Shown: one piece after another, positions 1 to 64,000 of the stretch
How positions within the stretch are numbered: position 1 is the stretch's first letter
Layout of the letters: each line of letters opens with the position of its first letter
DNA from: Haloferax litoreum
GTDB taxonomy: Archaea > Halobacteriota > Halobacteria > Halobacteriales > Haloferacaceae
DNA: 64,000 bases
Direction: 5' to 3'
Assembly (NCBI RefSeq): GCF_009674605.1
Contig: NZ_WKJO01000001.1
Coordinates: forward strand, 1,922,001 to 1,986,000
Program-made: the position numbers and the translations under genes
The notes under the pieces: model-generated
Database searches by the model: none
Told to the model about the DNA's origin: nothing
Seen by the model: only the letters and a program-made list of their open reading frames with translations

Positions 1-660
1 GCCGTGGACGCCGCCGGGGTTGGCCATACCGACGCGGACGCGGAACTCGCCGTCGATTTCCGAGCAGATGCGGTCGAGGAGTTCCGGAAGCTTACGGTCG
101 CCTTTGTCCCATCCGTAGACGCCCGTGTCCTGTCCGGTGATACGGAGTTCTTTCGCGCCAGCGTGGACGAGGGCGCGGGCTTTCTCGACGTTCTCGTCGA
201 CGGATGGGGAATCGACACGCCCCGTGGCGAACTTGGTGATGCAGTACGAGCAGTTCGACATGCACCCGCGGGCGATGGGGAGGATACCGACGACGCCGTC
301 CAAGACGGGTTCGACGCCCGGTCCCGGCGTCGGGCACTCACCGTTGGTGACGGCCGTGGGCACGTCGTCCCAGTGGAGAATCTGGGCGTCGATGCCTTCC
401 TCGCGGAAGTCGTTGCCCTGTGCCAACGCCATGCACCCGGTGATGACGAGGTCAGCCGTCTCCTGTTCGAGTTCTTTGGCCCGACGGAGCATGTTCCGCT
501 CCGTCTTCTCCACGACCGTACAGGTGTTCATGATGGCGACGTCGGCTTCCTCGGGTCCGTCGACGCGGTAGTGACCGGCGTCGCGAAGCGCACTCTCGAT
601 GGCACGGCTCTCGCCGCGGTTCGAGGTACAGCCGTACGTCTCGATGTGGTATCGGGCCAT
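1..660 (-). CDS. tRNA t6A37 methylthiotransferase, N-terminal part (cut by window edge)
   Basis: Radical-SAM enzyme expected to add a methylthio group to N6-threonylcarbamoyladenosine at position 37 of tRNA. The 220 visible codons begin at the ATG at 660. The N-terminal UPF0004 domain shows Cys residues in ETYGCTSNRGES, MNTCTV and TGCMA, which would hold the auxiliary 4Fe-4S cluster. The radical-SAM motif CMSNCSYC follows near residue 133, then KFATGRVDSPS. The visible part ends in VGMANPGGVHG, so the rest of the SAM domain and the TRAM domain lie left of base 1. The early Cys spacing fits the archaeal/eukaryotic MtaB (CDKAL1-like) branch better than bacterial MiaB; that assignment is by family resemblance. 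Confidence 0.9.
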   Translation of the reverse strand, partial: MARYHIETYGCTSNRGESRAIESALRDAGHYRVDGPEEADVAIMNTCTVVEKTERNMLRRAKELEQETADLVITGCMALAQGNDFREEGIDAQILHWDDVPTAVTNGECPTPGPGVEPVLDGVVGILPIARGCMSNCSYCITKFATGRVDSPSVDENVEKARALVHAGAKELRITGQDTGVYGWDKGDRKLPELLDRICSEIDGEFRVRVGMANPGGVHG

Positions 661-754
661 TCGGTTAGTTCAGGTATCGGGTCCGCGGCCAAAAACGACG
701 CGGTATCCGACGAGAGTGCGGCACGCTCGGAGACGGGCGCTCCGGTCGCCGGTG

Positions 755-931
755 CTATCGAGTGAACAACAACGCTCCGACGAGTGTCAGCAGGAACTCG
801 GACCAACACTGCCCGAGGCTGAACGAAGACCGGAAGACGGACGAGAGACACGGAAGCAGTTGCAAGAACCCGACGATGAAGCAAAGCAGACCGACTGCGG
901 ACAGGATGCGGTGGAGTGTCGTTCGGGACAT
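755..931 (-). CDS. small two-segment membrane protein, 58 aa
   Basis: A short hydrophobic protein of unknown function. It shows two likely membrane segments, around residues 9-25 (ILSAVGLLCFIVGFLQLL) and 46-56 (FLLTLVGALLF), joined by a short loop. An in-frame extension upstream to 1015 exists, but it is polar and lacks the composition of a real N-terminus, so the ATG at 931 is preferred. The gene runs the same way as the tRNA-modification gene and ends about 95 bases upstream of it, so the two could be cotranscribed. I do not recognise a family. Confidence 0.55.
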   Translation of the reverse strand: MSRTTLHRILSAVGLLCFIVGFLQLLPCLSSVFRSSFSLGQCWSEFLLTLVGALLFTR

Positions 932-1157
932 CGGTAACAGGGACGTGTGTATCAGTGAGTACCGAGAAGACGCTAATGAATGTTCGCCAACATAAATGTG
1001 GAGTGTCGGGCACACACCGAGTCTCGAGTCGGGCCTGAGACAGTCACGATGGCTCTCTGTCCCGGAGTATCAGCCACCAAAGAGACTCTCGCCACCAGTA
1101 TTATCCGATGAACGACGAACATAATTCATTCTCTCAGACGTTGTATATTGATTCGCT

Positions 1158-1559
1158 ATGGAACTCAACCTACGCGCGATTGCATACGGTTTCGCTGCAA
1201 CGCTCATCATTGGCCTCCTCAGTGGCCTCACAGTGCCGTTTACGAGCTTCACACTCCCGACAATCGGCTACATACTGACTGGGATTATCGGTGGGTTCGT
1301 CGCCGGATACATGGTCACCACTGGGTGGACTGACGGCGCAGTGAACGGTCTCGTCGGAACGACGCTCGGTGCCATCTTCGTGGCAATCGGCCTCGTCCTG
1401 TTCAACATCCTGTTCACGGGCGTGTTCTTCGGCCTGACCACGTTCGCGGCGGCCATCGTCATCATCGCCATCGCCGGCATCCCCGGCGCACTCGGTGGCG
1501 CACTCGGAACCATGATGAAGGAACGCTCGGCCGCCCGCCGCACCCGACCCGTCGCCTGA
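1158..1559 (+). CDS. DUF5518 family membrane protein, 133 aa
   Basis: Haloarchaeal membrane protein with about four hydrophobic segments (residues 7-26, 33-55, 63-85 and 90-115) rich in Gly, Ala and Ile, and a short basic C-terminal tail (KERSAARRTRPVA). The pattern of Gly-rich paired helices matches DUF5518, a family common in halophilic archaea with no known function. The ATG at 1158 is preceded by an AT-rich stretch (about 1123-1131, CATAATTCA) at promoter distance. The gene stands alone: the next gene starts 124 bases downstream behind its own promoter-like sequence. Confidence 0.75.
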   Translation: MELNLRAIAYGFAATLIIGLLSGLTVPFTSFTLPTIGYILTGIIGGFVAGYMVTTGWTDGAVNGLVGTTLGAIFVAIGLVLFNILFTGVFFGLTTFAAAIVIIAIAGIPGALGGALGTMMKERSAARRTRPVA

Positions 1560-1683
1560 GTTCGACTGGCGAGCGTCTCGCAGCGCAGATTCGACCTTTT
1601 CGACAGACTACCTATCCTTGCGGACGCGCTCCGACCGTCGGGACGAAAAGCTACTTGTCACCCTGTTATGAATTCAAGGGCAG

Positions 1684-2964
1684 ATGAATTCACCCGCTAC
1701 ACCCTCCACTCACCCCACTCCGAGCGAACGGGGTGGTCCTCAGTCTCGCCGCACGCTCCGGCGGCGTGACCTCCTCCAACTCGTCGGGTCTGGGGTACTC
1801 ACCGGACTCGCGGGGTGCCTCGGTGGCGACGACAGTGTCGATGACGACGACTTGCCCGAAGGAACGCAGTTCGACGCGGACTGGCCCACCTACGCGCAAG
1901 ACGACGCGAACACCGCCTTTCTCGACGACGGACGCGCCGTCTCCGACCCCGTCGTCGAGTACGAGGCGGACTTCGGGATGCCGACGTGGGAACCGGCGGC
2001 TATCGGGTCCGTCGCGTACACCGCCAGCGACCCGATTCACGTCGTCGACGCCGCTGCGGGCGAGGAAGTCGAAGTCGTCCCCGGCGACACGTGGGCGACG
2101 CCTGCCGTCCTCGACGGGTCACTGTACTCGTCGGGCATCACCCACCATGGCCCCCGTCGAATGGGTGTCTATCACGCCGAAACTGGCCGCGACTTCCGTA
2201 GCATCGAACTCCCCGCTAGACCGACGACAGCGCCCACCTTCTCGAACGATAGAGAGACGATGTTCCTCGGCCTCCGAGACGAGCGTATCTGTGCAGTCGA
2301 CCTGGACTCGGCCGAGGTCAAATGGACGCGAGAACTCTTCGGCGACGTTCACCGCCCCCTCGCAGTCAACCTCGGGTTCGTCTTCGTCGTCACCGAAGGC
2401 CAGCGACTCTACTGCCTCGGCACCGACGGAAGCGGCTATTGGCAAGCCGCACTCGAAACCGCCGAACCGGTCGCACCGGTCGTCGGCGACGAACGAGTGT
2501 ACATCGCTGGGTGGGACCGCATCGCTGCGCTGGAAAAGCGGAACGGCAGTGTCGTCTGGGAAGACGACGAAGGCGTTCACAAGCGACTCGCACTGGACGG
2601 CGAGCGTCTGTACGTCTCCAGAGGCGACCTGCGTGCACTCGACACCGCGACGGGTGAAGAACGCTGGTCGTACTCGCCGAACGAGGGAACGTCGGCCGCG
2701 AGCGTCGTGGACGACACCGTCTACGTCGGCACCGGCGCGGGCGAACTGGTCGCCCTGAAACGCGATGGGAACGGATTGGCTGGGAGTCGCGAGCGCTGGA
2801 CTATCTCGCTCGGCACGTACGTCGGCCACTCGTTCGCCTGTACCGACCGCCGGGTGTTCTGCCCCGTCATCCGCGACGACGGCCTGATGAGCCTCACCGT
2901 CGTCGCCGACGCGTCGGTTTCTGGGGCGGGAACGACCGCGACGGCAGGAGGTGAAGCGGCGTGA
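1684..2964 (+). CDS. Tat-exported lipoprotein with PQQ-like beta-propeller repeats (copy 1)
   Basis: Predicted extracytoplasmic, membrane-anchored beta-propeller of 426 aa. The N-terminus has a twin-arginine stretch (RRRDLLQLVG) followed by a lipobox LAGC near residue 45, so the mature protein should be lipid-anchored and released to the cell surface. After an acidic linker come repeated blades of the PQQ/quinoprotein type; phrases such as VVDAAAGEEVEV, ALEKRNGSVVWE and ALDTATGEERWSY are typical blade endings. No catalytic residues could be assigned, so this may be a scaffold or ligand-binding propeller rather than a dehydrogenase. Its stop overlaps the GTG start of a second, similar gene, so the two form an operon of paralogues. 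Confidence 0.85.
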   Translation: MNSPATPSTHPTPSERGGPQSRRTLRRRDLLQLVGSGVLTGLAGCLGGDDSVDDDDLPEGTQFDADWPTYAQDDANTAFLDDGRAVSDPVVEYEADFGMPTWEPAAIGSVAYTASDPIHVVDAAAGEEVEVVPGDTWATPAVLDGSLYSSGITHHGPRRMGVYHAETGRDFRSIELPARPTTAPTFSNDRETMFLGLRDERICAVDLDSAEVKWTRELFGDVHRPLAVNLGFVFVVTEGQRLYCLGTDGSGYWQAALETAEPVAPVVGDERVYIAGWDRIAALEKRNGSVVWEDDEGVHKRLALDGERLYVSRGDLRALDTATGEERWSYSPNEGTSAASVVDDTVYVGTGAGELVALKRDGNGLAGSRERWTISLGTYVGHSFACTDRRVFCPVIRDDGLMSLTVVADASVSGAGTTATAGGEAA

Positions 2965-4169
2965 GACTCTCCAGACGCGACGCGCTCAAGGCAGTCGGGG
3001 CGGGCACACTCGCTGGCCTCGCGGGGTGTCTCGGCGGTGACGACGAAGGCTCGACAGGCGAGGGACGGGGAGATTGGCCACACCCGAACTTCTCGCCGGA
3101 AGGAACCAGCTACAACCCGCGTGCAGTCGGTCCGTCCTCGAAACCGAGCGAGGCGTGGGGCGTCGACGTCGGTGGGCTTGCACTCGGACGTCCGGCGGTC
3201 TCCAGCGATACCGTCTACTACGCGACGGGGAAGTCGCTTCGGGCGTTCGCCGTCGACGACGGCACGGAACGGTGGTCGGTCGACGTCGAGTCACAGAGCG
3301 GCTTTCGGTCGCCGGCGACTATCGATTCCGACCACGTCTACATCGGGCAGACAGGCGAGAGAACGGGCGTCCTCGCGTTCACCCACGACGGCGAGGAGGT
3401 GTGGCACGCACCGACCGAGTCGAGCGTCCTGGCATCCGTCGTCCGGCCGAATCCAGACGCCGACCACCTCTACGCCGCAGACACCGACGGCTACGTCTTC
3501 CGAATCCGAGTGAGCGACGGGACTATCGGGTGGAAGACCCGTGTGTTCGGACCGGTGGTTCGACTCGCTTCTCGGTGGGACGAAGTCGTCGTCGGCACCG
3601 AAGCAGGAGAAGTCGTCGCCCTCCTCGACGGAGGTCCGGGGCACCAACCGACCGGGATGTGGCGGACGAAACTGCCCGGGATAATCCAGTCACTCGCCAC
3701 TACCCGCGGGGGCGACGTCGTCGCCGGCGCGTTCGGGGCCGGTGTCGCCCGACTTCGAGGCGCGGCCCGCGCCGGGCGTGTCGGCTGGCATCAAGAAGCA
3801 TCCTCACCGCATCGCTCGGTGGTCGTCGGCCCGGACAACGTGTTTGCGACCGACGGAAGCGGTATCCACGCCTACGACGTCGACGACGGGTCTCCGTCGT
3901 GGAAGGCCGACGGGGACTTCTTCGCCCCGCCCGCGGGTGCTGGCGACACCATCTTCGTCTCGGACACGAGCGACGACGGCGGCGTCATCGCGTACGACCG
4001 TTCGGGCGGCGTTGGTGTCGGGGACGCGAGACTCGGGAACCACCGCTGGAAGCACCCGCTCGAAGGTGGTGCCACGACCGGACCGACGCCTGCGCACGAC
4101 TCGGTGTTCGTCGTCGAATCGGGACCAGAAGACGGGTCGGCGAGATTGGTTGCGCTCCGAACGGAGTAA
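2961..4169 (+). CDS. Tat-exported lipoprotein with PQQ-like beta-propeller repeats (copy 2)
   Basis: A 402-aa paralogue of the preceding gene, starting at a GTG that overlaps its stop by four bases (GTGA), which implies translational coupling. The N-terminus repeats the layout: SRRDALKAVGAG, then lipobox LAGC near residue 23. Blade-like repeats follow (for example AFAVDDGTERWSV, AYDVDDGSPSWK, IAYDRSGGV). The two proteins share design but have diverged strongly, so they may bind each other or different partners at the cell surface. Substrate unknown. The convergent deoC gene ends 11 bases downstream. Confidence 0.85.
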   Translation: MRLSRRDALKAVGAGTLAGLAGCLGGDDEGSTGEGRGDWPHPNFSPEGTSYNPRAVGPSSKPSEAWGVDVGGLALGRPAVSSDTVYYATGKSLRAFAVDDGTERWSVDVESQSGFRSPATIDSDHVYIGQTGERTGVLAFTHDGEEVWHAPTESSVLASVVRPNPDADHLYAADTDGYVFRIRVSDGTIGWKTRVFGPVVRLASRWDEVVVGTEAGEVVALLDGGPGHQPTGMWRTKLPGIIQSLATTRGGDVVAGAFGAGVARLRGAARAGRVGWHQEASSPHRSVVVGPDNVFATDGSGIHAYDVDDGSPSWKADGDFFAPPAGAGDTIFVSDTSDDGGVIAYDRSGGVGVGDARLGNHRWKHPLEGGATTGPTPAHDSVFVVESGPEDGSARLVALRTE

Positions 4170-4180
4170 AGAACTGGGGG

Positions 4181-4819
4181 TTATTCGTCCGGTGCGCCCG
4201 AGACGATTTCGACGCCCGAGGAGGCACCGATACGCTCTGCACCCGCTTCGAACATCGCCAGCGCGTCCTCGTACGACCCGACGCCGCCGGACGCCTTCAC
4301 GGGAAGATACTCGGCCATGAGTTCGACGTCTTCGACTGTCGCACCGCCGTCTGCGAACCCGGTCGAAGTCTTGACGAACGCGGCGTCTGCGTCGCGAGCC
4401 GCCTCACACGCACGGTGCTTCTCTTCTTCGGTGAGGAGGGCCGTCTCGATGATGACCTTCACCGGAATGGGGACGGCGGCGACGACTTCCGAGATGTCTT
4501 CGGTGACGAGTTCGTCCTCGCCGGCTTTGAGTCGGCCGACGTTGACGACCATGTCCAGTTCGTCTGCGCCCGCCTGCCACGCGTCGACCGCCTCTTGACG
4601 TTTCGCGGCCGTCGTGTTCTGTCCGTGTGGGAACCCGATGACCGTCGCGAGAAGCACGTCGGGTGCGTACTCGGCCGCCTCCTCGACGTAGCACGGAGGG
4701 ATGCAAGCGTTCATCCCCCACTCGTCAGCGTCGTCGAGGACGTGCTCGACGTCTTTCATCGTCGTCTCGGGGCCGAGGACCGTGTGGTCGATTCGGGGGG
4801 CGAGGTCGTCTCGATTCAT
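4181..4819 (-). CDS. deoC: deoxyribose-phosphate aldolase
   Basis: Class I aldolase of 212 aa that splits 2-deoxyribose 5-phosphate into glyceraldehyde 3-phosphate and acetaldehyde in deoxynucleoside breakdown. The Schiff-base lysine lies in AFVKTSTGF, a second conserved lysine in PVKASGGV, and the phosphate-binding end of the TIM barrel in RIGASSG. Family hallmarks [11 protein letters not shown] and ELDMVVNVG are present and the length is normal. The ATG at 4819 is chosen; an open frame continues far upstream but is only the antisense of the DUF63 gene. Nucleoside phosphorylase and a sugar kinase lie 2-4 kb away, consistent with nucleoside salvage and catabolism. Confidence 0.95.
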
Positions 4820-4885
4820 ATCGGGTGGAAGCGACGGGGACCTAAAGAACGTAAGGCTTTCACTGTGCCCCGTCGGGCCTCCTGC

Positions 4886-5698
4886 ATGGCCATCCTCCCC
4901 GAAGGATTCGCGCTTCCCCCACTGCCGTATCTCGTCGTCCTCGTCGCCGGACTCGTCGGTGTCGGCGTCGGCCTCGTCAGAACGCGCCCATCCGTCTCGG
5001 AGGGGCACGTCCTCGCACTCGTGCCGTGGATGGTGTCCGGGTCGGCGCTCCACGTCTTCTTCGTCGTCGGCCTGCTTCCCCCCGCTATCGAACCGTTCGC
5101 CGGGACGCCAGCAGTCTACCTCACAGTCGCCGTCCTCGCAGGTGCGACGTGGTTGGGACTCGACGCCACAGACGCCGCGACTGCCCGAAATCTCGCTGTT
5201 CCCGGTGTCGCCCTCGCTGTCTTGTTCGTCGCGTTCGCACTCGGGAGCGCCCTCGTCGCTGAGACGCTCAGCATCCTCTGGCCCGGTATCGCCTTCGTCG
5301 TCGCCGTACTCGTCACCCCGGTGACGTGGGGGGTCCTGAAACGCTTCGCACCCGAATCCGCCGCCGCAGGACTGCTCGGTGTCCTCGCCATCTTCGGCCA
5401 CGCGCTCGACGCCATCTCGACTGCCGTCGGTATCGACGTCCTCGGCTTCGGCGAGCGAACGCCCCTCTCGCGGGTCATCCTCGACGTCGCCGGGATGCTC
5501 CCGACTGCGGACCTCGTCGGCGTCGGGTGGCTGTTCGTCCTCGTGAAACTCGCCGTCGCGAGCCTCGTCGTGTGGCTTCTCGCCGACTACATCCGCGAGG
5601 AACCGACCGAGGGTGCACTGCTGTTGGGCTTCGTCGCCGCAGTCGGCCTCGGCCCCGGCGTCCACAACCTGTTGTTGTTCGCCATCTCCGGAGCCTAA
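4886..5698 (+). CDS. DUF63 family membrane protein, 270 aa
   Basis: Archaeal multi-spanning membrane protein with about seven hydrophobic segments between residues 10 and 268. It fits DUF63, an archaeal family of unknown function. Conserved-looking polar spots within the membrane region are [11 protein letters not shown] (near 173) and GPGVHNLLL (near the end), which could mark a small-ligand site. The ATG at 4886 is preferred because upstream in-frame sequence is antisense to deoC and compositionally unlike a membrane protein. It is divergent from deoC with 66 bases between starts, so both promoters must overlap in that gap. Confidence 0.8.
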
Positions 5699-6001
5699 CA
5701 CGGAGATACGCGCTCTCCGTCGGTTCGGTGCTGTCCGAACGCCTCACCAACGACTACCCACTGTAATCCCGGCACGTCCGCCGAGGCGACGAACATCGGC
5801 TGTTCCGGCTATTCGGTAACCCGAACGGCGGTCTCGCGGCACTATACGAGGTGACGATACACTCGCGATTCCACCGTAATTCGTGCCAATCACTCGATTG
5901 TTTGTTCAGGAGATACAGATACGAGCACAAACATCCGGAGTGTACTTCGCATTTTTGTATTTACGAAGCCAACTATCCATCCACCGATATTGGTGGCTCT
6001 G
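5699..6001. other. gene-free stretch upstream of the DUF7344 regulator
   Basis: About 300 bases without a convincing gene. The right half is AT-richer than its surroundings and contains a run at about 5951-5961 (ATTTTTGTATT) that could be the promoter of the downstream regulator, although it sits farther from the ATG than in most genes here. A near-palindrome at 5981-5996 is listed separately. Nothing recognisable in 5699-5900. Confidence 0.4.
5981..5996. promoter_or_regulatory. near-palindrome just upstream of a wHTH gene
   Basis: The 16 bases CCACCGATATTGGTGG form an almost perfect inverted repeat (CCACC/GGTGG arms around a 6-base centre). They end five bases before the ATG of the DUF7344 regulator. 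Position and symmetry suggest an operator for self-control or for another regulator. Weak evidence without relatives to compare. Confidence 0.3.
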
Positions 6002-6367
6002 ATGTATGATTCGTATTCGACGAGCGACAGAGTGGTCGTCGCGGACATCCTCCGGAACCCGCACCGGTGCCACATTCTGTACGTTCTCAGACGGTACGGG
6101 ACGCCCATGGAACTGGAGGCACTCGCCGCGCACATCGAAGGGACACGCCCGCCGACACGGGCACCCGGTCTGACGACGACGGGGGCCGTGTCGTCGGTCC
6201 AACTTCACCATACGCACCTCCCGAAACTCGATGGGGGTGGTGTGCTCCGGTACGATTCGTACGAACAGCGAATCGTCTCACTCGACGACGACCGACTGGA
6301 CTCGTTGCTGGAGATGGGACACCGGATACTCGAATCACTCCGACGTGACCGACGCACAGACGACTAG
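6002..6367 (+). CDS. DUF7344 winged-helix protein, 121 aa
   Basis: Likely small haloarchaeal transcription regulator. The core ADILRNPHRCHILYVLRR, followed by MELEALAAHIEG and HHTHLPKLDGGGVLRYD, is the typical DUF7344 winged-helix arrangement: helix-turn-helix around residues 13-70, with the wing ending in an aromatic strand. The C-terminal helix (LLEMGHRILESLRR) may mediate dimer contacts. TTG and GTG codons lie just upstream in frame, but the ATG at 6002 is preferred as the nearest standard start. Target genes unknown; the nearest downstream gene is the PfkB kinase, 137 bases away. Confidence 0.75.
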   Translation: MYDSYSTSDRVVVADILRNPHRCHILYVLRRYGTPMELEALAAHIEGTRPPTRAPGLTTTGAVSSVQLHHTHLPKLDGGGVLRYDSYEQRIVSLDDDRLDSLLEMGHRILESLRRDRRTDD

Positions 6368-6504
6368 CACAGGATTCTCGTTTTCGGGTTCGAATCGGGG
6401 GCGTTGGATCGGTTCTCCCTCCCCTCACCACACCCACTCCAGTCAGGCGGACCGCTAGCGACCCGAGAGAGTTATCTGCGCGGCGAAACGATTGACGCGG
6501 ACGC

Positions 6505-7437
6505 ATGTCCCGAGTCATCTGTGCCGGCCACGTGAACTGGGACGTCACCCTCCGCGTGGACGCCCTCCCCGAACCAGACGGGGAAGCAATTGTCGAGTCT
6601 CGCGTCGGAGCAGGCGGTGGAAGCGCCGCGAACGTCGCGAGCGGCCTCGTCGGATTAGACCTCTCGACGGCACTCCTCGGGAGTGTCGGGGACGACGAGT
6701 ACGGGCACGCCGCCGTCGCCGAACTCGCGTCGAAAGGTGTCGATTGTCGGCACGTCGTCAGCGTCGACCACGGCCCGACGACTGTCAAGTACATCGTCGT
6801 CGACGCCGCGGGCGAGGTGTTCGTCCTCGGGTCGCCCGGCGTCAACGAGGCGTTCGACGCCTCGGACCTTCCGGAAACGGCGCTCGCAGAAGTAGACCAC
6901 CTCCACCTGACGAGTCAGTCGCCGACCACTGCCGCCGCCCTCGCCCGACTGGCGAACGACGTCGGGACGACGGTCAGTTTCGACCCCGGCCGGCGCATCG
7001 GTGACCGCGGCTACTCCGAGGCACTTCGGTTGGTCGATTACGTCTTCCTCAACGACCGAGAGGCCGCCACGGCACTCGGTGCGGCCGCCGGTTCGGGGGA
7101 CCGGGCCGACCAAGACCCGTCCAGAAACGGTAGCAACGGCGGTTCCGTCGGCGACGCACTCGACGAGACGACACTCGTCCTGAAACACGGTCCAAACGGA
7201 GCGGAAGTCCGCGATGGCGACGAACGACACGTCCATCCGGGCTATCCCGTCGACGCCGTGGACACGACCGGTGCAGGTGACGCGTTCGCTGCTGGGTTCA
7301 TCGCTGCGCGACTCGACGGCAAGTCGTACGAACGAGCACTCGCCGTCGCGAACGCCTGCGGTGCCCTGACCGCGGCAGAACCCGGTGCTCGAACACAACT
7401 GAGTTGGCGACGACTCGACGAACTCGTCGAACACTGA
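6505..7437 (+). CDS. PfkB-family carbohydrate kinase, candidate ribose-1-phosphate or nucleoside kinase
   Basis: Ribokinase-like kinase of 310 aa. The first PfkB signature is visible as GGGSAANVASGLVGL near residue 37, and the second as DTTGAGDAFAAGF near residue 253, with the catalytic Asp in GAGDAF. The N-terminal GHVNWDVTLRVDALP is the usual substrate-lid region. It sits in the same orientation as a nucleoside phosphorylase two genes downstream. Haloarchaea are reported to feed ribose 1-phosphate from phosphorolysis into a pentose bisphosphate route through a PfkB-type ribose-1-phosphate kinase, so that substrate is a reasonable guess; ribose, fructose or a nucleoside cannot be excluded. 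Confidence 0.85.
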   Translation: MSRVICAGHVNWDVTLRVDALPEPDGEAIVESRVGAGGGSAANVASGLVGLDLSTALLGSVGDDEYGHAAVAELASKGVDCRHVVSVDHGPTTVKYIVVDAAGEVFVLGSPGVNEAFDASDLPETALAEVDHLHLTSQSPTTAAALARLANDVGTTVSFDPGRRIGDRGYSEALRLVDYVFLNDREAATALGAAAGSGDRADQDPSRNGSNGGSVGDALDETTLVLKHGPNGAEVRDGDERHVHPGYPVDAVDTTGAGDAFAAGFIAARLDGKSYERALAVANACGALTAAEPGARTQLSWRRLDELVEH

Positions 7438-7548
7438 CGAGGTCAGCCAACACACGACGGGTTCTGCCGGGTCTCAGTGCCACCCCCGACCGAAACGCCA
7501 CACAATCGACCATACCAATTTTATCCTCACCGGTCATTCCTCGGGACG

Positions 7549-8073
7549 ATGCTGGACCAGTTCTCGGCCGTGGCCGCCGCCCTCGGGTCGCTTCCGAGCG
7601 TCGGCGTCGTCGCCAGTCGGGTGGCACTCGGTGCCATCGTCGGCGTCGCGGCCGCTGTCGTGATGGATATCCCGATGTGGCGGCAGGAAGAAGGGTTCAC
7701 ACCCGCGTACATCGCCGCGTCGGTCATCCGTCGGACCCGCCCCGACAACGTCGACTTCCTCGACGCGAACCTCGTCCACCACGTCGCGGGTGCGCTCTCT
7801 GGAGCGTTCTACGCGCTGGTCTACCTCGTCGTCGATTCGGTCCTCCCCGAGGCTCCGCTCTTCGGCGTGGACTTCCCACCGCACGTCATCTCGGCGGGAG
7901 TCGTCGTCGCGAGTATCTACATCCTGTTTTCACAGTTCGTCCTCCCCCGTGCGGGTCGGAGTATCTACGAAGAGCGGGCGACTGCCGTTCGCGGGCAGTG
8001 GCTTCGCTCGTCGCTCGTCTTCGGGGCGACGCTCTTGATTCTCGCACCGGCGCTCTTCGCCGGCATCGCGTGA
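7549..8073 (+). CDS. conserved haloarchaeal membrane protein, 174 aa
   Basis: Membrane protein with about four hydrophobic segments (near residues 20-42, 80-100, 112-130 and 150-173). The loop after the first segment, MDIPMWRQEEGFTPAYIAAS, and the motif LVHHVAGALSGAFYALVYL look conserved rather than random, but I know no function. The ATG at 7549 has a TATA-like ATTTTATC at 7518-7525, the right distance for a leaderless transcript. It lies between the PfkB kinase and nucleoside phosphorylase genes, so a link to nucleoside or sugar uptake is possible but unproven. Confidence 0.7.
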   Translation: MLDQFSAVAAALGSLPSVGVVASRVALGAIVGVAAAVVMDIPMWRQEEGFTPAYIAASVIRRTRPDNVDFLDANLVHHVAGALSGAFYALVYLVVDSVLPEAPLFGVDFPPHVISAGVVVASIYILFSQFVLPRAGRSIYEERATAVRGQWLRSSLVFGATLLILAPALFAGIA

Positions 8074-8149
8074 GTGATTCGGCGTCGGCGGCGGGGGTGA
8101 CGCCCCCTCGAACCGCGGCGTTTTTGCCCGCGACACGAGTGGGTCGGAT

Positions 8150-8878
8150 ATGGCGAAACAGCCCCACCTCCTCGTCGAAGAAGGCGACGTAAACGACATC
8201 GCACTCATTCCGGGCGACCCGGGCCGCGTCGACCGAATCGCGAAGCAGTGTGAGAACGTCGAAGAAGTCGCACAGAACCGCGAGTACAAAGTCGTCAACG
8301 CGGAGTACGAGGGCGTCCCGCTGACCATCTCTTCGACGGGTATCGGGTGCCCGTCTGCCGCTATCGCGCTCGAAGAACTCTCCCGAGTCGGTGTGGAGAC
8401 GTTCATCCGCGTCGGCACCATCGGCGCGCTGCAGGAAGATATCGAAATCGGCGACATGATAGTCGCGACTGGTGCCGCCAAGGAAGAAGGCACGTCCAAG
8501 CGCTACGAGTCCGAAGTCTACCCGGCGGTCCCCGACTACGACGTCCTCACGTCGCTCGTCGATGCCGCGGAGGCCAACGACGAAGACGTTCACGTCGGCC
8601 CCATCGTCTCCGACGACGCCTTCTACAACGAGTCCGACGAGTACGTGAAGGACTGGAACGCGGCGGGGCTTCTCGCCATCGAGATGGAGGCCGCGACGGT
8701 GTTCTCGCTCGCCCGCCGCAAGGGTCTGCGCGCAGGTGCCATCTGTACGGTCGACGGGAACCTCGTCGCCGGCACCCAGAAGGGTGCTGACTCCGACGAA
8801 GAACTCCCCGAGAAGGCGAAGAACAACGTCGAGCGTGCTATCAGCATCACGCTCGACGCCGTCACCGACCTCGCGTAA
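8150..8878 (+). CDS. nucleoside phosphorylase, uridine phosphorylase type
   Basis: NP-I family enzyme of 242 aa that splits nucleosides with phosphate to give base and ribose 1-phosphate. The phosphate-binding start IALIPGDPGRVDRI and the second phosphate-contact region FIRVGTIGAL are present. The ribose-binding IEMEAATVFSLARRKG carries the conserved Glu-Met-Glu. Length fits a hexameric uridine phosphorylase; haloarchaeal relatives may prefer other nucleosides, so the base is left open. Its product would be the substrate of the PfkB kinase encoded upstream if that is a ribose-1-phosphate kinase. The next gene starts eight bases downstream, so they may be cotranscribed. Confidence 0.92.
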   Translation: MAKQPHLLVEEGDVNDIALIPGDPGRVDRIAKQCENVEEVAQNREYKVVNAEYEGVPLTISSTGIGCPSAAIALEELSRVGVETFIRVGTIGALQEDIEIGDMIVATGAAKEEGTSKRYESEVYPAVPDYDVLTSLVDAAEANDEDVHVGPIVSDDAFYNESDEYVKDWNAAGLLAIEMEAATVFSLARRKGLRAGAICTVDGNLVAGTQKGADSDEELPEKAKNNVERAISITLDAVTDLA

Positions 8879-8886
8879 GCTAGCCA

Positions 8887-10341
8887 GTGGACATTCGCCA
8901 CCTCGTGGCCCGTGTGGCCGCACGCGCCAGCGAACTCCGCGCCCGTATTCGACGGGTAGAGCGGCGTGAAACGGTGGCGTTCAGTCGTTGGATAGAGAAC
9001 ACGAACAACCTGCTTCATCTCACAGTTTTACTCCTCATCCCGCTCCTCATCGGAGTCGTGACGTTCGTCTCGAACTCGGTGAGCACGCTCTCGTTCCTGT
9101 TGTTTCCACCACTCGCGTCCGGGTCGTACACGCTCTTTTCGGACCCCGAAGGACAGTACGCGTCGCCAGTGAAGTTCGTCCTCGCACTCACCGTCGGTGC
9201 CCTCTGCGGACTCGTCGCGTTCGGGTTCACGACGTGGGTGTACGGACCCACCGGAACCACCATCGTCCACCCATCGTCTGCCGCCTTCGCTATCTTCCTC
9301 GCAGGAGGCGCGACGTGGGCGCTCGACATCGAAGCGCCCTCTGCGTTCTCGACGGCACTCTTGACTCTCGTGACGGGGGACGTGAACCCCGAAGAGTACG
9401 TGGTGAGCATCTTCTTCGCGAGCGTCGTCATCGCCATCGTGTTCAGCGTCTGGCGCGAGGAGTTCTACGAACGGCGCGCAGAGTACCTCTACGGCACGGT
9501 CAAAGGTGACGACCACGTCCTCGTTCCGATGCGCGGCGAGACGGCAGACCGAACCGCGTTCTTCGCGGCCAAACTCGCCGCGGCGCACGAGGCCGGGAAA
9601 GTCGTCCTCCTCGACGTTCTCTCACCCGACGAGACGGCCGACACGCACGGGCCACCGTCGGGCGCAGATGCAGGCACAGAGCCGGAAGTGGTGTCTCCCG
9701 AATCGACCGGGAGTCCTGCTGCGGATGCCGCAGTCGACCGTCTCGAAACCTGCGCGCACGACATTCGAACAAAACTCGGCGTCCCCGTCGAAGTCGTCGT
9801 CGCCAGCGGCGACCCACTCTCGGCGACAGTGGAGGCGGCAGGCAACACCAACTCCGACCTCGTCGTCACACCGTACGAAGAAGACCGAGGCTTGCTGTCG
9901 GACTACGTCCGCGGCCTCTTCGGTGGCCAGTACGATACGGTCGCGTTTCGGTCGACCGGGGGGGAGTACCGGTGGCGACGGATTCTGGTCCTCGTCTCGC
10001 GTCCCGGCGACGCTGCCCACGCGATGATTGACTTCGCGACGCGACTCGCGGGCAAGACTGGGAGCGTGAGCGTCACGACGTGTATCTCGGCGGAAGTCGA
10101 ACGCCGACCGGCGGAGGCGAAACTCGCAAATCTGGTCGAGACGGCAGAGGGGAACATCGAGACGCGAGTCGCCCGCAGCGAGGTGACGAAGTTCATCGCC
10201 TCTAACACCGCCACGTACGACCTGGTCGTCCTCGGGTCGAGTGGCGAGCGCTCTGCTGCCTCGCGATTCATCTCGCCGCCGACGTTCGAACGAATCAGAG
10301 AAATCGACTGCGACGTGGCCGTCTTCGACCGCGGGAACTAG
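8887..10341 (+). CDS. HPP-family membrane domain fused to tandem UspA domains
   Basis: A 484-aa fusion. Residues 38-180 form an HPP-type membrane domain with about four segments, including LLFPPLASGSYTLF, near the HPP hallmark, and VHPSSAAFAIFLAGG. From about residue 205 the protein is soluble and UspA-like, with two halves: one beginning DDHVLVPMRGETAD and a second beginning RRILVLVSRPGDAA and ending LVVLGSSGERSAASR, a nucleotide-binding-type Usp ending. HPP proteins in bacteria and plastids are linked to nitrite transport; Usp domains bind ATP or sense stress, so this may be a regulated transporter. The start is a GTG. The stop overlaps the convergent channel gene by four bases. Confidence 0.85.
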   Translation: MDIRHLVARVAARASELRARIRRVERRETVAFSRWIENTNNLLHLTVLLLIPLLIGVVTFVSNSVSTLSFLLFPPLASGSYTLFSDPEGQYASPVKFVLALTVGALCGLVAFGFTTWVYGPTGTTIVHPSSAAFAIFLAGGATWALDIEAPSAFSTALLTLVTGDVNPEEYVVSIFFASVVIAIVFSVWREEFYERRAEYLYGTVKGDDHVLVPMRGETADRTAFFAAKLAAAHEAGKVVLLDVLSPDETADTHGPPSGADAGTEPEVVSPESTGSPAADAAVDRLETCAHDIRTKLGVPVEVVVASGDPLSATVEAAGNTNSDLVVTPYEEDRGLLSDYVRGLFGGQYDTVAFRSTGGEYRWRRILVLVSRPGDAAHAMIDFATRLAGKTGSVSVTTCISAEVERRPAEAKLANLVETAEGNIETRVARSEVTKFIASNTATYDLVVLGSSGERSAASRFISPPTFERIREIDCDVAVFDRGN

Positions 10342-11549
10342 TCGTCGCTGGCGTCGGTATCGGCTTCGTTGGTGTCGTCAGCGGCCGCGGCCACCTCGTC
10401 TGGTTCTTCTTCGAGGAGGCGCTCTTCGACCGTCTCGAGGCCGCTCCCACCGATGGCGGACTCGGCGAGGAAGTGGCCACCGAGTGCGGCAGGGCTGATG
10501 ACGGTGTTCGCCCCTGCGCGCCGGAGTTTGGGTTCGTTCTCACGCTGGGTCGCCGCCGCGACGATGTGGATGTCGGGATTGAGTTGTCGAGCAGTCAGGA
10601 TAGCGAGTGCGTCTTCGGCGTCGTTGTTGGTTGCGACGATAGCCGACCGGGCGACTTCGACGCGGGCGCGCTTCAGCGATTCCTCGTCGCTCGGGTCGGC
10701 GGTGAACACGTCGTAGCCGCGGTCTGAGAGACGCTGTGCACGCTCCGAGTTCGGCGTGATGATGAGGACGTCGGCGCGTCCTTCGAGTTCTTCGAGAATC
10801 GGTTCGGTCAGTTCCCCGTGGCCGAGGACGAGGACGTGGTTGTCGAGGATTTCCAGTTGTGATTCGGTCATGCGTCCAAGTGCTTTGGTGAGTCGTGCTT
10901 CGATTGCGGGCGTGAGCAAGACACCGAGTGCCACCGCGAAACTCGCGACGGTGACGAGGAGTGCCGACATCCCGAACAGTTTGGCGTACGGTGTCCGCGG
11001 GGTGATGTCGCCATAGCCGACGGTACTTCCGGTGACGAGTGCGAAGTAGAAGGCGTCGAACAGCGTGTCGATGCCGTTGAAGTCACGCCGGAGGGCGTAC
11101 GCCCCAGCAGTCGCGTAGGTCTGCGCGCCGACGATAGCCAGTAGCGCCGACAACTGCGTGACGTTCCAGTCGAGGTCACGGTCGAACGCCCGGTAGTTCA
11201 GCAGACAGAGGACGAGGCTGATTATCGAAAAGCCAATCAGTGGGGCGGCGCGTTCCGGCGACTGGATGAGGCCCTGCGCGGCAGACACCGGCAGGAGAAC
11301 GACCGTCGAGTACCACGCCGAACGAAGGCGTCGCCGAAGGCCGTACACGCTGGCCAGCAGGAGGAACCCGGTCAGCGTGCCGGTGAACCCTGCCGTGATG
11401 CGGATGACTTCGGGCACGAGCGAACCGAAGAGGCCACCGCTCACGGGCGAACTGATGTTCAAGATACCCGTCGCTGCAGACAAGATTGCCACGACGAACA
11501 CTGTCGTGACAGTGGTCCGAGCGCCTACCCAGTCGCGTGCCGACACCAT
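10338..11549 (-). CDS. potassium channel with cytoplasmic TrkA-N (RCK) domain
   Basis: 403-aa channel. The N-terminal part carries several hydrophobic segments (residues 10-150). The pore loop has the potassium selectivity filter in TGSTVGYGDITP near residue 191, followed by the inner helix. The RCK/TrkA-N Rossmann domain starts with NHVLVLGHGELTE near 238, with GHG in place of the usual GxGxxG, and contains IVATNNDAEDALAIL and NTVISPAALGGHFLA. The tail is Asp-rich and contains no full TrkA-C domain; two separate TrkA-C proteins are encoded divergently next door and could supply it. The ATG at 11549 is chosen over an upstream in-frame start because the extension is polar. Confidence 0.92.
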   Translation of the reverse strand: MVSARDWVGARTTVTTVFVVAILSAATGILNISSPVSGGLFGSLVPEVIRITAGFTGTLTGFLLLASVYGLRRRLRSAWYSTVVLLPVSAAQGLIQSPERAAPLIGFSIISLVLCLLNYRAFDRDLDWNVTQLSALLAIVGAQTYATAGAYALRRDFNGIDTLFDAFYFALVTGSTVGYGDITPRTPYAKLFGMSALLVTVASFAVALGVLLTPAIEARLTKALGRMTESQLEILDNHVLVLGHGELTEPILEELEGRADVLIITPNSERAQRLSDRGYDVFTADPSDEESLKRARVEVARSAIVATNNDAEDALAILTARQLNPDIHIVAAATQRENEPKLRRAGANTVISPAALGGHFLAESAIGGSGLETVEERLLEEEPDEVAAAADDTNEADTDASDD

Positions 11550-11689
11550 GTCGCCGAAACTCGGCAGGGGACGGGGAAAAAGCGTTGGGTATCGGTACGA
11601 CTGGCAGGCGACACCGTGACTGTCCCGTGTCACGAGCGAACGGTTCGCTCGCCGTCACGCATTTATCTCGGGAGTGAGTGAACAGGGCT

Positions 11690-12898
11690 ATGGCTTCACT
11701 TCCTGTCGAAGTGGTCTACGGTCTCTACTTCGGCATTCTCACGGGACTCGTCCCCGCCGCCGTCGCGTGGCTCTTTGGGTTCGGGTTTCGGTACGTCACC
11801 GGGGTCACGATTCCCGGTCTCGCCGTGGTGGTCCTCAGCGTGGCCATCGCCGGCGCCAGCGGTGGTCTCATGGCCCTCGCCGACCCCACCATCACGCAGT
11901 CGGACAATCAAGTTCGACTGACCGTGGCGCTGTTGGTCGTGCTGATGGGCGCACTGTACGCACACAACCGCGGTGACGCGTTCGCGAACGAGATTCCGCG
12001 CAAGATGTCGCTCCGGAGACTCACCGAGCGGACGCTTTCGACCGACGTGGTCGAACTCGTGGGTGGGCGCGGGCAAGTCACGGTCACCGTCCCGCGGGAA
12101 GTCGGCGACATCGAGGGCTACCCACCGGTTCCCGTCGACGTTCGCACCGCGATTCGAGACGGTGAGTGGACGTTCCCCGCAGACATCCCACTGGTCGAAC
12201 TCGAATCGCGGTTCGCAGACCGCCTGCAGACAGAGTTCGACCTCGCCGCAGTCGAGGTCCAAATCGACGAACAGGCCCGCGCGAGGGTCGCCGCGGCGGC
12301 ACCGGTCGGCGGCCTCTCGAAACGACTGTCCGCAGGGAAGCGGGCCGTCTCTATCGAGGCCCTCGTCCCGACCGGACTCGCACAGGGAGACGACGTGGTC
12401 GTCGCCACCGACGGCGGGACCATCTCGGCGAGCGTCGTCGGTGTCGATTCGGTCGCCGAAGCGGTCGATACCGACAACGACGCGGAAGACGACGAAGCAC
12501 CGAAGTGGGCACCTCGCGCACCGACGGCGGCGGGCGGTGAGGGCCGGGTCACACTCGCAGTCGAGCGAACCGACGTGGAGTCACTCCTCCGAAGCGATGC
12601 GACGCAGTTCGTCGTCACCTCTCGGGGTGTCCGCCGTGAATTCGAACTCGTCTCACTGCTTCGCCGAGCGGGCAAGCGATTTTCGAGACTCACCGTCGGC
12701 GCGGACGGCCCACTGGATGGCGTGTCGCTCAGAGCGGCGAGCGTCCGCGATACCTACGGCGTGGCCATCCTCGCTCTCCGCCACAGTGGGACGTGGACTA
12801 TCGCTCCCCGCGGCGACCAGACAATCTCGGCTGGAGACACACTGTACGCCGTCGGGTCGCGTTCCGACCTGACCGCGTTCGAGGAGGCAGTCGCGTGA
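11690..12898 (+). CDS. membrane protein with C-terminal TrkA-C (RCK-C) domain, copy 1
   Basis: 402-aa protein with three N-terminal membrane segments (about residues 6-26, 30-58 and 74-88), a soluble middle with the phrase VPREVGDIEGYPPVPVDV, and a C-terminal TrkA-C fold (GPLDGVSLRAASVRDTYGV through ISAGDTLYAVGSRSDL). It has no TrkA-N domain and no pore filter. In potassium systems TrkA-C binds small ligands and gates the partner, so this may be an accessory gating subunit of the divergently encoded channel. The ATG at 11690 has a TATA-like ATTTATC at 11660-11666. Its stop overlaps the GTG of a paralogue. Confidence 0.8.
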   Translation: MASLPVEVVYGLYFGILTGLVPAAVAWLFGFGFRYVTGVTIPGLAVVVLSVAIAGASGGLMALADPTITQSDNQVRLTVALLVVLMGALYAHNRGDAFANEIPRKMSLRRLTERTLSTDVVELVGGRGQVTVTVPREVGDIEGYPPVPVDVRTAIRDGEWTFPADIPLVELESRFADRLQTEFDLAAVEVQIDEQARARVAAAAPVGGLSKRLSAGKRAVSIEALVPTGLAQGDDVVVATDGGTISASVVGVDSVAEAVDTDNDAEDDEAPKWAPRAPTAAGGEGRVTLAVERTDVESLLRSDATQFVVTSRGVRREFELVSLLRRAGKRFSRLTVGADGPLDGVSLRAASVRDTYGVAILALRHSGTWTIAPRGDQTISAGDTLYAVGSRSDLTAFEEAVA

Positions 12899-14271
12899 CC
12901 GCGACGATGCTCGCAGTCGACCTCGGTTCGGCCGTCGTCGGACAGGTGTCGGTCCCACCAGCGAGTGACCCACTGGTCAGAAACGTCCTCCGCGTCGTCG
13001 GCCTCGTCGTCGGTGCGTTCCTCGCTTCCGGCGTCGCCGCACTCACGTATCGGTGGTACACCCGTGAGGCCATCCCGCGGGCACTCGCAGTCCTCTTCGG
13101 CACCTCCGTCGTCGCACTGTACCTGAACACCGTCGGTCTGTTCGGCGACTTCGTCACGGGGACGGACACCGCCGTCTTCGAACTCGAACGTGTGCTCTTC
13201 AACACGTCCGCGCTGGCGGGTGGTGCAGTCGCCTCGCCCGTCGGCCGTATCGTCGGAGACCGTGCGGCGACGGACGTGTTCGCCGTCGCCGGTGCGAAAG
13301 AACTCGACACCGACGTGAGTCGCCTCGTCCGAACCGTCGGGCGAGTGACGACGGTAACGATTCCCGACGAAGTGGGTGACATCGAAGGCTACGACCCCGT
13401 CTCCGAGAGCATCAAAGACCAGTTGAGCGGCAAGACACTCCTGTTCCCACGGCGACTCAGTGAGGACGAACTCCGTGAACGCCTCGTCGAACGAGTCAAA
13501 GACGACCACGGTGTCGGCCACGTGGACGTGGAGTTCGAAGACGGGCACGTCTCGTACTTCGCACTCGGGAGTCGCGCCGCCGGACTCGGGCCGACGCTCG
13601 CGCCTGGCACTGTCGCGGTTGCCATTCGTGCCGACCCCGGACCCGGCGCAGGTGCCGGTGACCCGGTGCAGGTCTGGGCGGTTCCGGACGCTGACGACAC
13701 AGACGGCACGGACGGCGAACTGCCGGCACCCACGAACGGAGAAGAGACGCGCGTCGAGAGTGACGGGAGTGGGTCGGTGCCGACTCGTGTCGCGTTCGGC
13801 GAACTTCGCGGCGTCGCCGACGACGTGGCGACCATCGCCCTCGACGAAGAAGACGCGGACAAACTCACGGGGGCAGACGAGTACCGGGTCGTCACACTCC
13901 CGGCGGACCTCCGTGTCGACCGTGAGTTCGCGTCACTCCTTCGGAACGCAGACGAGACGATGGCGGTCACCACCGTCACCCCAGATTCGGCACTCGACGG
14001 GCAACGTGTCTCTGACGTGGAGACGACTGTCGTCGCCATCAGACCATCCAACGGTCCCGTGGACGCCATCCCAGCACGGACCCGAGAACTTTCTGCTGGC
14101 GACACACTCTACGTCGTCGGCCGACCGGAACTCCTGCGGAAAGTCGAACGCCGGGCGACGACCGACGACAGCAGAACCGACGGCGGGGACGACGAGGACG
14201 GACACGAGGGCGGTGACGGTGACGGGAGCGACCGCCGCCCGGCGACGGGGTCGGGGGCGCAATCCTCATGA
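12895..14271 (+). CDS. membrane protein with C-terminal TrkA-C domain, copy 2
   Basis: 458-aa paralogue of the previous gene, started by a GTG overlapping its stop (an ATG lies four codons further in). It shares the layout: three N-terminal hydrophobic segments, the phrase IPDEVGDIEGYDPVSESI, and a C-terminal TrkA-C ending LSAGDTLYVVGRPELL. It adds Asp/Glu-rich linkers and a long acidic tail. Tandem copies, overlap coupling and the neighbouring channel suggest a hetero-oligomeric gating complex; that is inference. The stop overlaps an ATG (14268) in frame with the next gene, samp1, so all three may be one transcript. Confidence 0.8.
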   Translation: MTATMLAVDLGSAVVGQVSVPPASDPLVRNVLRVVGLVVGAFLASGVAALTYRWYTREAIPRALAVLFGTSVVALYLNTVGLFGDFVTGTDTAVFELERVLFNTSALAGGAVASPVGRIVGDRAATDVFAVAGAKELDTDVSRLVRTVGRVTTVTIPDEVGDIEGYDPVSESIKDQLSGKTLLFPRRLSEDELRERLVERVKDDHGVGHVDVEFEDGHVSYFALGSRAAGLGPTLAPGTVAVAIRADPGPGAGAGDPVQVWAVPDADDTDGTDGELPAPTNGEETRVESDGSGSVPTRVAFGELRGVADDVATIALDEEDADKLTGADEYRVVTLPADLRVDREFASLLRNADETMAVTTVTPDSALDGQRVSDVETTVVAIRPSNGPVDAIPARTRELSAGDTLYVVGRPELLRKVERRATTDDSRTDGGDDEDGHEGGDGDGSDRRPATGSGAQSS

Positions 14272-14294
14272 GTACCGAGCGAGGAACCCATAGC

Positions 14295-14558
14295 ATGGAG
14301 TGGAAATTGTTCGCAGACCTCGCGGAGGTGGCCGGTGCGCGCACCATCCGCGTCGACGTCGGCGACGACGTGACTGTCGGCGAGGCACTCGACGCACTCG
14401 TCGGTGCGCACCCGTCGCTCGAATCACGGGTGTTCGCCGACGACGGCGAGTTGTACGACCACATCAACGTCCTTCGAAACGGTGAGAACGCGTCACTCGA
14501 CGACGACGCGACGGTCGGCGACGAACTCGCCCTCTTCCCGCCGGTCAGCGGCGGGTAA
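14295..14558 (+). CDS. samp1: ubiquitin-like small archaeal modifier protein SAMP1 / MoaD-like
   Basis: 87-aa beta-grasp protein beginning MEWKLFADLAEVAG and ending FPPVSGG. The diglycine tail is activated by the E1-like enzyme UbaA and attached to lysines of target proteins; in Haloferax volcanii SAMP1 also acts as the MoaD-type sulfur carrier for molybdopterin. Length and sequence closely match the Haloferax protein as I remember it, hence this start. An in-frame ATG at 14268, overlapping the preceding stop, would add nine residues and cannot be ruled out; GCGAGGAA upstream of 14295 could be a ribosome-binding site. UbaA is not in the window; a MoaB-type gene is at 48757. Confidence 0.95.
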   Translation: MEWKLFADLAEVAGARTIRVDVGDDVTVGEALDALVGAHPSLESRVFADDGELYDHINVLRNGENASLDDDATVGDELALFPPVSGG

Positions 14559-14609
14559 CGCACCTCCCCACGACGGTCAGCGAGTGGACTCTCGCCGCCA
14601 GCGACCGAA

Positions 14610-15689
14610 CTAGCCCATCGCGTCGGGGCGAATGTCCGGGTTCTCGCGGACGAATTCGACGATTCGAGAGACGTAGGACTCGAACGCCGGCGGTTCGATA
14701 CCGGTTCCGGCGAGGTGTCTCCGCGCGTTCGCGCCGACGTAGCGAGTCGGGTGCGTGAAGTACGGCAGTGTCTCCGGTTCGACGCCGACGAGGTCTCTGA
14801 GTGTGTCCGACCGCCTCAGGACCGACGTGGTGAGGCCAACCGGCGTCGGGACGTGAATCCCGACTCGACCTGTCGCGTCGAGAAGCGTCGCAGTGAACGC
14901 CCGAATCGTCAACGGGTTCGGGTCGCACAACTGGTACGTGACGTTCTTCGAGCGGTCGAGTCCCGAGAGGTGTTCGATGGCGTCGACGACGTAGTCTCGC
15001 GGGACGACGTTCAACTCGGCCGCGCCGGGGTCGCCGAGTCGCGGAACGAACGCGACGCGCGGTTGCCGGAGGAGCAACCGAATCAGGTAGTAGGGACCGT
15101 CGTACTTCTGTGTCTCACCGGTCCGACTGTCGCCGACGACGATTGCGGGTCGATAGACCGTCGCTGGTACCTCGCCGGACTCCATCCGGTCGCGGACGAG
15201 CAGTTCGGCGCGGAACTTCGTCTCCTCGTAGTGGTTGTTGAACGACTGCCCAACGTCGAGGTCGGACTCCGTGAACACGCCGTCGTGGCGACCACTGACG
15301 TAACACGTGCTGACGTAGTGGAGTCGGTCGACGTCGGCCGCCTCGGCGAAGTCGAGGACGTGCCGTGTTCCGTCGACGTTGACTGCCTGTCCGACCTCGG
15401 GTGAGACGGCCAGGTCGTAGACTGCGGCGAGGTGGAACACCGTGGTCACGCGCGATTCGATGTCGGTTCGTGTCGTCTCTGAGAGTCCGAGTGCTGGGTC
15501 GGTGATGTCGCCTTCGACGAGCGTCAGGGTCTCCCGCCAGTCTGGTCCGAAGAGGTCGGCAGCACGCGTTTCGGACGCCTCACGGTACTTCGGTTGGACG
15601 AGACAGACGATTTCGTCGGTTCTGTCTGCGAGTCGGTCGACGAGTGCACTGCCGAGAAATCCGGGGAACCCCGTGAGGAAGACGCTCAC
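14610..15689 (-). CDS. NAD(P)-dependent extended SDR reductase, thioester-reductase-like
   Basis: 359-aa Rossmann enzyme. The cofactor-binding loop is LTGFPGFLGSALVDRL at the very N-terminus, the acidic turn is DITDPALGLS, and the active site shows YVSTCYVSG followed by NNHYEETKFRAE with the YxxxK pair. This layout belongs to extended SDRs related to the male-sterility/thioester reductase (NAD_binding_4) group, which reduce acyl thioesters to aldehydes. The GTG at 15689 overlaps the stop of an aldehyde dehydrogenase gene by four bases, so the pair is coupled and probably acts on the same acyl/aldehyde compound. Substrate unknown. Confidence 0.82.
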   Translation of the reverse strand: MSVFLTGFPGFLGSALVDRLADRTDEIVCLVQPKYREASETRAADLFGPDWRETLTLVEGDITDPALGLSETTRTDIESRVTTVFHLAAVYDLAVSPEVGQAVNVDGTRHVLDFAEAADVDRLHYVSTCYVSGRHDGVFTESDLDVGQSFNNHYEETKFRAELLVRDRMESGEVPATVYRPAIVVGDSRTGETQKYDGPYYLIRLLLRQPRVAFVPRLGDPGAAELNVVPRDYVVDAIEHLSGLDRSKNVTYQLCDPNPLTIRAFTATLLDATGRVGIHVPTPVGLTTSVLRRSDTLRDLVGVEPETLPYFTHPTRYVGANARRHLAGTGIEPPAFESYVSRIVEFVRENPDIRPDAMG

Positions 15690-17251
15690 GGGAGTACCTC
15701 CGAGAGTCGCTTCCAGAGGCGAAGGCCGAGTGTCGCACCGTCGGCCCAGACCTGCTTTCCGCGCTTTGGCGGCGAGAGGAGGCCCAGTCGTTGGGTTGCA
15801 ACCGTCTGTGACTCGGTGTACTTCAGCAGGCCGTGTCGGCCGTGTCGCCGACCGACACCGGAGTCTTTCATCCCTCCCATCGGCGCGTCGATGGACGCCC
15901 ACGCTGCGGCGTAGGCCTCGTTGACGTTGACGGTGCCCGTTTCCAATCGCGCGGCGACCTGTTCGCCGCGCTGGGTTCGCTCCGTCCAGACGCTCGCGTT
16001 CAGTCCATACGCGGAGTCGTTAGCGCGTTCGATGGCCTCGGAGACACTCTCGACTTCGTACAGCGAGACGACCGGACCGAACGTCTCCTCGTCGGCGAGC
16101 GTCGCGTCGGGCGTCACGTCGGTCAGTATCGTCGGTTCGTAGAAGTACGGTCCGAGGTCAGGCCGGGCACGGCCACCCGAGAGGACTGTCGCGCCCTTCT
16201 CGACTGCATCTTCGACGTGTGCTTCGACTTTCTCCAGCAACTCCCGGTCGAGGAGTGACCCCACGTCGTGGCCGTAGTCGTACCCCGCGTCGAGCGTGAG
16301 TCCGCGGGTCTCTCGGACGAACGCGTCACGGAACTCGTCGGCGACTGCCTCGTGAACGTAGATTCGCTCGATGGAGATACACAGTTGCCCAGCGTTGGCG
16401 AAGCACCCACGGACGGCACCCCGTGCCGCTTTTTCCACGTCTGCGTCGTCGAGGACCAACAGCGGGTTCTTTCCACCGAGTTCGAGCGAGCAATCCGTGA
16501 GATGGCGACCTGCCGTCTCGGCGACAGTGCGTCCGACTTCCGTGCTGCCGGTGAAACTCACGTAGTCGACGCCTTCGATGAGCGGTTCGCCGAGTCGTGG
16601 CCCCTCGCCAGTCACGACCTGAAACACATCGTCGGGGAGTCCACACTCACGGAGTACGTCGAGTGCCCAGAGCGCAGTGAACGGCGTTCCTTCGTCTGGT
16701 TTGAGGACGACTGCGTTCCCCGCGAGTAACGCGGGAATCGACTCCGAGACGGATAGCGAGAGTGGGTAGTTCCACGGAGAGATGATGCCCACCACGCCGA
16801 CAGGGTGGTGATGTTCGACGGCCTTCGTCACGAGCGGAATCGCGCCGGCGCGTTGTTTCGACGCGAGTTCTCGCTCGGCGAGGTTCGCGTAGTACCGTGC
16901 CGTCGCGGCGACGTCGAGAATCTCTTCGAGTGCGTCGGCGCGTGCTTTCCCCGTTTCGGTCTGAATCACGTCCAAAAGCGCCTCGCGCCGGTCGAGGACG
17001 GCGTCGTGGAACCGAGCGAAGACGGCAGTTCGGTCTTCGATTGGCCACGCGGCCCACGCCTCGCCTGCGGACTGGGCATCAGCGACGGCCGAGCGAACGT
17101 CTTCGGGCGTACACAGGGGCACTTCGCCGACGACGCTGTCGTCGTACGGGGCACGAACGGGGAGGAGTTCCCGTTCGTCGAGTGGAGTGACCTGTTGAGC
17201 GAGTTCGTTCAGTCGAGTTCGGGAGACGGGAGTGGAGGGGGCGTCTGTCAT
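15686..17251 (-). CDS. NAD(P)-dependent aldehyde dehydrogenase
   Basis: 521-aa member of the ALDH superfamily oxidising an aldehyde to its acid. The catalytic Cys lies in NAGQLCISIERIYV and the general-base Glu in LELGGKNPLL. The oxyanion Asn is in SPWNYPLSLS, the cofactor loop is FTGSTEVGRT and the late EEFGP-like motif reads EETFGPVVSL. The overall pattern is nearest to succinate-semialdehyde dehydrogenases, but substrate prediction inside this family is unreliable. It overlaps the downstream SDR reductase gene. A TATA-like CACTACTATAGTA just upstream of the ATG (about 17273-17285 read on the minus strand) may be its promoter. Confidence 0.9.
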   Translation of the reverse strand: MTDAPSTPVSRTRLNELAQQVTPLDERELLPVRAPYDDSVVGEVPLCTPEDVRSAVADAQSAGEAWAAWPIEDRTAVFARFHDAVLDRREALLDVIQTETGKARADALEEILDVAATARYYANLAERELASKQRAGAIPLVTKAVEHHHPVGVVGIISPWNYPLSLSVSESIPALLAGNAVVLKPDEGTPFTALWALDVLRECGLPDDVFQVVTGEGPRLGEPLIEGVDYVSFTGSTEVGRTVAETAGRHLTDCSLELGGKNPLLVLDDADVEKAARGAVRGCFANAGQLCISIERIYVHEAVADEFRDAFVRETRGLTLDAGYDYGHDVGSLLDRELLEKVEAHVEDAVEKGATVLSGGRARPDLGPYFYEPTILTDVTPDATLADEETFGPVVSLYEVESVSEAIERANDSAYGLNASVWTERTQRGEQVAARLETGTVNVNEAYAAAWASIDAPMGGMKDSGVGRRHGRHGLLKYTESQTVATQRLGLLSPPKRGKQVWADGATLGLRLWKRLSEVLP

Positions 17252-17332
17252 ACCCGACCATAGGCCGCGTAGCTACTATAGTAGTGTTTACACGTCGGTC
17301 GAAATCGAGAGAGAAAGAATCGCGGTCCGAGC

Positions 17333-18178
17333 TTACTCTTCGGGGCGCGGGAGTGCCGTAAAGAGCGTCTGGACGATGGAGAACGGGTCGTAGACGGACT
17401 GGTGGCACTGACAGTAGACACCGTCTTCACCGCCGAACTTCGCGGCGTCGGCGGCCTGCTTGTATCCGGGGACGCAGCAGAAGTGCGTACACTTGTTGAG
17501 CCACGCGACGACGCCCTGGTCCGTCGCGGCGGCGAGGAAGTCGTTTTCCTGTGCGGCTTCCTCGATACGGTTCGAGCGGAGAATCTGAATCGGCATCGTG
17601 TCTTCGGTGTCCTGCGACCGCCACGTGCCAGTCGCTGGCTTACCGATGCCGGCCCGCCCGATGCCGTTGCCCCACGTCTCGTAGTCGTCGAAGTCGTTGA
17701 CGTTCAGTTTGTCACCGGCGCTGTAGACTTCCTGTTGCCAGTCGTAGCCACCACTGTCGGAGCGGAAGTAGTTGTCAGACTCGAAGTCGGGAGCGAGCCC
17801 CTCGTATGCCTGCACACCGCAGTACTGGAACCACGCTGAGGAGTAGCTGACGCCAGTTCCCTTGAAGTCGTCCGTCTGTGCAATCTGGACCTCGACACCG
17901 CCCTGAGTGACCGTCTGAAGCTCGGGCCAGAGACCCTTGATGAAGCCGTCACCGTCGATTTCTATCGGAATCAGCGGCATGCCGCGCGGTGCGGGACCGG
18001 CAGTGTTCTCGATTGCGTACGCCTGTGTCGGACCGCCACCGGCACCCGGTGAGACCGTTGCACTGTTGATGGCGGCCGCGCCAGTCGTTCCCACGCCAGC
18101 GAGCGCCGCGCCCCCGACGACGCCCTTGACGAATCGACGACGACCCGAGTCGGCGGGGTACTTGTCGCTATCGCTCAT
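17333..18178 (-). CDS. Rieske [2Fe-2S] protein, Tat-exported
   Basis: 281-aa Rieske protein. The N-terminus has a Tat signal (GRRRFVKGVVGGAALAGVG), which probably stays as a membrane anchor. The cluster motifs CTHFCC and CQCHQS near the C-terminus contain both Cys/His ligand pairs and both disulfide cysteines, so the cluster should form. The roughly 200-residue middle (FQYCGVQAYEGLAPDF and onward) is an elaboration seen in haloarchaeal Rieske proteins of bc-type complexes. No cytochrome b or halocyanin gene adjoins it here, so this may be a stand-alone electron-transfer subunit working with partners encoded elsewhere. Confidence 0.9.
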   Translation of the reverse strand: MSDSDKYPADSGRRRFVKGVVGGAALAGVGTTGAAAINSATVSPGAGGGPTQAYAIENTAGPAPRGMPLIPIEIDGDGFIKGLWPELQTVTQGGVEVQIAQTDDFKGTGVSYSSAWFQYCGVQAYEGLAPDFESDNYFRSDSGGYDWQQEVYSAGDKLNVNDFDDYETWGNGIGRAGIGKPATGTWRSQDTEDTMPIQILRSNRIEEAAQENDFLAAATDQGVVAWLNKCTHFCCVPGYKQAADAAKFGGEDGVYCQCHQSVYDPFSIVQTLFTALPRPEE

Positions 18179-18382
18179 ACCCTGAAGTTCGACCCGTCCA
18201 GTAAAAGCGTGACGAATCACCCGTGTTAGTTCATCCCACGAAACCGGCGGCCTCAGTACTGTGGGGGCCTAAATATACGGAATTCCGGGTTCGGAGAGAA
18301 ATCCACCAGTCGTTTACAAACGTTCGTTTAGAACGTAGCTTCGGGCAATTTTTCGGCCGTACTCGTGACCTTTTACAGTGTG

Positions 18383-18400
18383 GTACTCGTATCCGAGTAC
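18383..18400. promoter_or_regulatory. perfect inverted repeat between TATA box and ppc start
   Basis: GTACTCG-TATC-CGAGTAC, two perfect 7-base arms with a 4-base centre, ends three bases before the ppc ATG. A TATA-like CTTTTACA sits at about 18370-18377. The repeat lies where a repressor would block initiation, or it could form a hairpin at the extreme 5' end of the transcript. Confidence 0.4.
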
Positions 18401-18403
18401 GAG

Positions 18404-21097
18404 ATGCGATTGCACACCAGAGACGTCAGACAAGACGTTCGCGAGCTTGGGGCGTTGCTCGGGGACGTACTGGAGGCACAGACCTCTACGGCGTCGTTCG
18501 AGACTGTCGAAGAACTTCGGCAGGCGGCCATCGCCTACCGGAAGGGTGAGTCGGGGTCCCGAGAGAAACTCTACGACGTCGTGGGTGACCTCGACCCCGA
18601 ACGCGAGAGTGTCGTCGCCCGCGCGTTCACGACGTACTTCGAACTCATCAACCTCGCCGAAGAGCGTGAGCGTGTTCGGGTCATCCGCGAGGCGTCACAG
18701 GAGGGGTCACTCGCCGACGGGATTCTCGCCACGCTCGACTCCCTCCACGAGGAGGATGTCGACGAAGAACTCCTCGAACGCGTCCTCGAAGATGTCCTCA
18801 TCGAACCGACGTTCACGGCGCACCCGACGGAAGCGCGTCGGAAGACGGTCAAGGCCAAACTCCGCTCGATTGCGAACCGGTTGGAGACGCTCGACGAACG
18901 GCGTCTCACGGACCTCGAAAACGACCAGGAGTGGCGGCACGTCGTCGCCGAGGTGACGAGTCTCTGGCAGACTTCGCAGGTTCGTAACCGGCGGCCGGAA
19001 CCGACCGACGAAGCCCGAAACGTCCAGTGGTACCTCGAGAACATCCTCTTCGACGTGGTCGGTGAAGTGTACGAAGAACTCGAAGAAGAGTTCCACAACG
19101 AGTATCCTGACCTCGACGTGCCGAAACTGTTCGAGTTCCGCTCGTGGGCGGGGTCAGACCGCGACGGCAACCCCTTCGTCACGCCCGAGGTTACGGAAGA
19201 GACACTCGCGCGCCAGCGCAGCGTCGCCCTCGAGAAGTACAGTGATTCCCTCAAGCGTCTCTCCGGTGTGCTGAGTCAGGACGCGACACGAATCGACCCC
19301 GGACACGAACTCGAACGGTCGCTGAAGGCCGACCGTGAACTCCTCCCCGTCGTGGCCGAAGAGGTCGACGAACGGTACCCAGACGAACCGTACCGCCAGA
19401 AACTCAAACTGATGCGCGAACGCCTGCGCCGCATCGAAGACGTTCGGCCGAACGGTTACACGGACGCGAGCGAACTCATGGCCGACCTCGAAGTCATCGA
19501 CACCAGTCTCCGTGGGTGTGGTGCCGAACAGGTCGCCGACGTGTACGTCGAACCGCTGATGCGGCAGGTCGACACCTTCGGCTTCACGCTCGCCAGTCTA
19601 GACCTGCGGGACCACCGGGAGAACCACACGAAGGCGGTTCACGAGGCGCTCTCTCACGAGGGTATCGACTACTACAGTCGGTCCGAAGACGAACGCGTCG
19701 AACTCCTCACCGACGCGATCCTCCAGGACGAACCGATACTCGACCTCGAAGACCCCGGCGACCTCTCGGAGACGTCCGAGCGCGTCCTTCGACTCTTCGA
19801 AAAACTCGGCGAGTGGCAGCGTGAGTACGGTGTCGCCGCCATCGACACCTACTGTATCTCGATGACGGAAGAACCGTCGCACGTCCTCGAAGTGCTCTTC
19901 CTCGCCGACCAGGCGGGGGTCGTCTCCCTCCCGGACCACTGCGGTATCGACGTGGTGCCACTGTTGGAGACCGAGTCCGCGCTCAACGGTGCGCGTCGTA
20001 TCATGGGCACGCTGTTCGAGAACGAGGCCTACGAACAGACACTCGTCGCCCGCAACAACGTCCAGGAGATTATGCTGGGCTACTCGGACTCCAACAAGGA
20101 GAACGGGTTCCTCGCGGCAAACTGGGACCTCTACAAGAACCAGCGTCGCCTCGCCACTATCTGTGACGACTTCGACGTGACGATGCGGTTGTTCCACGGC
20201 CGCGGCGGGTCCATCTCCCGCGGTGGCGGCCCGATGAACGAGGCTATGTTGGCGCTACCGAACGAGACCATCACCGGCCAAATCAAGTTCACCGAACAGG
20301 GCGAAGCAATCGCCGAGAAGTACGCCAACCCGCGTATCGCTGAGCGGAACCTCGAACAGATGCTCAACGCGCAGATTCGCGCTCGGTTGAACGCGATTCG
20401 AAATCCCGAAGAACACGTCCCCGACCGATGGGTCGACGCCATGGACACCATGGCCGCCGCCGCCCGCGCCGAGTACCGTGACCTCCTCGAATCCGACGGG
20501 TTCGTCTCGTACTTCGAGCAGGCGACGCCCATCACGGTCATCGAGGAACTCAACCTCGGGTCTCGCCCGGCATCGCGGTCGGACGAACGGTCCGTCGAGG
20601 ACCTTCGTGCCATCCCGTGGGTGTTCTCGTGGACGCAGTCGCGATGCATCCTCCCCGGGTGGTACTCGCTGGCCGCCGGTGTCAACGCCTACCTCGACGA
20701 CGGCGGTGACATGGAGACGGTTCGCGAGATGTACGACGAGTGGCCGTTCTTCCGGAGTACACTCGACAACGCCGCGATGTCGCTCGCACGGACGGACCTC
20801 GAAATCGCCACCGAGTACGCGAACCTCGCCGACGAGGACCTCCGCGAGGCGTTCTTCCCGCGACTCCAAGCCGAGTACGAAGACGCAGCGAGCCTGATGC
20901 TCGACATCAGTGGCCGGAGCGACCTGCTCAAGCGAGAGTGGCTACAGGAGAGTCTCGAACGGCGGAACCCCTACGTCGACCCGCTGAACCTGCTGCAGAC
21001 GCACCTCTTGGCGCAGACACACCGGACCGACGAAGAAGAACGGACCCTGCGGCTCACCGTCAAAGGAATCGCCGCCGGGATGAAAAACACGGGCTGA
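18404..21097 (+). CDS. ppc: phosphoenolpyruvate carboxylase
   Basis: 897-aa bacterial-type PEP carboxylase making oxaloacetate from PEP and bicarbonate to refill the citric acid cycle. Catalytic His is in FTAHPTEARRKTV (near residue 145). Other fixed points are GSDRDGNPFVTPEVT, the lysine-bearing MLGYSDSNKENGF, the mobile loop FHGRGGSISRGGGP and the C-terminal MKNTG that closes over the active site. Full length. The ATG at 18404 is chosen because the upstream in-frame codons start with GTG and cross the likely TATA box and inverted repeat. It stands alone and diverges from the Rieske gene. Confidence 0.97.
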   Translation: MRLHTRDVRQDVRELGALLGDVLEAQTSTASFETVEELRQAAIAYRKGESGSREKLYDVVGDLDPERESVVARAFTTYFELINLAEERERVRVIREASQEGSLADGILATLDSLHEEDVDEELLERVLEDVLIEPTFTAHPTEARRKTVKAKLRSIANRLETLDERRLTDLENDQEWRHVVAEVTSLWQTSQVRNRRPEPTDEARNVQWYLENILFDVVGEVYEELEEEFHNEYPDLDVPKLFEFRSWAGSDRDGNPFVTPEVTEETLARQRSVALEKYSDSLKRLSGVLSQDATRIDPGHELERSLKADRELLPVVAEEVDERYPDEPYRQKLKLMRERLRRIEDVRPNGYTDASELMADLEVIDTSLRGCGAEQVADVYVEPLMRQVDTFGFTLASLDLRDHRENHTKAVHEALSHEGIDYYSRSEDERVELLTDAILQDEPILDLEDPGDLSETSERVLRLFEKLGEWQREYGVAAIDTYCISMTEEPSHVLEVLFLADQAGVVSLPDHCGIDVVPLLETESALNGARRIMGTLFENEAYEQTLVARNNVQEIMLGYSDSNKENGFLAANWDLYKNQRRLATICDDFDVTMRLFHGRGGSISRGGGPMNEAMLALPNETITGQIKFTEQGEAIAEKYANPRIAERNLEQMLNAQIRARLNAIRNPEEHVPDRWVDAMDTMAAAARAEYRDLLESDGFVSYFEQATPITVIEELNLGSRPASRSDERSVEDLRAIPWVFSWTQSRCILPGWYSLAAGVNAYLDDGGDMETVREMYDEWPFFRSTLDNAAMSLARTDLEIATEYANLADEDLREAFFPRLQAEYEDAASLMLDISGRSDLLKREWLQESLERRNPYVDPLNLLQTHLLAQTHRTDEEERTLRLTVKGIAAGMKNTG

Positions 21098-21145
21098 GTC
21101 GACGTCCTCGGCCCCCACCGAGTCCGTCGGCCCGTTCGCAGACCG

Positions 21146-21313
21146 TTACGCGCGCCGCAGGTCGTACGGGTTCGAACAGACCGGACAGGTCTGCCGCGCG
21201 ACACGGTATTCGCTCTTCAGTCGTTGCCGCACGCCGTCGAAGTCGGCGTCACCCTCGTATCTCGATTCGACTTGCTGTCCACAGTGTGGGCACACCACCA
21301 CCACCGTCGCCAT
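21146..21313 (-). CDS. 55-residue mini zinc-finger protein
   Basis: Small protein with two Cys pairs, CPHC near residue 8 and CPVC near residue 44, separated by a 32-residue charged helix (RQRLKSEYRVARQ); the four Cys would bind one zinc ion. It ends NPYDLRRA. TAAACATATATG on the minus strand (about 21339-21350) is a good TATA box about 31 bases before the ATG at 21313. Haloarchaea carry many such one- or two-CPxC mini proteins; roles range from RNA or DNA binding to regulation. The target cannot be inferred, and the function is unknown. Confidence 0.75.
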   Translation of the reverse strand: MATVVVVCPHCGQQVESRYEGDADFDGVRQRLKSEYRVARQTCPVCSNPYDLRRA

Positions 21314-21416
21314 ATTCGATGGTTAGCGACGACTCGTCATATATGTTTACCCAGATTGTGAACGCCTCGCACACAGTGACACAGTGTGCCGAAAAGTCGA
21401 CTCACACGGCGTCTAA

Positions 21417-21441
21417 ACTTCGAATTAGATTTAGTCGAAGT
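21417..21441. repeat. inverted repeat in intergenic gap
   Basis: ACTTCGA and TCGAAGT (7-base perfect arms) flank an AT-rich centre (ATTAGATTTAG) in the 222-base gap between the aldo-keto reductase stop and the mini zinc-finger promoter. It could be a terminator stem for the minus-strand reductase transcript or an operator. No further evidence. Confidence 0.25.
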
Positions 21442-21536
21442 CCCCGGTTTCAGACCTGATTCGACGGGTGACGCCGGTCGAACCATGATAAATCAAGTCC
21501 GCGTTTCACTGACTCTTTTCAACCTGCCTTGTTCTC

Positions 21537-22337
21537 TCAGATTTGGTTCCACGGTGCGTCGTCGAAGTCGACGATGCGGTGGTCGTTCTCGATGGCGTCG
21601 ATGGTCTCGATATCGTCGTCGTCCAGTTCGAGTTCGAGGGCGGCGAAGTTGTCGCGGATGTGCTCGGGCGACGCCGCCTTCGGGATGGCAGTCGAACCCT
21701 TCGCCATAACCCACGCGAGCGACACCTGCGCGGGAGACACGTCGTGTTTGGTGGCGATTTCGACGATGGCGTCGTTCTCGGCAACCTTGTTGCGCGCGAT
21801 GGGTGAGTAGGCGACGAGGTGGTGGTCGTACTCGTCGGCGAGTGCCCGGAGTTCTTCTTGCGGCAGAAGCGGGTGCATCTCGACTTGATGCGCGAACACG
21901 GGTGCGTCGAGTTTCTCGATGGCTTCTTCGAGTTGGTCGGGGCGGAAGTTGCTCAGGCCGACGTGGTCGACGACGCCCTCGTCGACGAGTTCGTCGAGGG
22001 CGGAGAGGGTTCCGTCGGGGTCGTAGGTGTTCAGCGGCCAGTGGACGTACAGCAGGTCGATGGTGTCGACGCCGAGTCGCTCGGCGGACTCGCGAGCGGT
22101 CTGAAGCGCGTCGTCGTAGGCGAGGTTCCCGGGCTTGAGTTTCGTCGCCACGAACACGTCGTCGATAGCCACGTCGGACTCAGCGAGAGCCTCGCCGACG
22201 TACTCCTCGTTATCGTACATCTGGGCCGTGTCGATGCTGCGATACCCAACGTCGAGGGCGGTGGTGACGGCGTTCACACACTCGTCGCGGTCTTCGAGTT
22301 TGTAGGTCCCGAAGCCGAGTTGGGGAAAGTCCTTCAT
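21537..22337 (-). CDS. aldo/keto reductase
   Basis: 266-aa TIM-barrel oxidoreductase of the AKR superfamily, expected to use NADPH to reduce aldehydes or ketones. The catalytic tetrad is visible as Asp in SIDTAQMYDNE, Tyr in MYDNEEYVG, Lys in VATKLKPG and His in YVHWPLNTY. The NADP-binding end is AIPKAASPEHIRDN. Size and pattern match prokaryotic 2,5-diketo-gluconate reductase-like enzymes; the substrate is open. The ATG at 22337 begins MKDFPQLGFGTYKL, the family's usual N-terminus. It diverges from the acetyltransferase gene with 88 bases between. Confidence 0.93.
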   Translation of the reverse strand: MKDFPQLGFGTYKLEDRDECVNAVTTALDVGYRSIDTAQMYDNEEYVGEALAESDVAIDDVFVATKLKPGNLAYDDALQTARESAERLGVDTIDLLYVHWPLNTYDPDGTLSALDELVDEGVVDHVGLSNFRPDQLEEAIEKLDAPVFAHQVEMHPLLPQEELRALADEYDHHLVAYSPIARNKVAENDAIVEIATKHDVSPAQVSLAWVMAKGSTAIPKAASPEHIRDNFAALELELDDDDIETIDAIENDHRIVDFDDAPWNQI

Positions 22338-22425
22338 ACGCGAGTACACTCGTGGGAGTGGCTCAAGTCCTGCGGTTGCGGAACTCCGTGGCCACACTTA
22401 GGTCTCTCCCGCTAGTTGTCGAACT

Positions 22426-22983
22426 ATGCCCTCTGAGAAAGAGAAGATGCTCGCGGGTGAGTTGTACGACGCGAGCGACCCGGAACTCGTCGCCGAACGT
22501 GAGCGCGCGCGGAGACTCACGCACCTGTTCAACGATACCGACGAGACGGAGATGGAACGGCGCGAGGAACTCGTCCGCGAGTTGTTCGGCGAGGTGGGCG
22601 AGACGTTCGAAATCGAACCGACGTTCCGCTGTGACTACGGCTACAATATCAGCGTCGGCGAGAACTTCTTCGCCAACTTCGACTGCACCTTCCTCGACGT
22701 CTGTCCCATCACTATCGGCGACAACGCCCAACTCGCGCCGAGCGTCCACATCTACACTGCGACGCATCCACTCGATGCGGCGGAGCGAATCAAAGGCCCA
22801 GAGTCGGGTGAACCGGTCACCATCGGCGACAACGCGTGGCTCGGCGGGCAGTCTGTCATCACCCCCGGCGTGACCATCGGCGACGACGTGGTGGTCGCCT
22901 CGGGGGCAGTCGTGACGAAAGACGTGCCCGACAGTGTGGTCGTGGGTGGGAACCCCGCGCAAGTCATCAAGAAACTCGATTGA
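22426..22983 (+). CDS. hexapeptide-repeat sugar O-acetyltransferase
   Basis: 185-aa left-handed beta-helix enzyme of the maltose/galactoside acetyltransferase (LacA/Maa) group, moving acetyl from acetyl-CoA to a sugar hydroxyl. The N-terminal [21 protein letters not shown] is the Maa domain signature and the catalytic His lies in [10 protein letters not shown]. Hexapeptide turns follow ([37 protein letters not shown]), ending [16 protein letters not shown] at about 22397 gives a TATA box 27 bases before the ATG, suggesting a leaderless transcript. It could detoxify non-metabolised sugars. Confidence 0.92.
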
Positions 22984-23091
22984 CCCAGTCGGTCGTCGTC
23001 ACGCGATTCCTCAGATATCGGCCATGTGCGGCCGCATGGCACACGATGATGGCTCCGAAATCGTTTTGAAGTACGCTCGCACACGGTCAGT

Positions 23092-24741
23092 ATGCCGACG
23101 GACGAATACGACCCAGAGATGGGGCGCAAGTTCATTTTCGTAACCGGGGGTGTCATGTCCGGCCTCGGGAAGGGTATCACGGCCGCGAGCACCGGCCGAC
23201 TCCTGAAGAATGCCGGGTTCGACGTCACCGCAGTCAAAATCGACCCGTATCTGAACGTCGACGCGGGCACGATGAACCCGTACGAACACGGCGAAGTGTA
23301 CGTGTTGAAAGACGGCGCAGAAGTCGACCTCGACCTCGGGAACTACGAGCGGTTCCTGGGCATCGACATGACCGCCGACCACAACATCACGACGGGCAAG
23401 ACCTACCAGCACGTCATCCAGAAGGAGCGCGCGGGTGACTACCTCGGCAAGACGGTCCAGATTATCCCGCACGTCACCGAGGACATCAAGCGTCGCATCC
23501 GCGAGGCGGCCGAGGGGACCGACGTGTGTATCGTCGAAGTCGGCGGCACCGTCGGCGACATCGAGTCCATGCCGTTCCTCGAAGCGCTCCGCCAGTTCGC
23601 CTCCGAGGAAGAAGACGGCGACGTGCTCTTCACCCACGTGACGCTCGTCCCGTACTCGAAGAACGGCGAGCAGAAGACGAAGCCGACACAGCACTCGGTC
23701 AAGGAACTCCGGAGTATCGGTCTGCAACCCGACATCCTCGTCGGGCGCGCCGACGACAAACTCGAACCGGAGACGAAGCACAAGATTGCGCAGTTCTGTG
23801 ACGTGCCGGACGCCGCCGTCTTCTCGAACCCCGACGTTCCGGACATCTACCACGTCCCGCTGATGGTCGAAGAAGAGGGTCTCGACGAGTACGTGATGGA
23901 GCGTCTTGGCATCACCGACGAAGCACTCCCGAAAGCGGAACGCGACAACCGCTGGCGCGAGCTCGTCACCGCCGAGCGCACCGGGTCCGTCGACATCGCG
24001 CTCGTCGGCAAGTACGCCCTCGAAGACGCGTACATGTCTATCCACGAGGCGCTCAAGCACGCCGGCATCGAGTGCGGCGTCGACGTGAACACCCTCTGGG
24101 TCGACGCCGACGAGATGGACGACAAACACGAAGCACGCCTGAAGGAGGCAGACGGCATCGTCGTCCCCGGCGGCTTCGGGTCGCGTGGTACCGACGGCAA
24201 GATAGATGCGATCCGCTACGCCCGCGAGAACGACGTTCCGTTCCTCGGCCTCTGTCTCGGATTCCAGATGGCCGTCGTCGAACAGGCACGCAACGTTCTC
24301 GGCCACGAAGGGGCCCAGTCGACCGAACTCGACGCCGACACGCCCTACCCCGTAATCGACCTGCTCCCCGAGCAGTACGAAGTCAACGATATGGGTGGGA
24401 CGATGCGCCTCGGTGCACACGAGACCGACATCACGGCCGGTAGCCTCGCAGAAGCGGTTTACGGCGACACCTCCTGTACGGAGCGTCACCGCCACCGCTA
24501 CGAGGTGAATCCCGAACTCATCGACGAGCTCGAATCCGAGAGCCTCCGATTCTCCGGACGCGCCGAGAACCGCATGGAGATTCTCGAACTGACTAACCAC
24601 CCGTTCTTCCTCGGAACGCAGTTCCACCCCGAGTTCCGCTCTCGCCCCGACCGAGCGAGTCCACCGTTCGTGGGCTTCCTCCGGGGCGTCCTCGGCGAAC
24701 TCGACGCGCGTGAACTCGACAACGAAGAGGTGACCGTATAA
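23092..24741 (+). CDS. pyrG: CTP synthase
   Basis: 549-aa amidotransferase making CTP from UTP, ATP and glutamine. The synthetase P-loop is [15 protein letters not shown] near residue 20. Further synthetase landmarks are [19 protein letters not shown] and [11 protein letters not shown]. The C-terminal class I glutaminase has its nucleophile Cys in [11 protein letters not shown] and the His/Glu pair in GTQFHPEF. Full length. Its last base is the first base of the guaAb ATG (TAATG), so translation is coupled to GMP synthase: pyrimidine and purine nucleotide amination in one operon. A TATA-like TTTTGAA lies at about 23064. Confidence 0.98.
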
Positions 24742-25658
24742 TGGTAGACGTAGACACATTCATCGAAGAAGCGAAAGAATCGATTCGCGACCAAATCGGC
24801 GACGAACACGCTATCATCGCCCTCTCGGGCGGTGTCGACTCCTCCGTCGCTGCGACCCTCGCCTACGAAGCAGTCGGTGAGCAACTCACGCCGGTCTACG
24901 TGGACACCGGTCTGATGCGGAAAGGCGAGACCGAACAGATTGCAGAGACGTTCTCCTTCATGGAGAGTCTCCGCGTCGTCGACGCCGAAGAACGGTTCTT
25001 CGACGCTCTCGAAGGCGTCGTGGACCCCGAAGAAAAGCGCGCCGTCATCGGCGAGCAGTTCATCCGCGAGTTCGAACGCGAGGCGAAAGACACCGACGCC
25101 GAGTACCTCGTTCAGGGGACCATCTACCCCGACCGCATCGAGTCCGAAGGGAACATCAAGTCCCACCACAACGTCGGCGGTCTGCCGGACGTCGTGGACT
25201 TCGAGGGCATCGTCGAACCCGTCCGTGACCTCTACAAAGACGAAGTCCGCGAGGTCGCACGCGCCCTCGGCCTCGAATCCATCATCGCCGAGCGTATGCC
25301 GTTCCCCGGTCCGGGCCTCGCCGTCCGCGTCCTCGGCGAAGTCACGCCCGAGAAGGTCCAGGTGGCCCGCGAGGCGTGTCACATCGTCGAAGACGAGACC
25401 GAGAAGCACGACCCGTGGCAGGCGTTCGCCGCCGTCATCGGCAAGGGAACCGGCGTCAAGGGTGACAACCGCGTCCACGGATGGATCGTCTCTGTCCGGT
25501 CTGTGGAGTCGCGCGACGGCATGACCGCCCGCGCACAGGAACTCCCGTGGGACACCCTCCAGCGCATCCAGTCGCGTATCACCGGCACGAACGAGAACGT
25601 CGCCCGCGTCGTCTACGACGTGACCCACAAACCACCGGCGACCATCGAGTACGAATGA
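24741..25658 (+). CDS. guaAb: GMP synthase, ATP-pyrophosphatase subunit B
   Basis: 305-aa synthetase half of GMP synthase, converting XMP to GMP using ammonia from a separate glutaminase subunit, the usual archaeal arrangement. The PP-loop is [13 protein letters not shown] near residue 24. XMP/ATP contacts include the HHNVGGLP region and [11 protein letters not shown], and the protein ends in the family's PPATIEYE. No GuaA glutaminase gene is in the window. It sits between pyrG and a DUF7126 gene with one-base and four-base overlaps. Confidence 0.97.
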
Positions 25659-25975
25659 CGACGGCAATCGTCGCGGGGACGGACCCCGACGGACTCGGTG
25701 AAGCACTCGAAGCAGAAGGTGCGACGGTCGTTCGCGTCGTCGGCATCGCGTCGGCCGATTCGCTCGGCGAAGCGGGCATCGACGACGCGGACCTGCTCGT
25801 CCTCACCGACATGGACGACGCGACGGCTATCTCGGTGGCGAAAGAGGTCAACCCGGACGTTCGCGTCGTCACCTACTCGCGCGACTCCCTCCCGGAGTTC
25901 GCAAAAGGGCAGGCTGACCTCGCCGTCGACCCCGAACTCCTCGGCGTCGACGTCGTCGCCGAAGAACTCGTCTGA
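25655..25975 (+). CDS. DUF7126-type small Rossmann-like protein, 106 aa
   Basis: Short acidic alpha/beta protein. Alternating strands and helices ([63 protein letters not shown]) resemble a truncated Rossmann or receiver-like fold. It ends in a helix naming a residual [19 protein letters not shown]-like tail. It overlaps the guaAb stop by four bases (ATGA), so it is the third member of the pyrG operon. Haloarchaeal homologues are often labelled CTP synthetase in databases, apparently from neighbourhood only; it has none of that enzyme's motifs. A small regulatory or channel-like partner is possible. Confidence 0.8.
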
Positions 25976-26487
25976 ATCGGTCGCCAGCGACTGACCGTCG
26001 GTACGGCCGCGTCGCGGGCAGTTTTCGCCCGTGAACACCGGTTTTTTCGTCCATCACAGGCGAGACTTTTCGTCCATCACCGGCGGGACGGTCCACCCGC
26101 AAGTGGGCGCGTCGACGCCACGAAACCACCGTCGCCGTGAATTCACCGAGATTCGCCGACGACCAGCAGACAGCGACGCATTTTTTCGCCGAAATTCGCC
26201 GAAATCCGAGTCGAATTGCGACCACTCACCGGGTACCGAGTGCAATCCAGCACAGCGATTTCCACCCTTCAATACCGCGGCGTCCACAGGCCAGAGTGCC
26301 GCGACGCGCCGGGCGGCCATCCACTCCACCATCTCCTCTGTCCGGCACGTCGTGGGCCACGGCCCTCACGGGTCGCGTACGACCATTCCCCCTTCGGACC
26401 CCACACCGAACGGGTGACACAGATGCACTGCCGTCCGACGAATCGAGACGGCATCCGAGACGACACAGACGATACACGAACACACCA
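25976..26487. other. 512-base gene-free stretch with short repeats
   Basis: No convincing gene on either strand: the open frames here have no recognisable domain and a repeat period that is not a multiple of three. It contains tandem 23-base repeats (26044-26089, separate entry) and, near 26181-26206, two close copies of CGCCGAAAT. The right end must hold the promoter of the DUF4382 lipoprotein gene. Confidence 0.45.
26044..26089. repeat. 23-base tandem repeat, two copies plus a degenerate third
   Basis: Units 26044-26066 and 26067-26089 begin TTTTCGTCCATCAC and differ at only two positions. A weaker, 22-base relative (26022-26043, beginning TTTTCGCCC) directly precedes them. The units lie downstream of the pyrG operon stop and could be protein-binding sites or slippage products. 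Confidence 0.6.
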
Positions 26488-27099
26488 ATGACACTGAATC
26501 GCCGCGAATTCGTCAATACCGCCGCTGGAATCGCCGCTGTGAGTAGCGTCGGAATCGCCGGGTGTATGGGAACCGCGTCCGCGAAGACCGGGACACTGTC
26601 GACGCGCGTGAGCGACCGCCCCGGAGACATCGACGACTTCGAATCGTGCTTCGTGACGCTCTCGACTATCCGCATCAAACCGGCCGACAGCGAGGTGAAA
26701 GAACTAGACGCCGGCGATACCGAAGTCGACCTCGTCGACCTCCAAGGCGACGCGTCGGCACTCGTCGCAGACACCGAAGTCGAGGCGGGAGACTACGAGT
26801 ACCTCCAGTTGGACGTGAGCGACACCGACGCCACGCTCACCGACGGGTCCGACGCGACGGTCGAAGTCCCCGGGTCGGCACCGCTGAAATTCGAGCAGTC
26901 GTTCGAAGTCAGGGCCGACGAGACGACGACGTTCACGGCCGACTTCACACCGGTCCAGACCGGAAACGCGGGAAAGTACGTCATCCAACCCGTCGCCGAC
27001 GAGGTTTCTGTCGTCTACGAGTCCGAAGAGACCACGACGACTGAATCGGCGTCGACGAACACGACGACAGCGTCCACGAACACCACCACGACCGAGTAA
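26488..27099 (+). CDS. DUF4382 lipoprotein, Tat-exported
   Basis: 203-aa secreted protein. The N-terminus LNRREFVNTAAGIAAV is a Tat signal with lipobox IAGC near residue 29. The mature part begins TGTLSTRVSDRPGDIDDF and contains CFVTLSTIRI, the hallmark of DUF4382, a beta-sandwich domain of unknown function found on archaeal and bacterial surfaces. The last 25 residues are Thr/Ser/Glu-rich (TTTTESASTNTTTAS), a likely O- or N-glycosylated stalk; NTT is a candidate N-glycosylation sequon. It stands alone in a repeat-bearing gap. Confidence 0.85.
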   Translation: MTLNRREFVNTAAGIAAVSSVGIAGCMGTASAKTGTLSTRVSDRPGDIDDFESCFVTLSTIRIKPADSEVKELDAGDTEVDLVDLQGDASALVADTEVEAGDYEYLQLDVSDTDATLTDGSDATVEVPGSAPLKFEQSFEVRADETTTFTADFTPVQTGNAGKYVIQPVADEVSVVYESEETTTTESASTNTTTASTNTTTTE

Positions 27100-27332
27100 C
27101 CTCCAGGTTCACGAGCCAGAACACCGCTGACGCCCATCCCTCCACTCCCGGTGTCGTCCCCTCACGCACCGGCCCGCGTGGTCTCCGCTGACACGCCCCC
27201 GTTTCGGCCCACCGACCCACTCTTGTTTCACTCGCTGTTCTCTGACTCAATCGCACGACTGCGCGGCCCGATGGCGGCCCGCGTTGCCATGGTCGCAACT
27301 CCCTTTATCAGTGACCACCGACTTCCGGTGAC

Positions 27333-28295
27333 ATGGTACGGGTCTCGGCCGGTGCGCGCATCCACTTCGGGTTCCTCAACCTGAGTCTCGCCCGTGACCG
27401 ACTCTACGGTGGGTTGGGCGTCGGACTCGACGAACCGAGCGTGGTCGTCTCCGCCGAACCCGCGACAGACATCCAGTGTCACCACCCTACCGCCCACGAG
27501 TACGCCGAGCGAGCGGTCGACCTTCTCGGCGTTCCGGGTGCACACGTCGTCGTCGAGCGGACACTGCCGCGACACGCTGGTCTCGGGAGTGGGACACAAC
27601 TCGCACTCGCCGTCTTGCAGGCGGTTGCGACCACGACAGAGACCGACGTCAGTGTTCGACACCTCGCTCCCGACATGGGCCGCGGTGGCCGGTCCGGTGT
27701 CGGCGTCGCGTCTTTCGAACGCGGCGGTGCAATCATCGACGCTGGCCACCCGACGGCGCGGTTCACCACCGACCGACCGGAAGACGGGTCGTGGACGGTC
27801 CCAGCGGTCGCCGCACGGCACTCCGTCCCCGACGACTGGCGTTTCCTCCTCGTCGTTCCCGACGTCGAACCGGGGCGAAACGGCACGGCAGAAGAGGCGA
27901 GCATGCGCTCGGTCGTGGAGCGTGCAGACCCGGCGACGAGCGACCGAATCGCAGGTATCGTCACCCGCCGACTCCTCCCAGCCCTCGCAGACGGGTCCGC
28001 CGAGCGTTTCGGCGATGCGGTCGAATCCATCGGCCGACTCAACGGAACGTGGTACGCCGACGAACAAGGCGGGGTCTATCGGCCCCCAGTCGGTGCCCTC
28101 GTGTCGTCGCTGTCGGAGTCGCCTGCGGTGTATGGTTCCGGCCAGTCGTCGTGGGGGCCGACAGTCTACGGTGTGACCGACGCTTCCCGCGTCGACGAAG
28201 CTATCGAGGCCGGCAGAGTGGCGCTCGACGCCGCAGGAATCGACGGAACGGTCACCGTCGCACGCGGACGGAACCACGGTGCGAACGTCGAGTGA
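27333..28295 (+). CDS. beta-ribofuranosylaminobenzene 5'-phosphate synthase family protein
   Basis: 320-aa GHMP-kinase-fold protein. In methanogens this family joins p-aminobenzoate (or 4-hydroxybenzoate) to PRPP in the first committed step of tetrahydromethanopterin synthesis. The N-terminal VRVSAGARIHFGFLNLS and the GHMP glycine loop LPRHAGLGSGTQLAL are present, with RGGRSGVGVASFERGG later. Haloarchaea use folate-type cofactors, so the physiological pterin or aromatic ribotide product is uncertain. CTTTATC at 27303-27309 is 27 bases before the ATG: a leaderless start. The KaiC-like gene follows 111 bases downstream. Confidence 0.88.
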   Translation: MVRVSAGARIHFGFLNLSLARDRLYGGLGVGLDEPSVVVSAEPATDIQCHHPTAHEYAERAVDLLGVPGAHVVVERTLPRHAGLGSGTQLALAVLQAVATTTETDVSVRHLAPDMGRGGRSGVGVASFERGGAIIDAGHPTARFTTDRPEDGSWTVPAVAARHSVPDDWRFLLVVPDVEPGRNGTAEEASMRSVVERADPATSDRIAGIVTRRLLPALADGSAERFGDAVESIGRLNGTWYADEQGGVYRPPVGALVSSLSESPAVYGSGQSSWGPTVYGVTDASRVDEAIEAGRVALDAAGIDGTVTVARGRNHGANVE

Positions 28296-28406
28296 CACTG
28301 GGTCGTAGCCGACTGAACAATCCGAGTGCTGGCAGACGGTGTCGGTGATTGGACGAGTCTGACACTCCCCGAAACGCCTATCCTTCGGCATCGAGACGGG
28401 TTGGAC

Positions 28407-29243
28407 ATGCACTCCATCCCCTTCGGGGTCCCTCGACTCGACAGCATCATCGGCGGTGGGGCACCGCCGGGAAACGTCGTGCTCCTCGCGGGGGAGTCCG
28501 GCGCAGGTGCGCGAGAGTTCCTCTACACGAGTGCGACGATGAACGCGCTGTCACGCGCCGACGAGGACCTCTTCGACCTGCACTATGGCACCCTCGACGA
28601 CGCTGCCAGTCCACCACCGGAGATTCACTACGTCTCGTTCACCTCCGGTGAACAGTACCTTCGAGAAGAGATGGCGTACACGATGGACAGCGACATCGTG
28701 GAGGCTGCAATCGACTACATCGAGTTCCACGACCTGTCGCCGGAATACTTCCAGTTGAGTCCGATTCCACGCGAGTGGTACCTCGGGCAACCGACCCAGT
28801 TGGAAGACCTCGGTCACAGACACAACCGCGAGTCGGTGCTGGGCGCACTCGGAAACACACTCAGTGAGCACGCACCCGGGAATCTCGTCGTCATCGACTC
28901 GCTGACCGACCTCGTCGCCGGTCGGTCCGAGGACATGACGTGGTCGGACATCGCCATGGTGATGAAAGGACTCGAAAAAGCGTCCTACCAGTGGGGTGGA
29001 CTCATCCTCGCCCTCGTGAGTACCGAGGCGCTCTCGGAGACGGAACTCGGTATTCTCAAGGGTGCGACCGACGGGACACTCCTGTTCAAATGGGAGACTG
29101 GCGGGTCGAAGCGGGCGCGAACGATGGTCGTCCAAGAGTTCCGTGGTGTCCTGTCGCGACTGGAGAGCGAGAACATCGTCCAGTTCGAGACGGAGATAAA
29201 AGAAAGCGGCCTCGACGTGAGCGACGTTCGGAAGATTCGTTGA
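28407..29243 (+). CDS. KaiC/RadA-like RecA-fold protein with degenerate Walker A (HTR-like)
   Basis: 278-aa RecA-superfamily protein of the KaiC-like group seen in haloarchaea. It begins HSIPFGVPRLDSIIGGGAPP, the KaiC N-terminal pattern. The Walker A loop at residues 29-36 reads GESGAGAR: the Lys and Thr expected at 35 and 36 are Ala and Arg. Walker B is intact (NLVVIDSLTDLV). The late region SKRARTMVVQEFRGVL also fits KaiC-like proteins. Loss of the P-loop Lys suggests a nucleotide-insensitive or regulatory protein. The ATG at 28407 is preferred; an earlier in-frame start would place poor sequence before the domain. Confidence 0.82.
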   Translation: MHSIPFGVPRLDSIIGGGAPPGNVVLLAGESGAGAREFLYTSATMNALSRADEDLFDLHYGTLDDAASPPPEIHYVSFTSGEQYLREEMAYTMDSDIVEAAIDYIEFHDLSPEYFQLSPIPREWYLGQPTQLEDLGHRHNRESVLGALGNTLSEHAPGNLVVIDSLTDLVAGRSEDMTWSDIAMVMKGLEKASYQWGGLILALVSTEALSETELGILKGATDGTLLFKWETGGSKRARTMVVQEFRGVLSRLESENIVQFETEIKESGLDVSDVRKIR

Positions 29244-29349
29244 CTGTCGTCTCGGTATCTCGTTCAGGTGGCGACACCCATACGATTCGAGTGATTCGAA
29301 CACCTACTGCCTCGGCGATAGTTCTTAAGGGCTCGTGGACGAACGCAAC

Positions 29350-30249
29350 ATGAAGATGGAAGGGGATGTTGGGGGCACGCTCCCGGAGGACCTCAGAGAG
29401 TGGGTCACCGCGCGTGCCGAAGCGCTAGATGCCGACCCGGCGACGGTGCTCGCGCGAGCGGTCAGCACGTATCGACTCGCAGTGACCGACTCGGGAGAGG
29501 CCCTCGACGACATCGAGTCCGTGCCGCGACAACTCGATACCATCGAAGGGCGCGTCGATGGCCTCGAAACGACACTGGACGAGAAGATAGACGACGTCCG
29601 GATGCGTGTCGTACAGGTCAAACGAGAGGCCGACGAGAAGGCCCCGCGTGACCACTCTCACCCCGACTTACAAGCGGGTATCGACCAGGTGACGAGCGAT
29701 ATCGAGGCCACGCGCGAGCGAGTGGCACAGATGGACGAGCGTGTCGACGCCGGGTTCGACAACTACGAAGAGATTCTCACGTACCTCGACGAGACGACGG
29801 CGACCCTCGACGAGAACCTTCGCGTGGTCGCACAATCGCTCGTGGACCTGCGCTCCCGTGCGGCCGACATCGAGGCGGCGGAACTCGAACGCAAAGCCCT
29901 CGCAGACCTGCTCCGCGTCGCAAACGACGCCGGCGAGCACAAGGCAACGTGTGCGGACTGTGGCCAGACAGTGCACCTCGACCTCCTCACCGAACCCCGG
30001 TGTCCGGGCTGTCGGACGTCGTTCGACGAACTGTCACCGTCGCGCGGGTTCTTCGGGTCGGCGACGCTCCACACCGGAGAACCACCCGCACTGGAGGGAC
30101 GACCGGCGTCCAGCGAAGACGACGTAGCGACCATCTTGGACGAGACGGCCCCCGAAGAATCGGATTCCGTCGACACCACCGTCGAAACGGACGATACCGA
30201 CGGACCGGTACGCGAGGCGGCGGCGAACGGAGAACACGCGAATGACTGA
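29350..30249 (+). CDS. coiled-coil protein with C-terminal zinc ribbon, 299 aa
   Basis: The N-terminus (GTLPEDLREWVTARAEALD...) resembles a ribbon-helix-helix or CopG-like start. Residues about 60-185 form a long helical, heptad-rich region with DIEATRERVAQMDERVD, likely a coiled coil. A zinc ribbon follows near residue 200, with CADC and CPGC. The C-terminal 60 residues are Asp/Glu-rich and disordered. TTCTTAAG at 29322-29329 is a TATA box 25 bases before the ATG (leaderless). It overlaps the next gene by eight bases. Function unknown; a DNA- or RNA-binding adaptor is plausible. Confidence 0.75.
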   Translation: MKMEGDVGGTLPEDLREWVTARAEALDADPATVLARAVSTYRLAVTDSGEALDDIESVPRQLDTIEGRVDGLETTLDEKIDDVRMRVVQVKREADEKAPRDHSHPDLQAGIDQVTSDIEATRERVAQMDERVDAGFDNYEEILTYLDETTATLDENLRVVAQSLVDLRSRAADIEAAELERKALADLLRVANDAGEHKATCADCGQTVHLDLLTEPRCPGCRTSFDELSPSRGFFGSATLHTGEPPALEGRPASSEDDVATILDETAPEESDSVDTTVETDDTDGPVREAAANGEHAND

Positions 30250-30793
30250 CGACAGCGAACACAGCGAACAGGAACAGGCCACCGAGGACGACCAAGACAC
30301 CTTCGACGACGCGCACACCGACGCCCTCGGCGACGGCCACGCAGACGACGACTACCCCGACGGTGACCAGACTGGCCCAGAACACGGTCCTACCGACGAC
30401 GACGACCAAGACGCCGCGGCCCCGCTTTCGGACCTCGCAGGCCGGGTCGAAGAACGCCGAACCCAGTCTGATACGACGAAGTCGGCCCGTGACGAACTGT
30501 TCGAGTCCGTCCGCGTCGACGAACTGGACACGGACGACGTGTGGACCTCGCTGGTCGACGCGGACGAGGAGGAAGAACACGTCGGCGTCGGTGGCGACGC
30601 CGAACCGGTCGACGCGTCCGACGGCGTCTCGGACTACGTCGTCCCAAAGGCGTCGTACTGCCAGCGCTGTGAGTTCTTCGGCGACCCCCCGGAACTCGTG
30701 TGTTCGCACGAGGGGACTGCTATCGTCGAAGTCGTCGACACCGACCACTTCCTCGTCCGAAACTGCCCGATGGTCGACCCTGACGACGACTGA
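30242..30793 (+). CDS. acidic protein with C-terminal cysteine cluster, 183 aa
   Basis: The first 70 residues are almost wholly Asp, Glu, Thr, His and Gln, thus disordered and salt-adapted. The C-terminal 45 residues carry SYCQRCEFFGDPPELVCSH and RNCPMV, a CxxC...C...C set that could bind zinc or iron. The gene starts inside the end of the coiled-coil/zinc-ribbon gene, so the two are coupled, and the RNA polymerase cofactor TFS follows 72 bases on. No known family recognised. Confidence 0.72.
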   Translation: MTDDSEHSEQEQATEDDQDTFDDAHTDALGDGHADDDYPDGDQTGPEHGPTDDDDQDAAAPLSDLAGRVEERRTQSDTTKSARDELFESVRVDELDTDDVWTSLVDADEEEEHVGVGGDAEPVDASDGVSDYVVPKASYCQRCEFFGDPPELVCSHEGTAIVEVVDTDHFLVRNCPMVDPDDD

Positions 30794-30865
30794 CCCCTTC
30801 TCACGCGTTCGACTCTCACCGAAGAGAGTGACAGATTCTTAGTCGCGCGCCCACTACCCCCGGGC

Positions 30866-31195
30866 ATGCAGTTTTGCGACGAATGCGGGTCGATGATGGT
30901 CTCGCAAGACGGTGTGATGACGTGCACGAACGACGAGTGTGGCGCGACCACCGAGCGAGACGAAGAGTTGGCCGAAGCGTTCGTCTCGACGGAGGCCCAA
31001 TCCGGTGACGAACTCATCGAGACCGAAGAGGGTGCCGAGTTCGAGGGGAAGCCGACTGCGAAAGACGTTCACTGCGACGAGTGTGGGCACACAGAAGCGT
31101 GGTACACAATCAAACAGACGGCGTCTGCGGACGAACCCCCGACGCGATTCTTCAAGTGCAAAGAGTGCGGCTATCGCTGGCGCGAGTACAATTGA
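30866..31195 (+). CDS. tfs: transcription factor S (TFS, TFIIS-like cleavage factor)
   Basis: 109-aa archaeal RNA polymerase cofactor that stimulates transcript cleavage in backtracked complexes. The N-terminal zinc ribbon is CDECGSMM with CTNDECG. The C-terminal ribbon is CDECGHTEAWY with CKECGYRWREY. The catalytic acidic pair Asp-Glu sits in TASADEPPTRFFKC, placed to enter the polymerase active site. Full length and all eight cysteines present. CTTAG at about 30838 lies about 26 bases before the ATG, suggesting a leaderless transcript. Confidence 0.96.
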   Translation: MQFCDECGSMMVSQDGVMTCTNDECGATTERDEELAEAFVSTEAQSGDELIETEEGAEFEGKPTAKDVHCDECGHTEAWYTIKQTASADEPPTRFFKCKECGYRWREYN

Positions 31196-31297
31196 GGCCC
31201 CACATTGTTTGGACGGGAGTCTCGCCGAGACAAATCACAGGTGCAGTAGCGGTGTGAATTATATGTCCGGCAGCCTGAGATCCTGTGAGGCAATAAT

Positions 31298-33433
31298 TTG
31301 AGCGCAGATACTGTTCTGGTCGTGGACCCGTCCAGCGACACAGCCGCGGGGCTGCGAGAACATCTCGAAGTGGTTCTCGACCACGCTGAAGTCGAACACG
31401 TCGAAACCGTCCAAGAGGCATGCTCAGCCATCGAAGCGCGTGATGTGGATGTCATTGTCTCAGAGTACGTGCTTCCAGATGCGGAATTTTCGACATTCGC
31501 CGACACACTCGGTACAGAGGCACCAACAACCCCACTTATTGTCTTTTCGTCGGCTCCGTTCGCGCTACTCAAGTCAGCCGTCGAAGTGGCAACCCTTGCA
31601 GACGTTCGAACAAAAGGGGGTCCAGACCAACTCGAGTTGCTCGCTGCATCGGTTTCACGGCTACTCACGTCCGCTCACAAAACACCGCCGACTGGATTAG
31701 ACACGCTGTTTTCGGACCACGTCCTTCCAATGCTCCTCGTCGAACCGGATAGTGGCGATATCGTTGCTGTCAACGACGCTGCTGTTTCCTTCTACAAATA
31801 CTCACACGCTGAACTCACCTCGATGGCGATTCAGGACCTAAACGCGCTTGACGCCGCGGAGGTCGCACGGAAACGTCAGCAGGCGCTATCGAAAGAATCC
31901 TCACATTTCGTGTTTCCACACCGGCTAAAGACCGGCGAACTCTGTACCGTCGAAGTGAATTCTACTCCCATCGAGTACGAAGGTGACGTCCTCCTCTTTT
32001 CGATTATTCAAGACATCTCCGCGCAGGTTGAATCCGAACAGGCACTCACCCTGGCAAAGACACGGTTCGAACGACTGAGTGAACAAAATATCGTCGGCGT
32101 GTACACTATCGAAGACCGGAGGTTTTCGTACGTAAACCCTGTCGCGGCAGATATCTTCGGGACCACGCCCGACCAGATGATTGGAACGTCCGTCTTCGAT
32201 TATATCGCAGCAGAAGACCACGACCTCGCTGAATCGCACATCGCCAACCGGGAACGTGGCACTGCAGATGCAGCACACTACACATTCACCGGTGTCAGAA
32301 GTGACGGTACGCGAGTCCGTGTCGAAGCCCACGGCGGCAGAGTTCAGACAGACGACGGTGTCTCGATTGTGGGCGTCCTCATCGACGTGACGGATCGTGA
32401 CACGTACGAGCGCGAACTTCACCGGTTGTCACAAGTGCTCAGGTACGTCGCACCTGCGATATACATCACAGACGCAGACGGTGCCATCGAGTATGTCAAC
32501 CCGGCGTTCGAACGAATCACAGGATATACCGAAGCAGAGGCATTCGGGAGGAACCCCAACATCCTCAGTTCTGGTCGAATGGGGGAGGAGTACTATCAAC
32601 AAATGTATGCGACACTCACCGCTGCTGAGGTCTGGGAGGAGTCGATTGTCAACCGGCGAAAAGATGGTGAGTTCTACTACGCATATCAGACAATCGCACC
32701 ATATTTAGACGACGAAGGGACGATCGAGGGCTTCGTCGCAATCCAATCGGACACGACCGACGCGAAGATTCGAGAACAGATACTCGAAGTGTTCCAACGA
32801 ATCTTTCGCCACAACTTACGAAACAAGATTAACATCATCAGAGGGAATACGGACCTTCTCGAGCCCTTAGTCGTCCAGACTCCCGAAGAGGCGTACATTG
32901 TGAGCATCCAGAACGCTGCAGAGGCTCTCAATTCGCTCAGTGAAAAAGCGGCAATCGTCTCTGAGACAGTCGACTCTTCGGACGGTGACAAACGAATCGA
33001 CCTTAGCCGCCTTCTCGAACGCCAAGCGACGCAGTTCTCAGAAGCATATCCACACGCTACGATAACGTGTAATGGGCCAAAGAAACTGGTTGTTCCCGGA
33101 GACGGGTCGGTGGAAGTTGCGATTCACGAACTCCTCGAGAACGCGATTATACACACCGACCGCAGTGAGTCCGTCGTTGAGGTCACACTGCGGGAAGATG
33201 AGAGCGAGGAGATGGCCGTACTCGTGATTGCAGACGTCGGTCCCGGACTCACGGACGTCGAACGCCTCCCATTGGAACTGGGCAAAGAAACACCACTCCA
33301 ACACACGACCGGGCTTGGCCTCTGGCTCGTCAAGTGGATTGTCACGAGCCACGGTGGTGAACTGCTGCTTGAAGACAACGAGCCGCGAGGACTGAAAGTG
33401 ATTATTTCGCTCCCGCTCGCAGACGGGATATGA
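31298..33433 (+). CDS. multi-PAS histidine kinase with N-terminal pseudo-receiver
   Basis: 711-aa cytoplasmic sensor kinase. Order: receiver-like domain (1-118), three PAS domains (about 130-240, 250-372 and 376-495), then the histidine kinase. The H-box is FRHNLRNK with His505, the N-box is ELLENAIIHTDR, and the G-box is in TTGLGLWLVK. The receiver has Glu56 (VIVSEYVLP) where the phosphorylated Asp is expected, and the usual paired acids read VVDP. The third PAS looks like a haem or small-molecule type (YTEAEAFGRNP). The start is TTG at 31298; an in-frame stop lies at 31286. The gene is AT-rich next to its neighbours (29 of 60 bases G/C at 31741-31800). Confidence 0.85.
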   Translation: MSADTVLVVDPSSDTAAGLREHLEVVLDHAEVEHVETVQEACSAIEARDVDVIVSEYVLPDAEFSTFADTLGTEAPTTPLIVFSSAPFALLKSAVEVATLADVRTKGGPDQLELLAASVSRLLTSAHKTPPTGLDTLFSDHVLPMLLVEPDSGDIVAVNDAAVSFYKYSHAELTSMAIQDLNALDAAEVARKRQQALSKESSHFVFPHRLKTGELCTVEVNSTPIEYEGDVLLFSIIQDISAQVESEQALTLAKTRFERLSEQNIVGVYTIEDRRFSYVNPVAADIFGTTPDQMIGTSVFDYIAAEDHDLAESHIANRERGTADAAHYTFTGVRSDGTRVRVEAHGGRVQTDDGVSIVGVLIDVTDRDTYERELHRLSQVLRYVAPAIYITDADGAIEYVNPAFERITGYTEAEAFGRNPNILSSGRMGEEYYQQMYATLTAAEVWEESIVNRRKDGEFYYAYQTIAPYLDDEGTIEGFVAIQSDTTDAKIREQILEVFQRIFRHNLRNKINIIRGNTDLLEPLVVQTPEEAYIVSIQNAAEALNSLSEKAAIVSETVDSSDGDKRIDLSRLLERQATQFSEAYPHATITCNGPKKLVVPGDGSVEVAIHELLENAIIHTDRSESVVEVTLREDESEEMAVLVIADVGPGLTDVERLPLELGKETPLQHTTGLGLWLVKWIVTSHGGELLLEDNEPRGLKVIISLPLADGI

Positions 33434-33594
33434 GTGGCCTGACGGCACCCCCACGTGCAGACCCCTGAGATTGTATTCTACCGTATGGTTCTCCGTATTC
33501 AGGAAACATAGAATATACCATATCGTTACATGTCATACACACATGTGAGCGAGGGGGCCGACAGGGCACCTTCACTCAAGGATAGTTAATCACG

Positions 33595-33873
33595 ATGACA
33601 TCACCAACACGTGGCGCTAACCAGCACGTAAATGTACGACGGTTGGACGGTGAATCCTCAGTCGTTGAGGCAATCGTTGAATCGGCGATTGAACTCGGAA
33701 TCGATCCGGCGCAAACGTCTACCAGTCTTCAAGACACGGTCGACGTAGATGCGTTGACCACACTCGTAAAAGAGGCGTCGAGTACAGAGAGTACGCTTCA
33801 TGTATCGTTCGATGTCTGGGACATCAATTACGTCGTGACGCCGCTCTCAGTAGTTGCAACAAGCCTCGCATGA
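33595..33873 (+). CDS. solo HalOD1 output-domain protein, 92 aa (copy 1)
   Basis: A single HalOD1 domain, a haloarchaeal fold seen alone or attached to receivers and believed to act as an output or effector module. Landmarks: VVEAIVESAIELGIDPAQ, LQDTVDVDALTTLV and STLHVSFDVWDINYVVTP, ending in the strand typical for the family. It follows the multi-PAS kinase by 161 bases in the same direction, suggesting it serves that pathway. It shares the lower G+C of the kinase gene. Confidence 0.85.
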   Translation: MTSPTRGANQHVNVRRLDGESSVVEAIVESAIELGIDPAQTSTSLQDTVDVDALTTLVKEASSTESTLHVSFDVWDINYVVTPLSVVATSLA

Positions 33874-33958
33874 GATTTTTTGTACTGCACGTTCCCTCTC
33901 CAGACGCGCGCGGACTGTCGTGCCATCGGTAGTACCGAGCATACGCAAAAATCAGCGT

Positions 33959-34126
33959 TCAGGCGGGCGTTGCAGTGTCCGCATCTGCACGTACGATCGG
34001 TTCTTCTCCTTCTTGTTTCGCTTCGAGCGCCCGGCGGTGAGCAACTCGAATGACCTCCTGCCACGGGAGGCTCATAACGACGAAGTCGTCGTCGGTGCGA
34101 AGCATTTCCTTCGTAGTTTCGGTCAT
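33959..34126 (-). CDS. small hypothetical protein, 55 aa
   Basis: Short protein with MTETTKEMLRTDDDFVVMSL, then LPWQEVIRVAHRRALEAK and an Asp/Ala-rich tail. The start at 34126 is supported by GGTGGAGGAGC directly upstream on the minus strand, a strong Shine-Dalgarno match, which is unusual in a window rich in leaderless genes. A longer in-frame reading starts at 34180 but passes through this site. It lies between two HalOD1 genes on the opposite strand. No family recognised. Confidence 0.5.
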   Translation of the reverse strand: MTETTKEMLRTDDDFVVMSLPWQEVIRVAHRRALEAKQEGEEPIVRADADTATPA

Positions 34127-34420
34127 GCTCCTCCACCATATTTCGATACGTTCGCCAGCGAAATAACTGCCATTCATCATTTCACAGACTTAGTATGTCT
34201 AAAGGACATCCGAATTTAGTGACAGCTCTTCGAGAGAGTCCAAATCACCAGATAATGGCAAGTGGGCGACAGGCAGGCGCAGGACCCTCGGACAGGGGCG
34301 GCCGGGACTATTGCGAGTACAGTTCTCTCCTTCCAAGAATCATCGTCTACCCCACGTCCCACCGTCTCCTAGCCTCACGTGACGGTGAGTTGTCCCACTC
34401 ACCAGCCGGTTGTGACAGAG
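34127..34420. other. gap between the 55-aa protein and the second HalOD1 gene
   Basis: About 294 bases with no supported gene. It must contain divergent promoters for both flanking genes. It has mixed base composition and stretches such as AATTTAGTGAC (34212-34222); I see no clear repeat. Confidence 0.35.
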
Positions 34421-34693
34421 ATGAAGTCCATGCACCCGTTCGAACCTGAAGTCAGGATACGATTGACAGATGATAAGGACGCACTCACAGCTGCACTCGT
34501 CGATGCAGCGCGCGAACTCGGTGTCCATCCAACCAGAGAACCCACTCGATTACAAGATGCAATCGACGTGGAGTCACTCGTCACGCTCGTCAGGAATTCT
34601 GACCCAGAGAGCGACCTACAGGTGTCGTTCACAATCTGGGATATTCGGTATCACGTGACGCAGGAGACGGTTGCCGCATCGAGCCGCGACTGA
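34421..34693 (+). CDS. solo HalOD1 output-domain protein, 90 aa (copy 2)
   Basis: Second stand-alone HalOD1 domain, paralogous to the one at 33595: ALVDAARELGVHPTRE, LQDAIDVESLVTLV and DLQVSFTIWDIRYHVT line up with it along the length. The ATG at 34421 is preferred; a GTG three codons upstream (34412) is possible. With the kinase and copy 1 it forms a local two-component or signalling island. Why two copies are kept is unclear; they may form a heterodimer or compete. Confidence 0.82.
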   Translation: MKSMHPFEPEVRIRLTDDKDALTAALVDAARELGVHPTREPTRLQDAIDVESLVTLVRNSDPESDLQVSFTIWDIRYHVTQETVAASSRD

Positions 34694-34749
34694 GCGACAC
34701 GCCGGGCGTAGAGACGAGCCCCGGGTACGCGGGCGTCTGTGTCCAGTAC

Positions 34750-35907
34750 TTACTGTGTCATCGATTCCTGACTGGCGGCACAGTTGTTCGGGCCGAGTTC
34801 GAGTTGGAACGCCACGTAGTTGGGAGTTTCAATCTGCCCGAGGTTGGTCTGGATAATCTGTTCGTGGTTCGACGGGCGCGGCGGCACGTCGGCGGTGATG
34901 TACTCGACGAACTCGTCTTCGGGCATCGAGAGTGCGTCCATCTTCGACTGCAGGTCGCCGAGCGTCGCGGTGTACGAACCGTCGTCGGCAGGGTCGGCGC
35001 TGTCACTGTAGTGGGCGGGCGCGACGATAGTCTCGTCCGCCAACGTGAGGATGCGGTTCTGGAGCGAGTCGTAGAGGGTTGCGGCCATGTCGGACGCACC
35101 GTCATCACCGTCTTCGAGGTCCGGGCGGGCGACGCTCTCGGTGAAGAGGCCGTCACCGCTGAGGAGGACGGCGTCGTCGACGAGGAACGAGGTCATCCCG
35201 GAGGTGTGGCCGGGCGTGTGAACCACGTCGATGGTGCTGTCGCCGACCGAAATCACGTCTCCGTGGGCGACGGTTTCGTAGTCGACGTCGTAGTCGATGC
35301 CGCGGGCGACTGCGGGTTCGGGGACGACGACGTCCGCCTCTGTCCGAGTCGCGAACGCCCGAACACCGCTGATGTGGTCGGCGTGGACGTGCGTATCGAC
35401 AGCCGCGGTAATCTCCGCGCCGTACTCGCGGGCGACTTCGATGTAGTCGTCGACGAAGGCGAGGAGGGGGTCGACGACGACTGCCTCGTCACCGGAGACG
35501 ACCATGTAGGCGAGACAGCCACTCGACGGGCGACTGAACTGCAGAACCGTTGCACTCGCGTCCGTCTCCAGTTCCTGATGGACGTAGAGGTTCGCCCAGC
35601 CGTTCATCCCGTACTGGAGGTTCTTGGCGTCGATGCCGGCCTGCTGAAGCATCCGGACTGCCATCTGACTCGTCTGGCCAGAGGCACAGACTGCGACGAC
35701 TTCGCCGTCGGACGCACCGTTGAGGAGTTCCGTGGGGTCAACCGCCTGCAACTGTGTTACCGGGACGTTCAGCGCTTCGACGCCGTCGCCGTCGATGTGC
35801 CACTCGTCGAAGTCGTGGGGGCCGCGAACGTCGACGATTGTGACGTCCGTTCCGTTGTCGATGGTCTCCTTCAGTTCCGCGGGGTTGATGCTGGGGATAC
35901 CTGCCAT
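34750..35907 (-). CDS. rhodanese / metallo-beta-lactamase fusion, persulfide dioxygenase-like
   Basis: 385-aa two-domain protein. Residues 5-105 are a rhodanese with active-site Cys in VVAVCASGQTS. Residues 115-350 are a metallo-beta-lactamase hydrolase with THVHADHISG, HTPGHTSG, the bridging Asp in LLSGDGLF and the last His in APAHYSD. This layout resembles ETHE1/glyoxalase-II type persulfide dioxygenases, but with rhodanese in front rather than behind. Probable role: handling of persulfide or thiosulfate sulfur. A TATA-like ATTCTTATG lies on the minus strand near 35940-35948, upstream of the ATG at 35907. Confidence 0.88.
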   Translation of the reverse strand: MAGIPSINPAELKETIDNGTDVTIVDVRGPHDFDEWHIDGDGVEALNVPVTQLQAVDPTELLNGASDGEVVAVCASGQTSQMAVRMLQQAGIDAKNLQYGMNGWANLYVHQELETDASATVLQFSRPSSGCLAYMVVSGDEAVVVDPLLAFVDDYIEVAREYGAEITAAVDTHVHADHISGVRAFATRTEADVVVPEPAVARGIDYDVDYETVAHGDVISVGDSTIDVVHTPGHTSGMTSFLVDDAVLLSGDGLFTESVARPDLEDGDDGASDMAATLYDSLQNRILTLADETIVAPAHYSDSADPADDGSYTATLGDLQSKMDALSMPEDEFVEYITADVPPRPSNHEQIIQTNLGQIETPNYVAFQLELGPNNCAASQESMTQ

Positions 35908-36000
35908 GGTGTCTGGTGCGAGATGCGGGCCAGGTGCACATAAGAATTCCCATCATATTGTGGTGATAATGCAAGACAGCCAACGGGGTTGTTTTTCCGC

Positions 36001-36110
36001 GGGAACGTTCCCACATCGCTCGAGTGGGTGACAAATGAGGCACACCACCCAGTTACCTTTCAAACGTTCGAGGATAGGTGTTCACAAAATCCGAACTGAG
36101 CGATGTGGGA
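36001..36110. repeat. nested inverted repeats, possible structured RNA
   Basis: Arms TCCCACATCGCTC (36009-36021) and GAGCGATGTGGGA (36098-36110) are perfectly complementary over 13 bases. Inside lies TGGGTG (36025-36030) with CACCCA (36046-36051), and at the left edge the 12-base palindrome GGGAACGTTCCC (36001-36012). The stretch sits between the MBL gene promoter and the stop of the minus-strand membrane gene. It could be a 3' structure, an operator region or a small RNA. Confidence 0.45.
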
Positions 36111-36169
36111 TCCAGACGTGTCTTGCCCAGAGGGAGCACAGCAGTTCGTGTCGCTGTGGGCGAGTGTAG

Positions 36170-37219
36170 TCAGTTGGCCGGTGCCTCAGTCGCCGCCACA
36201 TCAGGGTCGACAGCGAACAGGTAGCCGTAGGGGACGAGGAGCAAACTTCCGCCCCATCCGACCACGATACCGAGCGTCCCGAATGCTGCACCGAGGACGC
36301 CGAGTGCCGCCACGTCGACAGCGAAGACGACACCGCAGAGGACGACGCTCCCGACGGCGAGTGGTCCCCACGCACGCCTCCGGAGACACAACCCCGCGAA
36401 CAGGCCGAATGCAGCGACCACACCGATGAATGGGACGAGTGCGTATCGCATCGCCACCGACCCGGTTCCCGAGAGCGTCGTCGCGACCCACATGACTGCG
36501 AGGGTTGCCGGAAGGACGGCGAGCGCACTCCGGGTATCTACCGGTCGAGGACCGTCGCGGGTTTGGAGCGCCGCCAAGAGTCCGACTCCGGAGACGACGT
36601 ACGCCCAGCCAATTGGGTTGAACAGGAACCCACCGACGGTGGCGAAGAAGTTCCCGGCGACTGCGCCCTCACTCTCCGGGCGGACGAGGTGGTACGTCCC
36701 GTCACGAACGTACAACCCGCTGACGACGAACGAATCCTGAGCGGCCGAGCCGTCGTCTATCGCCTTCCGCACCTCGGGGCTCGCGTCCGCGGCGGGGTCG
36801 GCAGTCGCCTCGGCGACGGTCCGCCAGTCAGTCGGCGAGAGAGTGATTTCCGCGCCGATTGGCTCGTCCGAGACGTCGAGAGAGAACCGATAGTACCGAC
36901 CCTCGTAGACCGCGAACCGAACGTCGTCGTGTACGTCGGAGAGGACGATGTGCGCCTCTGGCTCGACAGACCCGTCGAATCGACCGGTCTCGACGGCGGT
37001 CTGGAGTGGGTCTTCGAGTTCCGGTGTTCCTGCGACGTGGTCAGTCAGGTCGACGACGTCGGCATCGTTCGTCGCGACGAGTTCTGGCGGCGTCTCCGCC
37101 GTCACCTCGTCGGCGACGTAGGTCGTCTGGAGACCGGCGGCGAGGGAGAACGACTGCGTGAAAAAGACGCCGACGACGAGGAGTGAGACGACGGCGGCGA
37201 ACCGCGTTGGAGGGGCCAT
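36170..37219 (-). CDS. membrane protein of unknown function, 349 aa
   Basis: The N-terminus has one hydrophobic segment (AAVVSLLVVGVFFTQSFSLA), probably a signal anchor. A 170-residue extracytoplasmic part rich in Asp/Glu/Thr follows, with phrases such as HIVLSDVHDDVRFAVYEGRYY suggesting beta structure. Then come about six membrane segments from residue 190 to the end (WAYVVSGVGLLAAL, VAAFGLFAGLCL, GSVVLCGVVFAVDVAAL). No motif recognised. It is followed downstream by the nested inverted repeats at 36001-36110. The ATG at 37219 is preferred over one seven codons upstream. Confidence 0.72.
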   Translation of the reverse strand: MAPPTRFAAVVSLLVVGVFFTQSFSLAAGLQTTYVADEVTAETPPELVATNDADVVDLTDHVAGTPELEDPLQTAVETGRFDGSVEPEAHIVLSDVHDDVRFAVYEGRYYRFSLDVSDEPIGAEITLSPTDWRTVAEATADPAADASPEVRKAIDDGSAAQDSFVVSGLYVRDGTYHLVRPESEGAVAGNFFATVGGFLFNPIGWAYVVSGVGLLAALQTRDGPRPVDTRSALAVLPATLAVMWVATTLSGTGSVAMRYALVPFIGVVAAFGLFAGLCLRRRAWGPLAVGSVVLCGVVFAVDVAALGVLGAAFGTLGIVVGWGGSLLLVPYGYLFAVDPDVAATEAPAN

Positions 37220-37275
37220 AGGGCGGCGTTCAGTCTGCACCGAAAAATGTCGTTCGGTCGACCGGTGTGCGCGCG

Positions 37276-37893
37276 TCAGTCCGCGGTCACGAGGTTGGGA
37301 ACCAGAAAGTCGGCGACTGCGTCGGCGACTTTCTCCGTCTGTCCGACGAAGAAGTGGTCAGCAGCGAATTCGACCGTCGACTGGTGATACTCCTGTGCGC
37401 AGTCGACGACGGGTCGCCAGTCGGCGATGTCGTCGCGCGTGCCGTAGACGACCTGTACGGGGACGGGAATCTGGTCGAACACCTCGGTCACGTCGAGGTC
37501 TGCAGCGAGTCGCCCTGCGGGGCCGAGCGCAGAGACGGCTTCGATATCGGCACCATCGGCGGCGGCGAGCAGTGCCATCGCGCCACCGAAACTGAACCCA
37601 AAGAGCCCGACGCGGTCGTAGCGTTCGTTCGCCCACTCGACCGCTCTGCGGGTGTCGGCACGTTCACCGTATCCGTCGTCCCACTCGCCGTAATCGAACC
37701 GGAGACAGTCGATACCTCGGGCACGGACTGCGTCGCTCACTGCTTCGAGGCGAGCGTCGCCGCGATGACCGCCGTGTTGTGGATGTGGTGGACACGCGAC
37801 GACGACGGCGTCGGAACGGGTTCCATCGGTGGCGGCCGTGTCGAGCGTCGCCCGTACGTCTCGCCCGCCGGGAACGAGAATCGTCTCAGCCAT
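37276..37893 (-). CDS. alpha/beta hydrolase, dienelactone-hydrolase-like
   Basis: 205-aa hydrolase. The nucleophile elbow GFSFGGAMAL carries the catalytic Ser near residue 102. Asp is likely in VVYGTRDDIAD and His in AADHFFVG, completing the triad. N-terminal VACPPHPQHGGHRGDARL has the oxyanion-hole His-Gly motif of the KANL3/Tex30 type. Size matches small prokaryotic esterases/thioesterases. Its promoter is shared with the divergent pspA gene (see the promoter entry). Substrate unknown. Confidence 0.85.
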   Translation of the reverse strand: MAETILVPGGRDVRATLDTAATDGTRSDAVVVACPPHPQHGGHRGDARLEAVSDAVRARGIDCLRFDYGEWDDGYGERADTRRAVEWANERYDRVGLFGFSFGGAMALLAAADGADIEAVSALGPAGRLAADLDVTEVFDQIPVPVQVVYGTRDDIADWRPVVDCAQEYHQSTVEFAADHFFVGQTEKVADAVADFLVPNLVTAD

Positions 37894-37916
37894 ATCGACC
37901 TCTTACACTGGTGAGG

Positions 37917-37922
37917 TTTTAA
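37917..37922. promoter_or_regulatory. symmetric TATA box shared by two divergent genes
   Basis: TTTTAA reads as TTAAAA on the other strand. It is centred about 26 bases from the ATG at 37893 (minus, hydrolase) and 28 bases from the ATG at 37948 (plus, pspA). Both distances fit leaderless transcripts, so one element may fire in both directions. Confidence 0.45.
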
Positions 37923-37947
37923 GCCGAACGTCGCGTAGTTATTGGGT

Positions 37948-38769
37948 ATGGGAATTCTCTCTCGCACGTCGTACGTCATCCGGTCGAAGATAAACGCCCT
38001 CCTCAACCGTGCGGAGGACCCAACGGAGACGCTCGACTATTCCTACGAGAAGATGCGCGACGAACTCCAGCAGGTCAAGCAGGGTATCGCAGACCTCACG
38101 ACCCAAAAGAAGCGACTGGAGATTCAGAAGCGACGACTCGAAGAGAACGTCGAGAAGCACAACGACCAGGCGCGACAAGCAGTCCAGCAGGACCGTGAAG
38201 ACCTGGCGCGCAAGGCCTTAGAGAAGAAGCAGGCCAAGATGAACCAAATCGAGGAACTCGACGGACAGATTGCGCGCCTCCAAGAGACGCAAGACACCCT
38301 CGTCCAGAAGAAAGACGAACTCCAGAGCCGTATCGAGGAGTTCCGCACGAAGAAGGAGACGATGAAGGCGCGGTACGAGGCCGCAGAAGCGTCGAGTCGC
38401 GTCTCCGAGGCCATGTCCGGCGTCGGCGACGAGATGGCGGACGTGGGGCGCGCCCTCGAACGCGCCGAGGAGCGAACCGACGAGATGGAAGCGCGCTCGG
38501 CCGCCATGGACGAACTCATGGAGTCCGGCGCTCTCGACGACGTTCTCTCCGACAAGGACTCTATCGAGCGCGAACTCGAAGCGGGTCGGACGAACGCGGA
38601 AGTCGACGCCGAACTGGAGACGCTGAAAGCCGAGATGGGCAAGTCGTCCGAACCGGCAGAAGCGGAAGCGCCCGAGACGGAGGCGGACGTCGACGTGGAA
38701 GAAGAAGTCGTCGACGAGGAAGTCGAGGCCGAACTGGAAGAACTGAAGAACGAAGAAGAGTCGTCGTGA
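37948..38769 (+). CDS. pspA: PspA/IM30 (ESCRT-III-like) membrane-stress protein
   Basis: 273-aa, almost wholly helical protein that should form oligomeric coats on the membrane and protect it under stress. It opens GILSRTSYVIRSKINALLNR with a short amphipathic helix, then TLDYSYEKMRDELQQVKQG, the PspA family start. Long coiled-coil stretches cover about 40-190. The C-terminal 60 residues are Glu-rich (PEADVDVEEEVVDEEVEAE) and disordered. A membrane protein gene follows 91 bases downstream. Confidence 0.9.
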   Translation: MGILSRTSYVIRSKINALLNRAEDPTETLDYSYEKMRDELQQVKQGIADLTTQKKRLEIQKRRLEENVEKHNDQARQAVQQDREDLARKALEKKQAKMNQIEELDGQIARLQETQDTLVQKKDELQSRIEEFRTKKETMKARYEAAEASSRVSEAMSGVGDEMADVGRALERAEERTDEMEARSAAMDELMESGALDDVLSDKDSIERELEAGRTNAEVDAELETLKAEMGKSSEPAEAEAPETEADVDVEEEVVDEEVEAELEELKNEEESS

Positions 38770-38860
38770 AGACACCCTCCCGCACGCTCGGGAGTCGGTC
38801 GGTGCCACGCTGACACCGTTCGAGCGAGCGACACCACCGATTTTCGCGGACTACTACACC

Positions 38861-39910
38861 ATGTCGAACGAGGGCGGGTCGTCTGGCGAACCCAGCGATA
38901 GGATGCGGGAGCGAGGGTCGACGAGTCGTGCGAAACTCTCTGTCTACCTCCGTGCCGACCGCTGGGTCGTCGCCGCCGTTCCGCTTGCAGTCATCTTCGT
39001 CAGCATCGTCGTTCTCGGAACACTCGACTCGACGACCCTTCGGAGTGCCGTGGAAGCCTCCGACCCGATAGAGACGCTCGCACAGGGCCTCCTCACTGCT
39101 ATCGTCACCGGTGTCACACTCGTCGTCACCATCAACCAACTCGTCTTGTCTCAGGAACTCGGTCCACTGGGCGACCAGCGCGAACGGATGGAGGGGTCGA
39201 TGGCCTTCCGCGACGACGTCGCCGACCTACTCGACGCGCCTGTTGCGCCACCCGAACCCTCCGCGTTCATGCGCTCGCTGGCTGAGAGTATCGCTGCGCG
39301 GGCACGAGCAGTCGGTGAGTCTGTTCCCGACGACGACACCGACGACGTGACGACGCGCGTCCGCGAGTTCGCCTCCGAAGTCGCAGAAAACGCCGACGAG
39401 GTGGCTACTCGTCTCGATGGCCGACAGTTCGGGTCTTTCGAGGTGCTCTCGGCGGCGCTGGACCTCAACTACTCGTGGAAGATATATCAGGCGACGAGAC
39501 TTCGCGAGTCTCACGACGGCCTCTCGTCGGAGACGAAGGCGGCACTCGACGACCTGTGCGAGGCCCTCGAACTGTTCGGCCCCGCGCGCGAACACGTCAA
39601 AACGCTCTACTTCCGGTGGGAACTCGTCGACCTCTCGCGGGCGATGTTCTACACCGCAGTTCCTGCACTCGTCGCGAGTATCGGCGCGATTCTGTTCCTC
39701 GACACCCCCGGAAGCGCTCCCGGTACGACACTCGGCGTGTCGAACCTCTTGCTCGTCGTCGCCTCCGTCACCACCGTCTCACTCGCGCCCTTCGCAGTGC
39801 TCGCGGCGTACGTTCTCCGTATCGCCACGGTTGCCAAACGGACCCTCTCTATCGGTCCGTTCGTCCTGCGGTCAGAGACGAGAGCGGAGAACATCGACTG
39901 GGAGTCCTGA
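38861..39910 (+). CDS. haloarchaeal membrane protein, 349 aa, four membrane segments
   Basis: Two N-terminal hydrophobic helices (about residues 37-57 and 70-90, with LLTAIVTGVTLVVTINQLVL) are followed by a 160-residue soluble, Asp-rich helical domain. Two C-terminal helices (about 265-287 and 296-320, with LLVVASVTTVSLAPFAVLAA) precede a basic tail. The even number of helices places both termini on the same side. The soluble part is cytoplasmic by the positive-inside rule. It follows pspA and could be its membrane partner, but I know no family. Confidence 0.72.
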   Translation: MSNEGGSSGEPSDRMRERGSTSRAKLSVYLRADRWVVAAVPLAVIFVSIVVLGTLDSTTLRSAVEASDPIETLAQGLLTAIVTGVTLVVTINQLVLSQELGPLGDQRERMEGSMAFRDDVADLLDAPVAPPEPSAFMRSLAESIAARARAVGESVPDDDTDDVTTRVREFASEVAENADEVATRLDGRQFGSFEVLSAALDLNYSWKIYQATRLRESHDGLSSETKAALDDLCEALELFGPAREHVKTLYFRWELVDLSRAMFYTAVPALVASIGAILFLDTPGSAPGTTLGVSNLLLVVASVTTVSLAPFAVLAAYVLRIATVAKRTLSIGPFVLRSETRAENIDWES

Positions 39911-39936
39911 CACACCCCGTGTGTCGGGCCTCGAAC

Positions 39937-40974
39937 TCAGCGGAGGTGCGCGCCGGTCCCCGTTCGGTCGAGGTCGGCGAGGTCGATTGCGCCCTGCGGC
40001 ATCGGAACGCCCTCGTAGGGGTCGTCAGCGAGTAAGAGCGACCCGTCGAGGTCCACGTAATCGAGGAGCGGTGCGAGGTGGCACCCGGCGGCGATTGCGG
40101 CGTTCGTCTCTATCATGCACCCGAGCATGACTTCGAGGCCGTGCGCGCGGGCGGTATGAATCGCGCGCTTCGCCTCGACGAGACTCCCACACTTCATCAG
40201 TTTCAGGTTCGCGATATCAACCCGGTCGGCTATCTTGGGGATGTCGTCGGCCGTGACACAGGACTCGTCGGCGGCGATGGGAAGCGCCGCGTGGTCGTAG
40301 ACGAACTTGAGACCCTCGTAGTCCTCGGCGGGAACGGGTTGTTCGACGAACTCGACGCCGTAGTCTGCGAGGAATTCGCTCATCTCGACGGCCTCACGCG
40401 GCGTCCACGCCTCGTTCGCGTCGACGCGAATCGTCACGCCGGGCGCTTCGTCGCGGACGGCCTCGATGATAGCCTTGTCGCGGTCGGTGCCGACCTTCAC
40501 CTTGAGGATGTCGTACCCGGCCTCGTAGGCGTCTGCGGTCTTTTCGCGTATCGTCTCGATATCGTCGAGACCGATAGTGAACGAGGAGGCGGGTGCGTTC
40601 TCGGGGTCGAGACCCCAGAGTTTGTAGAGGGGGACGCCGAGTCGCTTCGCCGCGAGGTCGTGGAGCGCGATGCTCACGGCGGTTCGCGCCGCCGGGTTGC
40701 GGCGAATGCGCTGTTCCATCCGGCGTTCTATCTCGTCGATGGCGTGCGGTTTCCCGACGGTTTCGACGACTTCGAGGAGGTCCGGGAGAACCGCTTCGAC
40801 GGTATCCGCAGTCTCGCCGTAGTGAGACGACGGCGCGGCGGCACCGACGCCCGCCATCCCGCCCGAGTCTTCGATTCGGACGATGACGTTCTCGGCTTCC
40901 GTCTGCGTCCCGCGGGAGATACCGAATGGGTCGGCGAGCGACATCGAGATGCGTTCGAACTCCGTCGTGAGCAT
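39937..40974 (-). CDS. dgcA: enolase-superfamily epimerase, DgcA-like N-acetyl-D-glutamate racemase
   Basis: 345-aa member of the mandelate-racemase group of the enolase superfamily. Catalytic Lys pair in LKVKVG, metal ligands in RVDANEAW, EFVEQPVP and IAADESC, and the second catalytic Lys in KLMKCG. It is annotated in relatives as dipeptide epimerase. The immediate upstream gene is a DUF1611 protein whose stop abuts this ATG with no gap; that pair matches DgcN-DgcA, reported to convert D-glutamate via N-acetyl-D-glutamate to N-acetyl-L-glutamate in marine bacteria and haloarchaea. The substrate remains inferred from the pairing; L-Ala-D/L-Glu is the alternative. Confidence 0.85.
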   Translation of the reverse strand: MLTTEFERISMSLADPFGISRGTQTEAENVIVRIEDSGGMAGVGAAAPSSHYGETADTVEAVLPDLLEVVETVGKPHAIDEIERRMEQRIRRNPAARTAVSIALHDLAAKRLGVPLYKLWGLDPENAPASSFTIGLDDIETIREKTADAYEAGYDILKVKVGTDRDKAIIEAVRDEAPGVTIRVDANEAWTPREAVEMSEFLADYGVEFVEQPVPAEDYEGLKFVYDHAALPIAADESCVTADDIPKIADRVDIANLKLMKCGSLVEAKRAIHTARAHGLEVMLGCMIETNAAIAAGCHLAPLLDYVDLDGSLLLADDPYEGVPMPQGAIDLADLDRTGTGAHLR

Positions 40975-42000
40975 TCAGAACACCTCGTCGATGAGGTCCG
41001 TCGCGTCCTGTCGGACTGGGTCGACGGCGGGGACGCCGAGTTCGTCGGCGTACGCGTCGACTGCGGCGGCGGCCTCGTCGTCGTCGTCGACGTTCGACGT
41101 GTTGAGCGCACCGGCGACGATGTCCGCTTCGTGGACGGGCGCGGCGAGGTTCTCGTAGAGCGAGACGTACTCCGAGAGGTCGGGGAGGGCGAACGACTCG
41201 TAGCCGTGGATTGCATCGCGGGTGGACTCGTGACAGAGAATCAGTTTGTCCGCCATCGCGCCGTGGAGGATGCCGCAGGTGACCGCGGAGTAGGCGGGGT
41301 GAACGATGCTCCCTTGCCCTTCGACGAAGAGGACGTCGTACTCGTCGCCTTTCTCCAGAATCATCTCTTCGACGGACCCCGCGGTGAAGTCGCTCACGAC
41401 GCGGTCGACGGGGTTGCCCCACCCGGCAATCATGATGCCGGTCTGGCCAGTCGGGATGAATCCGGCGTCGATACCCTGTTCGCGCGCGGCCTCGACGAGT
41501 TCGAGCGTCGCGGTCATCTTCCCGACAGAGCAGTCCGTGCCGACGGTGAGGACGACTTCCGCGTCTACGTCTGCGGCCGTTCCGTTGGCGACGCCGATGT
41601 CGTCGTGCGGTTTGCGAACATCGTTGATTTCGCACCCGTGTTCGTCGGCGAGGGCGGCGAACTCCTCGTCGTCGTTGAGGAAGTAGTGGAGGCCGGCGAT
41701 GACGTCACACCCGCGTTCGAGGGCCGTGCGAACGTCTTCGCGCCACGTCTCGTCGAACCCGCCGCCGATGGGGGCGATGCCGACGAGGAGGGCGTCCGCC
41801 TCGGGCGCGTCGGCCATCGAGGAGACGATTGGCACGTCGGGGAGGTCACGACGGTGGTCCGCCGTCGAAGTGCCGGGTTTGTCGCGGTCGAGAACGGCCA
41901 CCACGTCGTAGTCGGCGTACTTGAGGACGCCCGTGGCGGTCTTCGCGCGGTCGGGGAACTTCTCGTGTGCGAGGACGACGACTCGTTGTGGGTCGCTCAT
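40975..42000 (-). CDS. dgcN: DUF1611 P-loop protein, DgcN-like D-glutamate N-acetyltransferase
   Basis: 341-aa protein with an N-terminal Rossmann-like half (RVVVLAHEKFPDRAKTATG, VVAVLDRDKPG) and a C-terminal P-loop half: Walker A GTDCSVGKMT, then FIPTGQTGIMIAGWG and VEGQGSIVHPAYS. This is the DUF1611 fold. Paired with a racemase it corresponds to DgcN, which N-acetylates D-glutamate in the reported pathway; the third step, N-acetyl-L-glutamate deacetylation, would use ArgJ, not encoded here. The stop abuts the racemase ATG, showing a tight operon. Role in taking up D-amino acids from peptidoglycan debris is inferred. Confidence 0.82.
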   Translation of the reverse strand: MSDPQRVVVLAHEKFPDRAKTATGVLKYADYDVVAVLDRDKPGTSTADHRRDLPDVPIVSSMADAPEADALLVGIAPIGGGFDETWREDVRTALERGCDVIAGLHYFLNDDEEFAALADEHGCEINDVRKPHDDIGVANGTAADVDAEVVLTVGTDCSVGKMTATLELVEAAREQGIDAGFIPTGQTGIMIAGWGNPVDRVVSDFTAGSVEEMILEKGDEYDVLFVEGQGSIVHPAYSAVTCGILHGAMADKLILCHESTRDAIHGYESFALPDLSEYVSLYENLAAPVHEADIVAGALNTSNVDDDDEAAAAVDAYADELGVPAVDPVRQDATDLIDEVF

Positions 42001-42138
42001 ACTGGGTGTGACTACGTGCCACCCTAAAAGGTCGGGCGATTCGGCAGCGTCTGTCAGTGAATCGTCACCGATGATTCGAGTCGTACGTGAGTCACCTTCG
42101 GGGGTGTGATGTAACGAGTTAGCGCGTGGACAGGCGAC

Positions 42139-43038
42139 TCAGATTCGGTACAGACGCGTCGTCCAGAACTCCCGCGAGGCTTCTTCGAGGGCCGTCTCCG
42201 GGTCGCCGCTGGCGTCGACCGTCGCGGTCAGCGACGCCCTGTCGCGGAACTCGCCGAGGATAGTTCGTTCGCCGAGGACGACGAGGTCAGACTCGTCTGT
42301 GAGGTGGTCGTCGAGCGCTTCGTGGCACGAGTCGAGGTGGTCGTCTATCTGCCCCTCGCGGATACGCTCGAAGCGTGCCTGCGAGAATCCACCCTTGGAG
42401 TGTGCCGACTTCACGTCGCTCTCGAAACCCGTCTCGTAGACGAGTTCGCCGTCGTCGTAGTGGCCGAGGGCGAACAGGTTGGAGCGGACGAGTGCGACGA
42501 CAGTCTCGGAGGTGGGGAAGAACCAGTCGGGTTCGAGGACGAACCCGTCACCCCACGCGTCGAACTGGTCGGAGAGGCGCGGCGGTGAGAGGGCGACGCT
42601 CACGAGTCCGGCGTCGTCGGTGAGAGCGAGACAGGGTGCGGCCCGACGGACGAGAGAGACCCGGTCGCCGAACGCCGATTCGACGGCGGCGGGGACGGAC
42701 TGTTCGTCGGCGACGACGGCGGTCAGCGCACCTTCTGGAGCAGTCGATACCGACCCTAAGCGGCGGACAACCTCACGGAGACGGTCGCCACCGAGGTCTT
42801 CGGTCCCGCGGAAGTCGAGTGAGTCGTCGTCGCCAGAGAGGCGTTCGACCCGGTCTTCGAGTTCGGTGATACGGTCTTCGAGGCGGTTGACCTCCGCCTC
42901 TGCGTCCTGTCGCGCCCGGACAGCGTCTTTCCGCCGGTCCGACTCGCCTTCGAGCCGCCCCGCTAACGCGTCGCGTTCGTCTTCCAACTCCGCGATGCGT
43001 TCTTTGAGTTCGGCCCGACCCAACAACTCGTCCAACAT
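42139..43038 (-). CDS. Vms1/Ankzf1-type peptidyl-tRNA hydrolase (VLRF1 domain)
   Basis: 299-aa protein. Residues 5-70 are a coiled coil (ELKERIAELEDERDALAGRL). The rest is a VLRF1/eRF1-like release-factor domain with the loop AHSKGGFSQARFERIREGQ, where the Gln would attack the peptidyl-tRNA link, and ends FWTTRLYRI. In eukaryotes Vms1/ANKZF1 frees nascent chains stalled on 60S ribosomes; archaeal homologues are much less studied and would do the same during ribosome rescue. It is the same strand as its neighbours but has 80 or more bases on each side. Confidence 0.85.
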   Translation of the reverse strand: MLDELLGRAELKERIAELEDERDALAGRLEGESDRRKDAVRARQDAEAEVNRLEDRITELEDRVERLSGDDDSLDFRGTEDLGGDRLREVVRRLGSVSTAPEGALTAVVADEQSVPAAVESAFGDRVSLVRRAAPCLALTDDAGLVSVALSPPRLSDQFDAWGDGFVLEPDWFFPTSETVVALVRSNLFALGHYDDGELVYETGFESDVKSAHSKGGFSQARFERIREGQIDDHLDSCHEALDDHLTDESDLVVLGERTILGEFRDRASLTATVDASGDPETALEEASREFWTTRLYRI

Positions 43039-43118
43039 ACGCGGAAGCGTGCGGGCCGACCACTTGAGAGTTCGGACGTTCGATGACTGTCCGTGCCACC
43101 GAACGACCGTTTACTCCC

Positions 43119-44354
43119 TCAGTCGTCACCCGACGCGGGTGCCAGTTCGGCCGCGCGCATGTACTCGTCGAGTTTGGCCGCCATGGTCTCGGCGAAGGCC
43201 TCGTCGTTGATGTCCGCCTCGGACTCTATCAGTTCGACGTGGTCGTCGAGTGTCGTCCTGAGCGCCTCGAATAACGCGTGGTCGGCCTCGGGGTCGTAGA
43301 AGTCCTCCCCTTCGACGTCGAGTAGTGAGACCCCGCCGAGCGGAAGGGCGAGGGCGGTCGGACCCGTCGCAGCGTTGAGTTTCTCGCCGATGATTCGACC
43401 GAGTTCGGCGCATTCGTCGGCGGTGGTCCGCATGAGTGTCACTTGCGGATTGTGGACGTGCAGGTGTCGGTCGCGGAACGTCTCTGGCACGTCGTCTTTC
43501 GCACCGAAGTTGACCATGTCCAGCGCACCAGTCGAGACGACTTGTGGCGTTCCGGTCTCGGCGGCAGCGTCCAGTCGCTCGGGGCCGGCACTGAGGACAC
43601 CGCCGACGAGTTCGTCTGCCCACTCGGTCGTCGTCACGTCGAGGACGCCGTCGATGACGCCCTCTTTGATGAGATTCTCCATCGCCTGTCCCCCCGTTCC
43701 AGTCGCGTGGAAGACGATGGTCTCGTATCCCCGTTCTTCGAGATACGCGCGGGCGGTCTTGACACAGGGCGTCGTGACGCCGAACATCGTGATACCGATG
43801 GTCGGCCGGTCTTCGACGTCGACGCCGGGGTCGTTCGTCACCATCCCGACCATCGCGAGGGCGGCGTTCGAGATGACGAGTCGTGAGAGTTGGTTGAGTC
43901 CCTCGATGTCCGCCACCGAGTACAGCATCATGATGTCGCGCGATTCGACGTACGGCCGGACGTCCCCGGAGGCCATCGTCGATACCATCAACTTCGGGAC
44001 GCCGTAAGGGAGTGCTCGCATCGCTGCCGTGGCAATCGACGTGTTCCCGGACCCGCCGAGTCCGAGGACGCCGTCGAGCGACCCCTCTTCGTGGAGTCGA
44101 CTGACGATGGACGCCGCTCCGTCTCCCATCACCTCCATTGCTTCGCCTCGGTCTCCCTGTTCACGGAGTTCCGAGAGGGTCGACCCGCCTGCTTCGGCAA
44201 CCGCCGCCGCAGTCGTGTCGGGTTCGATGTCAGGGTCTTCCATCACGCCCGTGTCGACGAGGTGCACGTCGACTCCCTTCGCGTTGAGGACGTCACGGGC
44301 GAACCCGATTTCCGCACCTTTCGTGTCGAGTGTACCGATGATGATGACGCTCAT
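43119..44354 (-). CDS. Tm-1-like ATP-binding protein (UPF0261)
   Basis: 411-aa UPF0261 protein, full length. The N-terminal IIIGTLDTKGAEIGFARDVL and LGLGGSGNTSIATAAMRALP are family landmarks; the second is the nucleotide-binding loop. Later landmarks are MVSTMASGDVRPYV, ITMFGVTTPCV and VVFHATGTGGQAM. The family is named after the tomato Tm-1 virus-resistance protein, whose N-terminal half is UPF0261 and whose C-terminal half is a TIM-barrel-like domain. The gene 33 bases upstream encodes just such a TIM-barrel protein, so this pair looks like a split Tm-1. The biochemical role in microbes is unknown. Confidence 0.9.
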   Translation of the reverse strand: MSVIIIGTLDTKGAEIGFARDVLNAKGVDVHLVDTGVMEDPDIEPDTTAAAVAEAGGSTLSELREQGDRGEAMEVMGDGAASIVSRLHEEGSLDGVLGLGGSGNTSIATAAMRALPYGVPKLMVSTMASGDVRPYVESRDIMMLYSVADIEGLNQLSRLVISNAALAMVGMVTNDPGVDVEDRPTIGITMFGVTTPCVKTARAYLEERGYETIVFHATGTGGQAMENLIKEGVIDGVLDVTTTEWADELVGGVLSAGPERLDAAAETGTPQVVSTGALDMVNFGAKDDVPETFRDRHLHVHNPQVTLMRTTADECAELGRIIGEKLNAATGPTALALPLGGVSLLDVEGEDFYDPEADHALFEALRTTLDDHVELIESEADINDEAFAETMAAKLDEYMRAAELAPASGDD

Positions 44355-44387
44355 GTTCGTGAAAGTGGGTGCGCGCGAACGACGCGC

Positions 44388-45221
44388 TCAGAAATCTATC
44401 TCCTTGAATTCGCGGGCCTGGTCCTGAATCGCCTTCTCGGTCGGAAGCCGTTCGATGCTCGACGCACCGAAGAAGCCCACGACGTCTGTGGTGTTGTTCA
44501 GGATGTACTCGGCGTCGTCGGGCCACGCGATTGGGCCGCCGTGGCAGATGACGAGTACGTCTTCGTCGACGTCTTTCGCGGCATCACAGTGCGATTGAAC
44601 GCGCTTTGCGGCGGCTTCGAGGTCCAGTGACGTCTCGGCACCGATGTCACCCGACGTCGTCAGCCCCATGTGTGAGACGACGACGTCTGCACCCGCTTCG
44701 GCCATGTCGCGGGCCTGTTGTTCTGTGAAGACGTACGGGCAGGTGAGCATGTCCTGTTCGGCCGCCTCGCGAATCATCTCGACTTCCTTGTCGTAGCCCA
44801 TCCCCGTCTCTTCGAGGTTCTGCCGGAAGCCGCTGTCTTCGTCGATGAGTCCGACAGTGGGGAAGTTCTGGACACCCGAGAACCCCTGTCGTTTGAGGTC
44901 CGCGATGAACACGTCCATCTGGCGGAACGGGTCGGTCCCGTTGACGCCCGCGAGAACGGGTGTGTCTTCGACGACTGGGAGCACTTCGTGACCCATCTCC
45001 TGTACGATTTCGTTCGCATCACCGTACGGAAGCAACCCGGCAAGTGACCCACGGCCACCCATCCGATACCGGCCGGAGTTGTAGATGATGAGCAAGTCGA
45101 CGCCGCCGCGTTCGGCGAACTTCGCCGAGATTCCCGTCCCTGCACCCGCGCCGACGACTGGTTCGCCCTCCGAAACCGTCTCACGAAGTCGTGAGAGTGA
45201 CTCCTCGCGTGTGAATTGCAT
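44388..45221 (-). CDS. TIM-barrel 'PEP hydrolase' family protein, Tm-1 partner
   Basis: 277-aa barrel protein of the phosphoenolpyruvate-hydrolase-like (PEP_hydrolase) group. Motifs: VVGAGAGTGISAKFAERGG, DLLIIYNSGRYRMGGRGS, AGVNGTDPFRQM, GVQNFPTVGLID and LVICHGGPIAWPDDAEYI. It precedes the UPF0261 gene on the same strand with 33 bases between, so they are one operon, upstream first. Its promoter is in the AT-rich gap 45222-45360; ATTTAATAATTAATC (minus strand) is an obvious TATA-like run. The divergent cupin gene may regulate or share the substrate. Confidence 0.85.
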   Translation of the reverse strand: MQFTREESLSRLRETVSEGEPVVGAGAGTGISAKFAERGGVDLLIIYNSGRYRMGGRGSLAGLLPYGDANEIVQEMGHEVLPVVEDTPVLAGVNGTDPFRQMDVFIADLKRQGFSGVQNFPTVGLIDEDSGFRQNLEETGMGYDKEVEMIREAAEQDMLTCPYVFTEQQARDMAEAGADVVVSHMGLTTSGDIGAETSLDLEAAAKRVQSHCDAAKDVDEDVLVICHGGPIAWPDDAEYILNNTTDVVGFFGASSIERLPTEKAIQDQAREFKEIDF

Positions 45222-45360
45222 GTGTAGGACCACAAACAACAAGATTAATTATTAAATTTTGGGTCTAGATATCGAAATCGGCGTCGAGGGGGCGTGAGAT
45301 AACCGAATATCGCGTGTCCGAAATTACTATCATTCTGCTATCCGATTTGCATGTGAGAGG

Positions 45361-45771
45361 ATGGCTACCAAGAACTACGTCGAACCAGACATGGTCGACA
45401 CACAGCAGTTCGATTGGGGGACGCTCAAGTGGATGTGCACGCCGGACGTGACTGGTGCGGACCGGCTCAGTGCCGGTGTCGTGCAACTCGAACCCGGGAA
45501 GGGTCACGAGTTACACACTCACCCCGACAGCGAGGAGATACTGTACGTCGTTCACGGCCGTGGAGAACAGGAAGTCGAGGGCGACACCCGGGAGATTACA
45601 CCCGGTGAGATGGTGTACATCCCGGCCGGCGTCGAACACGGGACGGTGAATACGGGATGGGAGACGCTGACACTACTGGCAGTGTACGCCCCGCCCGGGC
45701 CGGAAGACGTCCTCGCGGAGCTCCCCGAGTGTACGATTATCCCTGCCGGAGAGATACCAGAACGGGACTGA
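45361..45771 (+). CDS. cupin-domain protein, 136 aa
   Basis: Single cupin barrel. Motif 1 is GHELHTHPDSEEILYVVHG, with the His/His/Glu metal ligands, and motif 2 is PAGVEHGTVN, with the fourth His. The N-terminus has TPDVTGADRLSAG, typical of sugar- or acid-binding cupins. It is divergent from the TIM-barrel/UPF0261 operon across a 139-base AT-rich gap, which suggests a shared function: an isomerase, dioxygenase or ligand sensor acting on the same compound. Confidence 0.85.
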   Translation: MATKNYVEPDMVDTQQFDWGTLKWMCTPDVTGADRLSAGVVQLEPGKGHELHTHPDSEEILYVVHGRGEQEVEGDTREITPGEMVYIPAGVEHGTVNTGWETLTLLAVYAPPGPEDVLAELPECTIIPAGEIPERD

Positions 45772-45805
45772 ATCTCGCCAAGAGCGTATCACGCGCCGCG
45801 GAGTA

Positions 45806-46171
45806 TCACGTCTTGCGTCGTGACGGGTCGAACTCGTCGATGTCGTACCCAGCGTACCGAAGGAGTTCCGCGGCGCGAGTGGCGTCAGCGAGGAACACCG
45901 GTCTGTCGTCGGGAAGCGCGTCCGGGTCCACTGCGTCGCGCGGGAGTGCAAGTGTCCCTGCGGGCACGCCGTCGTCGCCAACGACGGGGAAGTGCGCGCT
46001 GTCGAGTTTCATCACGAGTGGGTAGTCGATTCGCTCGATACCCTCTCCGCTCGCGTAGACGTGCTCGTTCAGTCGCTCGTGCTCGGTGCGTTGGATGGCC
46101 GCCTCGGTACCGTCGTACGGTTCGACGTACAACCGGCCGAGGTAGTACCCGCTGGAGAATCGTTCGAACAT
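45806..46171 (-). CDS. DUF5802 family protein, 121 aa
   Basis: Soluble haloarchaeal protein with FERFSSGYYLGRLYVEPYDG at its start and YPLVMKLDSAHFPVVGDDG inside, both family landmarks; it ends ELLRYAGYDIDEFDPSRRKT. Mixed alpha/beta, no catalytic residues recognised. It is convergent with the cupin gene (34 bases between stops). TATA-like GATATAAAG (minus strand, about 46218-46227) lies about 50 bases before the ATG, so a short leader is likely. Function unknown. Confidence 0.8.
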   Translation of the reverse strand: MFERFSSGYYLGRLYVEPYDGTEAAIQRTEHERLNEHVYASGEGIERIDYPLVMKLDSAHFPVVGDDGVPAGTLALPRDAVDPDALPDDRPVFLADATRAAELLRYAGYDIDEFDPSRRKT

Positions 46172-46306
46172 CGCTACACGTTATCATAACTCACGGTTGA
46201 CGATAAGCGTTGTCGGGACTCTTTATATCGGACCGCAATTCGACCGCTCAAAATGACGGGCGACGGGGCGGTAGCGGGGTCACAACGGGTCGTTCGTCGG
46301 TTCGAC

Positions 46307-46603
46307 TCAGTCGTCGCCGCGCGTCGCCGCCGTCATCGACCAGACTGCGGCGGCACCGAGAAGCACTGCCGGAATCATCGGCAGCGCCAGCATCGCGGCG
46401 ATGTACGGGAGGCCCGCCATCGCCGGCAGCGACGGAACGAGGTACACCGCTCCGGGGACGACGAGGAAACAGAGCGCGACGACACCGACGAGGGCCCAGC
46501 CTCGAGTACCGAACCCTTTCGGTTCGGGTTCGTCTGCCCCGATGTCTGATTCGCCCGGTCGGTGAACGTACGTATCCTCCCGAGACGTGGTGTCAGAGCT
46601 CAC
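46307..46603 (-). CDS. small membrane protein, 98 aa, two segments
   Basis: N-terminal 35 residues are polar and acidic (DTTSREDTYVHRPGESDIG...). Two hydrophobic helices follow (WALVGVVALCFLVVPGAVYL and MLALPMIPAVLLGAAAVW) and a short tail. The GTG at 46603 overlaps the end of the upstream oxidoreductase gene by 11 bases on the same strand, so it is probably cotranscribed. An ATG nine codons earlier is in frame and possible. No family recognised. Confidence 0.65.
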   Translation of the reverse strand: MSSDTTSREDTYVHRPGESDIGADEPEPKGFGTRGWALVGVVALCFLVVPGAVYLVPSLPAMAGLPYIAAMLALPMIPAVLLGAAAVWSMTAATRGDD

Positions 46604-47633
46604 TATCTGGGATAACGACCACCTTGCCAAAGCCCTGTCGCTCCTCGATGAGTTCGTGTGCGCGTTCGATTTCGCTCATCGGGAGCGTCTCGCGGATTCG
46701 GGGCTCGAACGTCCCGTCCCAGACGAGTTCGAGGACTTCGTCTGCCTCACCGGGCGTCGCCATCGTCGACCCGATGACCGACAGTTGGTTCCAGAAGATG
46801 AAGTTGAGGCCAGCGCCCGGGTCTGGTCCCGTCGTCGCGCCACAGGTGACGACGCGCCCGCCCTTCGTGAGACTCCGGAGCGACTGTTTGTACGTCGCCT
46901 CGCCGATGTGGTCGACGACCATGTCGACGCCACGGCCGTCGGTCATCTCGTAAATCTTCTTCGAGAAGTCCTCTTCCTCGTAGTTGATGACGTGGTCGGC
47001 ACCGCAGTCTTTTGCGTACTCGAGTTTCTCGTCGGTAGAGGCAGTGGCGTACACTTCTGCACCGGCGTAGTCGGCGATTTGGACGGCCGCGTGACCGACG
47101 CCACCGGACGCACCGAGCACGAGCACCTTCTCACCGGGGCGAAGTTCGCCGCGGTCGATGAGCATGCGCCACGCCGTCTGGAAGACGAGCGACGCAGACC
47201 CGGCGACTTCCCACGGGACGTCCTCGGGAACGGGGACGAGGTTCTCCTCGGGGATGGCCGCGAATTCGGCGTGGACACCGCGCTGGTGCTCACCGATGAT
47301 GCGGAAGTCGGGTGCGAGCGTCGGGTCACCCTTGCGAGAGAACTCGTCGTCACCGTCTGCGACACCAGCGATGAGTGCGACGTGGTCGCCCGCTTCGAAT
47401 CGAGTGACACGCTCGCCGACGTCGGTGACGACACCGGCCATGTCACTGCCGGGGATGTGCGGCATCTCTAGCTCGACGCCGGGAAGTCCTCGCCGCGTCC
47501 AGATGTCGAGGTGGTTGAGCGATGCTGCCTTCACGTCCACGAGTACCTCTTCGGGGCCGACTTCCGGGTCGGGGAAGTCACCGTATTCGAGAACGTCTCG
47601 GTCTCCATGTTCGCTAAATTGGACCGCTTTCAT
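46593..47633 (-). CDS. MDR-type NAD(P)-dependent oxidoreductase, zinc-less
   Basis: 346-aa medium-chain dehydrogenase/reductase. The GroES-like half ends with HIPGSDMAGVVTDVGERV. The cofactor loop is VLVLGASGGVGHAAVQIADY, with SLTKGGRVVTCGATTG later. The lobe that holds a structural zinc ion in relatives is kept in shape, but its four Cys positions are Asp93, Asp96, Ser99 and Ala107, and no Cys sits at the usual catalytic-zinc position. Thus a quinone-oxidoreductase-like, metal-free enzyme. The start ATG at 47633 has a TATA-like TTTTTATC 27 bases upstream; an in-frame ATG at 47648 is less suited. A FilR1-type regulator is divergent. Confidence 0.88.
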   Translation of the reverse strand: MKAVQFSEHGDRDVLEYGDFPDPEVGPEEVLVDVKAASLNHLDIWTRRGLPGVELEMPHIPGSDMAGVVTDVGERVTRFEAGDHVALIAGVADGDDEFSRKGDPTLAPDFRIIGEHQRGVHAEFAAIPEENLVPVPEDVPWEVAGSASLVFQTAWRMLIDRGELRPGEKVLVLGASGGVGHAAVQIADYAGAEVYATASTDEKLEYAKDCGADHVINYEEEDFSKKIYEMTDGRGVDMVVDHIGEATYKQSLRSLTKGGRVVTCGATTGPDPGAGLNFIFWNQLSVIGSTMATPGEADEVLELVWDGTFEPRIRETLPMSEIERAHELIEERQGFGKVVVIPDSEL

Positions 47634-47836
47634 TCCGTTCGGACCCATGGAAGCGAATGATAAAAACATAGGTTTACGCCAATCGTCTTGCCACATGTAC
47701 GACACACGTCGAAATAGACAAGTACAAACGTTCACACGTAACATAGTAAACCCAGACAGGGTTCTACACGAGACGACACGAACCGAAGATACACGTTCAA
47801 GACATGATTTGGCTCTTCACACGGCAGAACCGGCAC

Positions 47837-47857
47837 ACTGGTGAACGAATCACCAGT
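47837..47857. promoter_or_regulatory. perfect inverted repeat upstream of FilR1-type regulator
   Basis: ACTGGTGA-ACGAA-TCACCAGT: two perfect 8-base arms with a 5-base centre, 36 bases before the ATG of the divergent regulator and just upstream of its likely TATA region (GTTATCG, 47869-47875). Best guess is the binding site of that regulator, controlling itself and the oxidoreductase. Confidence 0.5.
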
Positions 47858-47892
47858 CGCGGTGGGGAGTTATCGTCAGATAGCCACCATCG

Positions 47893-48708
47893 ATGACGCA
47901 GCACCCAACAGACCACGGTGAGGCGTTACTCAGTCTCCTCGTTCGCCGGTCGAGCTTCTTGGAGGCACTCGCCGAACGCCCTCGCGACAAGCGGACGCTG
48001 GCCGAGGACCTCGAGACGTCTCGGTCGACGGTCGACCGAGTCCTCCGGGACCTGATGGACGCCGGGTTCGTGCGTCACACGGAAGGCGTCTACGAACTGA
48101 CTCTCCTCGGCCGGTGTTTGCTCGAAGCGTTCGGGCGGTACGAACGAACTATCGACGGGGTGTCGAGTGCACAGGAACTCCTCGAAATGCTCCCACCGGA
48201 TGCACCAATCGACCCGGTGTTCTTCGCCGGGGCGCGGGTTCACACGCCAAGTCCGGAGATTCCAGATAGCGTCATTCAGCAACTGTTCGCGAGTGTCAAG
48301 GACTCGTCGACGTTCTATGGCATCGCCCCGGTAGCACTCGTCGGGCAACTTCGGGCGTTCACTGAAGCGGCGAACGACGGTGGGACGACCGTCGAGATGC
48401 TCATCGCCGACGAACTCTTCTGGAAACTCGTCGACGGTCCCGACTCACGCGAGGTCATCGTCGACCAGGTCGAGAGAGAGTCGGCGAACATCTACCGCGG
48501 GGAGGTCCCATTCAACTTTGGTCTGTGGGTCGTCGACGACGAGGCAGGCATCGCCGTCTACACCGATTCCGGAATCGGTGGACTCGCCCTCAACGAGACA
48601 GACGAAGCAATCTCGTGGGCGAGAGACCTCTTCGAATCGCTCCGGAAGGACGCAGAACTCGTCACGGTCTCGTCTATCGACGAGCAGTCACCCGGCGAAA
48701 CGGAGTGA
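47893..48708 (+). CDS. winged-helix regulator with FilR1 (DUF1724) domain
   Basis: 271-aa transcription regulator. Residues 1-80 are a wHTH: FLEALAERPRDKRTLAEDLETS, STVDRVLRDLMDAGFVRHTEG, YELTLLGRCLLE. The rest is the FilR1/methanogenesis-regulatory fold common in archaeal regulators (VFFAGARVHTPSPEIP, TVEMLIADELFWKLVD, FNFGLWVVDDEAGIAVYTDSGI), which probably senses a ligand. A perfect 8-base inverted repeat at 47837-47857 lies between it and the divergent oxidoreductase, a likely operator. Confidence 0.85.
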   Translation: MTQHPTDHGEALLSLLVRRSSFLEALAERPRDKRTLAEDLETSRSTVDRVLRDLMDAGFVRHTEGVYELTLLGRCLLEAFGRYERTIDGVSSAQELLEMLPPDAPIDPVFFAGARVHTPSPEIPDSVIQQLFASVKDSSTFYGIAPVALVGQLRAFTEAANDGGTTVEMLIADELFWKLVDGPDSREVIVDQVERESANIYRGEVPFNFGLWVVDDEAGIAVYTDSGIGGLALNETDEAISWARDLFESLRKDAELVTVSSIDEQSPGETE

Positions 48709-48756
48709 CTGCCGGCGCGGGAACTTACTTTATCGTCCGCAGACCAAGCACTCGAC

Positions 48757-49326
48757 GTGAGCGACCACGACCACAGTCACGGCCACGGCCACGAGGGAAG
48801 CGACGACGGTCATCACCACAACCACGACCACCACGAACACGACGTCGAGGAGATTCGATTCGCAGTCATCACCGTGTCGTCGACACGCAGCGTCGAATCG
48901 GACCCTGCTGGCGACGCCATCGAGGAGATACTTCACGACGCCGGCCACTCGCTGGCGGTCCGCCGCGTCGTCGACGACGACTACGACGAGATACAGACCG
49001 CAGTCGCCCGGATGGCAGACCGAGGCGACGTAGACGCGACCATCACGACGGGTGGGACGGGTGTCACGCCCGACGACCAGACGGTCGAAGCAGTCGAGAA
49101 GCTCTTCGAGAAGACGCTTCCGGGATTCGGCGAGTTGTTCCGCCGACTCTCGTACGACGAGATTGGAACACGGGTCGTCGGGACACGGGCGACGGCAGGC
49201 ATCGTGGACGGACAGCCGGCGTTTTGCCTCCCGGGAAGCGAGAATGCCGCCCGACTCGGCACGAGTGAGATAATCGTCGCCGAAGCGCCGCACTTGACCG
49301 GTCTGGCGCGGCGCGATTCCGAATAG
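48757..49326 (+). CDS. moaB: MoaB/Mog-type molybdopterin biosynthesis protein with His-rich N-terminus
   Basis: 189-aa protein. Residues about 31-185 are the MoaB/MogA fold, which adenylates molybdopterin before metal insertion. Its landmarks are RFAVITVSSTRS, TITTGGTGVTPDDQTVEAV, FEKTLPGFGELFRRLSYDE and AFCLPGSENAARLG. Residues 4-28 hold 12 His among Asp, Gly and Ser, a likely metal-binding tail unusual for the family. The start is a GTG with TTTATC 26 bases upstream (48729-48734): leaderless. SAMP1/MoaD is encoded 34 kb upstream. Confidence 0.92.
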   Translation: MSDHDHSHGHGHEGSDDGHHHNHDHHEHDVEEIRFAVITVSSTRSVESDPAGDAIEEILHDAGHSLAVRRVVDDDYDEIQTAVARMADRGDVDATITTGGTGVTPDDQTVEAVEKLFEKTLPGFGELFRRLSYDEIGTRVVGTRATAGIVDGQPAFCLPGSENAARLGTSEIIVAEAPHLTGLARRDSE

Positions 49327-49590
49327 CAATCGGGTCGAGTTCTGCGTCGCCAGTCCCTCCCCGCTGAAGCCATGCCGAATGGGCCCCTCGGACGTGGCTT
49401 TCGGTGAGTGAGACGAACGTCGCCTGCGCCCACTGGAGGTTCGAATTCCACCGAACGGTGCCGTTCCCGTCGAACCGTTCGGGTACGAAACCGGCGGCCG
49501 TCGCCCGAACCTGTTCGCGTCTTCGACAATCCGACTGCAACGTCTGCCCAGTCGCGGCCTTTTAAGTTCGCGCACACGTTCCGGTCAGGT

Positions 49591-51345
49591 ATGAGCCAGC
49601 AGTCCCCACGTGAGGAGGACGCAGACGACGTGTTCTCCAGCGGCAAGGACCCGAACCTCCGAAGTTCGGAAGTCACAGAAGGCCCCGACAAGGCCCCGCA
49701 CAGAGCGATGTTCCGCGCGATGGGGTTCGACGACGACGACCTCTCGTCACCGATGGTCGGCGTCCCGAACCCCGCCGCAGACATCACGCCCTGTAACGTC
49801 CACCTCGACGACGTCGCCGACGCGGCAATCGAGGGCATCGAAGCGGCCGGTGGGATGCCTATCGAGTTCGGGACCGTCACTATCTCCGACGCCATCTCGA
49901 TGGGGACCGAGGGCATGAAGGCCTCGCTCATCTCCCGCGAGGTCATCGCCGACTCCGTCGAACTCGTCTCGTTCGGCGAACGCATGGACGCACTCGTCAC
50001 CGTCGCCGGGTGCGACAAGAACCTCCCCGGAATGATGATGGCCTCCATCCGGACCGACCTCCCGTCGGTCTTCCTCTACGGCGGGTCCATCATGCCCGGC
50101 CAGCACGAAGGCCGCGAAGTCACCGTCCAGAACGTCTTCGAGGGCGTCGGCACCTACGCCGAAGGCGAGATGAGCGCCGATGAACTCGACGACCTCGAAC
50201 GCCACGCGTGTCCCGGTGCCGGGTCCTGCGGCGGGATGTTCACCGCGAACACGATGGCGTCCATCTCTGAGGCACTCGGCATGGCACCGCTCGGGTCTGC
50301 GTCGGCCCCCGCCGAGTCCAAAGAACGCTACGACGTTGCCCGTCGCGCCGGCGAGGCCGTCATCCAGTGCGTCGAGAACGACCTGCGACCCTCGGACGTG
50401 CTCTCGAAGAAGTCCTTCGAGAACGCCATCGCGCTGCAAGTCGCCATCGGCGGGTCGACCAACGCTGTTCTCCACCTGCTTGCACTCGCCGCCGAGGCCG
50501 GTGTCGACCTCGATATCGAAGAGTTCGACGAAATCTCGCGGCGCACGCCGAAGATTGCCAACCTCCAACCCGGTGGCACGCGCGTCATGAACGACCTCCA
50601 CGAGGTCGGTGGTGTCCCAGTCGTCATTCGCCGTCTCCTCGACGCAGGTCTCTTCCACGGCGACGCGATGACCGTCACGGGCCGTACCATCGAAGAGGAA
50701 CTCGACCACCTCGACCTGCCGGACGACGACGAGATAGACGAGGACTTCCTCTACACCGTCGACGAACCCTACCAGTCGGAGGGTGCAATCAAGATTCTCA
50801 CCGGCAACCTCGCCCCCGACGGCGCGGTTCTGAAGGTGACCGGCGACGACAAGTTCCACCACACCGGCCCGGTCCGCGTCTTCGACAACGAAGAAGACGC
50901 CATGCGCTACGTGCAGGAAGGGCACATCGAGTCTGGCGACGTCATCGCCATCCGCAACGAGGGTCCGCGCGGCGGACCCGGGATGCGCGAGATGCTGGGC
51001 GTCACCGCCGCCGTCGTCGGGCAGGGCCACGAAGACGACGTGGCACTGCTCACTGACGGTCGATTCTCCGGTGCGACCCGCGGCCCGATGGTCGGACACG
51101 TCGCGCCCGAAGCGGTCGAAGGCGGCCCCATCGCACTCCTCGAAGACGGCGACGAGGTGACGGTGGACATTCCGAACCGCGAACTATCCGTGGACCTCAC
51201 TGACGAGGAACTCGATGCACGGAAGGAAGACTGGGAGCCCAAACCGCCGGCGTACACTTCGGGCGTGCTGGCGAAGTACGCGCGTGACTTCGGGTCGGCG
51301 GCGAACGGTGCCGTGACGAACCCGGCACTCACGCGCGAGGACTGA
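49591..51345 (+). CDS. ilvD: dihydroxy-acid dehydratase
   Basis: 584-aa enzyme of valine, isoleucine and leucine synthesis, making 2-keto acids from dihydroxy acids. Iron-sulfur cysteines are seen in [25 protein letters not shown] and [18 protein letters not shown]. Substrate/Mg contacts appear in [23 protein letters not shown] and [11 protein letters not shown], with a C-terminal [17 protein letters not shown]. Full length. TTTTAAG (49560-49566) is a TATA box 28 bases before the ATG, a leaderless start; the 264 bases upstream hold no gene. Confidence 0.97.
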
Positions 51346-51369
51346 ACGAAACGCAGGTTTTAGCCGGGA

Positions 51370-52329
51370 TTAGACGACGCGGTTCCGCAAGTCGTCGTCG
51401 CCTTCGTCTAACTTGCGTACGTTCTCGGCGATGATGTCGGCCAGACGCTCCCAGTACTTGGGCGTGTGACCCGCGTTGTGCGGCGTGATGAGGACGTTGT
51501 CGAAGTCCCAGAGGTCGTGGTCCGACGGGAGTGGTTCGGGGTCGGTCACGTCGAGTGCCGCGCCGCGAATGCCGTTGCTCCGAAGTTCGGAGACGAGTGC
51601 GTCGGTGTCGACGACGGGGCCGCGACCAACGTTGACGAGGACGGTGTCCGGTGCCATCGATTTGAACGCGTTCGCGTCGACGAGGCCACGGGTCGTCTCG
51701 GTCAACGGGCACGCGATGACGACGTAGTCGGAGCGAGCGAAGGCGTCGTGGAGGCCCTGTTCGTCGGCGAGTCCGACGACTTCGTCGGTTGGACCGCCCT
51801 TCTCCGGCGAGTACCGGACGCCGATGGTCTCGACGCCGAAGGGTTCGAGTCGGTCGACGGTGGCCAGTCCGAGGGCACCGAGTCCGACGACGGTGACCGT
51901 CGAGTCCTTCAGTTCGTGCGTCGGATACGACTGCCAGACGTTGTCCTGCTTCTGGCGTTCGGCGACGTCGAAGCGGCGGGTGAAGTAGAGGATGCTCCCC
52001 AGAACTTGCTCGGCGATGTTCGGGCCGTGGACGCCCGAGGCGTTGGTCACGGCAACGTCGTGTGCTTCCAGCGCCCCGATAGGGAGGTGACCGGTGCCGG
52101 CGAAGACGCAGGCGAACAGGTCGAGGTTCTCGGCCGATTCGAGAGCAGACTCGTCGACAGTGAATCCGGTGGCGACGCGGGCGCGAGAGAGTAAGTCGCG
52201 TTCTTCCGCGGGCGTCCGAGCGAGTGCAACCTCGTGGTCGGGGAGGCGGTCACGAAGCGTCTCTGCGAACTCCTCGGCAGAGAGTCCGTGAATCTTCTGC
52301 CGGAGGACGGCGACATCTGGGTCGGACAT
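51370..52329 (-). CDS. D-2-hydroxyacid dehydrogenase
   Basis: 319-aa NAD-dependent oxidoreductase of the D-isomer-specific family, reducing 2-keto acids to D-2-hydroxy acids. The Rossmann glycine loop is TVVGLGALGLATVDRL near residue 148, with catalytic Arg in LVNVGRGPVVD, Glu in DVTDPEPLPS and His in VLITPHNAGHT. N-terminal half has VAVTNASGVHGPNIAEQVLG, the substrate-loop region. Length normal. Convergent with ilvD, whose stop is 25 bases away; keto acids from ilvD could be substrates, but that is only a neighbourhood hint. Confidence 0.94.
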   Translation of the reverse strand: MSDPDVAVLRQKIHGLSAEEFAETLRDRLPDHEVALARTPAEERDLLSRARVATGFTVDESALESAENLDLFACVFAGTGHLPIGALEAHDVAVTNASGVHGPNIAEQVLGSILYFTRRFDVAERQKQDNVWQSYPTHELKDSTVTVVGLGALGLATVDRLEPFGVETIGVRYSPEKGGPTDEVVGLADEQGLHDAFARSDYVVIACPLTETTRGLVDANAFKSMAPDTVLVNVGRGPVVDTDALVSELRSNGIRGAALDVTDPEPLPSDHDLWDFDNVLITPHNAGHTPKYWERLADIIAENVRKLDEGDDDLRNRVV

Positions 52330-52383
52330 GGTCGGACTTGCCCGAAGACAGTGATGAATCTGTCCGATTCGGTCGGCGCCCCG

Positions 52384-52608
52384 TTATTCGAGTGGTCCTC
52401 GTCGCTGTCGCTGTTTCGAAATCGTCCGAGTGACTGCGACGGCGTCGACAGTCGGGTCGACGACGAACCGAGACCCATCTTCGCCGAGTCTCCACGCGAC
52501 GGGGGCGTAGCCCTGCGGTGCGGGTCCGCCATCGACGAAGACGAGGTCTCCAGTTTCGTCGCGGAACACCACGGGCGCTCTGTTCTCGCCCGACTGGTCA
52601 GCGGTCAT
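52384..52608 (-). CDS. small hypothetical protein, 74 aa
   Basis: Acidic single-domain protein: VVFRDETGDLVFVDGGPAP, VAWRLGEDGSRFVVDPTVD and a basic tail ending KQRQRRGPLE. The short strand pairs suggest a small beta-rich fold. The codon usage is GC-rich and like neighbouring genes, and the ATG at 52608 has no strong competitor, so a true gene is likely but not certain. It lies 54 bases upstream of the dehydrogenase on the same strand. No family recognised. Confidence 0.55.
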   Translation of the reverse strand: MTADQSGENRAPVVFRDETGDLVFVDGGPAPQGYAPVAWRLGEDGSRFVVDPTVDAVAVTRTISKQRQRRGPLE

Positions 52609-52788
52609 TGACCCGGAAATCGGCCGGACTGTCTCATAAACCTCCGCACCCAGTTATCAGAGTCGGTAGTCAGGCGACTGAAGCGACGCCTCCCCTGCGT
52701 GAACGTCTATCTCCATTGATACGCACACTGAACCCGAGGGTCGTATCGGTTCAGGGGGTTTAATACCCGAGCGAAGTGCTGTAGCGGT

Positions 52789-54180
52789 ATGGAACGCGTA
52801 GACGTCGCCATCGTCGGTGGCGGTCCAGCCGGAACGTCGGCAGCACACGCTGCTGCGTCGGCTGGCGCTACCGCCGTGGTCTTAGAGAAAGGCGTCCCCC
52901 GAGCGGACCGACAGGGCCTCGGTCCGGATTCGACGGACGCGGCTGGTATCCTTGACTACTGGGTGGACATCATGGGAATCGACCCCGACGAGATGCCAGA
53001 CGACGTCGTCCTCGACATCCTCGACCGGGCCGAGTTCATCGGTCCGAACGAGTCGCTGACGCTGCGAAGTACCGGTATCGACTCTTCGTACGACGAGTTC
53101 GGCTACACCTTCCACCGCGCGAAGTTCGACGACTGGATGCGGAGTCGTGCCGAAGAGGCAGGGGCCGAGTACCGTCTGAAAGCATCTGTCCGCGACGTGG
53201 AGACGGACCCCGACGCGGCAGTCGGTGCGGACGACCCGCGACACGTCGTCCGACTGGCGAACGGTGAAGACGTCGGTGCGGACTTCCTCGTCCTCGCCGA
53301 CGGCCCACAGCGGACGGTCACGAACAAGGTCCTCGACAAGTTCCTCCCGTTCGACATCACCGACCGTCTCGCCGCGCCGAAGGTCAACCACATCGCCTAC
53401 CAGGAACACCGCGAGTTCCCGCCCGAACTGTTCGACGAAGTCGACGGCGCGATAAAATTCTGGTGGGGCTACATGCCCGGTCACACGGCCTATCCGTGGA
53501 TTTTCCCGAACGACAACAACGTCTGCCGCGTCGGTCTGACGATGCCAATCGGTCTCGACATCGACGAGGTGGAAGACCGAGACGATTACGAACTCCTCCG
53601 GCCCGAGGACGAACGCATCCCACAGGGCCGCGAGTACATCCGCCGCCTGCTCGAACAGGAGTACGGCGACGAGTACGACGTCGACGAGGACTTCCCCCTC
53701 GTCGAAGACCGAGGCAAGACCAAAGGAACCGAGACGTACGCCATCTCGTCGACGCGGCCTATCGACTCGCCCACGAAAGCGGGCATCACCGTGACCGGCG
53801 GTGCGATGGGTTCGACGTCGGCATTCCACGAAGGTGGCGACCACGTCGCCGTGCGCACCGGCGCTATCGCGGGCGAACTCGCCGCGTCCGGTGACGTGAG
53901 CGAGTACAACGAGCGCTGGAAGGACGCCATCGGCGACGAAATCCTCCGGAACGTCGCCATGGCCGAAATCGTCCACGACTACGGCCCGAGCGACTGGGAC
54001 AAGACGTTCAAGGCCGCTCGCAAACTGCTGGCCAACGACGGTGGATACAAGGCGTTCGACCGGGCCAAACTCTCTGCTGGCTTCAGCGCTGCCAAACTCG
54101 CTACACGGTACAAGAAGACGAAGATGAAGTACCGCAACGGCAAGTACGTCCAACTCGACGAGTCAGCGTACACGCTGTAA
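52789..54180 (+). CDS. geranylgeranyl reductase family FAD oxidoreductase
   Basis: 463-aa flavoprotein that reduces isoprenoid double bonds, probably those of archaeal membrane lipids (digeranylgeranylglycerophospholipid reductase type). The FAD-binding start is VAIVGGGPAGTSAAHAAASAG, the second FAD contact is LVLADGPQRTV, and the late GAMGSTSAFHEGGDHVA is the third. The substrate channel is lined by regions such as FHRAKFDDWMRSRAEEAGA and YPWIFPNDNNV. TTTAATA (52759-52765) lies 27 bases before the ATG: leaderless. Confidence 0.9.
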   Translation: MERVDVAIVGGGPAGTSAAHAAASAGATAVVLEKGVPRADRQGLGPDSTDAAGILDYWVDIMGIDPDEMPDDVVLDILDRAEFIGPNESLTLRSTGIDSSYDEFGYTFHRAKFDDWMRSRAEEAGAEYRLKASVRDVETDPDAAVGADDPRHVVRLANGEDVGADFLVLADGPQRTVTNKVLDKFLPFDITDRLAAPKVNHIAYQEHREFPPELFDEVDGAIKFWWGYMPGHTAYPWIFPNDNNVCRVGLTMPIGLDIDEVEDRDDYELLRPEDERIPQGREYIRRLLEQEYGDEYDVDEDFPLVEDRGKTKGTETYAISSTRPIDSPTKAGITVTGGAMGSTSAFHEGGDHVAVRTGAIAGELAASGDVSEYNERWKDAIGDEILRNVAMAEIVHDYGPSDWDKTFKAARKLLANDGGYKAFDRAKLSAGFSAAKLATRYKKTKMKYRNGKYVQLDESAYTL

Positions 54181-54222
54181 GGGACCGAAGCTTTAATTCA
54201 GATTCTGAGGTTGTCTCAGACG

Positions 54223-54666
54223 ATGCTCCCGTCTCAGTCTCGCCGACGCCTCCTCCGTGCTGGCCTCGCACTGGTCAGTACGGGTGTCGTGGCGTCCCTC
54301 TCTGGCTGTTCATCGTTTCGGGGGTGTTCGGACGCAGAGATTTATCTGCGAGCAGAGTTGGTCGGGAACGCGCCGTCGGACGCCACTGTCGTGGAGTCTG
54401 GCGACCCACGAGTCGCCAAGAGCGAGTGGATTCGGCAAGTCGTCGAAAGCGCGGCGGGTGGCCATCCACGCGAATCGAGCATCTCGGATTGCCTGAGTGA
54501 TTACGACGCGCTTCGTGCTGACCTCGATGCCCTGCCCGAATCCGGCGGGCAGAACGACCGCCTGTACTACGTCCGCGTCGACGGACAGGTCGTCCGCTTG
54601 CGGGCCGTCTTCTTCGAAGGCGAGGAGGCGGCGCGGTCGGAACTCGTTTTACCCCCGACGAACTAG
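54223..54666 (+). CDS. Tat-type lipoprotein of unknown function, 147 aa
   Basis: Secreted protein. The start has SRRRLLRAGLALVSTGVVA, a twin-arginine signal, with lipobox LSGC near residue 29. The mature 115 residues show IYLRAELVGNAPSDATVVE, RLYYVRVDGQVVRLRAVFF: beta-rich, no known family. The ATG at 54223 is preferred over a TTG four codons upstream because TTTAATT (54192-54198) lies 28 bases before it, the leaderless spacing used throughout the window. It follows the reductase gene by 42 bases. Confidence 0.75.
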   Translation: MLPSQSRRRLLRAGLALVSTGVVASLSGCSSFRGCSDAEIYLRAELVGNAPSDATVVESGDPRVAKSEWIRQVVESAAGGHPRESSISDCLSDYDALRADLDALPESGGQNDRLYYVRVDGQVVRLRAVFFEGEEAARSELVLPPTN

Positions 54667-54751
54667 AACCGACTGCGTACCTCAAGTCCCCGTCCGAGTT
54701 GTCCCGCTTTGGGAGCGATGACAGAACGGCGAACCCGGGTGCGCAACATCT

Positions 54752-54833
54752 ATAGCAACGTTTGCAAGTCAGTTCACACTCGACCGCACGATTACGAGCG
54801 GTCGGCTGTGCAACCAGTTGCAAACGCTGCTAT
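54752..54833. repeat. long imperfect hairpin
   Basis: Left arm 54752-54787 and right arm 54798-54833 are complementary at 28 of 36 positions by hand count, around a 10-base loop. The outer ATAGCA and inner GACCGC parts pair best. Downstream of the lipoprotein stop and upstream of the iron-regulated gene. Confidence 0.55.
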
Positions 54834-54837
54834 CCTG

Positions 54838-54853
54838 GCCGGCGCACGCCGGC
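54838..54853. repeat. short GC hairpin
   Basis: GCCGGCG-CA-CGCCGGC: perfect 7-base arms with a two-base turn, five bases after the long hairpin. Confidence 0.4.
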
Positions 54854-54971
54854 GTACTTCGGAACGTCCGCGCCCGAAAGACGGACCGCCTGGCACGAGG
54901 GTTTCCCGGTTGACGCGGCACGCCGCCTCGGGATGATACCGGCCGTTAGTGTTCTGGGCGACAGTCAGTGA

Positions 54972-54990
54972 GTAGCCCACTGTGGGCTAC
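54972..54990 (+). terminator. perfect hairpin followed by TTT
   Basis: GTAGCCCA-CTG-TGGGCTAC: eight perfect base pairs with a three-base loop, followed by TTTC. It could be a plus-strand terminator or the right-end subterminal palindrome of a mobile element. It lies 80 bases before the iron boxes. Confidence 0.4.
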
Positions 54991-55071
54991 TTTCACCGAG
55001 AGACTGGACAGACACTGTTTGCTCCGAAGAGGTACCAGATGCCCCAAATGACAGTTGAGGCAACACTTCGT

Positions 55072-55087
55072 TTTAGGTCAGCCTAAA
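55072..55087. promoter_or_regulatory. iron-box operator 1 (DtxR/IdeR-like)
   Basis: TTTAGGTCAGCCTAAA: 6-base perfect inverted arms. The TTAGG...CCTAA core is the classic metal-dependent DtxR/IdeR-type binding site. It lies upstream of the TATA box of the siderophore-binding gene. Confidence 0.75.
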
Positions 55088-55107
55088 CATCGAAAGTGGT
55101 TTAATTA

Positions 55108-55123
55108 TTTAGGCAAGCCTAAA
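55108..55123. promoter_or_regulatory. iron-box operator 2 (DtxR/IdeR-like)
   Basis: TTTAGGCAAGCCTAAA: 7-base perfect arms around AA. It sits between the TATA box (TTTAATTA, 55100-55107) and the GTG start at 55128, so repressor binding would directly block the promoter. Together with operator 1 it brackets the TATA box. Expected regulator: a haloarchaeal DtxR-family (SirR/Idr-like) protein encoded elsewhere. Confidence 0.8.
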
Positions 55124-55127
55124 CCAC

Positions 55128-56357
55128 GTGAACGAAGACACAGCCAACTCGAAGTCGACGACGCGGAGGGCGTATCTCAAGTACGGTAGCGCTGTCGTCG
55201 GTGGTGGACTACTCGCCGGTTGCACTGGCCAGAGTGACTCCGGGACAGCAGAGACCGATACCTCGACGGAGACGACGTCGGAATCTGGAACGGGGTCGCC
55301 GACGGAGACGGACACGTCGTACGAGGTCTGTATGGAACCAAACGGCTGTCACACCCTCGACACGGTGCCCGAGGACTTCCTCGTCTATCATCAGGGCCCG
55401 GTCGACATGGTACTCTCACTGGGACAGTTGGACGGACTGGTCGCGGCCGCCTTCCCCTCGACGTTCCCGACGGGGTACTTCGACCAACTTCCCGGAATCT
55501 CGGTCGAACTCGACGACGTCACCGCGCTGAGTGAAGATGGCACCCCGGACAAGGAACTGTTCTACGAACTCGACGTCGACCTCCACCTCGTCGGGCACCA
55601 CCCCGCGATGGAGTACTTCGAGTTCGACGAGACCGACCTCGCCGAACTAGAGGAGAACGTCGCTCCCTTCCACGGGAGTTGGATGCGTCGCCCCGATTAC
55701 ACCGACGGGCATCCGTACTACGGACTCTACGAGGGACTGGACAGATACGCCGAGGTGTTCCAGACGAAGGCTCGTGGACAGGCGTTCCGCGCTATTCACG
55801 ACGACTTGGTCGGTAACCTGACCGCGGAGTTGCCGCCGTCCGAGGAACGCCCCTCGGTCGCGTACCTGAACACCAACTACTGGGGGGACGGCAAGACGGT
55901 CTACGCCCGTGACCCGACGGTTCCGGGCTACCAGACGAAACCACTCCGCGACCTGGGTGTGCCGGAACACGACGCGTTCGCGGGGCAGTATCCAGACGAT
56001 AGTAACTTCATCAAGGGTGACTTCGAGTTGTTGCTCGACGTCGACCCGGAAGTCATCGTCTACCACGCGGGCATGAACGTTCTCCGTGACCCCGAAAAGA
56101 GCTTCGAGAACGACATCCTCGAGCCACTGCGTCAGGACCCAGTCGCGGGGGAGGTACGGGCAATCGACGAGGGGCGAGTCTATCCGTTCCACGAGTTCGA
56201 ACAGGGGCCGGTAATCAACCTGTTCAACACTGAACTCCTCTCGAAGGCGCTCTACCCGGAGACGTTCGGGAGTCCCACCGGGATGGAGGCACCACCCGAA
56301 GAAGAACAGTTGTTCGACCGCCAGCGCGTCGCAGACATCATCGACGGAGACATCTGA
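55128..56357 (+). CDS. iron-siderophore type ABC transporter substrate-binding lipoprotein
   Basis: 409-aa solute-binding protein of the FepB/BtuF (TroA-like) fold. The N-terminus TTRRAYLKYGSAVVGGGLL with lipobox LAGC gives a lipid-anchored surface protein, then a Thr/Ser linker. The binding lobes include VYHQGPVDMVLSLGQLDGLVAA-like text near residue 100, a long central helix and VIVYHAGMNVLRD. The GTG at 55128 is preferred: the TATA box 25 bases upstream makes it leaderless. Two DtxR-type boxes in the promoter indicate repression by iron. Permease and ATPase genes are not adjacent. Confidence 0.9.
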   Translation: MNEDTANSKSTTRRAYLKYGSAVVGGGLLAGCTGQSDSGTAETDTSTETTSESGTGSPTETDTSYEVCMEPNGCHTLDTVPEDFLVYHQGPVDMVLSLGQLDGLVAAAFPSTFPTGYFDQLPGISVELDDVTALSEDGTPDKELFYELDVDLHLVGHHPAMEYFEFDETDLAELEENVAPFHGSWMRRPDYTDGHPYYGLYEGLDRYAEVFQTKARGQAFRAIHDDLVGNLTAELPPSEERPSVAYLNTNYWGDGKTVYARDPTVPGYQTKPLRDLGVPEHDAFAGQYPDDSNFIKGDFELLLDVDPEVIVYHAGMNVLRDPEKSFENDILEPLRQDPVAGEVRAIDEGRVYPFHEFEQGPVINLFNTELLSKALYPETFGSPTGMEAPPEEEQLFDRQRVADIIDGDI

Positions 56358-56401
56358 GAACGAAGAGACCCCATCGAACTCGGTAGACGGGGCCTCGAAG
56401 A

Positions 56402-56638
56402 ACGGGTGGATGTGTCGCGCCAACGATTCATCGTCTGGTGCGAGCACTCGAGGCAGACGGACTAGTGACGAGACGACACGGGGTGTTCGTGCTCAGACCA
56501 GTCGGCGAAATCGCGGCTTCCGAGTTCGCACGAGTGTTCGAGGCCGTTGGAACCATCTCCGCGCTGAGTCGGGTCGTCCGGCGGGACCCGGGGCGACCCG
56601 AGGGACGCGTACGCTTTTTATTCGTTTCGAGCGAATAG
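56402..56638 (+). pseudogene. remnant of a winged-helix regulator (N-terminus missing)
   Basis: In one frame the bases encode APTIHRLVRALEADGLVTRR, then HGVFVLRPVGEIAASEFARV, the recognition helix, wing and following helix of a haloarchaeal wHTH regulator. The preceding helices are absent: the frame is closed by a TAG at 56384, and only RRTGG-like filler lies between. After the match the sequence runs into DPGRPEGRVRFLF and stops at 56636. No good start codon. Probably a broken gene between the siderophore and channel genes. Confidence 0.5.
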
Positions 56639-56651
56639 TTCAGGGACCGAC

Positions 56652-58337
56652 ATGGTTTCGCTCCCAGAGTCGATTCGCAGGCTGAAGCCAAGCCGTCGAG
56701 CCCGACACATCATCTACTACGTTATCGGCCTCGTGCTGCTCGTACTCCTGTACACGCTCGTGTACAATTTCGCGTTAGCACGACTAGAGGGTGTCGACCA
56801 GTCTCTCTTCGCGTCGTTCGAGTTCGTCATCCAGACGATGACGACCACTGGGTACGGTCAGGACTCGGACATCTGGAGCCATCCGCTCATGTTCCTGTTC
56901 GTCGTCACGACCCAGATTTCGGGCATCGCAATTGGGTTCTTTACGCTCCGTCTCATCATCATCCCCCTGTTCACCGGTGCCGAGGTCAACCTCGACGACC
57001 GACTCAGCCCCAAAAGCGGGCACGTCATCATCTGCGAGTATCGTCGCGACTCGGCAGTCCTTCTGGACGAACTCAGAGAATTCGGTATCGAGTACGTACT
57101 CATCTCGTCTTCACGGGAGGACGCCGAGGCACTCTCGAACCGTGGGTACGCAGCAATCCACGGCTCTCCGCAGGACGCTGAGACGTTCGAGCGAGCGAGC
57201 ATCGACACTGCGAGGGCCGTCATCACGGACGCCGGTGATGCGAACGTCAACACGATACTCACCGTCCGGTCGCTCCGGTCAGATGTCGACGTCATCGCGC
57301 TGACCGACGACAGCGACATGCAAGAGATACTGCACAAGGTCGGCGCGGACACCGTACTGTCGCCTCACGGTGTCTTGGGGCACCGCCTCGCGGAGAAGGC
57401 CGTCGCCTCGTTCAGTTCCGAACTCAGGGACACCATCGAAATCGGCGGGGACACGAGATTGATGGAACTCCCAGTGTCCGATTCGAGCGAACTCGTCGGC
57501 CGGAGAATCCGAGATACCAACGTCAGGGAGCGAACGGGAGCGACCATCGTCGGTGCCTGGTTCGACGGCGAGTTACAGTTACCACCCAGCCCGGACGCCA
57601 TCGTCGCCCCGAACACCGTGCTTCTGGTGTCGGGCGAGGAAGAGGCGCTCAAAGAATTGAGTGAGTTCATCCGCCCACCCCGTTCGTTCACCGAACACGA
57701 GCGATTCGTTCTCGTCGGCTTGGGCGAAGTCGGCCAGTCCGCAAGGCGAGTCATCGAAGAGTCGGGTGCAGAAGTCGTGACTATCGACCTCGAAGACAGG
57801 GCTGGAGTCGATATCGTCGGGGACGGTGGGTCGAGAGAAGTCTTGCTCGAAGCGGGTGTCGAGAACGCCGGTGCTATCATCGTCGGTGTGCCCGACGATT
57901 CGACAGCGCTCCTCACGTCCGTTCTGGCACAGTCGCTCAACCCGGATATCGAGGTGCTCGTCCGCGTGAGCGACGCGGACACGACGCAGAAGGCGTTCAG
58001 TGCCGGTGCCGACTACGTCCTGTCGGTTCCGCGAGTGAGCGCACGGATGGTCGCCAAAGAACTTCGCGGCGAGGACGTACTCGCACCAGCGAGTCAGATT
58101 CGCCTCGTTCGCGTGCTGGCCACACCGTTCGCCGGGTCGACACTGGCTGATTCGGGTATCTACGAGCAGACTGGGTGTCGCGTCATCGCCATCGAAGACG
58201 GCGAGGGCCAGACGAGCGCAGTCGACCCGCAGTGGCGATTCACCGGCAGCGAACGGATAACTATCGTCGGGTCCGACGAGACGGTGCAGAACTTCATCAG
58301 GCGGTTCGACGTCTCCCCGACTGAACTGCCCTCGTAG
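56652..58337 (+). CDS. potassium channel with two RCK (TrkA-N/C) modules
   Basis: 561-aa 2TM channel. Membrane helices at about 20-40 and 80-105 surround the pore loop FVIQTMTTTGYGQDSD (filter TTGYGQ, the TGYG type). Two cytoplasmic RCK modules follow: the first with GHVIICEYRRDSAVLLDEL near 125 and a TrkA-C around 215-300; the second with RFVLVGLGEVGQSARRVIEE near 350 and a TrkA-C to the end. This is a calcium- or nucleotide-gated-type layout. It lacks the multi-helix N-terminus of the channel at 10338 and probably serves a different conductance or signal. TTTTTATT (56615-56622) lies 33 bases upstream. Confidence 0.93.
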   Translation: MVSLPESIRRLKPSRRARHIIYYVIGLVLLVLLYTLVYNFALARLEGVDQSLFASFEFVIQTMTTTGYGQDSDIWSHPLMFLFVVTTQISGIAIGFFTLRLIIIPLFTGAEVNLDDRLSPKSGHVIICEYRRDSAVLLDELREFGIEYVLISSSREDAEALSNRGYAAIHGSPQDAETFERASIDTARAVITDAGDANVNTILTVRSLRSDVDVIALTDDSDMQEILHKVGADTVLSPHGVLGHRLAEKAVASFSSELRDTIEIGGDTRLMELPVSDSSELVGRRIRDTNVRERTGATIVGAWFDGELQLPPSPDAIVAPNTVLLVSGEEEALKELSEFIRPPRSFTEHERFVLVGLGEVGQSARRVIEESGAEVVTIDLEDRAGVDIVGDGGSREVLLEAGVENAGAIIVGVPDDSTALLTSVLAQSLNPDIEVLVRVSDADTTQKAFSAGADYVLSVPRVSARMVAKELRGEDVLAPASQIRLVRVLATPFAGSTLADSGIYEQTGCRVIAIEDGEGQTSAVDPQWRFTGSERITIVGSDETVQNFIRRFDVSPTELPS

Positions 58338-58375
58338 CCGTACTCACCGAGCAACTGTGGCTGTCGCTCCACCCC

Positions 58376-59371
58376 TCACGAGACGAATTCGACGCCCGTC
58401 ACCTCGAACCGCGCTCCTCCGCGTTCGCTCTCAGTCACTCGAATTTCCCACCCGTGAGCGGTCACGATTTCCATCACGATACTGAGCCCGATTCCGGTTC
58501 CATCTTCCACGGACGAGTATCCTGCCTCGAACACCTCTTGGACGATGTGCTGAGGAATCCCCGGGCCGTCGTCTTCGACGTAGAAACCGTCCTCGACGAG
58601 ACCGACGGTGACCGAGACGTCGCCACCGTGTTCGACACTGTTGCGAAAGAGGTTCTCGAAGAGTTGTTCGAGTCGGCCGGGGTCAGCACGTATCGACCGC
58701 TGGTCGTCGTCGACGACGAGCGCCGCGTCTCCGCTTTGTACGTTCGCCCACGACAGTTTCGCATGGGTCGAAAGTTCGACCGAGTCGACGGTCATCGCTT
58801 CCGAGCCTTCGCGGGCGAGTACCAGCAGGTCGCGAATGAGTGACTCCATCCGCTCGTGTGCTCTCGAGACGGCGTCGAGATGTTCGCTGTCGCACTCTTC
58901 GCGTGCCAGTTCCAGTCGCCCCTGTGCGACGGACAGTGGGTTCCTGAGGTCGTGGCTCACGATACTCGCGAACTTTTCGAGGCGATGGTTCTGGAGTGTG
59001 AGCTCCTGTTGGCGTCTCTGTCGTTCGGTGATGTCCCGAACGACTGCGAGAACCCGTACGTCGCCGTCGATAGTGGTCTCCCGAAGGTGGACCTCGACGG
59101 GGAGTGGTGCGCCGGACTTCGTCTTCGTCACCCACTCGAAGTGCAGCGGTTCTTCTCTCGCTGCCTGTCGCACCAGCTCTTCGGCCCGTTCAGCGGTGTA
59201 CGGCGGTTCGTCGAGGTGTATCGCGTCGAAGTCCAGTTCGAGAAGCTCTTCACGACTGTACCCGAGCATCGAACAGAACTGCTCGTTCGTCTCGACGATT
59301 GCCCCGCCGCCTGGCTCGTGGAGCAGTACGCCGTCGGGCATCTTTTCGAATATTTCGTGGTAGTCGGACAT
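58376..59371 (-). CDS. PAS-domain sensor histidine kinase
   Basis: 331-aa soluble kinase. One PAS domain (about 5-125; VNEQFCSMLGYSREELLEL region and WVTKTKSGAPLPVEVHL) is followed by the H-box FASIVSHDLRNPLSVAQG with the phosphorylated His near residue 150, N-box LFENLFRNSVEHGGD, and G-boxes DGPGIPQ and GTGIGLSI. Full catalytic set present. The ATG at 59371 starts MSDYHEIFEKMPDGV. It has no attached receiver; the partner is unknown. It is convergent with the channel gene. Confidence 0.9.
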   Translation of the reverse strand: MSDYHEIFEKMPDGVLLHEPGGGAIVETNEQFCSMLGYSREELLELDFDAIHLDEPPYTAERAEELVRQAAREEPLHFEWVTKTKSGAPLPVEVHLRETTIDGDVRVLAVVRDITERQRRQQELTLQNHRLEKFASIVSHDLRNPLSVAQGRLELAREECDSEHLDAVSRAHERMESLIRDLLVLAREGSEAMTVDSVELSTHAKLSWANVQSGDAALVVDDDQRSIRADPGRLEQLFENLFRNSVEHGGDVSVTVGLVEDGFYVEDDGPGIPQHIVQEVFEAGYSSVEDGTGIGLSIVMEIVTAHGWEIRVTESERGGARFEVTGVEFVS

Positions 59372-59558
59372 TGCTGCGAACCGAACGGTGGGCGGCACGT
59401 GTTTGCGTGTCTCGAGAGGTGAGTCGGTGCCGGCACCGACTCGGCCTCGTACGAGTCGATACCGATGTAATCGACGGTGTGTCAGTTAGTGGTTCCGGCG
59501 AGTGGACACACCACAGTCGCAGGGTGGAGTCTCGTTCTGCTCGTGACGCATCCGGGAG

Positions 59559-60176
59559 TCACGTCCGCTGGACGCCGACGAAATACGCTGGCCCCGTACT
59601 CCAGCGACGTTCGAAGACGGTTCGATACGCGAAGACCACCTCCCAGTCACCTGCCGCAGTGAATCGTCTTCGCAGTTCTCCGGGTGAGAGTCCGTATATC
59701 GAGCGCTCGTCGTATCGGGCGTCGCCGAGGACGCAGTACAGTCCACCGCGTGGGACGACAGTGCCCAGTTCGGTGATGAAACGGTCACGCTCTCTGTCTC
59801 CGAGGAGGTGGAACATCGCTGAATCGACCACCGTTCGGAACGTGAGACCCGCGTCGGCAAGTCGTGAAACGTCCAGTGCGTCCCAGACGAGAAAATGTGC
59901 AGGTACTCGACGCCAGTTGGCTTTCGCGTTCGCCTGTTGCACCGCGAGCGCCGAGATGTCAATCCCGAGTACGTCGTACCCGTGGCGAGCGAGGAACAGT
60001 GACAGTTCGCCAGTCCCACACCCAACGTCGAGAACCGGGCTCTCGACGAGGCCTGCTTCGAGGAGACTGACGAACACGCGCTGTGGGCGGCCGATATCCC
60101 AGTTCGGGACCCCGGTGTACGCCGCGTCGTACACGTGGGAGAGCGGTCGGTCTCGGGGTGACGTTGGTGCGCTCAT
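59559..60176 (-). CDS. class I SAM-dependent methyltransferase
   Basis: 205-aa methyltransferase. SAM-binding motif I is PVLDVGCGTGELSLFLA near residue 50 and motif II is VLGIDISALAV. The N-terminal HVYDAAYTGVPNWDIGRPQ is the thiopurine S-methyltransferase/tellurite-resistance-like opening (WDxGxPQ), so a small thiol, selenium or tellurium compound is a plausible substrate. It diverges from the SAM synthetase gene by 145 bases. Confidence 0.9.
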   Translation of the reverse strand: MSAPTSPRDRPLSHVYDAAYTGVPNWDIGRPQRVFVSLLEAGLVESPVLDVGCGTGELSLFLARHGYDVLGIDISALAVQQANAKANWRRVPAHFLVWDALDVSRLADAGLTFRTVVDSAMFHLLGDRERDRFITELGTVVPRGGLYCVLGDARYDERSIYGLSPGELRRRFTAAGDWEVVFAYRTVFERRWSTGPAYFVGVQRT

Positions 60177-60321
60177 GGACTCGCTCCACCCACCGACAGA
60201 ATCATACCCTCCCCTTCAGCGGGCAATCACGTATCCGTTACTCACTCCCGCCGTACACACGAGTCGACCCGTGCGGGTTCGTTCCCCGAGTGACTTTCTC
60301 CCTACCGGTTGATACCACAGT

Positions 60322-61479
60322 ATGGACGACCGGATTTCGGTGACGCATGCTGACGGCGACCCGGTGAGTCGCCACCCCCTCGAGTTCGTCGAGCGGAAGG
60401 GGATTGGACACCCCGACTCGCTCTGCGATGGCGTTGCAGAGGCTGTTTCCCGCCGTCTCTCTCGGTTCTACCGCGACGAATTCGGTCGCATCCACCACCA
60501 CAACACCGACAAAGTCCATCTTGGGGCCGGTCGGTCACGACCGGTGTTCGGCGGGGGGACAGTCGTCGACCCGATATACGTCCTCGTCGGCGGACGCGCA
60601 ACGACGAGTGTGGATGGCGAGTCGCTGCCGATAGACGACCTCGCAACTGCTGCTGCGCGGGACTACCTCCTCGAGACGGTCCCGGAACTGGACCCCGAAC
60701 ACGTCGTCGTCGAGACGCGAATCGGGCAAACGTCGGGCGACCTTGGGTCGCTGTTCGACCGCGGTGAAGAACCACTGGCGAACGACACGAGCATCGGCGT
60801 CGGTCATGCACCCGGCACGCAGACAGAACAGTTCGTCCGAACCCTCGAACCCCGACTTCACCGTGAACTCTCTGCCGTCGGAAAAGACGTTAAGCTGATG
60901 GCACTCCGTCGAGGTGACAGGCTCTCGCTGACGGTTGCGGCCGCTGTACTCGATTCGGCCGTCGATAACCTGAACGAGTACCGCGACGTACTGGCCCAAA
61001 TCGAATCACTCATCGAACAGCACGCCGAATCGACCATCGACTACCCAGTGTCGGTCACCGTGAACAACGCGGACAACTTCGCCGAAGGGCAGGTCTATCT
61101 CACGACGACCGGCCTCTCGGCCGAGGCGGGTGACGACGGGAGTGTGGGGCGCGGCAATCGCGCGAACGGTCTCATCACACCACACCGTCAGATGAGCCTC
61201 GAAGCGACTGCCGGAAAGAATCCGCTCACACACGTCGGGAAACTGTACAACCTCCTCTCGCTCCGAATCGCGCGGCGACTTCACGACGAACTGGGTGCCA
61301 CCTACAGCGGTGTCGAACTCCTCTCTCGTATCGGTGACCCCGTGGCAGAACCGTGGGCCGTCGACGTGGTCAGTACGGTCGACGAACACGAAGCAGTCCG
61401 AGACGCCATCGTAGACGAGTTCGGTGACTTGGACGACCTGCGGTCTGCCCTCCTCGACGGGCGTCTGCCCGTCTTTTGA
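60322..61479 (+). CDS. mat: S-adenosylmethionine synthetase, archaeal type
   Basis: 385-aa methionine adenosyltransferase making SAM from methionine and ATP. Archaeal landmarks: FVERKGIGHPDSLCDGVAE, FGRIHHHNTDKVHLGAG, GRATTSVDG and SIGVGHAPGTQTE, with the late NRANGLITPHRQMSLEATAG. Length is close to normal for the archaeal form. The bacterial type would have quite different motifs. It may be one of two copies in such genomes; this cannot be seen from one window. It follows, in opposite orientation, a SAM-using methyltransferase. Confidence 0.93.
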   Translation: MDDRISVTHADGDPVSRHPLEFVERKGIGHPDSLCDGVAEAVSRRLSRFYRDEFGRIHHHNTDKVHLGAGRSRPVFGGGTVVDPIYVLVGGRATTSVDGESLPIDDLATAAARDYLLETVPELDPEHVVVETRIGQTSGDLGSLFDRGEEPLANDTSIGVGHAPGTQTEQFVRTLEPRLHRELSAVGKDVKLMALRRGDRLSLTVAAAVLDSAVDNLNEYRDVLAQIESLIEQHAESTIDYPVSVTVNNADNFAEGQVYLTTTGLSAEAGDDGSVGRGNRANGLITPHRQMSLEATAGKNPLTHVGKLYNLLSLRIARRLHDELGATYSGVELLSRIGDPVAEPWAVDVVSTVDEHEAVRDAIVDEFGDLDDLRSALLDGRLPVF

Positions 61480-61544
61480 GGTCGGCACCCCAACCCAGCC
61501 GTGAGAGGGTGCGAATTCATATCGTCGCTACGCGATGCTCTCGC

Positions 61545-62453
61545 ATGAGTCGGCGGAAACGCGATATCGAAGCAGAGGCACGAGTCCGAGGCGACTCCAT
61601 GGAGGTGTTCTCGGCACTCGCGAACGACACGCGACTCGCGATTCTGTTCGCGCTCGCCGAGGCGGAACAAGAACTCGATGGCCCGGTCTCGTTTTCGGAC
61701 CTGTACAAGCGAGTCGATATCGACGATAGCGGACGGTTCAACTACCACCTCAAGACGCTCACCGAACACATCGTCGCCCGGTCCGAATCCGGGTACGAGC
61801 TTCGATACGCGGGGCGACTCATCTACCGGGCTATCAAAGCCGGGTTCTACGCCGGCGAGCAAACGCTCCCACCGACACCTGTCGACAGCACCTGTGTCAT
61901 GTGCGGCGCGAATTTGGTCGCAAGATACGACGATTCCAGACTGGCAATCGAGTGTCACGAGTGTGCCGACCTCTACTACCTCGTGACGCTCCCACCGGGC
62001 GCACTCGTCGACCGAACGCCGGACGAAGTCTTGCGAGCGGCGGACCAGCACGTGCGCTCCGACATCACACTCGTGTCACACGGCGTCTGTCCGTACTGTT
62101 CGGGGACTATGACAGCGACGCGAGACCGCGTCTCGGATTCGCCGACAGGCAACGTCTACATCCACCACTTCTGTGTGCAGTGTGACCAGCGAATCATCAG
62201 TACGACCGTCGGCGAACTGTTCCTCTCACACCCCGCAGTCGTCGCGTTCTTCTTCGAACACGGAGTGAACTTGTTCGACAAACCCTGTTGGGAAATCGAG
62301 TTCTGCGTCACAGACGAGTTCACGTCGGTCTCCTCGGACGACCCGTTACAACTAACGTTCGAGTACGCGCTGGCGGGAGATGTCATTCGCGTCTCGCTGG
62401 ACGACGAGTTAGAGACGGTCGACGTCTCGGTCACGACGGAATCTGCGACGTAG
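61545..62453 (+). CDS. ArsR-type winged-helix regulator with Cys-rich C-terminal domain, 302 aa
   Basis: Residues 10-95 are an ArsR-like wHTH (MEVFSALANDTRLAILFALAE, SFSDLYKRVDIDDSGRFNYH, RYAGRLIYRAI). The C-terminal part holds three CxxC pairs, CVMCG, CHECA and CPYC, plus CVQC, suggesting zinc binding, and a long beta-rich tail. Close to the DUF7347/DUF7351-type haloarchaeal regulators. The ATG at 61545 is chosen because upstream codons (from 61476) are not regulator-like. It follows mat by 65 bases and may sense its metabolites or metals. Confidence 0.8.
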   Translation: MSRRKRDIEAEARVRGDSMEVFSALANDTRLAILFALAEAEQELDGPVSFSDLYKRVDIDDSGRFNYHLKTLTEHIVARSESGYELRYAGRLIYRAIKAGFYAGEQTLPPTPVDSTCVMCGANLVARYDDSRLAIECHECADLYYLVTLPPGALVDRTPDEVLRAADQHVRSDITLVSHGVCPYCSGTMTATRDRVSDSPTGNVYIHHFCVQCDQRIISTTVGELFLSHPAVVAFFFEHGVNLFDKPCWEIEFCVTDEFTSVSSDDPLQLTFEYALAGDVIRVSLDDELETVDVSVTTESAT

Positions 62454-62512
62454 CAGTCACACCCTTTTGCATCCGCAACGCACCACGTCTTTCGGTATCG
62501 TGGGTGGGAGAG

Positions 62513-63019
62513 TCAGTACGCGTCTTCCGGTGCGCCCATCGAGTCGTAGTATCGTTCCATGAGTTCGACCGACCAGTCGGGTTGTGCGACCGGTCCACGC
62601 GGGCCGAACTCGCGCATGTATGGTTTGATATCGAGAACTGGCGACCCGTCGATTGCGTCCAACCCGCGAACGGTGACCGTGTGGCCATCGACGGCGACGA
62701 TTTCGCACCGCGAGAGGGCGAGTCTGTTGGGGCGGCGTTTCGCACGCTGGGCGAAGATTCCAACCGATGGCCAGTCGGACCGATTGCGCGGATGGCGTGC
62801 CGCCGTCTCGACGCTGTTGGGGTCGACCCGGTCTACGTGGAAGATGACCTCTGCGTGTGAGAACGAATCGAGTCCACGCAGTGATGCCGCTGGTAGCCAA
62901 CGACTGTCGAGTTCTATCGTCGAGATGACTGCCCCCCAGTGGTCGTCCGCCACCTCGGTTCGAGGGGAACGAACGATGCCGATGGGCGAGAGTTCGATAG
63001 TCTGCGGTCTATTCACCAT
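62513..63019 (-). CDS. trmO: tRNA t6A N6-methyltransferase TrmO (TsaA family)
   Basis: 168-aa SAM-dependent enzyme that methylates N6-threonylcarbamoyladenosine at tRNA position 37. Landmarks ELSPIGIVRSPRTEVADDH, FSHAEVIFHVDRVD, GIFAQRAKRRPNRLALSRC, VRGLDAIDGSPVLDIKPY and the end of the barrel match the TrmO/YaeB family; it uses a beta-barrel SAM site, unlike usual methyltransferases. Its ATG overlaps the arylamine acetyltransferase stop by one base. The cut gene at 1-660 modifies the same tRNA base with sulfur. Confidence 0.92.
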   Translation of the reverse strand: MVNRPQTIELSPIGIVRSPRTEVADDHWGAVISTIELDSRWLPAASLRGLDSFSHAEVIFHVDRVDPNSVETAARHPRNRSDWPSVGIFAQRAKRRPNRLALSRCEIVAVDGHTVTVRGLDAIDGSPVLDIKPYMREFGPRGPVAQPDWSVELMERYYDSMGAPEDAY

Positions 63020-63840
63020 TAGTTGTCCTCCGGACTGCGGAACCAGAACTGTGACTTCAAGAGGGCGTCACGATGGGCGGGCGACTCCACGTCGGTGGTT
63101 CGCTTCTGGCCGTGTTCGGTGACTGTGAGCGTCTCGTCTGAGAGCGTCAGTCGTCCCGTCGGCGTCGCAACCGTCGCGAGCAACCCGCCGGTGAAGTTCG
63201 AGTCGGATGACGTCTGCTGATACGTACACATCTCTTCGAAGTCGTGTACCGACCGCGACGCGGTGGTGAATTCGTACGCAGTCACCCACTCGTCGTCACG
63301 TAGTCGCTGTGCGGCATACGGGTGGTCAGCAGTGTCGGGTGGCAGTACTCGGTACGTCCCGCTCACGTCAGTGACTGGTTCGGACGTGAGCGGAAGCGGA
63401 CGACGTGTGAACTGTCCGAATCCCACGTCGACGAGGTACGGTTGGTCGAGTGCCACGAGGAGTGCCATGTGGTCGAACGGAGGGCCGACGCTCCCACCGT
63501 CGTCTCGGACGCGGCCTTCGACGAGACGAGTCTCGAAACCGAGTGTGGCGAGAAGCCATCCGAACAGCGAGTTGAGTTCGTAGCAGAACCCGCCCCGGCC
63601 ACGGTCGACGACTTTCTCGTACGTCGATTGGAGGTCGAGTTCGATGGGGGTACCACGTACGACATCGACGTTTTCGAACGGAACAGACAGGAGGTGGTTC
63701 GCCTGAAGCGCCGCGAGTGTCTCGACATCGAGAGACTGGGAGTCGTCCACGGACGCAGAGAGACGAGCGAGGTAAATCTCCGTTTCGAGCGGAACCTCGT
63801 CAGATGAGCGCGGCTGGGGTGGGAATTCGATGTCGGTCAT
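63019..63840 (-). CDS. arylamine N-acetyltransferase
   Basis: 273-aa enzyme moving acetyl from acetyl-CoA to arylamines, hydrazines or related compounds. The catalytic triad is visible: Cys in RGRGGFCYELNSLF, His in PPFDHMALLV and Asp in YLVDVGFGQFT. The N-terminus ALQANHLLSVPFENVDV is the standard family opening. Full length. It is between a flavin reductase-like fragment and trmO, with four-base and one-base overlaps, so an operon read right to left. Confidence 0.93.
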   Translation of the reverse strand: MTDIEFPPQPRSSDEVPLETEIYLARLSASVDDSQSLDVETLAALQANHLLSVPFENVDVVRGTPIELDLQSTYEKVVDRGRGGFCYELNSLFGWLLATLGFETRLVEGRVRDDGGSVGPPFDHMALLVALDQPYLVDVGFGQFTRRPLPLTSEPVTDVSGTYRVLPPDTADHPYAAQRLRDDEWVTAYEFTTASRSVHDFEEMCTYQQTSSDSNFTGGLLATVATPTGRLTLSDETLTVTEHGQKRTTDVESPAHRDALLKSQFWFRSPEDN

Positions 63841-64000
63841 TCGGTAAGAGAGGCCACGAGACGCTCTCGGGAAGGCTGGTCGTCGATGGAAGCGTATCGA
63901 ACCGCGTCGACGCCGAGGGTATCGACACGCTCGGCGAGTGAGTCACTCGTGAACTCGCCGTCACCATCGAACGCGTCTTCGACGTTCGGGATGGCGACTT
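63837..64000 (-). CDS. C-terminal end of a probable NAD(P)H-dependent FMN reductase (cut by window edge)
   Basis: Last 53 codons and stop of a gene entering from the right. It reads VAIPNVEDAFDGDGEFT, then SLAERVDTLGVDAVRY and ends ERLVASLTE. This resembles the C-terminal part of NADPH-dependent FMN reductase/flavodoxin-like proteins, in which a conserved VAIPN and a DG-containing loop precede the last helix. The stop overlaps the start of the acetyltransferase gene (ATGA), which indicates translational coupling. Too short for certainty. Confidence 0.5.
   Translation of the reverse strand, partial: VAIPNVEDAFDGDGEFTSDSLAERVDTLGVDAVRYASIDDQPSRERLVASLTE

Follow-up and report, generated by a model that had tools for sequence, protein, structure and literature searches.

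The window, a 64,000-nucleotide stretch of the Haloferax litoreum genome, carries a gene for a Kch-type potassium channel on the minus strand and, diverging from it, two overlapping and co-directional genes on the plus strand that encode the membrane proteins A and B. These genes belong to a syntenic block comprising UDP, HPP-USP, Kch, A, B and SAMP1. The features are listed below, where the residue numbers of B follow a 457-aa version that begins at 12898, one codon after the GTG at 12895, with the domain results unaffected.

8887..10341, plus strand: membrane (HPP-like) and USP protein, the less conserved neighbour (profile, loci)
10338..11633, minus strand: Kch-type K+ channel, 431 aa as called (profile matches, alignment, start comparison)
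10491..10835, minus strand: TrkA_N (RCK_N) of the channel, residues 267-381 (profile)
10914..11102, minus strand: Ion_trans_2 pore of the channel, residues 178-240, with the filter TVGYGD (profile; filter from sequence)
11550..11689, no strand: divergent intergenic region, 140 bases if the channel starts at Met29 (sequence)
11662..11667, plus strand: TATA-like TTTATC, 23-28 bases upstream of the A start codon, ATG (read by eye)
11690..12898, plus strand: protein A, 402 aa, with three TM helices, a cytosolic middle region and a C-terminal RCK_C (profile, model)
12041..12643, plus strand: middle region of A, residues 118-318 (profile scan)
12686..12889, plus strand: TrkA_C/RCK_C of A, residues 333-400 (profile, fold match)
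12895..14271, plus strand: protein B, 458 aa, GTG start, with three TM helices, a middle region and RCK_C (profile, model)
13315..13917, plus strand: middle region of B, residues 140-340 (profile, fold search)
13972..14154, plus strand: TrkA_C/RCK_C of B, residues 359-419 (profile, fold match)
14268..14558, plus strand: SAMP1, a ubiquitin-like modifier whose start overlaps the stop of B, a conserved neighbour (profile, loci)

Architecture of the channel and of proteins A and B

The channel possesses a K+-filter pore (Ion_trans_2, E 1.5e-13) and a TrkA_N domain (E 1.1e-29) on one chain, and is thus of the Kch type; a Pfam profile search detected no TrkA_C in it. Against the NCBIfam equivalog PRK10537 it scores 184.3 bits, below the cut-off of 425, and it is a relative with Kch architecture, not a PRK10537 equivalog. 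Asp and Glu make up 14 of its final 30 residues. Of 76 orthologues called, 72 were long enough and 69 had a recognizable SP..GG end motif; the tail after this motif varies from 22 to 76 residues and is at most 35 residues long in 53/69. As a long acidic tail is not conserved, the Asp-rich tail was rejected as a functional element. Judging from sequence comparison, the true start of the channel is probably Met29, at 11549: all 12 Haloferax loci compared by eye retain its CAT (minus strand), although the alignment starts of the 15 same-genus channels are scattered from residue 1 to 27. TTTAT occurs at the TATA-like place in the same number of Haloferax loci compared by eye (12/12). A candidate palindromic operator in the intergenic region at 11633 (19 bases, 9-base arms) was rejected, being broken in H. 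profundi and missing from the other Haloferax stretches (12 examined); arms of at least 8 arose in 19/2000 mononucleotide shuffles. On the other side, the HPP-USP gene is convergent with the channel, with overlapping stops, and its HPP-like domain scores 27.0 bits versus a cut-off of 27.2.

An own-genome search identified A and B as paralogues with 29% identity (E 2.7e-19), the remaining matches of A being short, at E 0.003 or weaker; the start of B overlaps the stop of A by 4 bases. Each has three predicted membrane helices, which in the model of A comprise residues 6-37, 42-64 and 74-101, followed by a cytosolic middle region and by a C-terminus predicted to be cytosolic; B ends in an acidic tail of low confidence in its model, and the pTM values of the A and B models are low (0.39 and 0.36, respectively). 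Both carry RCK_C (TrkA_C, PF02080). The TrkA_C of A was matched at E 7.3e-13 and that of B at 24.9-25.1 bits, slightly below the Pfam cut-off of 27, and matches at E up to 1 were obtained for 43/43 A and 44/44 B family members. The Pfam profile search found TrkA_N in neither A nor B, nor in these 43 and 44 members. Structural similarity search aligned the RCK_C of A with KhtT (Z 13.4, rmsd 2.0 over 85 residues; others tied within 1) and that of B with PH0236 (2bko; Z 12.0, rmsd 2.1 over 73 residues). The domain layout described in the initial annotation is therefore confirmed, namely a channel at 10338 with TrkA-N, an acidic end and no detected TrkA-C, and two divergently encoded membrane paralogues, A (11690) and B (GTG 12895), with TrkA-C and without TrkA-N.

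In a phylum scan, the middle region of A was found only within the order to which the window belongs; that of B shows a weak RcpC/CpaB-like or small β-barrel resemblance. Weak matches to RcpC/CpaB (PF16976) at E up to 1 were found for 17/43 A, 5/44 B and 7/30 B middle regions, and the fold search on this question aligned B with 9gzr (Z 7.7, rmsd 3.3, 88 residues). RcpC is missing from the PDB profile matches listed for the middle regions of A and B; that of B matched SMUBP-2 in the PDB at E 7.9e-6, and weakly in Pfam (14/30).

Linkage and distribution of the pair

The named A loci are the best 80 of 200 relatives, taken as stretches reaching 7 kb to either side (6/80 cut by contig ends). Kch lies divergently within 606 bases of A in 76/80 of these loci, a linkage that leans to close relatives because of this selection. 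B is located downstream of A in 80/80, and the identical 4-base overlap of the two genes recurs in 76/80, under a start-picking that favoured overlap. SAMP1 is retained at 70/80 loci, nearly as linked to A as Kch is, and HPP-USP at 39/80. Since the whole block is syntenic, part of the Kch-A linkage may be inherited order. For family f4, we used a table of 127 rows, split by rank into 74 type-1 and 53 type-2 rows; the 23 rows at the end of the listing, at E 3.9e-16 or weaker and for the most part second matches of B type, were left out. Here Kch is found within 2.9 kb of A in 65/74 type-1 rows, always divergently, and 9/74 lie away from it. Outside this family, adjacency was taken from fetched stretches and the 80 named loci, as the searches across genomes give positions for their best rows only; 20 stretches, 12 of whose loci are without an intact adjacent pair, were hand-chosen, many for the absence of A, and are not a random sample. 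As it recurs across families, the Kch-A-B arrangement is not due to chance, and the link between channel and pair is real and old.

Among 391 haloarchaeal genomes, Kch and A are both present in 325, Kch only in 53 and neither in 13. In other words, 53 of the 378 channel-bearing genomes are without an A match at E 1e-10, and an A match is found in 0/13 of the channel-less ones (match lists compared by eye). Among the f4 genomes, the two exceptions to the pattern of no A without Kch are 55% and 66% complete. At one locus (L088), A-B is reduced to a 109-aa deletion remnant beside an intact channel. In Halobacteria, A and B make up an obligate membrane module of two genes, which was probably ancestral in this class and lost several times. 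The hypergeometric value for the co-absence, 3e-11, ignores kinship and linkage and was set aside as evidence. Co-absence of Kch and A could stem from the loss of both neighbouring genes in one deletion or from gaps in the assemblies. Distance matrices compared with that of A gave rho values of 0.64 for Kch, 0.71 for HPP-USP and 0.40 for SAMP1 over 19 loci, and of 0.57 for Kch and 0.53 for SAMP1 over 32 loci; co-evolution by this measure is not decisive for Kch, as HPP-USP correlates with A equally well.

Pairs are also found away from the channel. All four plasmid records matched (4/4) carry an A-B pair with no Kch nearby; on one of them, L020, an annotated ion channel (Ion_trans, 288 aa) lies near the pair, and TrkA_N is absent from it. 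TrkA_C at E up to 1 is present in 14/14 proteins of pairs without Kch in the fetched stretch; the genomes behind these proteins may hold Kch elsewhere. In addition, a diverged second version of A-B, type-2, is located near ParA/HerA/T2SSE genes. All type-2 A rows in f4 (53/53) are without Kch within 6 kb, and the seven type-2 stretches fetched have ParA/MinD, HerA-like and T2SSE genes as recurring neighbours. TrkA_C was undetected in 7/7 type-2 A proteins, as if RCK_C had been retained for the type-1 role. The plasmid pairs and the type-2 pairs near ParA/HerA/T2SSE suggest partners other than Kch.

Possible roles of the pair beside the channel

The initial annotation had proposed that the three genes belong together, which the linkage bears out (76/80 named loci, 65/74 rows in f4 and 0/13 channel-less genomes with A), and that A and B complete a gating ring missing from the channel, which was not upheld. 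It had also held that channel orthologues occurring elsewhere without the partner genes would tell against its proposal, and such channels exist in 53/378 genomes and beside the remnant at L088. Because Kch channels normally lack TrkA-C and occur without the pair, we rejected a missing C-lobe as a necessity: E. coli Kch manages without TrkA-C, and TrkA_C was undetected in the 10 orthologous channels tested from loci without an intact adjacent A-B pair (drawn from 12 such loci, leaving out L097 and L100). The model of the initial annotation, in which A and B give RCK_C lobes in trans to the TrkA-N ring as membrane-anchored C subunits of a mixed gating ring, would agree with the strong linkage and the one-way co-occurrence. 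Moreover, the channel aligns to MthK over residues 23-260, and A over 249-335 or 261-335, so that the two jointly cover the whole RCK chain. Split two-subunit rings are known as well, in TM1088A/TM1088B; however, the C-domain chains described in an excerpt of PMC4380455 also carry TrkA-N, which A and B do not, and the ion channel near the pair on L020 has no TrkA_N. Together with the channels that do without the pair, this makes the mixed ring improbable. We are just as doubtful of its more elaborate version, in which A and B would be membrane-anchored auxiliary subunits round the Kch tetramer, their RCK_C heterodimers forming in trans a split, ligand-tuned ring, as an optional sensing half that was repeatedly lost. 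If true, it would represent a β-subunit system of a prokaryotic K+ channel.

The pair might instead be an independent membrane system, with other partners or as a transporter or sensor of its own, in which Kch, A, B and SAMP1 adjoin by old synteny only. The nearly equal linkage of SAMP1 (70/80 versus 76/80 for Kch), the type-1 pairs off Kch (9/74 f4 rows and 4/4 plasmid stretches), the 53/53 type-2 rows without Kch within 6 kb and the recurrence of seven type-2 stretches near ParA/MinD, HerA-like and T2SSE genes are consistent with this explanation, whereas three observations argue against it. No A match occurs in the 13 genomes without a Kch match, the f4 exceptions being 55% and 66% complete; Kch accompanies A more often than HPP-USP is retained (76/80 versus 39/80); and the type-2 A proteins have no detected TrkA_C (7/7), though it is present in 14/14 proteins of the off-Kch pairs. 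We regard independence as rather unlikely, albeit the most probable of the alternatives. A receptor role of A-B for c-di-AMP would connect K+ control with a second messenger that Haloferax cannot do without. In the profile search, a KtrA with c-di-AMP (4xtt) provides the closest solved RCK_C, at E 1.3e-8, and KtrC, KtrA, KhtT and BusR outrank MthK; H. volcanii makes c-di-AMP and its dacZ is essential, as stated in an excerpt of PMC6741144, which in 2019 deferred the targets to future work. However, the RCK_C signature for c-di-AMP, (I/L)(I/L)X2DX1RX5N(I/L)(I/L), as given in an excerpt of PMC10117811, is present in 0/80 A and 0/80 B, even in a relaxed form. Only the Arg is largely kept (41/43 A), and the Asn place is occupied by Ala in 31/43. 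With the canonical signature missing from all these proteins, the receptor was rejected as a candidate, and we consider this role very unlikely.

Haloarchaea maintain molar cytosolic K+, and to our knowledge their gating of K+ flux has been little studied. Rather than supplying a missing half, the pair probably serves the channel as an add-on regulator. Building on the observed gene order, domains, pairing and distribution, we propose, with about even confidence, that A-B is a heteromeric RCK_C sensor in the membrane, specific to Halobacteria, which modulates Kch or the K+ balance without being part of the channel's own ring. Such a conserved, optional pair, tied to Kch, would amount to an auxiliary-subunit system of a prokaryotic K+ channel, for which the natural genomes that keep the channel without the pair offer a ready comparison. 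A and B would pair RCK_C to RCK_C as a heterodimer, the most likely mode because RCK_C domains dimerise in solved structures, and the complex would most likely act as an accessory sensor in contact with Kch, which would retain its own complete Kch-type TrkA-N assembly. The RCK_C pair may read a cytosolic ligand or ion state, probably not in the canonical c-di-AMP mode, and this reading could alter the A-B membrane helices, with an effect on Kch activity or wider K+ homeostasis.

Comparison with known systems

E. coli Kch (PRK10537; Ion_trans_2 and TrkA_N) has the same domain order as the window channel and a similar length, with 28% identity over 349 alignment columns, and is likewise without TrkA_C in a profile search; no TrkA-C membrane pair is annotated in the 18 kb surrounding E. 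coli kch. MthK bears its pore, RCK_N and RCK_C on one chain, with Ca2+ as the ligand. It shares the pore and RCK_N with the channel and RCK_C with A and B; however, compared to such a single-chain ring, the window has TrkA_N only in the channel and TrkA_C only in A and B.

The architecture of A is already in print, as composite (ChiC) family 1329, represented by H. volcanii HVO_2617, for which a passage of PMC5992828 describes 403 aa, a three-pass N-terminus and a C-terminal TrkA domain, and suggests K+ uptake. In architecture and length, protein A, with its 402 aa, three TM helices and a TrkA_C domain, matches that description; the passage mentions neither B, nor the Kch linkage, nor a second version. 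Among the papers listed by literature searches, none concerned the A-B pair in its title or abstract start, and no functional test of the pair was found in these searches; PMC8305020 mentions neither TrkA nor potassium, PMC8646023 mentions none of TrkA, RCK and potassium, and PMC1906763 deals with a TrkA-C gene whose annotation is that of a transcription regulator.

Two further systems place RCK_C apart from the transport protein or split the ring. TM1088A/TM1088B, encoded by overlapping genes, form a split two-subunit gating ring, whose C-domains pair with each other on chains that also carry TrkA-N (excerpt of PMC4380455). They resemble the window locus in having a TrkA-N-only chain and a second chain bearing TrkA-C, but differ in being a cytosolic assembly with TrkA-N on both chains, whereas A and B carry none. 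In the RCK_C-regulated antiporters of the KhtT/KhtU and CpeA/CpeB type, RCK_C sits on a chain separate from the transporter, as in A-B. KhtT is the cytosolic antiporter subunit that binds c-di-AMP (excerpt of PMC10117811), whereas A and B are membrane proteins without the c-di-AMP signature.

Architecture of the channel and the membrane pair

The block in this 3.56-Mb Haloferax genome comprises the following genes:
10338-11633, minus strand: K+ channel (Kch) with Ion_trans_2 and TrkA_N domains
11690-12898, plus strand: A, divergent to the channel, with membrane helices and an RCK_C domain (Pfam TrkA_C)
12895-14271, plus strand: B, a paralogue of A, overlapping it by 4 bases (GTGA)
14268-14558, plus strand: SAMP1, a ubiquitin-like modifier gene next after B, its start overlapping the B stop by 4 bases (ATGA)

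The ATGA overlap suggests that the modifier is co-transcribed with the membrane pair. On the far side of the channel, an HPP-USP gene (8887-10341) is convergent with it, with overlapping stop codons, and encodes an HPP-like membrane domain (just below the cut-off) fused to two USP stretches. Elsewhere in the window (~57024-58307), a single 589-aa open frame encodes another TrkA-type protein, with TrkA_N and TrkA_C stretches present twice each.

A Pfam domain search found no TrkA_C in the window channel. Its top NCBIfam model is E. coli Kch (E 3.5e-54, below the equivalog cut-off), and its closest solved relative is MthK, spanning residues 163-410.

A and B share 29% identity, and the A of H. 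profundi is 98% identical to that of the window. AlphaFold models of A and B (43 and 44 sequences) have a mean pLDDT of 76.9 and 79.3, and the pTM is only 0.39 and 0.36, so that domain placement is unreliable. In each model, a membrane part of three helices is joined by a cytosolic middle region to an RCK_C domain, and both C-termini are predicted inside the cell from the charge distribution, judged by eye. The RCK_C assignment is secure, as the modeled domain of A matches KhtT (Z 13.4, rmsd 2.0, 85 aligned), that of B matches PH0236 (Z 12.0, rmsd 2.1, 73 aligned), and Pfam TrkA_C was found in 43/43 A and 44/44 B family members, at E up to 1. These Pfam and fold matches confirm the initial annotation of a channel with TrkA_N and no TrkA_C beside divergent paralogues ending in TrkA-C. 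The middle regions weakly resemble RcpC/CpaB, and that of B has a further match, to part of SMUBP-2 (E 7.9e-6); we treat them as beta-rich regions without family assignment.

Linkage and co-occurrence with the channel

In the named A loci (n = 80, the best of 200), B is found downstream of A without exception, and the identical 4-base overlap recurs in 76. Kch is divergent to A at ≤606 bases in 76, and SAMP1 is present in 70; UDP and HPP-USP, both beyond the channel in the window, occur in 43 and 39. At the other four (L169, L199, L226 and L234), Kch is not in the stretch. The B open frame of L186 (8266-12114) is called at 1283 aa, versus 385-652 aa at the remaining 79, and L167 (7001-10835) has a tandem second A copy between A and B.

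In family f4 (111 genomes), A was split by match rank into type 1, typically by Kch, and a diverged type 2. Of 74 type-1 rows, 65 have a divergent Kch at most 2.9 kb away, and the other nine lie elsewhere. By genome, Kch occurs in 109, of which 65 have an adjacent A, 23 carry A at other sites only and 21 lack it; the two genomes with A and no Kch match are 55% and 66% complete. Among hand-picked stretches and the window, the block was seen in families f1, f2, f3, f4, f6, f7 and f8, and in f9 with one gene in between. The gene link between Kch and A-B is thus real. At L096 and L102, A-B is absent and Kch is directly divergent to SAMP1. The simplest history would be an ancestral block from which A-B was lost repeatedly. 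At L103, L104, L105 and L094, Kch lies near an antiporter of the Na/H-exchanger kind (Pfam-checked in L103, by cluster in the rest), and L103 and L105 also have a nearby TrkA_C protein at least as large as KhtT.

A search of 391 Halobacteria genomes (E 1e-25 for Kch, 1e-10 for A; match lists compared by eye) matched Kch in 378 and A in 325. A is absent from all 13 genomes without a Kch match, so 325 have both and 53 of the 378 have Kch alone. In genome G134 (L088), A-B has shrunk to a 109-aa open frame (9209-9538) with an A-like beginning and B-like pieces at its end, beside an intact 403-aa Kch and upstream of SAMP1. The proposal that A-B and the channel belong together is borne out at 76/80 loci; its strong form, in which A-B supplies the needed, missing C part of the gating ring, is refuted by the Kch-only genomes, the L088 remnant and the Kch relatives without TrkA_C.

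Pairs away from the channel and the likely target

Overlapping, co-kept paralogues would most simply form an A:B heteromer via their RCK_C domains. Linkage and one-way co-occurrence make Kch, or the K+ balance around it, the likeliest target of control by A-B, perhaps through physical contact. A-B may possibly work with other partners, since pairs away from Kch retain RCK_C: in seven pairs without Kch in the stretch, TrkA_C is kept in 14/14 proteins. Against Kch as the target, SAMP1 is linked to A nearly as often as Kch, a distance-matrix comparison did not single out Kch, and the co-absence of A and Kch may stem from single deletions or assembly gaps. Four plasmids carry A-B in stretches of ~13 kb without Kch; on one (L020), the neighbors include antiporters and an Ion_trans channel in which no TrkA_N was found.

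None of the 53 type-2 A rows in f4 lies within 6 kb of Kch. The seven fetched type-2 pairs (L149-L155) are near varying combinations of ParA/MinD-like, HerA-like, DUF7310 coiled-coil and T2SSE genes, one ParA/MinD-like protein carrying DUF7125; TrkA_C was undetected in 7/7 A and weak in 7/7 B. Type 2 may be the same membrane module working with other partners. With a profile of the A middle region, 66 of 392 phylum genomes matched, all among the 81 of the window's order, and 0 of 311 outside it (306 of them by count alone).

Comparison with known systems

RCK_C forms a separate chain in KhtT and BusR, and part of a longer chain in MthK and KtrA. By profile, the RCK_C of A is nearest to that of KtrA in 4xtt, a structure with c-di-AMP (E 1.3e-8); the c-di-AMP signature was found in 0/80 A and 0/80 B. 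Searches of an open-access collection turned up no functional study of A-B. In PMC5992828, a K+ uptake role is suggested for composite family 1329 (example HVO_2617), whose architecture and length, as given there, match those of A. Split gating rings are known from TM1088, with TrkA-N on both chains (PMC4380455). E. coli Kch shares the architecture of the window channel (28% identity over 349 alignment columns) and likewise lacks TrkA_C, which was also undetected in 10/10 channels tested from 12 loci without an intact adjacent A-B pair; the window channel is therefore probably not incomplete for want of TrkA-C. It is an ordinary Kch-type channel, and its partner pair A-B is unusual, conserved and Halobacteria-specific.
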